A stretch of 32,376 nucleotides of DNA from a virus. Location: the IMG/VR virus record IMGVR_UViG_3300037153_000119, positions 1-32,376 of that record; one strand, written 5' to 3'. Within the stretch, counting starts at the first letter, position 1. The number at the start of each line of letters is the position of its first letter. Below the pieces are notes generated by a model. That model saw nothing but the letters and a program-made list of their open reading frames with translations, was not told the origin of the DNA and did no database searches. The position numbers were made by a program, and so were the translations under genes. Shown piece by piece: positions 1 through 32,376 of this stretch.

Positions 1-2
1 AG

Positions 3-449
3 GTCAACGAGGAGCTCGGTTACCAGATGGCCAGGTGGGCGACCGGGCACGATATCGAGATCCGTCCCACGCGCCCCGGTGCTGCGGCCGCGGCGCCGGC
101 GTCCGACACCGCGACGTCAAGCCGTAGAACATCACCCGCGCCGCCGCCGCGCCAGCCTGTCGACCGCCCACGAGCGGCTGTTCTCGTCGAGCGCTACGAC
201 GCATGCCGGTCGCGCGAGGAGCTCGAGCGGATCAAGTCGGACGCTCGAGAGGTGTGGGACTCGATCCCCCGCGGCGCGGCGCGAACGGACGTGACCGAGG
301 CGTTCAAGCGCGCTGAGGCGCGCGTCGCGGCGGCGAGCTCGAGCTCGAACTCGATCCAGCCGCCGCCGGTCGATGACGACGAAGCGCGCGAGATCCTCGC
401 CGACGAAGCCGCGCGCAACGCGCAGGACGGAGACAACGGTGCACCCTGA
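3..449 (+). CDS. C-terminal fragment of an early phage protein (5' truncated by window)
   Basis: The frame is open to the left edge of the window, so this is probably the 3' part of a longer gene and the ATG at 27 need not be its start. After a Pro/Ala/Arg-rich linker there is a compact helical, charged tail (Y-D-A-C-R-S-R-E-E-L-E-R-I) and an acidic end (V-D-D-D-E-A-R-E-I-L). Short helical tails of this kind are common at the C-termini of phage recombination proteins such as RecT-type annealases or exonucleases. The SMC-like ATPase downstream fits a recombination or replication operon, but no catalytic motif is visible and the identity is unknown. It overlaps the next gene by 11 nt. Confidence 0.5.
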   Translation, partial: VNEELGYQMARWATGHDIEIRPTRPGAAAAAPASDTATSSRRTSPAPPPRQPVDRPRAAVLVERYDACRSREELERIKSDAREVWDSIPRGAARTDVTEAFKRAEARVAAASSSSNSIQPPPVDDDEAREILADEAARNAQDGDNGAP

Positions 450-609
450 TCCGAGAGCGACCATCGTCGCGATCGCGATCGGCTTGAGCATCCTCGTCGT
501 GATGCTCGTCCCGATCGCGATCGCGCTTCTGATCACCAATCTCTGGCGAGCGTGGCGCAGCGCACGCCGCCGCAACCATCTGCAGCGAACAGGAGGCTAC
601 ATCCGATGA
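439..609 (+). CDS. Small single-pass membrane protein, unknown function
   Basis: This 56-residue protein has one strongly hydrophobic segment (about residues 7-33, rich in Ile, Val, Leu and Ala) followed by an Arg-rich stretch (R-A-W-R-S-A-R-R-R). That predicts an inner-membrane anchor with a cytoplasmic basic tail. I chose the GTG at 439, which overlaps the previous stop, because the upstream part of the frame lies inside the preceding gene and is not hydrophobic. Its stop overlaps the ATG of the next gene (ATGA at 606), so the genes look translationally coupled. I do not recognise a family. Confidence 0.55.
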   Translation: MHPDPRATIVAIAIGLSILVVMLVPIAIALLITNLWRAWRSARRRNHLQRTGGYIR

Positions 610-992
610 AGGCAGAGAACCACGTACCCAACACGACCCAGGTGGGCATCGCTCCGACGCGCCTACCGCCGACGATGCGCACGCGCCTCGCGGGATGGTG
701 CAAGATCGGGATCGATTTCTGTAACAAGGTCGGCGCTCCCCGCGTCGGTCAGCTGATCATGGCGCTCGAGCTCGCGCTACTCGATCTCGCTGCTTCCGAG
801 CTGCGGCTGCAGCAGCTCGAGCGGCGAGCGCGCAAGGCTGAGAGCGAACTCGCCGGCGCGCGCGCCGTGATCGAGCAGCTGCGGCAGGAAGCGGCGCGCG
901 TCGCCGCTGAGGAATTTGTCGCCGAGCCGACGCGCGTGCGGCCCGACGCTGATCCAGTCGTGGCCCGCTGCCGCACCGTTGAGGAATGCTGA
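606..992 (+). CDS. Coiled-coil hypothetical protein
   Basis: This 128-residue protein starts at an ATG 10 nt after a strong AGGAGG ribosome binding site and overlaps the previous stop. Residues about 50-100 form a heptad-like helix rich in Leu, Ala, Glu and Arg (L-E-L-A-L-L-D-L-A through the A-R-A-V-I-E-Q-L-R-Q-E region), a likely coiled coil. The N-terminal half is basic. It lies directly upstream of the SMC-like ATPase and could be its partner or a DNA-associated accessory protein, which is inferred only from position. No family is recognised. Confidence 0.6.
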   Translation: MKAENHVPNTTQVGIAPTRLPPTMRTRLAGWCKIGIDFCNKVGAPRVGQLIMALELALLDLAASELRLQQLERRARKAESELAGARAVIEQLRQEAARVAAEEFVAEPTRVRPDADPVVARCRTVEEC

Positions 993-2317
993 TGCTGATC
1001 ACGGCCCTCACGATCGACGACTACGAGGGTGTTCGACACGTCAGGATCACCCCGGCCGCCGACAGCTACCTGATCCTGATAGCCGGTCGAAACAAGCAAG
1101 GCAAGACATCGACGCTCAACGCGATCAGCGCCGCGCTCGGCGGTGCCAAGGCTGTCGCCGCCGATCCGGTACGGCACGGAGCCAAACTCGCCTCGATCAA
1201 GATCGAGCTCGACGGCGGGGCACTGATCGTCGAACGCACGATCGAGCCCGGCGGCCCGCCGCAGCTCGTCGTGCGTGATGCCGACGGCCCAGTCCGGCGC
1301 CCGCAACAACTGCTCGACCGGCTGCTCGGCGCGCGGTTCCTCGATCCGCTTGCGTTCCTGCGCTTGCCACAAGGCGACCAGCGCGCGGCGCTGATGCGCA
1401 TCATCCCGGGCGCGGCCGAGATCCAGCAGCTCGATGAGCGTCGCGAGCGCACGTTTAGGCTGCGCACCGAGACCGGGCGCAAACTGGCCATGGCGAGCGG
1501 CGAGATGCAGCGCCTGCCGCCGGCGGCCGAGCCGTTGACCCCGATCGACGTCGCCGCGCTGGTCGCCGAGAACGCCCGGTTCGCGCAGCAGCAGCGCGCC
1601 GGCGACGGGCTCGGCAACGTGGTCGCGCTCGCCGAGGCCAAGCTGCGAGCCGCTGAGGAACAGGCAACCAAGACCAGCGACCGGATCGCTGCGCTCGAGC
1701 GCGAGCTCGCCGAGACGCGCATCGCGCTCGGTGGGTGGGAGGGCGCGATCGCCGGGCACACCGAGCAGCTCGAGCACGCCCGGCAGCAGCTCGCCGCCGC
1801 CGCCAGCGCATGGGCATCGAGCGCGCCGCGGCGCGCCGACGTCGAGCAGCTGCTGGCCAACGCCGGCGAGCACAACCGGCGCGCGGTCGAGATCGCCGGA
1901 TCGAACGCGCGCCGCGACGAGACGCAGCGCGCGGTCGACAAGCTCGGCGCCGAGGTCGACAAGCTGACCGAGGCGATCGCCGGCATCGACAATCGCAAGG
2001 CGCAGATCCTCGCCGACGCGCAGCTGCCGGTAGACGGGCTCGAGCTCGCCGACGACGGGATCCTCGTCGCCGGCGTGCCGTTCGCGCAGGCGGCCGCGTC
2101 CGATCAGATCCGCGTGGCGCTCGCACTGGCCATCGCCGGCAGCGCTGGGCTGGACGACATCTGCGTGCGCGACGGCGCGCTGCTCGACGATGAGTCGCTC
2201 AAGCTGATCGCCGAGCACGCCGAGCGCGCTGGGAAACGCCTGTGGGTGGAGCGTGTCGGCACCGCGGATCCCGGTGCGATCGTGATCCAGGATGGCCAGA
2301 TCGCTGGTGCACCATGA
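992..2317 (+). CDS. SMC/RecF-like AAA ATPase of phage recombination operon
   Basis: This 441-residue protein is a P-loop ATPase of the SbcC/RecF/SMC type. The Walker A motif is G-R-N-K-Q-G-K-T-S at about residues 32-40, after a beta-strand start (I-T-A-L-T-I-D-D-Y) typical of RecF and SMC heads. The middle third is a long Ala/Glu/Arg-rich coiled coil. The C-terminal head holds D-Q-I-R-V-A-L-A-L-A-I-A-G, in the place of a signature-like helix, then D-D-I-C-V-R-D-G-A-L-L-D-D-E-S, a plausible Walker B/D-loop. Phages often place such proteins next to recombinases or nucleases, where they may act on DNA ends. An ATG at 986 is possible, but GAGG at 981-984 is correctly spaced only for 992. It is coupled to the neighbour on each side. 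Confidence 0.8.
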   Translation: MLITALTIDDYEGVRHVRITPAADSYLILIAGRNKQGKTSTLNAISAALGGAKAVAADPVRHGAKLASIKIELDGGALIVERTIEPGGPPQLVVRDADGPVRRPQQLLDRLLGARFLDPLAFLRLPQGDQRAALMRIIPGAAEIQQLDERRERTFRLRTETGRKLAMASGEMQRLPPAAEPLTPIDVAALVAENARFAQQQRAGDGLGNVVALAEAKLRAAEEQATKTSDRIAALERELAETRIALGGWEGAIAGHTEQLEHARQQLAAAASAWASSAPRRADVEQLLANAGEHNRRAVEIAGSNARRDETQRAVDKLGAEVDKLTEAIAGIDNRKAQILADAQLPVDGLELADDGILVAGVPFAQAAASDQIRVALALAIAGSAGLDDICVRDGALLDDESLKLIAEHAERAGKRLWVERVGTADPGAIVIQDGQIAGAP

Positions 2318-2493
2318 TGACGTTCGGCGATCTGCTGGTCGCGTTCGCTACAGCGCTGCTCGTGCGCGAGGCGTTCCGCGGCGTGCTGCCGCCCGACGTC
2401 CACATCGAGGCGGTGCGCGTGCTGCCGAGCCACGTGAGCGGCGTCAGGATCGCGCCCGGCTCGTACATCCTGATCGATTGGAGCCGGCTGTGA
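2314..2493 (+). CDS. Small hypothetical protein
   Basis: This 59-residue protein has an N-terminal hydrophobic helix (F-G-D-L-L-V-A-F-A-T-A-L-L-V) and a C-terminal half that looks beta-rich (G-V-R-I-A-P-G-S-Y-I-L-I-D-W). Its ATG overlaps the stop of the ATPase gene and its stop overlaps the GTG of the next gene, so it is an integral member of the operon. The helix is short for a membrane span and could be amphipathic. The family is unknown. Confidence 0.5.
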   Translation: MMTFGDLLVAFATALLVREAFRGVLPPDVHIEAVRVLPSHVSGVRIAPGSYILIDWSRL

Positions 2494-3134
2494 GACGCGA
2501 CCCGGCACCGCTGCAGTGGCCGCCGCGACTGCCGCGCACGAAGCCCGGCGGTCGCAAGCGCTCGAGCTTTGGGGGTCGCGGTGGCCGAGATGCGCTTTCG
2601 CCTTTCGCCACTGGCAAGGAGGTGTGCGCCGAGCTCGACCGGCTCGGCGCGTCGACGTGGGTGATCACGTCGAACCTGCCCTCGCGTGGTCCCGAGGGGA
2701 TACCGCTCGCCGACGCGCCGAGCGGCGAAGACCCGGGGATCGCGGTCTGGTTCCAGTACCGCCGCGTCGAGCGCGCGATCGCGTGCGACCGCTGGTATCG
2801 CCCGGAGGAAAACCTGCGCGCGATCGCGAAGTCGATCGAGGCGATGCGCGGGCTTGAGCGCTGGGGTGTCGCCGACGTGATGACGAACGTGTTCACCGGG
2901 TTCGCAGCCGCGTTGCCGCCCGGCGCCGACGAGCCGCGGCCGATCCTCTGGCGTGACGTGCTCGGCGGAAACTGGCCAGCAGGTATCGATGCGGTCGATG
3001 CGCTGGCGCTCGCCAAGGCGCGGCACCGTCGCCTCATGGAGAGCGAGCACCTCGACGCCGGCGGCAGCTCGGAGCGCATGCTCGAGCTCAACCTGGCGCT
3101 CGAGGCCGCGCGCTCGGAGCTCGGCGGCGCGTGA
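2490..3134 (+). CDS. Degenerate J-domain-like phage protein
   Basis: This 214-residue protein starts at a GTG that overlaps the previous stop (GTGA). The sequence matches my memory of proteins annotated as J domain-containing in phages and bacteria: an N-terminal P-L-Q-W-P-P-R-L-P-R-T, a core of I-A-V-W-F-Q-Y followed by A-C-D-R-W-Y-R-P-E-E-N-L-R-A-I, then an I-E-A-M-R-G-L-E-R-W-G helix, W-R-D-V-L-G, and a C-terminal helical pair (A-K-A-R-H-R-R-L to L-N-L-A-L-E-A-A). The C-terminal pair has J-domain spacing, but the canonical His-Pro-Asp is not present, so DnaK stimulation is doubtful. It is the last gene of the + operon; the next gene converges after 9 nt. Confidence 0.6.
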   Translation: MRRDPAPLQWPPRLPRTKPGGRKRSSFGGRGGRDALSPFATGKEVCAELDRLGASTWVITSNLPSRGPEGIPLADAPSGEDPGIAVWFQYRRVERAIACDRWYRPEENLRAIAKSIEAMRGLERWGVADVMTNVFTGFAAALPPGADEPRPILWRDVLGGNWPAGIDAVDALALAKARHRRLMESEHLDAGGSSERMLELNLALEAARSELGGA

Positions 3135-3143
3135 GCCTTCCGC

Positions 3144-3575
3144 TTACGGAGTCCAGAAGGTAGTGCACGTCCCAGCACCACCCGGGCCCGTTGGTAGGCA
3201 CTGCGCCGGCGAACCGTGGCACACCACCTGCGTGCAGTACACGTCACCGTTGGACCACGGGTTACACAGCAACCCAGGCGAGCACGAGTCCGGCAGAGGT
3301 TGCTGTTCCTCGGGCGCTATCGGCTCGTGCGTGTTCTGAACGAAGCACCTTCCGGTCTGCGAGCCCTCTCTGGTCTCACGCGACAAACAGACCGCTCCTG
3401 CGCCGCAACCCTGGACGCCTTGGCAGAAGATGTTGCCGAGCACTCCAGGGCTGCAGGTCATCGGGTTGCACTGCGAAACCCCGGACTCCTGAAACGCCTC
3501 GTCCTGAAACGCCTCGTCGAGCGTGAGGGCGCAGGACGCAAACAACAGCAGACAGCACACCAGCACTTGCTTCAT
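3144..3575 (-). CDS. Cysteine-rich lipoprotein with two related six-Cys halves
   Basis: This 143-residue protein has a lipoprotein signal: Lys near the N-terminus, a hydrophobic run and the lipobox F-A-S-C, with Cys15 the predicted lipidated residue. A short duplication follows (D-E-A-F-Q then D-E-A-F-Q-E). The mature part holds two related halves of six cysteines each. One runs through C-S-P-G-V-L-G-N-I-F-C and A-V-C-L, the other through C-S-P-G-L-L-C-N and A-Q-C-L, suggesting tandem disulfide-stabilised modules. Such Cys-rich lipoproteins are common in myxobacterial genomes. It is the last gene of the leftward region, after the endolysin. It could be a lysogenic-conversion or superinfection-exclusion protein, or an outer-membrane lysis factor; none of these is shown. 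Confidence 0.65.
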   Translation of the reverse strand: MKQVLVCCLLLFASCALTLDEAFQDEAFQESGVSQCNPMTCSPGVLGNIFCQGVQGCGAGAVCLSRETREGSQTGRCFVQNTHEPIAPEEQQPLPDSCSPGLLCNPWSNGDVYCTQVVCHGSPAQCLPTGPGGAGTCTTFWTP

Positions 3576-3595
3576 GACCTACTCTGTACACCCAT

Positions 3596-3612
3596 CGAGA
3601 CCGCGGGTCTCG
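3596..3612. promoter_or_regulatory. Inverted repeat between endolysin and lipoprotein genes
   Basis: CGAGACC-gcg-GGTCTCG is a perfect 7-bp dyad with a 3-nt centre. It lies 21 nt upstream of the lipoprotein start at 3575 and next to the hairpin at 3619-3634. It could be a terminator stem or an operator for the lipoprotein gene. There is no T-run. Confidence 0.35.
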
Positions 3613-3618
3613 GGCTTT

Positions 3619-3634
3619 CGCTCACGGGTGAGCG
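3619..3634. terminator. Hairpin repeat, copy 1, abutting the endolysin stop
   Basis: CGCTCAC-GG-GTGAGCG is a 7-bp dyad that begins directly after the TAA of the M23 gene in the direction of transcription. The same core, with the flanking GCTTTCGCTC, recurs at 28809-28824 and in variant form at 19556-19575. It is placed like a terminator of the lysis unit but lacks a clear U-tract. Confidence 0.45.
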
Positions 3635-4309
3635 TTAGCGCAGCAGGTACGGGGCCGGGTCGGTGGGGCTGTACGGGCCGACCGGGCTCACCTCGAAGTG
3701 CAGGTGTCGCCCGTCGCGGTCGCTGGGGTTGTGGCCCACGAGCCCGAGCGTGTCGCCGATCTCGACGTGCTGGCCCGGACGCACGCGCACGTCGAGCAGA
3801 TGAAAGTAGCCCGACCGGAGCCCGTTGCCGTGGTCGATCCACACGTACCAGCCGGTTGCGCTGTTGGCCGCGGCGCGCACAGTGCCGGCGGCGGCAGCGA
3901 GCGCGGGCACGCCGAACGGCACGACCCACGCCGGCGAGCCGTCGGGCTTGCGACCCTCGCATCCGCCGTCGCCGACGAAGTTGGGCACGTCACCAGGCTT
4001 CCAGCGGTAGAACCAGTCGCACCCGTTGTGTGTCGGGCGGTCGGGCGGTCGGAACGAGCTCGTGACCTCCGCGTGGCGCCCGTCGGGCAGCGGCGGCAGC
4101 GGGCACGCCAGGAACGGGGCGACGACCGGGGGCGGCGCGCGCCTTGCGATCGACGCGTCCAGCGATTCGATCGTGGCCGGCCCGGCCTGGCCATCAACGA
4201 CGAGCGGGCCATGATGCGCCTGCCAGAACAGCACGAGCTCGGTGATGTGCCACGGCTTGAGCTCTCTGGCGTCCAGCTGGCGCGCGTTGTATTCGTCGGC
4301 GGCGGTCAC
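3635..4309 (-). CDS. M23 metallopeptidase endolysin with N-terminal peptidoglycan-binding-like segment
   Basis: This 224-residue protein is a predicted zinc endopeptidase that would cut peptide cross-links in peptidoglycan at lysis. The LytM/M23 ligands are visible: H-N-G-C-D (His94 and Asp98), the catalytic-side His170 in S-G-Y-F-H-L, and H-L-H-F (His202 and His204). Residues about 35-50 (L-V-V-D-G-Q-A-G-P-A-T-I-E-S-L) match the core of the PG_binding_1 fold. There is no signal peptide, so export would need a holin, and the neighbouring membrane proteins are candidates. It starts at a GTG that overlaps the upstream stop (GTGA). Confidence 0.88.
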   Translation of the reverse strand: MTAADEYNARQLDARELKPWHITELVLFWQAHHGPLVVDGQAGPATIESLDASIARRAPPPVVAPFLACPLPPLPDGRHAEVTSSFRPPDRPTHNGCDWFYRWKPGDVPNFVGDGGCEGRKPDGSPAWVVPFGVPALAAAAGTVRAAANSATGWYVWIDHGNGLRSGYFHLLDVRVRPGQHVEIGDTLGLVGHNPSDRDGRHLHFEVSPVGPYSPTDPAPYLLR

Positions 4310-4542
4310 TCGGACTCGATGGGGATGAAGTCGAGGTAGTAAAACGCGCCGAGCTTGAACCGTTCGAGCGCTGCAGGGTTATCGACCTGCATCTCGAGCG
4401 ACGCCGATGGGGTTGCCTTGGCGAACCGCTGATCCTCGGGAATCGACGTGTCGTAGCACGCGCTAAATTTCATGCTCTTGGAGTTCTTGCTCCAAGCGTG
4501 CTCGGTGATCGACTGAAGTTGCATCTTGCATCGAACGGCCAT
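4306..4542 (-). CDS. Conserved small phage protein, unknown function
   Basis: This 78-residue protein has a good ribosome binding site (GGGAGG about 6 nt before the ATG). The pattern M-x-V-R-C-K-x-x-L-x-S-I-T, then F-A-K-A-T-P-S-A-S-L-E-M, V-D-N-P and Y-Y-L-D-F matches, as I remember it, a widespread family of hypothetical phage proteins. No biochemical role is known to me. It is translationally coupled to the endolysin. The fold is probably a small beta-rich domain. Confidence 0.65.
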   Translation of the reverse strand: MAVRCKMQLQSITEHAWSKNSKSMKFSACYDTSIPEDQRFAKATPSASLEMQVDNPAALERFKLGAFYYLDFIPIESE

Positions 4543-4598
4543 GTTGGCCTCCCTTCGATGCGCAGAATAGCACCGCGCGAGGTCCCCGAGCGCGTCGA

Positions 4599-4886
4599 TC
4601 AGCCGCTCGGAAACCGCTGGTCGAGCCGGGCATCCTCGCCGGCGCGGTCGGCGGCGAGGTCGGCGTGCGCTTGGCGGAACTGCTCCATCAGCTCGTCGGG
4701 CGTGAGCGCGCCGGCTGCGGTCTGCTCGAGCGCCCGCAGCGCGCCGTCGATCACCGCGAGCCCGGTCGCGGCCGCGGCGCCGCCGAGGTTCGTCGCGCCC
4801 TGTACGACCATCAGGAACGAGACGAGATCCTCGAGCTCGGGCGAGATGGCGCGAAGCTTGTCGGTAATGGCGGTGAGCGTGCTCAT
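4599..4886 (-). CDS. Small helical phage protein of the lysis region
   Basis: This 95-residue protein has a central Gly/Ala-rich hydrophobic stretch (G-A-T-N-L-G-G-A-A-A-A-T-G-L-A-V) that could be a weak membrane segment. The charged helical tail contains T-P-D-E-L-M-E-Q-F-R-Q-A and ends D-A-R-L-D-Q-R-F-P-S-G. Tails of this form occur in uncharacterised phage proteins near the lysis genes. Its ATG overlaps the stop of the upstream membrane protein (ATGA). A holin-associated role is possible from position only. Confidence 0.5.
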   Translation of the reverse strand: MSTLTAITDKLRAISPELEDLVSFLMVVQGATNLGGAAAATGLAVIDGALRALEQTAAGALTPDELMEQFRQAHADLAADRAGEDARLDQRFPSG

Positions 4887-5608
4887 GGTCCTGTTCCTTG
4901 GGTGATCAACGTGACCGCATCGATCGCGTTGGCCAGGGCCTGCCGGGCGCCGGCGAGCGACGGGTCATCGTTGAGGGTGTTGGCCGCGTCGATCGCGGCG
5001 CGCGCGACGTCGACAGCGAGCCAGGCCTTGTCGGTCTTGTCGCGGAACGCCTTGAGTTGCGCGACGCCGGTTGGCTTGTCGGGAGCCGCGTCGATGATCT
5101 CGTTCGCGTGCTGGCGCTCGTAGGCTCGCAGGGATCCCGAGAGCGTCTGTACGCCGCTCTGTAGCGATCCGAGCGTCGCGGCGCGCGAGCTCATGCTGCC
5201 GCCGCACCCGGTGGCGCCGGCAGCGGCACCGAGCCCGAGCAGCACCAGGGCGAGCACGGCAACCGGCCCGATCGTCGGCGCCTTGGGCGGCGGCGGCAGT
5301 CGCGACTCGATGTCGGCCAGCTTGTTGTGCAGCTCGTCCAGCGCGGCCGCAGCGCGGTCGTCCCATGTGCTTTCGGTTCGCGGCGCGGTGAAGTGCAGGA
5401 TCCCGCGCGCGGCATCGATCGCTAGCCCGGCGCCGGCGACGATCAGCGCGATCAGCGCCATCACGTCCCCCATCGACCAGCCTACCGCCGGCGTAGGTGG
5501 CGGGGACTCGGCGGCGAGCGCGGCTGGCACGAACAGCACCAGGGCGGCGAGTAGAGCGAGCGGGAACGCGAGCAGCAGGCGGTAACGTGTCAGCTTGGTT
5601 TTTCCCAT
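4883..5608 (-). CDS. Membrane protein with internal lipobox-like segment, lysis region
   Basis: This 241-residue protein has an N-terminal hydrophobic segment (residues about 8-32), a second span (about 43-67), and a third hydrophobic stretch (P-V-A-V-L-A-L-V-L-L-G-L-G) that ends in G-A-T-G-C, which looks like a lipoprotein lipobox. The C-terminal part is helical and soluble-looking (R-A-Y-E-R-Q-H-A-N-E-I-I-D). It may combine a holin or inner-membrane part with a lipoprotein-like part, or be two proteins if an internal start is used. The ATG at 5608 is chosen because promoter motif 6 puts its GATC 11 nt upstream and because the upstream gene stops at 5613. No family is recognised. Confidence 0.5.
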   Translation of the reverse strand: MGKTKLTRYRLLLAFPLALLAALVLFVPAALAAESPPPTPAVGWSMGDVMALIALIVAGAGLAIDAARGILHFTAPRTESTWDDRAAAALDELHNKLADIESRLPPPPKAPTIGPVAVLALVLLGLGAAAGATGCGGSMSSRAATLGSLQSGVQTLSGSLRAYERQHANEIIDAAPDKPTGVAQLKAFRDKTDKAWLAVDVARAAIDAANTLNDDPSLAGARQALANAIDAVTLITQGTGP

Positions 5609-5612
5609 GCCG

Positions 5613-5861
5613 TCACTTGGATCCGCTGTCAATCCTGCTGTCAACCCCGGCGTCATCCGGCGGAACGACGGGCGGACTGCCGCGGCACGAGCCGAAGGCG
5701 CAGAACGCGCACCGCTGCAGCGGGTCGCCCTTGCACTCGATGTTCGAGTTGCACAGCCGGCCGCACGTAAGCACAGGCGGCGGTGTCTGCGGCTGGTCTC
5801 GGCAGTCGTTGCAGCTGCACGCGATGATCACGACGAGAGCGGCGGTCAGTACATGGCGCAT
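5613..5861 (-). CDS. Small cysteine-rich lipoprotein (possible o-spanin-like lysis protein)
   Basis: This 82-residue protein has a short signal peptide ending V-V-I-I-A-C, so Cys15 is the likely lipidated residue. Eight more cysteines follow in the next 45 residues or so (C-N-D-C, C-G-R-L-C, C-A-F-C and others). The end contains P-P-D-D-A-G-V-D-S, a linker style very common in myxobacterial lipoproteins. Small lipoproteins in lysis cassettes are often outer-membrane spanins (Rz1-like), and the gene overlaps the membrane protein upstream by 16 nt, as Rz/Rz1 pairs often do. The cysteine richness is atypical for Rz1, so a cargo lipoprotein is the alternative. Confidence 0.55.
   Translation of the reverse strand: MRHVLTAALVVIIACSCNDCRDQPQTPPPVLTCGRLCNSNIECKGDPLQRCAFCAFGSCRGSPPVVPPDDAGVDSRIDSGSK
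5620..5645 (-). promoter_or_regulatory. Late promoter motif 6, upstream of lysis-region membrane protein
   Basis: Read on the - strand it is GTTGACA, 15 nt, GATC, followed by 11 nt and ATG 5608. It lies inside the 3' end of the small lipoprotein gene. A second TTGACA occurs within the spacer. Confidence 0.5.
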
Positions 5862-6460
5862 GGTTCCCCCGGTTTGCTGACAAGGTGCAGGACATCACAC
5901 GGAGCGCTCTGCGAGAGCTTGTCGGGCACGGTCCACAGCCTCGAATCCGGCACGCCGTCCGGATTGTCCGGCCCGCGGTTGCCGGGCAGCGGATCGCGAC
6001 CCGACAGCCGGTGTAGCGCGCGGCGCAGCTCGCGCACGTCGAGCTTGAGCTCGTCGATCTGATGCTGCAGCAAGCCCGTCATCTCGGCGATACGGCGCAG
6101 CATCTCGGCGCGGTCGTCGGCGACGGTCTGCCGCAGCACAGCAGAGCGCTCCTCGGCGACCGCGGACTCTTGGATTCGGTGCACCGAGTACAAGGCGACG
6201 CCGCCGAGGTTGGCCAGCGCGATCGTGACGCCGGCGATCAGCCAACGTCGCGTGCGCTTCGAGAGCGTGTCGGCGCGCGCGACCCACAAGGCGATCGCGT
6301 GGCCGCGGAGCACGACCTTCGCGAACATCCACCATGGAACCGCGGCGCCGTCGTGCAGATCGGCTTGCTTGCCGAGCAGCCGCTCGTGTGGCGTCGGCTC
6401 CTGCGCCAGATAGTCGGCCGGCGGGGTGATGTCGATGTCGGTGCTGCCGGTGTTGTCCAC
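5846..6460 (-). CDS. Membrane protein with cytoplasmic N-terminus and coiled coil (holin or i-spanin-like)
   Basis: This protein of about 204 residues has a polar N-terminus (T-D-I-D-I-T-P-P-A-D-Y), an amphipathic Trp-containing stretch, one clear membrane span (W-L-I-A-G-V-T-I-A-L-A-N-L-G-G-V-A-L) and then a long coiled coil (D-R-A-E-M-L-R-R-I-A and L-K-L-D-V-R-E-L-R-R). One span plus a periplasmic coiled coil is i-spanin-like topology, and the overlap with a small lipoprotein gene supports that, but no spanin family is recognised. The start is uncertain: the frame is open to 6592, but GTG 6460 lies 12 nt after the GATC of promoter motif 7. GTG 6478 is an alternative. Confidence 0.55.
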   Translation of the reverse strand: MDNTGSTDIDITPPADYLAQEPTPHERLLGKQADLHDGAAVPWWMFAKVVLRGHAIALWVARADTLSKRTRRWLIAGVTIALANLGGVALYSVHRIQESAVAEERSAVLRQTVADDRAEMLRRIAEMTGLLQHQIDELKLDVRELRRALHRLSGRDPLPGNRGPDNPDGVPDSRLWTVPDKLSQSAPCDVLHLVSKPGEPCAMY

Positions 6461-6655
6461 GTCGGCAGTCAGGATCACACCGCGACACGGAACGCAACGC
6501 GGAGCAAGCCGCCGCAGCCGTGCTTCGCTCCACTCCGGACTCCGGATTGGGACATCTTGACGGCGACTACGATTTTTGTAGTCCACGGCCACCTATCCAG
6601 CGCCTTATTTCTAGGCGGGCGATGGGCGCTCGCCGATTGTTGAGCGGAGGATGCA
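6461..6655. other. Divergent intergenic region, lysis gene / cargo lipoprotein
   Basis: This stretch separates the leftward lysis gene from the rightward lipoprotein. It holds promoter motif 7 (6473-6498) and a 6-bp inverted repeat GACTAC/GTAGTC at 6565-6583 with an AT-rich 7-nt loop. It also holds a TTGACG at 6557 facing right and a GGAGG ribosome binding site before 6656. If the lysis gene starts further upstream in its open frame (to 6592), part of this is coding. Confidence 0.4.
6473..6498 (-). promoter_or_regulatory. Late promoter motif 7 (degenerate), upstream of lysis unit
   Basis: Read on the - strand it is GTTGCGT, 15 nt ending TGT, GATC, followed by 12 nt and GTG 6460. The upstream box keeps only GTTG of the consensus, but spacing and distance to the start match the other copies. 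Confidence 0.4.
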
Positions 6656-7621
6656 ATGTCGAGATGTCTATGCGTACTGGCTGTGTTGATGGTGACGAGC
6701 TCGAGCTCGGGATGCACGGGCGATCTGAACACCGACGACCTGATCGTGTTCGCGGATGCCGCGGTCGACGAGACAATCGGCACGCGCAACGCGATCGCCA
6801 CGTCGATCGGCGTCGGGGGTAACACGGGCGACGTGTGGCCGGCCAGCGGGGTGCCGATGCCGGGCGCGTCGCGCACGGTCGACGGCGACGGGATCGTATC
6901 GATCGCAAACGGGTACTGGACGGTCGCCATCCCGGTCGACGCAGGATCAACGCTCGAGATCGCCGCCACTGTGCGCGACAACGGCACGGCGAATACGACC
7001 GCGCCGAACACGATCAGCATGTCCCTACTGAGCTACAGCGCGACCCAGGTAGTCACGCTGGGCACGGCGGTCTCCGACGCAAGCGGCAAGCCGCAGACGC
7101 TCACGATCTCGTCCGATCATGTCGTCGCGCCAGCCGAGATCATTTTCCTGCGATTCTCGCCGCTGGCGTCCACCACGCCGCCAACGTTCGCAATGACGTT
7201 CTCGCAGATCCGATCGATCACGGTGACGCGACGCCGCACACGCACGCTGGTCATTCCTGCAATCGCAGCATCGTCGCCCCAGTTTTCGGCATTCATCGGC
7301 GTGGGTGGATTCCTCTGGCGTTGCACATCTTCGGCGGATCACGTCGCCTTCCCCATCTCGCTTCCGTCCTCATCGAGGATCGTTTCTGTCACCACGTGGT
7401 TCAACGGCGCTGGCGCCCAGCAATCGGTGTCGCTGCGTAGAGGCCAGCTCGCGACCGGCCTGGTGTCAACGATTGGCTCGACGACGTCGTCGGCGACCGG
7501 CATATCGTCGATGACAATCTCGACGTCCTATATCGTTGGAGGCGACGAGCAGCTCATGGCTGATTTCGCATGCGGCGGTGCGGACACCGACGTTCGCGCG
7601 GTTGCAGTGAACTACCTCTAG
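6656..7621 (+). CDS. Cargo lipoprotein with tandem tail-fibre-like beta domains
   Basis: This 321-residue protein has a signal peptide and the lipobox S-S-S-G-C (Cys20), so it should be an exported lipoprotein. Two similar domains of about 100 residues follow (about 85-195 and 220-321). Each has a run of I-P/L-P, an R/E-I-x-x-V strand, a polar Gly/Asn turn, T-L-G or T-I-G-S, and a closing strand. The C-terminus of the neighbouring fibre-like protein (7618-8463) has the same layout. The strand is opposite to all late genes, which marks it as a moron. GGAGG lies about 7 nt before the ATG. The TAG shares CTAG with the stop of the convergent gene. A role in surface masking or superinfection interference is speculation. 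Confidence 0.65.
   Translation: MSRCLCVLAVLMVTSSSSGCTGDLNTDDLIVFADAAVDETIGTRNAIATSIGVGGNTGDVWPASGVPMPGASRTVDGDGIVSIANGYWTVAIPVDAGSTLEIAATVRDNGTANTTAPNTISMSLLSYSATQVVTLGTAVSDASGKPQTLTISSDHVVAPAEIIFLRFSPLASTTPPTFAMTFSQIRSITVTRRRTRTLVIPAIAASSPQFSAFIGVGGFLWRCTSSADHVAFPISLPSSSRIVSVTTWFNGAGAQQSVSLRRGQLATGLVSTIGSTTSSATGISSMTISTSYIVGGDEQLMADFACGGADTDVRAVAVNYL
7618..7621. other. CTAG shared by two convergent stop codons (copy 1)
   Basis: The palindrome CTAG provides the TAG of the + strand lipoprotein and the TAG of the - strand fibre-like gene. The same arrangement occurs at 11589-11592 and 28739-28742. Confidence 0.9.
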
Positions 7622-8463
7622 ATCGGGATGTGGGTCAAAAAGATCGATCCGACCTGATATCCGGAGGCGTTCGCGTTGATCGAGAGTGCGAGTCGCTCTG
7701 TCGCGACCATGTCATGCGGCGTGACGGTGACAGTCGCGAGCCCCCATGACCCTGATCGATTGCTGTCGGTGAGTGTGCCGATCGTGTTGATCGCAAGCGA
7801 CGAGTTCAACACGTTGAGGTCGATCGTCGCATCGGTTGTGCCGTTGCCAAGCGCGAGTACCGCAAGGCCAGTGATCTTCCGCCCGAGTCTCGTTGGCAAC
7901 GACAAGATCACCGCGCCGCTGCCGGTGCTATTGATGAAATTTCCGGTGTTGAGCTGCCAGCTGGTGCTAAGCGCGTTGTTGATCACGACCGGCGCGAATG
8001 CCTCGGTAGTGGGCCCGCCGAACGCGCCCGCCGGAAACACGCTCTGCGATTGGCCGGTAATAGCGTTCCACAGCGCGATGATCGTGTCGAACAGACCGAT
8101 CCGGTTCTGCGCGTCGCCTGCCTGCGAGTTGAAGTAGCGGCCTTTGACCTGCGATCCCGCGGTCACGGTCGCCGGGCGCCGATAGGGCAGGTCGTAGAGC
8201 AGCTTCAGCGTGCCGCTGCCGTTGGCGGTGATGTCGATGGTCGTGCCCGCCAGCGCGTTCGCCTGTGAGATCGCAAGCTTCACGTGGTTCGCGTCGTCAA
8301 CCTTGACCCAGTAGTCGGTGAGCGCGGTAATCGCCGGCGAGCCCGTCGGCAGGGTGCCGGTCTCGGTGTACGGGGTGACCGGGCCGTCGCCGTTGTTGAA
8401 GTTGTGCCCGGTGATGGTGAGTTGGTTCGTCGTGCTGTCTGCGGTGAACGTCAGCGCCGGCAT
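7618..8463 (-). CDS. Tail fibre / tail tip-like protein
   Basis: This 281-residue protein is last in the baseplate unit. The N-terminal section contains T-D-Y-W-V-K-V-D-D-A-N-H-V-K-L-A and L-A-G-T-T-I-D-I, a pattern I associate with beta-rich phage tail appendages. The C-terminal 100 residues or so form a beta domain (L-G-R-K-I-T-G-L-A-V, I-N-T-I-G-T-L-T) like those in the neighbouring lipoprotein. It follows gp46, where Mu-like phages place fibre genes. Start ATG 8463 has GGAG nearby; the open frame extends to 8490 inside gp46, which is not needed. It probably contacts the host surface. Confidence 0.6.
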   Translation of the reverse strand: MPALTFTADSTTNQLTITGHNFNNGDGPVTPYTETGTLPTGSPAITALTDYWVKVDDANHVKLAISQANALAGTTIDITANGSGTLKLLYDLPYRRPATVTAGSQVKGRYFNSQAGDAQNRIGLFDTIIALWNAITGQSQSVFPAGAFGGPTTEAFAPVVINNALSTSWQLNTGNFINSTGSGAVILSLPTRLGRKITGLAVLALGNGTTDATIDLNVLNSSLAINTIGTLTDSNRSGSWGLATVTVTPHDMVATERLALSINANASGYQVGSIFLTHIPI

Positions 8464-8474
8464 GGCTCGAGCTC

Positions 8475-8954
8475 CTACAGGTTGTCCCATACGTGCGCGA
8501 AGCGGAACGAGACCGCCTTGCGCCCGTGGCGATGGATGGTGCCGCCGATGAATAGCCGGCCGTTCGTGCTCGTGTCGATCTCAAGGTCGACCTTCGACGC
8601 CACGTTGTCGTCGGTGAACCAGGCCAGGGCCTCGCGCGAGTACTCCTCGGCGAGCGGCCCGATGTCGCGCGTGAACGCGGCGCGATCGAGAAGCCACAGC
8701 CGCGATCCGATGAGGTCGCCTTCATTATCGGCGAACTCGTCAGCCCACCACCCGCGGCGATCGTCTGGCTCACCGCTCGGTGGCACGTCGTCGTCGAACG
8801 CGCGGCGATCGAGGAACAGCGACAGCAGCGCCGCGGTGATCATCGTTGTGTCGGAGGCGAGGTCGCCGTCGATGATCGACAGGTCCGCGAACCCCAGCAC
8901 CTCATCCCAGAGCAACGCCAGGTCGGCGAGCTGCAGCGCGCTCGACGTCGCCAC
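8475..8954 (-). CDS. Baseplate protein, Mu gp46 family
   Basis: This 159-residue protein matches the gp46 (P2 W/gp25-like) baseplate family: an early D-L-S-I-I-D-G-D-L, then R-R-G-W-W-A-D-E, G-S-R-L-W-L-L, A-E-E-Y-S-R-E-A-L-A-W-F and a C-terminal strand. The protein helps build the baseplate wedge around the spike. It starts at a GTG that overlaps the gp48 stop. In Mu and its relatives gp46 lies between gp45 and gp47. Here it comes after the gp48 equivalent, an altered order. Confidence 0.85.
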   Translation of the reverse strand: MATSSALQLADLALLWDEVLGFADLSIIDGDLASDTTMITAALLSLFLDRRAFDDDVPPSGEPDDRRGWWADEFADNEGDLIGSRLWLLDRAAFTRDIGPLAEEYSREALAWFTDDNVASKVDLEIDTSTNGRLFIGGTIHRHGRKAVSFRFAHVWDNL

Positions 8955-10267
8955 TACAGCCCCGCTCCGATCAGATCGCGGTCCGTAAGCGAGAACTGGT
9001 CGTCGAACAGCATCGCCGTCGTCTCAATCACGTATCCGGCGGTGTGCGACGGCTTCACGCGATCGAGCTCGGCTTGCGCGGCCGCCAGGAAGTACGCTGG
9101 GGACACGGGCGGCGCGGCCGGATCGCGAAGCACAAAGAATTCGAAGATCGCGCGCTGGTCGCCGACGCCGGCGACGTACGAGAGATCGCGTTCGATGATC
9201 ACGACGTCCTCGGGATCCTGCAAGAGCAGCGGCGCGAGAGCGACTTGGATGTCGACCGGGCGGAACCGCTGGCGGTCGACCTTCCGCGAGACGATGCGCG
9301 CCTGCCGCTCGGCGACGGTCACGGCCGGCGTGATCTCGAGATCCGCCTCGTACTCGGGCAGCAGCTCGACGGCGGTAGTCGGGTCCGCTTCGTTGAGCAT
9401 GTCGGCGACGCGGTCGTGCACGCGCACGAGCTCGTCGGCGCATCCGAGCATGAACTGGTAGAGCTTCGTGCTGACCGCGCGCCAGAGCTTGCCCGGCGGC
9501 AGCAGCGCGAACAGCATCCGCGCGTAGTCGCGCGCAGTGGGTTCCTCGCTGATCGTCTCGGCGAACCGCGTGAGCGCGGTCGACAGCCCCGCAGACAGCC
9601 CAGTCGCCACACTGGCTCCCTTGCCGATGTAGAGTGCGGCGAGTCGGAAGTGATCGTTGCAGTCTGCCCAGTCGGTTCTACCGACGTAGAAGTTGGCCGC
9701 AACGGCGTACGAGAAGCTTCCGACCGTGGCCTCACTGCTGACCGCAGAGACGCCCCCCAGCGACCGAGTGCCGATCCGTGCCTTGCCCGTGCTGCGGTCG
9801 ATCACAGCGATGCCTACGTGCCATGTCCCGACGTGGTACGCACTTGTCCCGTCGATCGACGTTCCCAGCGAGCCCAGTAGCAGCCTGGTTCCGTCGGTGC
9901 CGCTCACGTACCAGCCATTGCCGCCCGAGGTGGCCTTGCCGAACATGCCTCCGAACGCGCTCGGTAGCTCAGTCCACAGCCCGACCCACGCGACCACGAG
10001 GTCATCGGTTCCGCCAACGTCGAAGTTGGCGCCGCCGTCGAACCGCCCGAGCTCGGCTTGCGTGGTGAATTCGATGCACCGATCGGCGCCGCCGCGTGGC
10101 CCGGCCTGGCCGTACAGGATGCCGCCCGACGCGGTGAGCGTGAGCGCGCCGAACGCTGGCACCATGTTGCCGCTCTCGTCATTGCACAGCCAACCGTTCG
10201 AGAACGTCGCGCCCGGGATCGCGGCCGCCGCGGCCGCCGCGGTGGTCGGGTATGCGCGCGCGGTCAT
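8954..10267 (-). CDS. Fusion of LamG-like lectin domain to Mu gp48 (DUF2313) baseplate protein
   Basis: This 437-residue protein has two parts. Residues about 15-215 look like a concanavalin/LamG jelly roll (C-I-E-F-T-T-Q-A-E-L, L-V-V-A-W-V-G-L-W, G-W-Y-V-S-G, Y-H-V-G-T-W-H-V-G-I-A, F-Y-V-G-R). Residues about 235-437 match gp48/DUF2313: Y-A-R-M-L-F-A-L-L-P-P-G-K-L-W, V-H-D-R-V-A-D-M-L-N-E-A-D-P, T-A-V-E-L-L-P-E-Y-E, V-A-E-R-Q-A-R-I. The gp48 part would sit at the baseplate edge and connect fibres; the lectin part may bind host glycans. Start ATG 10267 overlaps the gp47 stop (ATGA), so 10267 is preferred to 10273. Confidence 0.8.
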   Translation of the reverse strand: MTARAYPTTAAAAAAAIPGATFSNGWLCNDESGNMVPAFGALTLTASGGILYGQAGPRGGADRCIEFTTQAELGRFDGGANFDVGGTDDLVVAWVGLWTELPSAFGGMFGKATSGGNGWYVSGTDGTRLLLGSLGTSIDGTSAYHVGTWHVGIAVIDRSTGKARIGTRSLGGVSAVSSEATVGSFSYAVAANFYVGRTDWADCNDHFRLAALYIGKGASVATGLSAGLSTALTRFAETISEEPTARDYARMLFALLPPGKLWRAVSTKLYQFMLGCADELVRVHDRVADMLNEADPTTAVELLPEYEADLEITPAVTVAERQARIVSRKVDRQRFRPVDIQVALAPLLLQDPEDVVIIERDLSYVAGVGDQRAIFEFFVLRDPAAPPVSPAYFLAAAQAELDRVKPSHTAGYVIETTAMLFDDQFSLTDRDLIGAGL

Positions 10268-11334
10268 GCCCATGTGATGGTTCCTACCGTCGGCAGTTGA
10301 CCGACGCCCGGCACCACGTTGGCCGATGGCACCGTGAGCGTGTAGTCGGTGACGCCGGCGGCGACTCCAATCGCCGTAGTGATCTCCGACAGCTTGATCG
10401 TGCCGCTGCCGGCGAGGTCGCCCGGCAGGGCCTTGCGGACGAACAGGTCGGCGAGCTCGGCCTGCACCGCAAGCCGGGTGTCAGTCGTGTCTGGCACGAT
10501 GTGGATGGTGAACGCGACAGGGCTCAACGTCGGGGTGGCCGCGGTGACGATCGCGGTGATCGGCCGCTCGCTGTTGAGCTTTGTCTGCGCGGCCGCTATC
10601 AGTCCGGCGTCGGCGGTGATCGGGTTCGCGTTGTCGTTGACGATGCGGACCACGACGGTTCCGAGCCCGTTCTCGAGCGGCGAGACGAACGCGCGCGTGA
10701 CGCCGGCGACCGCCTCGGCCCAGCCCTCGTAGTCGGCTTCGCGGCCGCCAGCCGGGGGCTCGCGCAGCCTCAGCAAAAAGCGCGCGCGGAACTCCTCGGT
10801 CGATTCCTCGTCGAACCCGTTCGTTATGTCGGCGGCGATGGTCGCCGTCCCGTTGAGCCCCGCGAACGGTGACTCGAGTTGGAGCGTCGTGCCCGCGGGA
10901 AGGTTCGCGCTCGATCCGGCGATGTCAGCCGTGATGCCGAGCGTCGCGGTGCCGCCGCTGATCGTCGCGCCGGCGGTCACGTGGAACGTGGTCACCGCGT
11001 CGAGCCGGTACGTGATCGTCGGGCTCGTCGTGATCACCGTGCCGTTGGTTCCGGTCACGGTGATAGTGCCGGTCGCGAACGTCGCCGGCGTCGGTGACAT
11101 CCCGTACGGCTTCGCCATGCGGAGGAGCTGATCGCGCTCGGCGGTCAGGGCGAACAGCTGGCGCGCAAGCCAATCGAGATATCCGTACAGCCCATGAACG
11201 GCGCCACCCCACACGGCGCCGACGACGTCGACCATCGCGCGGCGCAGCAACGGACCGGCGACCGACAGCCGGCCGCGTAGGTCGCCGCGGATTCGGGTGA
11301 TCAGGTCGCCGAGGGTTGGCCGGATGAACGGCAT
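10264..11334 (-). CDS. Baseplate J-like protein (Mu gp47)
   Basis: This 356-residue protein is a baseplate J/gp47 family member. It begins F-I-R-P-T-L-G-D-L-I-T-R-I and continues with R-A-M-V-D-V-V-G-A-V, L-D-W-L-A-R-Q-L and R-M-A-K-P-Y-G. The central beta-rich part has repeated Gly/Thr strands and an acidic F-D-E-E-S-T-E-E-F-R-A-R-F-L-L-R segment that is highly typical of the family. This protein forms the baseplate wedge ring that contacts the sheath. It starts a transcription unit: promoter motif 3 places GATC 13 nt before the ATG, and there is no convincing Shine-Dalgarno sequence. Confidence 0.9.
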   Translation of the reverse strand: MPFIRPTLGDLITRIRGDLRGRLSVAGPLLRRAMVDVVGAVWGGAVHGLYGYLDWLARQLFALTAERDQLLRMAKPYGMSPTPATFATGTITVTGTNGTVITTSPTITYRLDAVTTFHVTAGATISGGTATLGITADIAGSSANLPAGTTLQLESPFAGLNGTATIAADITNGFDEESTEEFRARFLLRLREPPAGGREADYEGWAEAVAGVTRAFVSPLENGLGTVVVRIVNDNANPITADAGLIAAAQTKLNSERPITAIVTAATPTLSPVAFTIHIVPDTTDTRLAVQAELADLFVRKALPGDLAGSGTIKLSEITTAIGVAAGVTDYTLTVPSANVVPGVGQLPTVGTITWA

Positions 11335-11347
11335 GGCCCACTGCGGT

Positions 11348-11373
11348 GATCATGGGCGACCGCGCGTGTCAAC
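11348..11373 (-). promoter_or_regulatory. Late promoter motif 3, upstream of gp47
   Basis: Read on the - strand it is GTTGACA, 15 nt, GATC, followed by 13 nt and the gp47 ATG (11334). It also lies between the divergent gp47 and lanthipeptide-like genes. Confidence 0.6.
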
Positions 11374-11403
11374 CCCACTGCTGTTGTGAGACAGTCGCTC
11401 GAT

Positions 11404-11592
11404 ATGAAGCACAAGAAACTGCAGCTAACCAAAACCACGATTCGACATCTCACCGCGCTGCATCAGGTCCGCGGAGGAGGATGGCCGAACACCAACGAGC
11501 GAACGGTGTGCATGGAGTGCTTTCCCTCGGACGGGACTCAATCGCACTGCTGCCCTGACACAACGATCACGGCAATCTGCACCACGTTCTAG
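11404..11592 (+). CDS. Lanthipeptide-like RiPP precursor peptide inserted in tail operon
   Basis: This 62-residue peptide is on the strand opposite to the tail genes. Residues 5-16 (K-L-Q-L-T-K-T-T-I-R-H-L) fit the leader pattern K-L-x-L-x-K-x-T-(I/L)-R-x-L known from class I lanthipeptide precursors of Bacteroidota and some other phyla. L-T-A-L-H-Q-V-R-G-G (residues 16-25) fits the L-T-x-x-x-L-x-x-V-x-G-G end. The putative core 27-62 has five Cys (36, 39, 49, 50, 59) and ten Ser/Thr, ending T-T-I-T-A-I-C-T-T-F. Such cores are dehydrated and cyclised by LanB/LanC, which are not in this window. GTG 11386 is an alternative start. No strong Shine-Dalgarno is seen. A small Cys-rich non-RiPP protein is the alternative. 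Confidence 0.55.
   Translation: MKHKKLQLTKTTIRHLTALHQVRGGGWPNTNERTVCMECFPSDGTQSHCCPDTTITAICTTF
11589..11592. other. CTAG shared by two convergent stop codons (copy 2)
   Basis: CTAG gives the TAG of the + strand lanthipeptide-like gene and the TAG of the - strand spike gene. Confidence 0.9.
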
Positions 11593-12218
11593 ACGTCGAT
11601 CTTGATCTTCGACGAGATCGCCGCTGTGATCGCCGACTTGAACGCGGTGATGGCGGTCTGGAACGTCGCGGAGGGCGAGGACATGCCGGGTAGCGCGGCG
11701 ACGGCGCCGACGAACGTGTTCAACGCGGTGAGGAACGTCTGCTCCGCGGTGTCGCGGGTGTCGCCCTTGATCACGCCGTGCGTCGCGCCGGCGCCGCCGA
11801 GCTCGACCACGCCGCTCGTCGACATCTGGATCTTGTGCGACCGCGCGAGCCGGATCTCGTCGCCCTCGTCGGTTCGCAGCCCCACCTCGCCCGGCTGGCC
11901 GTTCCTGGGGCGGTGTCGGGGATCCGCGATCGATATCGTGATCGGGTGACTGCGGTCGCCGCCCGGGAAGATGATCACCGCGTGCGCCCCGGGCAGCGGC
12001 ACCGAAAAGAACCCGTAGGGCAGCGGCCGCTCGGTGTGCTCGGAGCCGGAGCTCTGCGGTAGCTCGCCGAGGTTGCACTCTACCTGCACCCGCTGCGTGC
12101 GTCCGCTGTCGTCGACTAGCGTCACCACGCCGCGCGAGATCACGTTCTGGATCGGCCGGAGGCGCGGCTCGATCATCTTCCACACCTGGCGCGCCAGGTC
12201 GCGCGGGATGCCCTGCAT
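11589..12218 (-). CDS. Baseplate assembly / spike protein, Mu gp45 (gpV-like)
   Basis: This 209-residue protein matches Mu gp45, the trimeric membrane-piercing spike at the tail tip. Landmarks are R-G-V-V-T-L-V-D-D-S-G-R-T-Q-R-V-Q-V near the N-terminus, L-P-Y-G-F-F-S-V-P-L-P-G-A-H-A-V-I-I-F-P-G-G-D-R-S-H in the OB-fold region, and then R-L-A-R-S-H-K-I-Q-M-S. The C-terminal tail is Ala/Thr/Phe-rich and helical. Its ATG overlaps the stop of the hub gene by one base. It is the last gene of the tail unit. Confidence 0.9.
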   Translation of the reverse strand: MQGIPRDLARQVWKMIEPRLRPIQNVISRGVVTLVDDSGRTQRVQVECNLGELPQSSGSEHTERPLPYGFFSVPLPGAHAVIIFPGGDRSHPITISIADPRHRPRNGQPGEVGLRTDEGDEIRLARSHKIQMSTSGVVELGGAGATHGVIKGDTRDTAEQTFLTALNTFVGAVAALPGMSSPSATFQTAITAFKSAITAAISSKIKIDV

Positions 12219-13315
12219 CAGAACGCCCCCTTTCGGAGCTCTTTCCAGCCGCCCTCGCCTTTCGTGAAAGCCTTGGGCTCGGGCTCGAATGCATCCGGCC
12301 GCACCAACTGCAGCACCGTCACGCGCCCCGATTCAGCGACGGTGTACTGCGCCTGCGAGATCAGCATCTCGCCATGCAGACCGATTCGAGGGATCTCGAC
12401 CGGCACGAGCGCGTTGATAGGCCACAGCTCGTTCGAGGACGTCTGGCGCCATCCCTGCACCGTGACCTGGAACCGCGCGCTCTTGGCCGCGCGCACGCGC
12501 GACTCCCAATCGGCGCGGCGCTTCGCGTCGGCGCGGTTGTAGTTCTTCTCTGGCCTGATCAGCTTCACGCGGTTCCGGCGGCGTACGTCGAGGTCGAACG
12601 CCTCTGCGATCACGTTCGCTTGCTCGCCCGATTCATCCTCGGTGCCGGGAACCTGACTCGCGATCAGGTAGCGGTAGAACCGATCGGTCATGTCGAAACT
12701 GCCGGCGGCGCCCATGACGTTGACGCCCTGAACGAGCGCGGTCGCGCTCGTGGTTCCTCGTCGCGTGATCACCACGCCGCCGTGGCCGTCGCTCACCAGC
12801 AACACGCCGTCGTCGTTGGCCGCTTTGCTCATCATCTCGAACGCGTCATCCCCGGGGTGCGCGACGAGCTGCGGCAGCTTCGCCAACGTCAGACCGGGCT
12901 GCAGCGAGACCGGCACGCCGAACGGCTTGGCGATCGCCTGACAGAACTCCAGCACCGACACGTTGCGGTAAACCCACTTGTTTTTCGACGAGTCGGCGCC
13001 GGTGACGATGCCCGAGCATTCGACGAGCGAGCTCGAGCGATCCTTGCCCGAGTAGGCGAGGTTCACCTGCTGCGCGGCGAGCGCTGGGCTGCGCACGTCG
13101 ACGAATCCATCGATGACCGTCTCGCCGTCGATCTGCACGAGGCAAGAATCCTCCTCACGGATCGGCCACGACTCCGCTCGAGCGGCCCACCGATCGCTCA
13201 CCTCGAGCTGGAAGCTGCCGGCGATCGACTCCATCGAGCGCGTGACGCTCACGGCCTTCCATCCCGCGTAGTCGGCGCCGTTCACGACGAGATGCGGCTC
13301 GAGCTCGTCAGCCAT
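12218..13315 (-). CDS. Baseplate hub protein, Mu gp44 (gpP/gpD-like)
   Basis: This 365-residue protein is a hub protein of the gp44/gp27-like type, forming the central ring between tube and spike. It begins L-V-V-N-G-A-D-Y-A-G-W and contains V-I-D-G-F-V-D, Y-S-G-K-D-R-S-S-S-L-V-E-C-S, F-C-Q-A-I-A-K-P-F-G-V, and A-K-R-R-A-D-W-E-S-R before W-P-I-N-A-L-V-P-V. These match the family from memory. It overlaps the circularisation protein gene by 8 nt. Confidence 0.88.
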   Translation of the reverse strand: MADELEPHLVVNGADYAGWKAVSVTRSMESIAGSFQLEVSDRWAARAESWPIREEDSCLVQIDGETVIDGFVDVRSPALAAQQVNLAYSGKDRSSSLVECSGIVTGADSSKNKWVYRNVSVLEFCQAIAKPFGVPVSLQPGLTLAKLPQLVAHPGDDAFEMMSKAANDDGVLLVSDGHGGVVITRRGTTSATALVQGVNVMGAAGSFDMTDRFYRYLIASQVPGTEDESGEQANVIAEAFDLDVRRRNRVKLIRPEKNYNRADAKRRADWESRVRAAKSARFQVTVQGWRQTSSNELWPINALVPVEIPRIGLHGEMLISQAQYTVAESGRVTVLQLVRPDAFEPEPKAFTKGEGGWKELRKGAF

Positions 13316-14528
13316 TGCTCAGCACCTTGAGGTCGCCGCGCACGAACCCAGGGTGGCGCACGTTGTTGCGCGCGACGATATCGAGCTCCTGGTCGACGGA
13401 GCCGTAGAGCTGGTAGGCCAGCAGCAGCGACGGCACCGCGACGGGTCGGCTGATCGTGAGCGTGCGTGCGAACACCGACGGACCGGGCACAGCGAGTAGC
13501 CCGGCCGACCTCAGCGAGACGAGCGCGGGATACGCGGTGTCGGCGGCGATCGCGGCTTGCTCGTCGAGCAGCGCTGCGAGCCGGTCGCGTGCCGCGATCG
13601 CATCGTCGACCGACGCGAACTCGACGGTCGGCGCGATGCGTGCAGCCTCGATCGCGAGCACCCGGCGCAGCGCTGCGGTGATCGCGATCTGGTTTGCGCG
13701 CTCGGTCCGCCGCGTCGCCGTGGTCACGGGCGCGTCCGGCCCGGCGTCGAACCCGTACGCGTCGACCAGCGCGTCGAACACGGCACCCGGGGTCGCCTCG
13801 ATCGTGTCGGAGAGAGCGTCGATCGCGCCGCCGAAGTCGTCGATCGCGGACGCTGGCGCGCGAACAAGCGCCGACGCCTGCGCCGACAGCAACGTGATCC
13901 GGCCGTTGAGCGTCGCGAGCTCCTGCGTGGTGCTCGCGACCGGCGCGAGCTTGCTGCCGACGAAGTCGCTCGCCGAGCGCAGCGCGCTCTCGGCGGACGT
14001 CAACGCGAACGCGGGGAGCCCCGCGACCGTGAACTGCTCGACGAGCTCGGCCTTCGTGGCTGTGCGCGCCGCCGTCGCCGCCGCGTCGACCTTGCCCACG
14101 TTGTCGACGGTCGTCGTCGGCGTGAGCGAGAACGTCGGGGACTCGCAGAACACGATCGAGAACATGGCGATGCCGCCGACGTCGCGCGTCTCCTTCACGC
14201 TCACCGTGTCGCAAATCGCACGCAACACGCCGTGGAACACGTGCACCAGCTGGCCCGGCCCGGCGACGTCCTCGAGAGCGGACATCAGCGCGTCGCGCTT
14301 CACCATGTAGTCGTCGCCGAGCACGTAGCCCTCGACCTTGAACGAGCGATCCTGACGCCCGAGATCCTCTACGAACGGAACATCGCGGAACGGGAAGCTG
14401 TTGCGCACGACACGGCGGCCGCCAGTGCGCTCGGAGTCCTGCACCAGGAACGGCACGCCGCGAAACGACGAGCCGGCGATCAGGTTGCCGTCGACTACGA
14501 CGCGCCGCAGATCCTCGCGCCACGTCAT
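13308..14528 (-). CDS. DNA circularisation protein, Mu gpN (gp43) family
   Basis: This 406-residue protein begins M-T-W-R-E-D-L-R-R-V-V-V-D-G and has the family's N-terminal domain: S-S-F-R-G-V-P-F-L-V, G-R-R-V-V-R-N-S-F-P-F-R-D-V-P and F-K-V-E-G-Y-V-L-G-D-D-Y. The rest is Ala-rich and helical. Despite the family name, the protein is a tail/baseplate component near the tape measure in Mu-like phages. ATG 14528 overlaps the tape measure stop (ATGA). The family start motif fits this site, so the longer open frame upstream is not used. Confidence 0.87.
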   Translation of the reverse strand: MTWREDLRRVVVDGNLIAGSSFRGVPFLVQDSERTGGRRVVRNSFPFRDVPFVEDLGRQDRSFKVEGYVLGDDYMVKRDALMSALEDVAGPGQLVHVFHGVLRAICDTVSVKETRDVGGIAMFSIVFCESPTFSLTPTTTVDNVGKVDAAATAARTATKAELVEQFTVAGLPAFALTSAESALRSASDFVGSKLAPVASTTQELATLNGRITLLSAQASALVRAPASAIDDFGGAIDALSDTIEATPGAVFDALVDAYGFDAGPDAPVTTATRRTERANQIAITAALRRVLAIEAARIAPTVEFASVDDAIAARDRLAALLDEQAAIAADTAYPALVSLRSAGLLAVPGPSVFARTLTISRPVAVPSLLLAYQLYGSVDQELDIVARNNVRHPGFVRGDLKVLSNG

Positions 14529-16150
14529 GGCCCACCGATCCAGCCAAGGTTGTAGCCTAGGCTCATGTCGACGGTGGTCGTGTTCGCCGGCGACGCGGTT
14601 ACGCGCGTGCCGCGCGGCGTGTTGGCGAAGTCCACCGAGAGCTGTGCTTGCGCGCCAGCGGCCGCGCCAGCGGCAGTGCCCGCGTTGAGCGCGCCCTGAG
14701 AGATCGCAGGTGATGTCGGCGTTACCTCGATGTCGGGCACGAGCCCGAGCTTCCGACCGAGCCAACCGGCCTTGTCGGTGACCCAGTGCACCGCACCGAC
14801 GACCTTGTCGATGATTCCCTTGATGTACTCCCACGCTCGACGGAACACGTCTTTGATCCAGTCCCAGAGATCACCGAAGAACTGTTTGATCGGCTCCCAG
14901 TGCGCGATGATGATACCGAGCGGGTGGTACTTCAGGAACAGCCCCTTGATGAAGTCCCAAGCCTTCCAGAACACCGACGAGACCCAGTCCCACAGCCGAC
15001 GAAAGAACGCCTTGATCGGGTCCCAATACTTGATGATCAGGAGTGCCGCGACCGCGATCGCCGTGATGATCAAGATGATCGGGTTCGCGTATAGCGCGAC
15101 GCCGAGCGAGACGATCGTCTGAATCAACGGGAACGCGATCACCCCGGCGATCGCGAGCGCAACGGTCTTGAGCCCGCCGATCGCGTCGACGAACCCCGAC
15201 ACCTTGTCGACGCCGGACAGAAGTGTCTCGACGAAGTTGTGGATCTTGTCGGGCAGGTTCTGGCCGAACTCCTTGGCCCACTCCGCGATCCGCTCGCGGT
15301 TCTCGGTGAACCACGCGCGAAGCTCCTCGACGAGCTGCTGCAGCGCCGGCGACAGCCCACCGATCAGCGCCGCCTTGATGCCTTGCGTGGCCGCGTGCAG
15401 ATCCTTGAGGCTGTCGTCGACGGCGCCGGCGCCGGCGGCCGCCTCCTCTTGCGAGCCCGCCATGCCGATGAACGCGCCCTGTAGCTCGAGGAGCCCCGCC
15501 GAGCCCCGCGCGAGCAGCGGCGCAAGGTCGGTGTCGCCAACCGTCTTCTGCGCCAGGGCGAGCCGCCGCGCCGGGTCGGGGATCTTGGCCATCGCATCGG
15601 CGAGTAGACGGAACGCAGCCTCGGTGCTCTTGCTCGCCTTGAGCTGCTCAAGCAGCGCCGGCGATACCGTCTGCAGGAATTTCACCATGCGCCCGGTGCC
15701 GGCCCTCGCCTGCCCGATGTTTTGCGTGAGCGTCTTGAGCCCCTCGTCGAGCTGCTCGACCTTCGCGCCCGATCGCTCTGCCGCGTACCGCATCGATGCG
15801 AGGAAATCGACCGTCACCCCCATTTTCTCGGCCTTGTCGCCCAGGTCGTCGAACTCGTCGATCATTGCGGCTAGCTGATGGACCACGATGCCGATCCCGA
15901 CGCCAGCGCCAAGTAGGTCATTCTTGATCGAGCCGAATACCCCCTTGACCGCGCTTCCGACGCCTTTGATGCGTTCCGCGATAGTGCCTAGCCCGCTTTC
16001 TTTCGCGAGCCCTTTAAGGCTCTCGCCGAGCGCCCGGAGCGTGGTCACGCCGGACAAGCGGTTCACGCTCTCGTTGACCTTGCGCACGACCGCCGTCGCG
16101 CGGTCGACCGCACGGATGATGATAGAGAGCGGTACTTGTTTGTCGGCCAT
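14525..16150 (-). CDS. Tail tape measure protein
   Basis: This 541-residue protein begins M-A-D-K-Q-V-P-L-S-I-I-I-R-A-V-D-R-A-T, a typical tape measure start. It has an amphipathic helical N-terminal half, hydrophobic spans (A-L-A-I-A-G-V-I-A-F-P-L-I and P-I-I-L-I-I-T-A-I-A-V-A-A-L-L) and a run of three Trp-rich units of the form Y/H-W-x-P-I-K-x-F-F-x-x-L-W-D-W. It sets tail length and is ejected through the membrane. At 541 residues it is short and would predict a short tail. It follows the frameshifted chaperone, the canonical position. Confidence 0.88.
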   Translation of the reverse strand: MADKQVPLSIIIRAVDRATAVVRKVNESVNRLSGVTTLRALGESLKGLAKESGLGTIAERIKGVGSAVKGVFGSIKNDLLGAGVGIGIVVHQLAAMIDEFDDLGDKAEKMGVTVDFLASMRYAAERSGAKVEQLDEGLKTLTQNIGQARAGTGRMVKFLQTVSPALLEQLKASKSTEAAFRLLADAMAKIPDPARRLALAQKTVGDTDLAPLLARGSAGLLELQGAFIGMAGSQEEAAAGAGAVDDSLKDLHAATQGIKAALIGGLSPALQQLVEELRAWFTENRERIAEWAKEFGQNLPDKIHNFVETLLSGVDKVSGFVDAIGGLKTVALAIAGVIAFPLIQTIVSLGVALYANPIILIITAIAVAALLIIKYWDPIKAFFRRLWDWVSSVFWKAWDFIKGLFLKYHPLGIIIAHWEPIKQFFGDLWDWIKDVFRRAWEYIKGIIDKVVGAVHWVTDKAGWLGRKLGLVPDIEVTPTSPAISQGALNAGTAAGAAAGAQAQLSVDFANTPRGTRVTASPANTTTVDMSLGYNLGWIGGP

Positions 16151-16151
16151 G

Positions 16152-16307
16152 TCAGCGCGGGATTCGTTTGGCGATCGACTGGGCTTGCTCGAACCACCAG
16201 AGGAGCCGCTCGATCGTGAGCCGGTCGAGCTCGCTCGGCTGGAAATGGAACACGTACGCGACTACTGCGAGCGCCTCTTGCCAGCCCCGAGGCAACGCCC
16301 GAAAAAC
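16152..16307 (-). CDS. Frameshifted C-terminal extension of tail assembly chaperone (gp41' / GpE'-like)
   Basis: After the in-frame product stops at 16262, the -1 frame stays open to a TGA at 16152. Read after a slip at GTTTTTC (16307-16301) it gives residues including A-L-A-V-V-A-Y-V-F-H-F-Q-P-S-E-L-D-R-L and L-L-W-W-F-E-Q-A-Q. This ends 1 nt before the tape measure ATG at 16150. The helical, Trp-rich content and the position match the extended chaperone made by programmed -1 frameshifting in many tailed phages. The slip site is not a perfect X-XXY-YYZ. Confidence 0.65.
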   Translation of the reverse strand, partial: VFRALPRGWQEALAVVAYVFHFQPSELDRLTIERLLWWFEQAQSIAKRIPR

Positions 16308-16723
16308 TCGAGGGCGATTGCCATCACCTCCCCGGCGTCGCGCGCACCGAGCTTGGAGATGGTGGTCGGTGCCTGGCCCGACATGCGCGCGGCGATCTTC
16401 ACCAGGTCGTCGGTGTTGATCTCGCCGCCGATCTTGATTCCCTGCATGTCAGACAGCCGTCCCTCGCGCATCGAGAGCTCGGTGAGCTCGACGGTCGACG
16501 TAATCCGCACGGGGGTCTTGAGCTGGATCACGACGGGGAACGTGCGCTCGTCGTACGACAGCCGCACCGCGGCGTCGTCTGCCATGTTCGCCAGCCACTC
16601 CTCGATCGGCACGTCGCCGGCGGTTTGCCGCCACGCCTTGAACTGATCGACCGTCGGTTTCAAGGTGAGTCCCTCGAAAGGGAACTCGATCACGTCGTCG
16701 TTGTTGGGCTTGGGATCGCTCAT
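16262..16723 (-). CDS. Tail assembly chaperone, Mu gp41-like (unshifted product)
   Basis: This 153-residue protein starts M-S-D-P-K-P-N-N-D-D and has L-T-L-K-P-T-V-D-Q-F, typical of Mu-type tail assembly proteins, then T-S-T-V-E-L-T-E-L-S-M-R-E and a C-terminal helix A-L-E-F-F-G-R-C-L. It would coat the tape measure protein during tail assembly. A strong GAGGAGG lies upstream and the ATG overlaps the tube stop. The phenylalanine codons TTT-TTC in the last helix are the probable frameshift site. Confidence 0.78.
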   Translation of the reverse strand: MSDPKPNNDDVIEFPFEGLTLKPTVDQFKAWRQTAGDVPIEEWLANMADDAAVRLSYDERTFPVVIQLKTPVRITSTVELTELSMREGRLSDMQGIKIGGEINTDDLVKIAARMSGQAPTTISKLGARDAGEVMAIALEFFGRCLGAGKRRSQ

Positions 16724-17088
16724 GCCGGAACCTCCTCGCAGGTGATGCCTTCCCATCGTACCTCGAGCTCGCCCTCCTCCGTGGTGCCCTTGGCATCGCC
16801 GGCGTACCAGGCATCGCCGAGCGAGATGGTCTTGCCGTTCGCCAGCTTCAACGTGACGGTTAGATCCTTGCCATTGAATAGGGCCTTCGTGTCGAGGTTG
16901 CCGCGATCGGTAACCACGCCTTCGATGTACGGCACCTGTGGTTTCTCGGTGTAGCCGTGCACGCGATCGCTGCCGACGATTGCCTCGCGCTTGGATGTCC
17001 CGAGCTGGTAGGTGAAAGAGCCCTTCGCGTCCTGCACCTCGCCGCCAACCTGCAGCGCGATGGTGCCTCCTCGTCGTTGATCAGCCAT
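16720..17088 (-). CDS. Tail tube protein (Mu gpM-like)
   Basis: This 122-residue protein matches Mu-type tail tubes: G-G-T-I-A-L-Q-V-G-G-E-V-Q-D-A-K-G-S-F-T-Y near the N-terminus, then V-H-G-Y-T-E-K-P-Q-V-P-Y-I-E-G, T-V-T-L-K-L-A-N-G-K and E-G-E-L-E-V-R-W-E-G. Stacked hexamers of this protein form the inner tube. GAGGAG lies before the ATG. It sits directly after the sheath gene, as expected. Confidence 0.9.
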   Translation of the reverse strand: MADQRRGGTIALQVGGEVQDAKGSFTYQLGTSKREAIVGSDRVHGYTEKPQVPYIEGVVTDRGNLDTKALFNGKDLTVTLKLANGKTISLGDAWYAGDAKGTTEEGELEVRWEGITCEEVPA

Positions 17089-17115
17089 GGTGTGCTCCTC
17101 GCGGCGCGGCCGCGG

Positions 17116-18591
17116 TTACAGGCGGAACTGGATCTGGGCGGCGCTTATGATCAGCTGGTTGATGAGGTCGGGTGCAAGCAGGAAGTCGAGCCGATTCGGG
17201 TCGCTCGTGTTCCGCTCGACGACCAGGTCGCGCTTGAACTGATCAAAGCCCTCGACGAGCCCTTTCTTTTCCATGCGCCTGAACCACATGAGGGCCTCCG
17301 CCTTGCCGAGACTCGGGGTGACGATCGGCTGGCCGGCGTCGTATTGGATGTCATCGCCGCCCAGCTTGTGGCGCGGGTACTTCGTCTGCCAAAGCACCCG
17401 GAAGTCGAAGCGCAAGTAGGCCAGCGTGAACATGGTGGTCACGTCGAGATACGACGTGTCGGGCGCACCCGACGGCGCCGTGCGGTACGTCGTGATCGCG
17501 CGCTCGAGCTGCACGCCGGTCGCGGCCGCGTTGAGCCGCGTGGTCGCGATGCCGGCGTAGAGCAGCTGGTTCCGCTCGTCGAATGACCACTGGTCGGTGA
17601 GCGCCGTGGGCATGCAGCGCGAAAGCGCGAGCGTCTGGAACGGGCGCGCTGGGTCGAGCTGCGCCGACAACGCGACGAGCCCGGCGGTCTCGGCCGCCAT
17701 CTCCCAGGGCGGGGTAAGCGGCGACGCGCCGGGCGGCGCCCAGATCAGCGACTGCTGCGAGTTGCGCCCCGTGCCGAGCGTGGTCAGCGCCGAGAACGTC
17801 CCCGAGCTCGCGGTGATCGCGACGCCATCCTGCATCCGCAGCGGCCCGAACCGCGTGAGGAGCTCGCCCTCGAGAGCGGTGAGGCTGGTCGCGTCGGTGT
17901 AGGGATGCGGCCACAGCTGGAACCAGATATCGGCGACGCTGGCGATCAGGTTCGTCAGCGTCGGGTTCGTCGCGCCGCCCGTGAGCTGGACGTATGCGAG
18001 CGACACGCCGCCAGGCCGAGCCTCCCCCGGCTGGAAGCTGTCGCGCATGTCGTAGAAGTTGCCCGGCGTGCCCTTGTGCCGGAACGTGACCGTGACGACG
18101 TTCGTGGACACCGACGCGGTGACCGGCAGATCCGCGTTCGCGTTGATCGCCGCGCCGATGTTCGTCGCGATCGTGTTCTGCGCATCGCCGATCGTGACCC
18201 CGACCGGCACGCGTTCGCCGCCGAGGTACAGCACGATCGGCGTCGACGATGTCGCACTGCCGGTGACGGTGATCGATCCGGCCGCCGCGGTGCCGGCGCC
18301 GTTGTCGGCGAGCACGCCGATCCACAGCTCGGTTGAGCGGTTGACCGCGAACCACGCCAGGGCCTGCCGATGCAGCAGCGAGCCGCGGCCGGCGAGCGGG
18401 ATCACCTGTTCCGCGGATGTCACGCGGATCGCGGTGTCGGCGGTCGCCGTGCCGCCGGCGAGCTTCTGCCCGATCAGCAGCACGCGGTAGGCCAGGATCG
18501 ACGGGCCTTGCTGCGCGCGCGTGTTGTCGAACTCGGCCGCGACGAACGGCACGCGCAGCGTCGGCGGGATGTTGTTGAACACGATCGTCAT
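17116..18591 (-). CDS. Contractile tail sheath protein (Mu gpL-like)
   Basis: This 491-residue protein is a Mu-type sheath. It starts with I-P-P-T-L-R-V-P-F-V-A-A-E-F-D-N-T, then V-L-L-I-G-Q-K-L-A-G-G, a beta-rich insertion (I-T-V-T-G-S-A-T-S-S), L-T-A-L-E-G-E-L-L-T-R-F-G-P, and a C-terminal region with L-A-Y-L-R-F-D-F-R-V and the ending A-A-Q-I-Q-F-R-L. Length and order are normal for the family. AGGAG lies before the ATG. Its presence makes this a myovirus-type particle. Confidence 0.93.
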   Translation of the reverse strand: MTIVFNNIPPTLRVPFVAAEFDNTRAQQGPSILAYRVLLIGQKLAGGTATADTAIRVTSAEQVIPLAGRGSLLHRQALAWFAVNRSTELWIGVLADNGAGTAAAGSITVTGSATSSTPIVLYLGGERVPVGVTIGDAQNTIATNIGAAINANADLPVTASVSTNVVTVTFRHKGTPGNFYDMRDSFQPGEARPGGVSLAYVQLTGGATNPTLTNLIASVADIWFQLWPHPYTDATSLTALEGELLTRFGPLRMQDGVAITASSGTFSALTTLGTGRNSQQSLIWAPPGASPLTPPWEMAAETAGLVALSAQLDPARPFQTLALSRCMPTALTDQWSFDERNQLLYAGIATTRLNAAATGVQLERAITTYRTAPSGAPDTSYLDVTTMFTLAYLRFDFRVLWQTKYPRHKLGGDDIQYDAGQPIVTPSLGKAEALMWFRRMEKKGLVEGFDQFKRDLVVERNTSDPNRLDFLLAPDLINQLIISAAQIQFRL

Positions 18592-18603
18592 GGTCGGAGC
18601 TCC

Positions 18604-18858
18604 TTACCGGGTGGTGATCGGGGTGAGCGGCTCGCGGCCGGTCGGCGTCGAGCGCTCGCTCGAGCGCTCGCTCGAGCTCGCAGCCTCAGCGTCGGGGTCT
18701 GGCTCGTCGATGAACTCGACTTCGCGGTGAATCCGTCGACGATCCCAGAACTGGTGAGGCGCGACCCACATGCCCTCGGGCGGCAGGCGACGGCCGGTGG
18801 TCGGGTCGTACATGACCGCGTCGGGGTTGAACGGCTTGACCTTGATTCTGTTGCTCAT
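18604..18858 (-). CDS. DUF2635 protein (Mu gp38-like)
   Basis: This 84-residue protein matches DUF2635: I-K-V-K-P-F-N-P-D-A-V-M-Y-D-P-T-T-G-R, then L-P-P-E-G and a basic W-D-R-R-R segment. These small proteins lie just upstream of the sheath gene in Mu-like phages; their role is unknown. The tail carries S-S-S-E-R-S-S-E-R-S, encoded by a palindromic tandem GAGCGCTCGCTC repeat at 18649-18672. The ATG overlaps the tail terminator stop. Confidence 0.85.
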   Translation of the reverse strand: MSNRIKVKPFNPDAVMYDPTTGRRLPPEGMWVAPHQFWDRRRIHREVEFIDEPDPDAEAASSSERSSERSTPTGREPLTPITTR

Positions 18859-19439
18859 GTGGATTGCCTCACGTTGATGTCACTGACCGCGGCGCCCGCA
18901 TCCTCGACACCGGGCATCTGATTCTTGACGTGCGCGCGCAGGAACTCGTCGGTCGCCAACTTCGCCGGCGTCGAGCGGTACTCCACGGAGTAGGTGAGCG
19001 TGACCACGCCGACCATCGGATCGGCGCCCTCGCCGCCGCGCACCGCGAGCTCGGTGTTCTCGAGGATCGTGTCGCGAGCGAGACCGTTCTGCAGCCCGCC
19101 GAGGTAGCGGTCAGCTTCCATCGCCGCTTCGACTTGCTCGCACATGTCGTCCATCGGGTCGGCGAGGTCGGTCGGCTCGAGCGAGCCCGCCGGCGCCGAG
19201 ACCCAGATCACGATCTCGACCTTGGCGGCGCGGTACAACGCGCGCGGCGAGGTCTGGCCGCTCTTGTCGGTGTCAACCGGTTCGCGCAGCGTGTAGACCG
19301 AGATCGCCGGGAACAGCACGCCCGTCGGTGTCTTGCGGTGCGGCTCGGTACGAGTGCCGTCGACGCGTTGCCCGGCATCGGTCGCCCCCTTCAAGAGAGC
19401 GACGATCGCGTGCCTGATCAGCTTGCGTGGATGCGCCAC
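18855..19439 (-). CDS. Tail terminator-like protein (Mu gp37 region)
   Basis: This 194-residue protein has the N-terminal helix R-K-L-I-R-H-A-I-V-A-L-L-K-G-A-T-D-A-G and the strand V-L-F-P-A-I-S-V-Y-T, which match phage tail terminator proteins that cap the tube and join it to the head. A long strand (A-A-K-V-E-I-V-I-W-V) and a helix (M-D-D-M-C-E-Q-V-E-A-A-M) follow. The GTG at 19439 is chosen because the frame upstream crosses the promoter and terminator region, and the GATC of motif 2 lies 11 nt before it. It is first in the tail transcription unit. Confidence 0.75.
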   Translation of the reverse strand: MAHPRKLIRHAIVALLKGATDAGQRVDGTRTEPHRKTPTGVLFPAISVYTLREPVDTDKSGQTSPRALYRAAKVEIVIWVSAPAGSLEPTDLADPMDDMCEQVEAAMEADRYLGGLQNGLARDTILENTELAVRGGEGADPMVGVVTLTYSVEYRSTPAKLATDEFLRAHVKNQMPGVEDAGAAVSDINVRQST

Positions 19440-19450
19440 GCTCGGGTGAG

Positions 19451-19476
19451 GATCACGCCGCCGTGGCGCTGTCAAC
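19451..19476 (-). promoter_or_regulatory. Late promoter motif 2, upstream of tail unit
   Basis: Read on the - strand it is GTTGACA, 15 nt ending CGT, GATC, followed by 11 nt and the GTG at 19439. There is no room for a normal ribosome binding site leader, which suggests a leaderless or nearly leaderless transcript. Confidence 0.6.
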
Positions 19477-19555
19477 GTTGCAGGATCGATGCTAGGACGA
19501 TGCTCGCCCCTGGTCGAGACGCTGGCCACGGCTGGCGCGGAGGACAGCGGCACCA

Positions 19556-19575
19556 TTCGCTCACGGGCGAGCGAA
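19556..19575. terminator. Hairpin repeat, copy 2, at the end of the head unit
   Basis: TTCGCTC-ACGGGC-GAGCGAA is a perfect 7-bp stem located 4 nt past the stop of the head-tail stopper gene. It is a variant of the hairpin at 3619 and 28809. It separates the head unit from the promoter of the tail unit. No clear U-tract follows. Confidence 0.5.
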
Positions 19576-19579
19576 AGCC

Positions 19580-19840
19580 TCACACCCGGCGCAACATCAA
19601 ACGGATCGCACCGAGCCCCGCCGGCTTGCGCTCGGTGACCCTGTACACGACGCCTTCGATCGTCAACAGCGGGTCGTCGATCTCGGGGTCGACCGGCAGC
19701 TCGGACAGCCGCACGAACACGCTCGGCAGGGAGGCCTCGACGCCGCCGAGCTCGTCGCCCTGCAGCCGGACGTAGGGCGACGCGCTGATCACCTTGACCG
19801 GCACTGCCGGCCCGTTCGCAGGCTTGTAAAGTATATCCAT
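19580..19840 (-). CDS. Head-tail stopper / joining protein (small beta-barrel)
   Basis: This 86-residue protein has strands V-P-V-K-V-I-S-A-S-P-Y-V, L-P-S-V-F-V-R-L-S-E-L and L-L-T-I-E-G-V-V-Y-R-V-T, then P-A-G-L-G-A-I-R-L-M-L. This spacing is typical of the FII/gp10-like head-tail joining proteins that seal the portal exit. It is the last gene of the head unit and lies just before the tail terminator, as in many phages. Confidence 0.7.
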   Translation of the reverse strand: MDILYKPANGPAVPVKVISASPYVRLQGDELGGVEASLPSVFVRLSELPVDPEIDDPLLTIEGVVYRVTERKPAGLGAIRLMLRRV

Positions 19841-19843
19841 GGG

Positions 19844-22303
19844 TTACCCCAGCAGCTCGATGATGTCGGTATCCATGGTCGCGACGAGAGCCGCGAATCC
19901 GGTCAGCTCGATCCCCGTCGCGTAGAACGCGACAGCGACGCTGGTGCCGGCCGCGACCGCTGTCGCGTCCCAGATCGATCGCCCCACGGCCGCAGCCGCC
20001 GCGGTCCCGGTGGAGGTTCCGGCAGCAGACGCCGCCGCCGCGGTGGCCGCAGCGACCGCGATGCCGGATGCGATGCCCGTGGTAGCCGCCAACGACATGC
20101 CGACCGCGGCAGCAGTGGAGGCGCCTGCGGTCGTTCCGGTGCCTGACCCCGCGGATGGCCCGGCCCCGACCGCCGTCGCATCCGCCAGCCCCGCAGCCAC
20201 ACCGACGCAGCTGCTCTGTGCGGCACCGACAGCTTGCGCCGCGCCGGTCCCCGAGCTCGCCGCAGCACACGAGGCCAGCGAGCTTCCGACCGCGGTCGCC
20301 GTCGACGTTCCAGACGTGACCCCTCGAAACGCTGGCACAGCAGCGGCCGTGCCAACACCCGCCGATGCGCCAGCACCCGAGCCCAGCGGATTCGCCACAG
20401 CGGCGGCAGTCGATGCGCCCGAGCTCGAGGCAGTAGCGGTGAGCACCGTCGTCGAGTTGCCGCTGGCAGTGCTGGCGCCGGTTGCGGAGCCGACAGCGGC
20501 GATCATCGCGGCGCCCACGGCCGATGCACCGCTCGTTGCCGTCGCTACGCCAGCGGACGCTGCGATTGATGCGCCCACACCGAGCACCGTTGCGCTGGCC
20601 GACGACGCGCCCGACACAGTCTCGAGTAGAAGCACCCAATCAGCGTCTCCAGCGCTGTTCGCGCCCGGCGTTGAGAATGCGTGCGTCCCGGAATTCGCGA
20701 ACGCTCCTGCGTTCGTGAACGTGGCGTTGGCCGGATCGAACCAACGCGCCTGTGCCGTCGCTGACAACTTCGTCATGTCGACGGTGATCGAGCCTGTGTG
20801 ATCCGGCGGCACGTATGCGACCAGCAGATCACCCTCGGGTGTCGCCGCTGCAGCGACGTATGTCGTCGACTGCGGACTCGCGGTGCCTCCACCTGCGGTG
20901 ATCAATGCCCCCATGCCACCAAGCCCCGACGGTTTCAGGCGATGCCAGGGCCTCGACTTCAGGAACGCGAACTGCCGGCTCGCGTCGAGCGTGCCCTGTG
21001 TCGCGAGGATCGTCGTGTAGTCGGTGCCAGGTGTTCCGTCGTCGAATCGCCAGGCCTGCTCATGGCCAAAGAACCCACCCGAGATCCCGGCCAGGAACCC
21101 CCACCAGAGATATTTGCGCCAGGGCGCCGAACCACCGAACAGCCCTTGCTCGTAGTTGTACTCCCCCAGCAGCGACGGGATCGCCGGCGTGACTGCATAT
21201 CCGCGGCGACACAGCTCGGCTGTCGAGTCGTCGCTGTAGCAAAAATTCATGTCCCACGAGCCAGCCGTGAGGTTGGTGTCGGTCGCGAGGCAAGGCCGAT
21301 CCCAGTGAGCGGTCCAGAGTAGAGACTGCTGGCCCGCCACCGACTTCATCCCGGCCATCACGCTCGTCACTGCAGCGCGCTCCGCTGTGCTGAGCGTCTG
21401 CGTGTTCGCTCCGTAGTCGCCACCCATGACCCAGATGATGTTCGGCCGGTTCTTCCATCGATTCGCGAGCCACGCTCCGTAATTCCAGAGTTTGGATTTC
21501 GTCGGATTCGCGAACGACTGGCCGACGAAGCCGCCTGCGCCGATGATCCCGTCGAGCACAACCATCTCCTGCATCCACCCCTCTTGCCCCGCGTGGAACC
21601 CTATATACGCGGGCCACGTGAACACCGCGACGCTGTGTTGCTCGCACGCATCGAGCACGCTTTCGATCACCTGCCAGTAGCTGTTGTTGATGAACGTCCA
21701 GTCGGCCGCCTGCGTATTGATATTCGAGTAGTTGTCGGCGGCGAACTGGCCTTGCGTGCCGTTCGCTCCGGTCGTCCCATTCGGCGATCCGGTGAACGCG
21801 GATCCGTCGAGCCTCTGCGTGAAGGGCAGCAGGCCTCCTCGCTCCTTGGGTGGCTTGACGAGGGTGAAGCAATGCGCAATAGCCTCCATCAGAACGCAAT
21901 TGAATCCTTGCGACGTGATCGTATTGAGGTACGAATTGAGACCGGCGATCGGAATGTTGACCCCGATCTCCCATGCGCTCGTGCCGCAGATGAGGAACGG
22001 AGTGCCGTTCGCCTGCTTGAGGTATCGCCCGTCCGACGAGACAGTCAACGGGAACACGCCAGCGCCGGCGGCGACCGCGCTGGCAGAACCAACACCAGCT
22101 GCGGACGCCACACCGCTCGCCAGTGGCAGAGCGACAGCAGTAGCCGTGCACGTCCCGGTCGCGGCGCACACGCCGAGCGGCACGCTGGTGGCCGTGGCGG
22201 TCGACGTCCCGTCAGATGACCCGACGCTGCCGGCGAGAGCTATGCTTCGTGGCGGCGCCGGTCGCCGCTGCGGCAGCGGCGATATACGCGCGAACAGGGG
22301 CAC
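19844..22303 (-). CDS. Glycoside hydrolase (DUF4038 / GH140-like) flanked by Ala/Ser/Gly/Thr repeats, virion module
   Basis: This 819-residue protein starts at a GTG after GAGGAGGGG. Residues about 20-82 and 578-795 are low-complexity repeats of roughly 20-22 residues built on A-V-G, G-T-S-T-A and similar units. Residues about 84-455 match the DUF4038 (apiosidase-like, GH140) TIM barrel: F-P-L-T-V-S-S-D-G-R-Y-L, G-T-S-A-W, N-I-I-W-V-M-G-G-D-Y-G and L-L-G-E-Y-N-Y-E, the last two likely holding the acid pair. A beta domain (about 480-575, L-L-V-A-Y-V-P-P) resembles the C-terminal domain usually attached to this barrel. There is no signal peptide, and the gene lies among head genes. It is probably a virion-borne glycan hydrolase acting on host capsule or slime; the substrate is unknown. 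Confidence 0.78.
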   Translation of the reverse strand: MPLFARISPLPQRRPAPPRSIALAGSVGSSDGTSTATATSVPLGVCAATGTCTATAVALPLASGVASAAGVGSASAVAAGAGVFPLTVSSDGRYLKQANGTPFLICGTSAWEIGVNIPIAGLNSYLNTITSQGFNCVLMEAIAHCFTLVKPPKERGGLLPFTQRLDGSAFTGSPNGTTGANGTQGQFAADNYSNINTQAADWTFINNSYWQVIESVLDACEQHSVAVFTWPAYIGFHAGQEGWMQEMVVLDGIIGAGGFVGQSFANPTKSKLWNYGAWLANRWKNRPNIIWVMGGDYGANTQTLSTAERAAVTSVMAGMKSVAGQQSLLWTAHWDRPCLATDTNLTAGSWDMNFCYSDDSTAELCRRGYAVTPAIPSLLGEYNYEQGLFGGSAPWRKYLWWGFLAGISGGFFGHEQAWRFDDGTPGTDYTTILATQGTLDASRQFAFLKSRPWHRLKPSGLGGMGALITAGGGTASPQSTTYVAAAATPEGDLLVAYVPPDHTGSITVDMTKLSATAQARWFDPANATFTNAGAFANSGTHAFSTPGANSAGDADWVLLLETVSGASSASATVLGVGASIAASAGVATATSGASAVGAAMIAAVGSATGASTASGNSTTVLTATASSSGASTAAAVANPLGSGAGASAGVGTAAAVPAFRGVTSGTSTATAVGSSLASCAAASSGTGAAQAVGAAQSSCVGVAAGLADATAVGAGPSAGSGTGTTAGASTAAAVGMSLAATTGIASGIAVAAATAAAASAAGTSTGTAAAAAVGRSIWDATAVAAGTSVAVAFYATGIELTGFAALVATMDTDIIELLG

Positions 22304-22312
22304 GCCGAGATC

Positions 22313-22780
22313 TCACCCCTCCTCGATATCGACCGAGGCTCCGATCGTCAACGAATCGGCCGGTGCTCCGCCGAGTCGCACGACCAGCTGGCCTTGCCCC
22401 TGATCGGTGCGCGGCTGGATCTGGTCCGGGAACGTGTACTCGAACGGTGCGCGCACGTTCCAGCCGGTCGAGTACACGGTTACCGGCGTGCCTGCGCTCG
22501 CAGCCGTCGTATCGCCGACACGGCTCGTGAACGATGCGGCCGCGTCGTGGCCATCCTTGGGCACCTGCGTACCGGCGGCGCCGCCGGAGCCGTTCGTGGT
22601 GTTGCCGCGCACGACGTTGATCGTCAGGACCTCGTCCTGCGCGTCGCCGACGTCGCTCGTCTGCCACACGCGGATCGCGCGGATCTTGACCGGGATGTCG
22701 TCGGCCGCGATGATCGCAACGAGATCGATCGCGACGGTGGCGGCGGCTGGTGACAGGTTGACGGTATAGCAGCGTGGCAT
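22313..22780 (-). CDS. Head-module structural protein, unknown function
   Basis: This 155-residue beta-rich protein has AGGAG before its ATG. Visible landmarks are V-K-I-R-A-I-R-V-W-Q-T, V-L-T-I-N-V-V-R-G-N, W-N-V-R-A-P-F-E-Y and a C-terminal L-V-V-R-L-G-G-A-P-A-D-S-L-T-I. I recall similar uncharacterised proteins near capsid genes in metagenomic phages. The beta-sandwich look and position suggest a capsid decoration or fibre subunit. Confidence 0.55.
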   Translation of the reverse strand: MPRCYTVNLSPAAATVAIDLVAIIAADDIPVKIRAIRVWQTSDVGDAQDEVLTINVVRGNTTNGSGGAAGTQVPKDGHDAAASFTSRVGDTTAASAGTPVTVYSTGWNVRAPFEYTFPDQIQPRTDQGQGQLVVRLGGAPADSLTIGASVDIEEG

Positions 22781-22789
22781 GGGGACTCC

Positions 22790-23419
22790 TCAGAGCAAGA
22801 GCATGTAACTGGGTGTGCGGGTGCTGGGCGGCGCCGGCGATCCGGTGGCGGCGACGATGTCAGCTGCAGCCCACGAGGATATGAGAACAACGTTGCTGCC
22901 GGAGTTCTGAAACCAGCCGCCGATCGCCGGCTGACCCGTGGCAAATGTCGAGTCGGTCGCGGTACGCAGCAGCGAGCCGTTCCGCTTGATGTTGATTGTC
23001 GTGCCGATGCACTCGATCCTCAGAACATCGCCGCCGGCGAGATTGGAGGGCGCTGTGATGTCAGTGCCAATCTGCGTATAGACCCCGGCATTCGAGATTC
23101 GCCACAGCTGCAGCATCGCGGCGCCAACGTCGGATGCGGTCGTCAGCAGGTAGCATCCGGCCGTAGCGTTCATGCGGGCGAACACATATTGGTAGTACAG
23201 TTGCCCGCCAGTCGGTACAGCCGCGAGGGTCATCTCCGAGTAGTGGTCGGCCGAGAACGTCACCCCGGTGTAGCGCATGGCGCCGTCGTTTCCGGTGACG
23301 ACACCGGCCACACCGGTTGCCTTGCGCATCGGCTGCCAGTACGCCGAGGGTTGCGTCCAGACACCACCTTCGGAGAGCGGGTTCTCCGTCCCCGCAAAAC
23401 TCGAGGACGCGGAGACCAT
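22790..23419 (-). CDS. Lectin-like (concanavalin/LamG-type) virion protein
   Basis: This 209-residue protein has the strand order of a jelly-roll lectin: an opening F-A-G-T-E-N-P-L-S-E-G-G-V-W, D-H-Y-S-E-M-T-L, then G-C-Y-L-L-T-T-A, V-L-R-I-E-C-I-G-T-T-I-N-I-K-R-N-G and closing P-A-I-G-G-W-F. The I-x-V-K/R-x-N-G hairpin followed by G-x-P-G/A-I-G-G is characteristic of the DUF1080-like/LamG group. It neighbours the glycoside hydrolase gene and may help the particle bind glycans. Confidence 0.65.
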   Translation of the reverse strand: MVSASSSFAGTENPLSEGGVWTQPSAYWQPMRKATGVAGVVTGNDGAMRYTGVTFSADHYSEMTLAAVPTGGQLYYQYVFARMNATAGCYLLTTASDVGAAMLQLWRISNAGVYTQIGTDITAPSNLAGGDVLRIECIGTTINIKRNGSLLRTATDSTFATGQPAIGGWFQNSGSNVVLISSWAAADIVAATGSPAPPSTRTPSYMLLL

Positions 23420-23423
23420 CCGC

Positions 23424-23864
23424 TCAGTCCTCGGTGATTGCGCTTGCGGTCGTCAGCTGCGGAGTGACTCCGTTGGCGACAGCGATGTTCGGCGTCACCG
23501 TCCCCGAGTACAGCAGCTCACCGGCGCCCGAGCTCGACTTGCCGACGCCGAAGTGAGTGACGGTGCCGCCGGCGCCGGCGGTCATCTGGCCGAACGAGAT
23601 CGTGGCGACCGGCGACACGCTGTTGTTCGTGACGGTCCAGCCGCCCGTGGTGCGAGCGACAGCTACGCGCGCGTATCCGGTATACGAGATCTCGTTCGTC
23701 GTCTGGTCGCCGCCTTCGCCAGGGTCAGCGGTGTGCAGCGACACGAACAGCGAGCCCGCAGCCGTTGAGCCGACGATGCCACCGGCATCGCCGACGCCGG
23801 CCCATGTCGTGTTGTTGAACAACAGCTTGAGCCAGTCCGTTTCCGCTGCATTGCTTTTCGACAT
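23424..23864 (-). CDS. Phage capsid-fibre / decoration family protein
   Basis: This 146-residue protein matches a common phage family: an N-terminal helix W-L-K-L-L-F-N-N-T-T-W, L-F-V-S-L-H-T-A-D-P-G-E-G-G, G-Y-A-R-V-A-V, I-S-F-G-Q-M, V-T-H-F-G-V and L-L-Y-S-G-T-V-T-P. Members are usually annotated as tail fibre or capsid-associated proteins. The position between DUF2190 and the lectin-like protein favours a head-surface role. Confidence 0.75.
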   Translation of the reverse strand: MSKSNAAETDWLKLLFNNTTWAGVGDAGGIVGSTAAGSLFVSLHTADPGEGGDQTTNEISYTGYARVAVARTTGGWTVTNNSVSPVATISFGQMTAGAGGTVTHFGVGKSSSGAGELLYSGTVTPNIAVANGVTPQLTTASAITED

Positions 23865-23901
23865 CGCGTTGGGCCTTTCGTCAATCCACGATGGAGGGTG
23901 C

Positions 23902-24258
23902 TCAGGCGACGTTGACGACGGCGCCGATGTTCACCAGCCGCACTGAGCCGGTCGCGTCGCCAGATGCCGCAGCGGCGACCGCGTGCCCGGCGCGCGACGC
24001 GGTAGCGCTCTGCGCCGTGACGAAGTTGTTGTTGGCGGTGTCGAAGTAGAGCGTCGCGCCCTCGGTCCAGGCTGTGCCGGTGGCCTTGGCGAGCGTGTGC
24101 ACGCCGGCGACGTCGCAGGCGAATGGAAGGGTTTGCGCTGCGGTCTCTCGCGGCACGACGACGAGCGAGCCGATCTTGATCGCCGTGCCCGCCACGACGC
24201 CGCCGGTGGGAGCCGTTAGCGTCAGTACGTCGCCCGGCTGCGTGAAGGTTCGAGACAT
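23902..24258 (-). CDS. DUF2190 capsid decoration (cement) protein
   Basis: This 118-residue protein matches DUF2190: F-T-Q-P-G-D-V-L-T-L-T-A-P, G-G-V-V-A-G-T-A-I-K-I-G, G-V-H-T-L-A-K, W-T-E-G-A-T-L-Y-F-D and A-G-H-A-V-A-A-A-A-S-G-D. Such proteins sit on the capsid lattice and are encoded next to the major capsid protein, as here. GGAGAG lies before the ATG. Confidence 0.85.
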   Translation of the reverse strand: MSRTFTQPGDVLTLTAPTGGVVAGTAIKIGSLVVVPRETAAQTLPFACDVAGVHTLAKATGTAWTEGATLYFDTANNNFVTAQSATASRAGHAVAAAASGDATGSVRLVNIGAVVNVA

Positions 24259-24335
24259 GTTGTTCTCTCCGTTGGAATCGATGTGGTGTTGGTGTTCGTG
24301 GTCTGCTGTGGCTACGAGCTGCTCGACGAAACGGA

Positions 24336-26444
24336 CTACGCGCCGGCGCAGGTCACGGCGCCGCGGAAGTCCAGCACCGCGGTCCCGTAGTCGAGGACCA
24401 CCTTGAATTGCACACCGTCGAAGCCGAACGATTGCTCGGTGTCGATGCGCGGGGCCTCCTGCCCGTCGATGAACCCGACGGCGAACACCGCGTAGAGGTT
24501 CGGATCGGCCAGCAGGTAGTGCCGCGTCGTAGACTGCGCCGACAGGTAGGGCGAATCGACGATGTCGCGGAACAGGTTGAGCACCTTGTTCGATACCCCC
24601 TGTGCCTTGTTATCGGTCGGGTCGGTCGTGGACGAGTTGAATTGCTTGGCCACGCCGCCCAGCTCGACCGGCCCCAGCCAAACCGCCGGGCGCAGCGCCA
24701 GGAACTGGTTGGTGCTCGGGTCCTTCTGTCGTGCCATCGTGGCCCGGCCGCCGTCGAGGGTCGCCGGGCTCATTGCACCTGTGGGGCCGATGTTGCTTCT
24801 GCTCGCATGGAACAGAGGGTTGGCGTCGTAGTTGATTCCGAGCCCCGAGTTGGCCGTCACCATCGCGAACGCGTCGGATTCGACGGTCAGCGCAGCCGCC
24901 AGACCGAGCCCGGACGCCAGGCTCTGGAACGCACCGAGGTCATCGTTCGCGAGCGCGCGACGCGTGATGCCGATGATGTTGCCCTTCGTCCCCGGGGTAA
25001 GCGTGCGCTTCTCACCGTCCGGGATGTTCTTGTGCTTGATCTCGCCGCTCTCAGTGACCGAGTCGAGAACGCCGAAGGTGCCCGGCCGGTAGAACGTCGA
25101 CGTCCGGAAGTCCTGCACCGACTTGCGACCGGCCCACATTGGCCACGTGACCGGCGCGAGCGCGTACTGCCCGACGAAGATCTTGTTGACCGCGGTCTCG
25201 AGGAGGATCGCGAAGTCGCTGGTGGTGTTGAACCCCTGATCACCGCGCGTCTGCAGCGCGGCGCGAATGAGCGCCTCGCCATGCAGACCCTTCGCGGACC
25301 GGCCGCGGAGCTCGAGCGCATAGCGCGCGAGGTCCGTCATGCGCATGCCGCGGAACTCGCCCGGGTCCGTGGCGAGGCCAGTGAAGTTGTGCGCCAGGCG
25401 AGCGACGCCCTTGGCTCGCGAGATCATGTCCGCATGACCGGAGCGCTCGATCAGCCATGCGGTGGCACCGCGCAGGTACTTGTCGCGCGCGTCGTCGCCG
25501 GCCGTCACCCGGAGTGTTCCGTCGGTCGTGAACTCGTCGTGCTCGCGCTTTGTCACGAACGCGAACGCGGCCTCGCGCGCCTTGTCGACGGAGACATTCG
25601 CCTTGATCAGCTTCGCCGCCCACGACGACCCGAGCCCCGAGCGCTCGGCGATGTCGTTGATCTGCGTGACGCGCTCGAGCGTCCGCTGCGTCGCCTCCTC
25701 GGCCGCCTGCTGCTCGCTCTCGCCGCGTTGCCGCGCATCCTCGATCCGCTTTCTCCGGGCCGCTTCGGTCGCTGCCCTGGCCACGTTATCCTCGAGGTCC
25801 TCGGGGGTCGGCGTCGGCGTCCCGGGCTGTTCGGTGTTGTCATCATCGGCCATGGTGGTTGTCTCCTGCTGCTGTCGGGTGGTGATGAACGTGCACTTGA
25901 ACCGCTCGGCCGACTCCGATCGGAACCCGGCGCCGTCGTCGGCACCGATGGGTACGGGGGAGATTTCCATCGGCTCCCAGTCCGTTGCTCGATACACGGG
26001 GATCTTGTCGGCGCCGTCCTCGATCTTCTCCATCCGATAGGTCGCGTACCCGACGGAGATGTTCTGGATGATCCCGTCCTGCACCTTGCGGAAGATCTGA
26101 TCGGCGATCGGGTCGTCCTCGGCGCGAGCGAATCGCACCGTCGCGGTTCCGCGCTTGCCGTCGACGGCCGCCGAACCCTTCTCGACAACTCCGATCACGC
26201 CATTGGCGTCGTACGCGCTGTGAGCGTTCAACAGCGGGGCACCGTTGTTGAGCCGCTTCATGCGCACGTGCTTCGGCTCCAGCGACAGCTCCTCCCAATA
26301 GCGATCCCAGAATCCGCGCAGCACGCGCGCTCCGGTCGTCCAGATCACATCGACTGTGCGCGCCTCGACGTTCACGCTACTCGGCACGACAGATCCGACG
26401 CGAGTCAGCCGCGGCAGATCGACAGTCTGAGATCGGTGCGTCAT
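24336..26444 (-). CDS. Prohead protease - major capsid protein fusion
   Basis: This 702-residue polyprotein has three parts. Residues about 15-175 form an HK97-type prohead protease with catalytic candidates His75 (L-L-N-A-H-S) and Ser130 (Q-N-I-S-V-G-Y). Residues about 200-300 are charged and helical (scaffold-like). Residues about 330-702 match the major head subunit (G-T-K-G-N-I-I-G-I-T-R-R-A-L-A-N-D-D, N-P-L-F-H-A-S, and a closing V-V-L-D-Y-G-T-A-V-L-D-F-R-G). Such fusions are known; self-cleavage should release the capsid subunit. ATG 26444 is chosen (a TTG at 26456 is also open) because GATC of motif 4 lies 13 nt upstream. Confidence 0.9.
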   Translation of the reverse strand: MTHRSQTVDLPRLTRVGSVVPSSVNVEARTVDVIWTTGARVLRGFWDRYWEELSLEPKHVRMKRLNNGAPLLNAHSAYDANGVIGVVEKGSAAVDGKRGTATVRFARAEDDPIADQIFRKVQDGIIQNISVGYATYRMEKIEDGADKIPVYRATDWEPMEISPVPIGADDGAGFRSESAERFKCTFITTRQQQETTTMADDDNTEQPGTPTPTPEDLEDNVARAATEAARRKRIEDARQRGESEQQAAEEATQRTLERVTQINDIAERSGLGSSWAAKLIKANVSVDKAREAAFAFVTKREHDEFTTDGTLRVTAGDDARDKYLRGATAWLIERSGHADMISRAKGVARLAHNFTGLATDPGEFRGMRMTDLARYALELRGRSAKGLHGEALIRAALQTRGDQGFNTTSDFAILLETAVNKIFVGQYALAPVTWPMWAGRKSVQDFRTSTFYRPGTFGVLDSVTESGEIKHKNIPDGEKRTLTPGTKGNIIGITRRALANDDLGAFQSLASGLGLAAALTVESDAFAMVTANSGLGINYDANPLFHASRSNIGPTGAMSPATLDGGRATMARQKDPSTNQFLALRPAVWLGPVELGGVAKQFNSSTTDPTDNKAQGVSNKVLNLFRDIVDSPYLSAQSTTRHYLLADPNLYAVFAVGFIDGQEAPRIDTEQSFGFDGVQFKVVLDYGTAVLDFRGAVTCAGA

Positions 26445-26457
26445 CAACCGGGGCAAG

Positions 26458-26483
26458 GATCACGCCGGTTAAGCCGAGTCAAG
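26458..26483 (-). promoter_or_regulatory. Late promoter motif 4, upstream of capsid gene
   Basis: Read on the - strand it is CTTGACT, 15 nt ending CGT, GATC, followed by 13 nt and the capsid ATG. It lies in the 43-nt gap after the portal stop. A separate promoter would allow high capsid expression. Confidence 0.55.
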
Positions 26484-26487
26484 CCCC

Positions 26488-28050
26488 TCAGTGCGTCGTG
26501 GCTCCGGCGTCGCCCATGTCCCCCGCGTCGCCTCCGTCGCCCGTGTCGGCGGTCTCGTCGGCGGCCGGCTCGCTGGTCGCTGGCGCGGACGCACCTTGCC
26601 GTTGGCCGGCGCTATTCGTCTGCCTGGGATCGCTGTCGAGCACGACCTCACCGGCATCTCGCTTGCGGTTGTACGCGATGATCTCGGCGAGGACCTTATC
26701 CGGATCGTAGCCGCGCTGGCGCACTGCCTCTGCCCACGACTTGAGCCCGCCGCGGATCTCCTTGATGTCGGCGTCCGCCTCTTTCTCGGGGTCGATGATC
26801 GCCATCGGCTGGCAGGTCCACTCGGCGGGCTGATCCGCGACGTCGTCGCCGGCGAGGATCATGGCGTTAAGAAACCATTTCCATGCCGGCTGACAGAGCT
26901 GGGGGATCAACATCAGCTCCTGCCACACCTCGACGTCGCCGCGGAGATCCAACCGAGCCGCGCGCTCGGAGCTGTAGTTGGCCTGGCTGTAATCGGCCGA
27001 GATGCCCGAGTACGTGGTCCCGAGCCCGGCAGCGACGCCGCGGAGTGCCGTCGCGCTATACGATGCGTGATCGTTCGACGCCGGCGGGCTCGGTGTGTTC
27101 ACTTGCTTGCCTGGCTGCAGCTGGATGATCGTGCCCGGCTCGATCGTGTCGGTCGGCTGTCCAGTCGTCGTGTCCGTTCCAGCGAGCCCAGTTGCGGCGC
27201 CGAACCCGTCCAGATCGGTAACGAACGCCGCCGTGCACGCGGCGAACTTCTGTTTCACCAGCGTGGCATCCTCGAACTCGAGGAAGTCGTGCAGGCGCAA
27301 GTCGACGCTCGCGAACCACGACCCCGCGCGAACCTGGCCAGGTCGATCGATATCGAACACATGCAGAACGCCGTCGGCCGGCACGCGCTTGGAGATCGGG
27401 CTGATCGCGCCGCCTGTACCGATCGGCCCATTGCTACCTGGGTGCCGATCGAAAAGCCAGTACGCTACACGTCGCCCGAGCGCGTCGTGCTCGATGCCTT
27501 GTACGATCGGGCCGCCAGCGTCGCCGAGGTATCCGTCGCGGGTGGTGTCGAGGAAGTCGGGCTCGAGAATCTGCAGCTGCAGCGGTACCGAGAGACCGTC
27601 GACAGGGAGTCGGAACCGCCTGCGGATCAACACCTCGCCGGATTGGATGATCGTGTTCATCGCGAGCCGCTGCAGCCCGTAGAAGTTGAGCCGCCCGGCA
27701 GCGTCGCATTCCGTGGTCTCGGCCCACGTCTGCCATCGCTGCATGATCAGATCTGCGCCGCGCCCGGTGGCCTTTGGGCGGATCCCGCAACCGATCGTGT
27801 CAGAGAGGATCCGGCGCAGCCCCCGCCGCGCCCATGGATTGTTCCTGACGAGGTCTCGTCCCTGCGCGCGCAGACGCGCGAGCGTGGGACCCGATGCAGC
27901 GGCGTTGGCGTCCGTCCCCAGGCGATGCCAGCCGTCCGTGCGCCGACCGACCGACGCGGCGTCGAAGTGCCGCGCGATCATGCGAGAGCGCATGCGACGG
28001 GCACCCCACCTCGGAGCGATCCATGTGATCGCGCGGTCAAGCCACGTCAC
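26488..28050 (-). CDS. Portal protein (lambda GpB family)
   Basis: This 520-residue protein is a lambda-type portal, the dodecameric ring through which DNA enters the head. Landmarks are R-N-N-P-W-A-R-R-G-L-R-R-I-L-S-D-T-I-G, E-V-L-I-R-R-R-F, L-Q-I-L-E-P-D-F-L, H-D-F-L-E-F-E-D-A-T-L-V-K-Q-K-F-A-A and Y-S-G-I-S-A-D-Y-S-Q-A-N-Y-S-S-E-R-A-A-R. The C-terminus is acidic and Gly/Ala-rich. GTG 28050 overlaps the gpW stop (GTGA), so the much longer upstream open frame is rejected. Confidence 0.92.
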   Translation of the reverse strand: MTWLDRAITWIAPRWGARRMRSRMIARHFDAASVGRRTDGWHRLGTDANAAASGPTLARLRAQGRDLVRNNPWARRGLRRILSDTIGCGIRPKATGRGADLIMQRWQTWAETTECDAAGRLNFYGLQRLAMNTIIQSGEVLIRRRFRLPVDGLSVPLQLQILEPDFLDTTRDGYLGDAGGPIVQGIEHDALGRRVAYWLFDRHPGSNGPIGTGGAISPISKRVPADGVLHVFDIDRPGQVRAGSWFASVDLRLHDFLEFEDATLVKQKFAACTAAFVTDLDGFGAATGLAGTDTTTGQPTDTIEPGTIIQLQPGKQVNTPSPPASNDHASYSATALRGVAAGLGTTYSGISADYSQANYSSERAARLDLRGDVEVWQELMLIPQLCQPAWKWFLNAMILAGDDVADQPAEWTCQPMAIIDPEKEADADIKEIRGGLKSWAEAVRQRGYDPDKVLAEIIAYNRKRDAGEVVLDSDPRQTNSAGQRQGASAPATSEPAADETADTGDGGDAGDMGDAGATTH

Positions 28051-28283
28051 GAGCCAAGCCCCGTTCTGGTCGCGACGAGCCGATAGTTCGGCCCGGATCC
28101 CAGCTGCCGGTTGATATCGGCGAGCAGAGAGCGCAGCTCGGGGAGCTGTGCCATCTGGTAGGTAGCCGACCGCTGCTCGCCGCCGCCGTTGAATGAGACC
28201 GTGACCGCGCGCTTGCCGGTCGCGAGCTTTACGATCGCGGCCGCGACCGCGTCGCGATCTTCGACAGTCCAGATCGTTGCCAT
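28047..28283 (-). CDS. gpW-like head-tail connector protein
   Basis: This 78-residue protein has the gpW pattern: an N-terminal helix (R-D-A-V-A-A-A-I-V-K-L-A-T-G), a beta hairpin (A-V-T-V-S-F-N-G-G-G with R-S-A-T-Y) and a C-terminal helix (L-P-E-L-R-S-L-L-A-D-I). It would sit under the portal ring. Promoter motif 1 has its GATC 12 nt upstream of ATG 28283. The gene is coupled to the portal gene. Confidence 0.8.
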   Translation of the reverse strand: MATIWTVEDRDAVAAAIVKLATGKRAVTVSFNGGGEQRSATYQMAQLPELRSLLADINRQLGSGPNYRLVATRTGLGS

Positions 28284-28295
28284 GCGACAGGGCAT

Positions 28296-28322
28296 GATCA
28301 CGCAAGGTGCTGCACTGTCAAC
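28296..28322 (-). promoter_or_regulatory. Late promoter motif 1, upstream of gpW-portal
   Basis: Read on the - strand it is GTTGACA, 16 nt ending GCGT, GATC, followed by 12 nt and the gpW ATG. The spacer is one longer than in the other copies. It lies in the divergent gap before the + strand cargo gene. Confidence 0.6.
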
Positions 28323-28385
28323 CTCGCTCGAGCTCTGGTAGCGTCGCTGCGCCGTTGTGTGACGCGGCAGAACAGGGAGAGCCAC

Positions 28386-28742
28386 ATGGCCATCAAGATC
28401 GATCAGATCGTAAACCACCCGGGCGCAAACAACACCACTACCGGCAACGACTACCAGCCGCCCGGCATTACCGGCGAGGATTGGTGCCACTGCGTGAGCA
28501 CCGTCAGCTACGAGGAGCTACGCGATTTCTTCGACAACAACCTCGAGACGATCGGCGTGCTGTCGTCGCGTATCCGCCGCCCGATCGATGGGAGCTTCGT
28601 CACGTACATCGGCCTGAACGCTGACGAGCGTGACCTGGTGATCGGCGTCGCCGGACCGACCACGCCCGGCCGACAGCCGACGGTGTTCCATAGCGCGTTC
28701 GACTACGACACGAATTCGCCGCCAGCCACGTACGAGCCCTAG
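28386..28742 (+). CDS. Cargo gene: small acidic protein, unknown function
   Basis: This 118-residue protein is on the strand opposite to the packaging and head genes. GGGAGAG lies about 6 nt before the ATG. The N-terminal 30 residues are Asn/Gly/Thr-rich (V-N-H-P-G-A-N-N-T-T-T-G-N), followed by E-D-W-C-H-C-V, a helix (Y-E-E-L-R-D-F-F-D-N-N-L) and beta strands (I-D-G-S-F-V-T-Y-I-G, L-V-I-G-V-A-G). There is no signal peptide or membrane segment. I recognise no family. Its placement between the terminase and gpW units, with its own ribosome binding site, marks it as a moron. Confidence 0.6.
   Translation: MAIKIDQIVNHPGANNTTTGNDYQPPGITGEDWCHCVSTVSYEELRDFFDNNLETIGVLSSRIRRPIDGSFVTYIGLNADERDLVIGVAGPTTPGRQPTVFHSAFDYDTNSPPATYEP
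28739..28742. other. CTAG shared by two convergent stop codons (copy 3)
   Basis: CTAG gives the TAG of the + strand cargo gene and the TAG of the - strand large terminase. Confidence 0.9.
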
Positions 28743-30679
28743 CGCCGGCGACCGAACAGACCGCGACCGACGCCGCGCGCCCGGCCCCGGTCCCACACCG
28801 AACGCTTTCGCTCACCCGTGAGCGATTGGCCCGGCGCCGGCGCCGGGGTCCGCGAACTCGCCGCCGCCGGCGGTCGCTGCGCGGCGGCGGCCGCGAGCCG
28901 GTCAATGCCGAGCAGCGCGACCGCGGCGCGCGCGTACACCCGGCAGTCCAGATAGTGGTTCTCGCGGTTCGGCAACACCCGCCATTCCATCGTGGCGCGC
29001 CGGTTCTTTCGGTTGATCACCGTGACGAGATGCTCGGCCGTGAGCTGCCGGAAATACTCTTCCTCGTACTCGGGCCAGCGGCAGTAACCCGGTGGCGCGA
29101 CGCCGCCGACAACGACGAGACCGAGCCAGCCGTAGAGCTCGGTTTTTGCGACACCGACGCCGACGGGGTACATCTGGAAACCGCGCTTCATCTTGCGGCC
29201 GCTGATCGTGATGTCGACCTTCGACGGCAGGCCGACGAGCACGCGCGCATCGGGTACGCCCTTGACGGCGATCACCCGGTTCGGTGGCTTCGTGCGGCAG
29301 TAGTTGTAGACGACGTTCGTGTTGTATCCGCTGTCGACGGCCATCATCAAGATCGTGAACTGCACGCCGCTCTCGCCGGCGAACGATCGGCCGAGTAAGA
29401 GATCAAGCTGCAGCCACGGGCTTGCCGGCGACGCCGTGTCGGCGGTGTCGCCCATGATGCAGCCGATCTCCACCGAGGAGCTGCGCTTCTCTGCGTCCCA
29501 CGCGACCACCTCGTACATCAGCCGATCTTTTTGCACGTCGACGCCGGACGTCAGCGCGATCGTGCCGTCGACAACCGAGCCGATCGGGTACGGCTCGCGG
29601 CGCCGGTACAGCACCTCCCACGCCGGCGCTTCGCCCTGTTGCTGCCAGGTCTCGCCGAGCGCGGTGTTGACGAACGTGCGCAGCGTCTCAGGGCGCCGCT
29701 TCGCCTCGAGAAACTCGGCGACGAGCTGGCTCCATGTCGCGTTCGGCGACATGGAGTATGCCGCCCAGATGTGGAACGATGCGTGTCCGCGGAACGGCGC
29801 ATCGGCCCGCCATTCCCCCAACTCGATCATCCTGCGCTTGTGCGACTCCTCGATGTCCGAGCCGCATCCGCTGCATACGAATCGCGCGGTGTCCGGCCGT
29901 CCATCGTCCCACTTCATCCGGTGACCGCGCTGTTCCTCGTCGTCGCCGTCCCTCTGGCGGAACCTCAGGAAGTCCATGTGGGCGCAGTGCGGGCACGGCA
30001 CGTAGTACCGCCGCTGATCGCCCTGCAGGTAGAGCTCGTCGATCCGCGACTCGCCCGCTACGAGTGGCGTCGACGCCGCGATGATCTTCCTGTTCCAGTA
30101 GTACTCGGTGCGCTTGATCGCCAGGCTGACCGGATCGCCCTCGGAACCGGCGCTCGCCGGGTAGCCGTCGACCTCGTCGAGAATCATCACGCGACGCGAG
30201 ACGCGGCGGAACCCGCGGCCGCTGTTCGCGCCGACCATCGCCAGCACGCCGCCCGGGAACACCTTGAGCAAGACCGTCTGATCCTTGCTCTTGACGTCGC
30301 GCACGAGCCCGTCGAGCACGCGCACGTCGCGCAGCATCGGCGCGATCTCCTCCTTCGAGTAGCCCTGCGCATCCTCGACGGTCGGCTGCACGACCTGGAT
30401 CGGACACGGGTCCGCGACCATGAAATACGCCACGGCCGCGTTCATGCACTTCGTCGCGCCGACGCGCGCAGACTTTTTCCATGTCACGCGCTCGACCGCC
30501 GGGTCGGTGATCGCGTCGAGTACTCCGCGCTGGTAGGGCAGCGATCGCCAGCGGCCCGGCTCGGCCGCGCTCTCGGCCGACAGCCGGAAGTAGCGATCCG
30601 CCCACTGCGATAGGCGCATCCGCGCCGGCGGGCGGAGTGCCTCCTCGGTTCCGTCGAGCCACGCGGCCGTCACATTCAC
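28739..30679 (-). CDS. Terminase large subunit, lambda GpA family
   Basis: This 646-residue protein is the packaging motor and nuclease. The GpA-type Walker A is K-S-A-R-V-G-A-T-K (residues about 69-77), Walker B is V-M-I-L-D-E-V-D-G-Y-P (about 164-174), and a zinc finger is formed by Cys229/Cys232 and Cys269/Cys272. The C-terminal nuclease part has M-A-V-D-S-G-Y-N-T-N-V-V and N-H-Y-L-D-C-R-V-Y. It ends in a basic tail R-G-L-F-G-R-R-R. GTG 30679 overlaps the upstream stop. The GpA type usually makes cohesive ends. Hairpin copy 3 lies inside the last 90 nt of the gene. Confidence 0.93.
   Translation of the reverse strand: MNVTAAWLDGTEEALRPPARMRLSQWADRYFRLSAESAAEPGRWRSLPYQRGVLDAITDPAVERVTWKKSARVGATKCMNAAVAYFMVADPCPIQVVQPTVEDAQGYSKEEIAPMLRDVRVLDGLVRDVKSKDQTVLLKVFPGGVLAMVGANSGRGFRRVSRRVMILDEVDGYPASAGSEGDPVSLAIKRTEYYWNRKIIAASTPLVAGESRIDELYLQGDQRRYYVPCPHCAHMDFLRFRQRDGDDEEQRGHRMKWDDGRPDTARFVCSGCGSDIEESHKRRMIELGEWRADAPFRGHASFHIWAAYSMSPNATWSQLVAEFLEAKRRPETLRTFVNTALGETWQQQGEAPAWEVLYRRREPYPIGSVVDGTIALTSGVDVQKDRLMYEVVAWDAEKRSSSVEIGCIMGDTADTASPASPWLQLDLLLGRSFAGESGVQFTILMMAVDSGYNTNVVYNYCRTKPPNRVIAVKGVPDARVLVGLPSKVDITISGRKMKRGFQMYPVGVGVAKTELYGWLGLVVVGGVAPPGYCRWPEYEEEYFRQLTAEHLVTVINRKNRRATMEWRVLPNRENHYLDCRVYARAAVALLGIDRLAAAAAQRPPAAASSRTPAPAPGQSLTGERKRSVWDRGRARGVGRGLFGRRR
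28809..28824. repeat. Hairpin repeat, copy 3, inside the terminase 3' end
   Basis: CGCTCAC-CC-GTGAGCG with flanking GCTTTCGCTC shares its core with 3619-3634 and 19556-19575. It lies within codons of the basic terminase tail, about 70 nt before that stop and about 65 nt past the end of the + strand cargo gene. It could terminate the cargo transcript or be a mobile repeat. Confidence 0.45.
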
Positions 30680-31008
30680 CCGAGCCGGTAGGTCGCCGAC
30701 CAGCATCCGCCGCCGAACTCCTCGCCGCGCGCGCCGTCGCAGGTCTGCATCGGATTCCAGCCCCACCCGCCGGCGTTCTCGCGATCTGCGTCGAGCACCA
30801 GCCCGCAGCGAGCGCAGCGGCGGAACCGTTCGACGCGCGGCAGACGGATCCAGTCCCACAGCCGGGCGAGCAAGCCGCCGGCGCCGATCGCCGAGCGACC
30901 GATCCGCGCCGCCGGCAGCGGCACGCGCGGCGCGATCGACACCAGCGCGACCGGCTGCGGGTAGTCGGTCGCGAGTGTGTCGCCGCGGTAGCCATGCAGG
31001 CGCGGCAT
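30676..31008 (-). CDS. Zinc-ribbon-like protein between terminase subunits
   Basis: This 110-residue protein carries C-A-R-C-G (about residues 65-69) and further cysteines in T-C-D-G-A-R-G and G-G-C-W-S-A-T, enough for one zinc site. The N-terminal half is Pro/Ala/Arg-rich. Its ATG directly follows the stop of the small terminase gene, and its stop overlaps the GTG of the large terminase. Its place in the packaging operon suggests a DNA-binding accessory, which is inference. Confidence 0.6.
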   Translation of the reverse strand: MPRLHGYRGDTLATDYPQPVALVSIAPRVPLPAARIGRSAIGAGGLLARLWDWIRLPRVERFRRCARCGLVLDADRENAGGWGWNPMQTCDGARGEEFGGGCWSATYRLG

Positions 31009-31695
31009 CTACTCGACCTCGACGCCCAGGTCGTCGACCTCCACCTCGGCGAGCGGCGCGGCCGCGGGCAGGGAGGGCTCGATCTGCTCGAGATCGGGCT
31101 CGTCATCGACGCTCGGCTCGGAGGGGTCGCCCTCGGCAAGCTCCTCTAGCGCCTCCCGCAGCAGCTCGTCGAGCACCGTCACGAGATCGCCGCTGATCTC
31201 GGGCATGCGCTGCGCCAGCCGCACCGGTATGCCGAGCAGCTTCGTGCGTACTAGGGTGAACTTCTCCATCACGTCGCGCCGCGCGTCCTCGATCCGGATG
31301 AACTCGCCCTTGCGTTCGGCGAGCTCGAGCTCGGCGAGCTGCGCTTGAGCGAGCTCGCGGCGAGCCGCGGCGCCCTCACGCGCTGTGCGATGCGCGAGGT
31401 ACTCCGGCGGATCGCGCGGCGCGGCCGCCGGCTGATCGACGCGCTGCTGCGTGTTCGCGCTCCACTCGCGATCGGCGAGCTCTGGATCGGCGATCTTGGG
31501 CTTGCCCGCCACGGTGGCCACCGACTTGGAGAGCCGGCCGGTCGTGATCGCCTTGCTGACCGCCTCGGGCGAGACGCCGCGCAGCTTCGCGTACGCGCGC
31601 AGCGACATCGGTGCGGCCTTCGTCTCCGGCGCCGCTCGAGAGCGCGCCTTGGGCTTTCTGCGGGCCTTCCTGGCGATACTGCGCTTGGCGGTCAC
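31009..31695 (-). CDS. Terminase small subunit (Nu1-like)
   Basis: This 228-residue protein has a basic N-terminus, a helix-turn-helix-like segment (S-L-R-A-Y-A-K-L-R-G-V-S-P-E-A-V-S-K-A-I), then the oligomerisation region typical of Nu1-like proteins (A-A-R-R-E-L-A-Q-A-Q-L-A-E-L-E-L-A-E-R, V-R-T-K-L-L-G-I-P-V-R-L-A-Q). The C-terminus is very acidic. It recognises the packaging site and loads the large subunit. GTG 31695 is chosen because GATC of motif 5 lies 11 nt upstream; the open frame beyond it overlaps the promoter. Confidence 0.82.
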   Translation of the reverse strand: MTAKRSIARKARRKPKARSRAAPETKAAPMSLRAYAKLRGVSPEAVSKAITTGRLSKSVATVAGKPKIADPELADREWSANTQQRVDQPAAAPRDPPEYLAHRTAREGAAARRELAQAQLAELELAERKGEFIRIEDARRDVMEKFTLVRTKLLGIPVRLAQRMPEISGDLVTVLDELLREALEELAEGDPSEPSVDDEPDLEQIEPSLPAAAPLAEVEVDDLGVEVE

Positions 31696-31706
31696 GTGAG
31701 CCACAT

Positions 31707-31732
31707 GATCCGCCGCTGACACGGGTGTCAAC
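31707..31732 (-). promoter_or_regulatory. Late promoter motif 5 with overlapping palindrome, upstream of packaging unit
   Basis: Read on the - strand it is GTTGACA, 15 nt, GATC, followed by 11 nt and the GTG at 31695. A perfect dyad TGACAC-CC-GTGTCA starts within the -35-like box, and a second GTTGACA lies 12 nt further upstream. The dyad may be an operator. Confidence 0.6.
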
Positions 31733-31744
31733 GCGTTGTCAACC

Positions 31745-32191
31745 TCACGCCGCTTCGTCGGGCGGCTCGTCGTCCCGCGGCGGCGCTGTCTCGCGCATCC
31801 CGCCACGTATCGCGCCGGCGAGCACAAGCGCGCTCGGGACGAAGAACACCACGCCGGCGATCATCACGGCGATCGCGGTCGCGGCACTCCTGATCGTGGG
31901 GTTCGCGCCAAGCCGTAGCGCCAGCGCCTCGACTCCGATGGACACCAGCCACAGCAGCGCAAACTCGGCAGTCAGCGTCCATGCGTCCCTCCGATGCCCC
32001 ATGAGCCACGACGCGAGCAGCAGCAATCCGACCGGCGTCATGAACACCAACCACTTCAGCAGCCAACCCACGAACCCACGAGGCCACGTCACCGTGATGT
32101 CCCAGGAAAACTGGTCAGCCCATGGAGCCAATCGCTCGCGGCGGTCAGCGCGGCATCGGGCGCGCCGTGCACGGTCGATGTCCGACTTCAT
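31745..32191 (-). CDS. Multi-pass membrane protein, unknown function
   Basis: This 148-residue protein has a basic N-terminus (D-R-A-R-R-A-R-C-R-A-D-R-R-E-R-L), then three hydrophobic segments (W-L-V-F-M-T-P-V-G-L-L-L-L, E-F-A-L-L-W-L-V-S-I-G-V-E-A-L and A-I-A-V-M-I-A-G-V-V-F-F-V-P) and an acidic tail. ATG 32191 follows GAGGAGCGAGG and overlaps the stop of the fragment upstream. Holin-like topology is possible, but it lies upstream of packaging genes rather than the lysis genes. No family is recognised. Confidence 0.6.
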   Translation of the reverse strand: MKSDIDRARRARCRADRRERLAPWADQFSWDITVTWPRGFVGWLLKWLVFMTPVGLLLLASWLMGHRRDAWTLTAEFALLWLVSIGVEALALRLGANPTIRSAATAIAVMIAGVVFFVPSALVLAGAIRGGMRETAPPRDDEPPDEAA

Positions 32192-32376
32192 GCCTCGCTC
32201 CTCGATGGATCCAGTCCGCACATCTCGAACGCCCGACGCGCCGCCTCGTCGCGTTGCTCTTGCGTCGTCATCGCGCACCACGTTGCCCGAGCCCAGCCGT
32301 CAACCGTCCAGCCGTCAACCGTCCACCTAACCCAGCGAAATCGATCACCAAGTTCACCGCCGCCCCGTTCCTTACC
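32188..32376 (-). CDS. C-terminal fragment of a gene running off the right edge
   Basis: The frame is open from the window edge to a TGA at 32188 that overlaps the next ATG. The 62 visible residues contain G-D-R-F-R-W-V-R-W, a tandem T-V-D-G-W-T-V-D-G-W from a 15-bp direct repeat, and T-T-Q-E-Q-R-D-E-A-A-R-R-A. The Trp-rich character and coupling to the next gene argue for a real gene; its identity is unknown. Confidence 0.45.
   Translation of the reverse strand, partial: GKERGGGELGDRFRWVRWTVDGWTVDGWARATWCAMTTQEQRDEAARRAFEMCGLDPSRSEA

Follow-up and report, generated by a model that had tools for sequence, protein, structure and literature searches.

Why would a contractile-tail phage carry, in the middle of its baseplate operon and on the opposite strand, a short reading frame whose product resembles the precursor of a modified bacterial peptide of the lanthipeptide type? 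The ORF lies at 11404-11592 (plus strand) in the 32,376-nt viral sequence analyzed here, which we refer to as the window (IMG/VR record IMGVR_UViG_3300037153_000119). It spans 62 codons, with the translation MKHKKLQLTKTTIRHLTALHQVRGGGWPNTNERTVCMECFPSDGTQSHCCPDTTITAICTTF* (62 aa), and an in-frame GTG at 11386 provides an alternative start that would yield a peptide of 68 aa. The original prediction, made from the DNA sequence, described a leader with the pattern K-L-x-L-x-K-x-T-I-R-x-L, a Gly-Gly at residues 24-25, and a core with five Cys and ten Ser/Thr residues. The leader pattern is indeed present, as K5-L6-x-L8-x-K10-x-T12-I13-R14-x-L16, and the core composition agrees with our count for residues 27-62 (11482-11589, plus strand), in which the cysteines occupy positions 36, 39, 49, 50, and 59. 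The glycines are also found where they were described, but the pair is actually a triple, G24-G26. The putative leader, taken to end at these glycines, comprises residues 1-26 (11404-11481, plus strand).

To place the leader among characterized families, we turned to NF038153 (lant_leader_L1a), the sole NCBIfam family that matches the 62-aa peptide. The whole profile (model positions 1-32) aligns with residues 1-25, although the score of 16.7 bits (E 0.0059) falls below the curated cut-off of 22 bits. In a six-frame profile search of the window, the ORF was the only NF038153 match (E 6.3e-4). Further, a group of class I LanA precursors carries the leader motif LxLxKx5L together with GG (PMC7268733), which appears in the peptide as L6-L8-K10-x5-L16, followed by G24-G26. 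A strict form of this motif, in which LxLxKx5L-x(3-14)-GG has a Met close by, has one occurrence in the window and none in 2.81 Mb and 0.99 Mb (3.8 Mb in total) of other loci; in 10 Mb of Markov sequence, it arose once, and never with at least four Cys in the core. Matches to the profile are similarly scarce: 50 other Mu-type phage records yielded none at a threshold of E<=1, 27 clade-level records none at E<=10, and 297 genomes from the phylum of a Desulfobulbaceae (Desulfobacterota) member none at E<=0.01. The best score in 13 genomes with related prophages was 13.6 bits, and 399 Pseudomonadota genomes contained two matches at E<=0.05 (17.0 and 16.0 bits), both of them partial and located inside frames of 240-414 residues. 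These searches correspond to a chance rate of ∼1e-4 leader matches per 32-kb record, a figure that is good to an order of magnitude only, with thresholds that vary with genome size, and that applies to an ORF picked for looking like a lanthipeptide precursor. Because both the profile matches and the strict motif are so rare elsewhere, the leader resemblance probably reflects real homology rather than chance. At best, as judged from the sequence, the ORF would work like a lanthipeptide precursor; membership in the lanthipeptide family is not established, since the score lies under the cut-off and the maturation enzymes are absent from the record.

The similarity to NF038153 is confined to the leader, and the core has no family match. 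This restriction is consistent with a Gly-Gly-leader RiPP of another class (e.g., a radical-SAM, C39-exported peptide), or with an unmodified Gly-Gly-leader bacteriocin, either of which would borrow a protease-transporter, and perhaps another enzyme, from the host. Double-Gly leaders are frequent in other RiPP classes (PMC7268733), which makes a lanthipeptide the most likely but not the sole class, and the CxxC and CC spacing in the core is not diagnostic for lanthionine rings. However, the only family reached is a class I lanthipeptide leader model, and the ten Ser/Thr and five Cys residues fit thioether rings, for which the presence of both residue types is necessary though insufficient. On balance, we consider assignment to another class unlikely. 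The CxxC and HCC clusters, along with a low-confidence hairpin modeled at about residues 37-49, could also point to a small phage protein rich in Cys that perhaps binds zinc and has no relation to RiPPs, its basic N terminus being leader-like. Against this, the single-sequence structure prediction is uninformative (pLDDT 49), its confidence being too low to give the hairpin meaning; the peptide matches no Pfam or PHROG family and has no relative among solved structures (best E 0.38); and its N terminus aligns end to end with the leader model. We therefore regard an unrelated Cys-rich protein as improbable.

As had been predicted, the ORF is located between, and on the opposite strand to, a gp45-like baseplate spike gene (11589-12218, minus strand; PF06890, E 1e-20) and a gp47-like baseplate gene (10264-11334, minus strand; phrog_6, E 8e-61). 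Upstream in the surrounding Mu-type baseplate operon are gp44, gp43, and the tape measure, tube, and sheath genes; on the downstream side, the operon continues with gp48, gp46, and a fibre-like gene. The gap between gp47 and gp45 is 254 bp long (11335-11588), and the stop codon of the ORF (11590-11592) overlaps that of the spike gene within a CTAG palindrome. Most of ∼115 Mu-type loci have 369-490 bp between gp45 and gp47, which fits the presence of gp46 there, and four Mu-type loci show gp46 directly between the two genes. In the clade of the window (gp47 49-64% identical), gp46 is displaced downstream of gp48 (8475-8954, minus strand, in the window; PF07409) and the gp45-gp47 junction is free, an arrangement seen with loci L005, L177, and L186-L210. 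The junction is empty, at 41-96 bp, in 11 relatives (L186, L187, L188, L192, L195, L197, L198, L201, L202, L205, and L210), whereas ten clade loci, or about half of the members, carry unrelated cargo there. Besides the window, these are L005 (262 bp), L190 (255 bp), L177 (559 bp, including a 72-aa ORF), L191 (1503 bp, with a beta-helix ORF), L193/L194 (497 bp, with a 154-aa ORF), L199 (388 bp), L200 (482 bp), and L206 and L207 (2-4 kb).

Compared with the empty junctions of its relatives, the window appears to have gained a segment of ∼210 bp (putative boundaries, 11378-11588), nearly all of which is the 62-aa ORF, and the G+C content of the gap is 58% vs 67% for the window. The ORF is an extra gene where relatives have an empty site, which is one mark of a moron. 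Because of these empty sites, the agreement between insert and ORF size, and the lower G+C content, the ORF looks like a phage moron (cargo gene) at a gp45-gp47 hotspot. Our preferred explanation, to which we assign a probability of roughly one-half, is that this cargo gene is an orphan GG-leader RiPP precursor, most likely of the class I lanthipeptide type, which the phage would have taken from a bacterial host, with the variable gp45-gp47 junction as its point of entry.

Frames in other parts of the window were noted as well. Between the head and tail genes, an 818-aa frame (19844-22300, minus strand) combines an apiosidase-like glycoside hydrolase domain (PF13204, E 7e-35) with a domain that resembles collagen-binding ones (PF12904), and is likely a polysaccharide-degrading accessory protein. 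A 321-aa frame with high GC3 (6656-7618, plus strand) lies between minus-strand genes and matches no entry of Pfam, PHROGs, or NCBIfam. The gene pair at 986-3131 (plus strand) encodes an ATPase-like DNA-repair protein (phrog_1499), with its closest relatives in Arthrobacter phages (∼33%), and a phrog_9210 protein of unknown function. Searches of the window for tRNAs and Rfam families found none.

Homologue searches bear on a less favorable explanation, namely, that the ORF is non-functional and lies in an inserted fragment of host or phage DNA, its leader likeness being either accidental or a decaying remnant. With the 62-aa peptide as the query, tblastn returned nothing in phages and only noise in plasmids (best E 0.04), and a query that combined a consensus leader with part of the ORF core gave no convincing match. 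No precursor with the same core was found in phages, plasmids, or IMG/VR, which was the scope of the search (Bacteroidota and Myxococcota genomes lay outside it). Two IMG/VR loci considered as relatives of the peptide, L003 and L004, proved to be chance matches without a precursor-like ORF, and two degenerate leader patterns run over IMG/VR gave 9 and 4 matches, all spurious, with no precursor among them. A gp47 scan of genome contigs identified mainly Proteobacteria, at <=47% identity. None of the related phages carries the ORF. While the original prediction had listed such an absence as grounds for refutation, it does not refute the precursor reading, because it is expected at a cargo site. 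That absence also leaves the ORF represented by a single sequence. The class I lanthipeptide assignment made at the outset is partly supported: it is favored by the leader motif, the GG, and the match statistics, and is weakened by the sub-cut-off score, the occurrence of GG in other classes, the lack of a known LanB/LanC supply, and the lack of a homologue in related phages.

Expression signals were examined for the ORF and its neighbors. Neither a Shine-Dalgarno sequence before the ATG of the ORF nor a sigma-70-like promoter upstream of it was seen. The clade does contain a promoter-like element, TTGACa-N15/16-cRTGATCc, located 10-14 nt ahead of start codons, and this element precedes gp47 in the clade loci with a displaced gp46. 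In the window, the pattern has five matches vs 0.26 expected, four of which are well formed and on the minus strand: one just upstream of gp47 that is conserved in the clade (TTGACA-N15-TGATC, 11348-11372), and three others at 19451-19475, 26458-26482, and 28296-28321. Despite lying behind the element, gp47 likewise has no Shine-Dalgarno sequence, and no ribosome site is present between the element and the starts. Since genes behind the element, such as gp47, have no ribosome site, late transcripts behind it may be nearly leaderless. The idea that this element drives the ORF is not supported, as no copy is present upstream on the plus strand. A separate opposite-strand cargo ORF at the same junction in L005 (5400-5661; MHERTAITTTRIVDGW...), which has no Pfam or PHROG match, possesses its own well-formed copy of the element at 5615 (minus strand).

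Because the ORF has no Shine-Dalgarno sequence, sigma-70-like site, or plus-strand promoter element, its putative expression is unproven and constitutes the weakest point of the precursor reading. The missing promoter and ribosome site, the missing homologues, and the leader score below the cut-off are all compatible with a non-functional ORF, as is the fact that a frame of ∼60 codons is nothing unusual for 250 bp. However, missing signals are weak evidence in a clade where gp47 also lacks a Shine-Dalgarno sequence and promoters sit so near to the starts. Moreover, chance would very rarely combine the leader motif with GG and a tail rich in Cys, and the insert is filled by an ORF that ends at its neighbor's stop. 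Hence, we view a functionless insert as doubtful, and return to the orphan precursor as the preferred reading.

If the ORF does encode such a precursor, its maturation would depend on enzymes supplied from elsewhere. In line with the original prediction, which noted the absence of LanB, LanC, and protease genes from the window, profiles for the LanC cyclase (PF05147), Lant_dehydr_N (PF04738, LanB dehydratase), and Peptidase_C39 matched neither the window nor any of ten related records. We propose that (i) the leader would be recognized in trans by a host dehydratase and cyclase, (ii) the core would then be dehydrated and cyclized, (iii) a host C39 transporter-protease would cut behind the Gly-Gly, and (iv) the thioether-bridged product would help the infected or lysogenized cell against its rivals. 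The full scenario, in which the cargo of a contractile-tail phage at its baseplate-operon hotspot is an orphan class I lanthipeptide precursor, and host LanB/LanC plus a C39 exporter, acting in trans, give the infected or lysogenized cell a new peptide, is put forward tentatively. The window yielded no integrase; a temperate lifestyle is possible, because the relative L202 encodes a tyrosine integrase. A leader carried without enzymes might also serve as a decoy that binds the host RiPP enzymes or C39 transporter, and so blocks a host peptide, be it anti-phage or competing. Such a counter-measure is conceivable, given that an anti-phage lanthipeptide of Streptomyces has been reported in a review (PMC12360287). 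Nevertheless, a decoy would have no need of a Cys- and Thr-rich core, and no host system is known, which renders this the least probable of the explanations considered.

Should the orphan precursor be made and modified as proposed, a phage would need to deliver just a 190-bp precursor gene to redirect a RiPP pathway already resident in the cell. This would help to explain how new cores spread with the enzymes staying put, and would provide a compact system in which to test modification in trans. The gp45-gp47 cargo site is a place to seek more such genes.

Leaders of the LxLxKx5L type that end in Gly-Gly, as in the class I lanthipeptide precursors of NF038153, have been described in Bacteroidetes (PMC7268733). 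The ORF shares with these precursors the leader motif, the GG, a short Cys- and Ser/Thr-rich core, and the overall length, but it differs in its score (16.7 vs the cut-off of 22), in a leader ∼7 residues shorter than the model, in having no LanB, LanC, or C39 gene nearby, and in its location in a phage baseplate operon. Prochlorosin precursors (class II) are encoded far from their one promiscuous enzyme, ProcM (PMC7268733, PMC10783134). Like the ORF, they are precursors without an adjoining enzyme and presumed to be modified in trans, whereas their Nif11 leader family and class II enzyme set them apart. To our knowledge, prochlorosins are not phage-borne. Sublancin 168 of the prophage SP-beta is a phage-carried antimicrobial peptide gene that has been read as benefiting both lysogen and phage (PMC6391423). 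The resemblance lies in the carriage by a phage of an antimicrobial, or here a candidate, peptide gene. Sublancin 168 is a glycocin rather than a lanthipeptide, its immunity gene, sunI, is also present on the prophage, and it is located outside the tail operon. Prochlorosins and sublancin are precedents for the logic, not for this gene, and we know of no example of an orphan RiPP precursor as moron cargo. The site itself resembles those of phage morons, in that unrelated small genes, often of different G+C content, occupy one fixed position between conserved structural genes; in this clade, that position is the one between gp45 and gp47 that was vacated by gp46.
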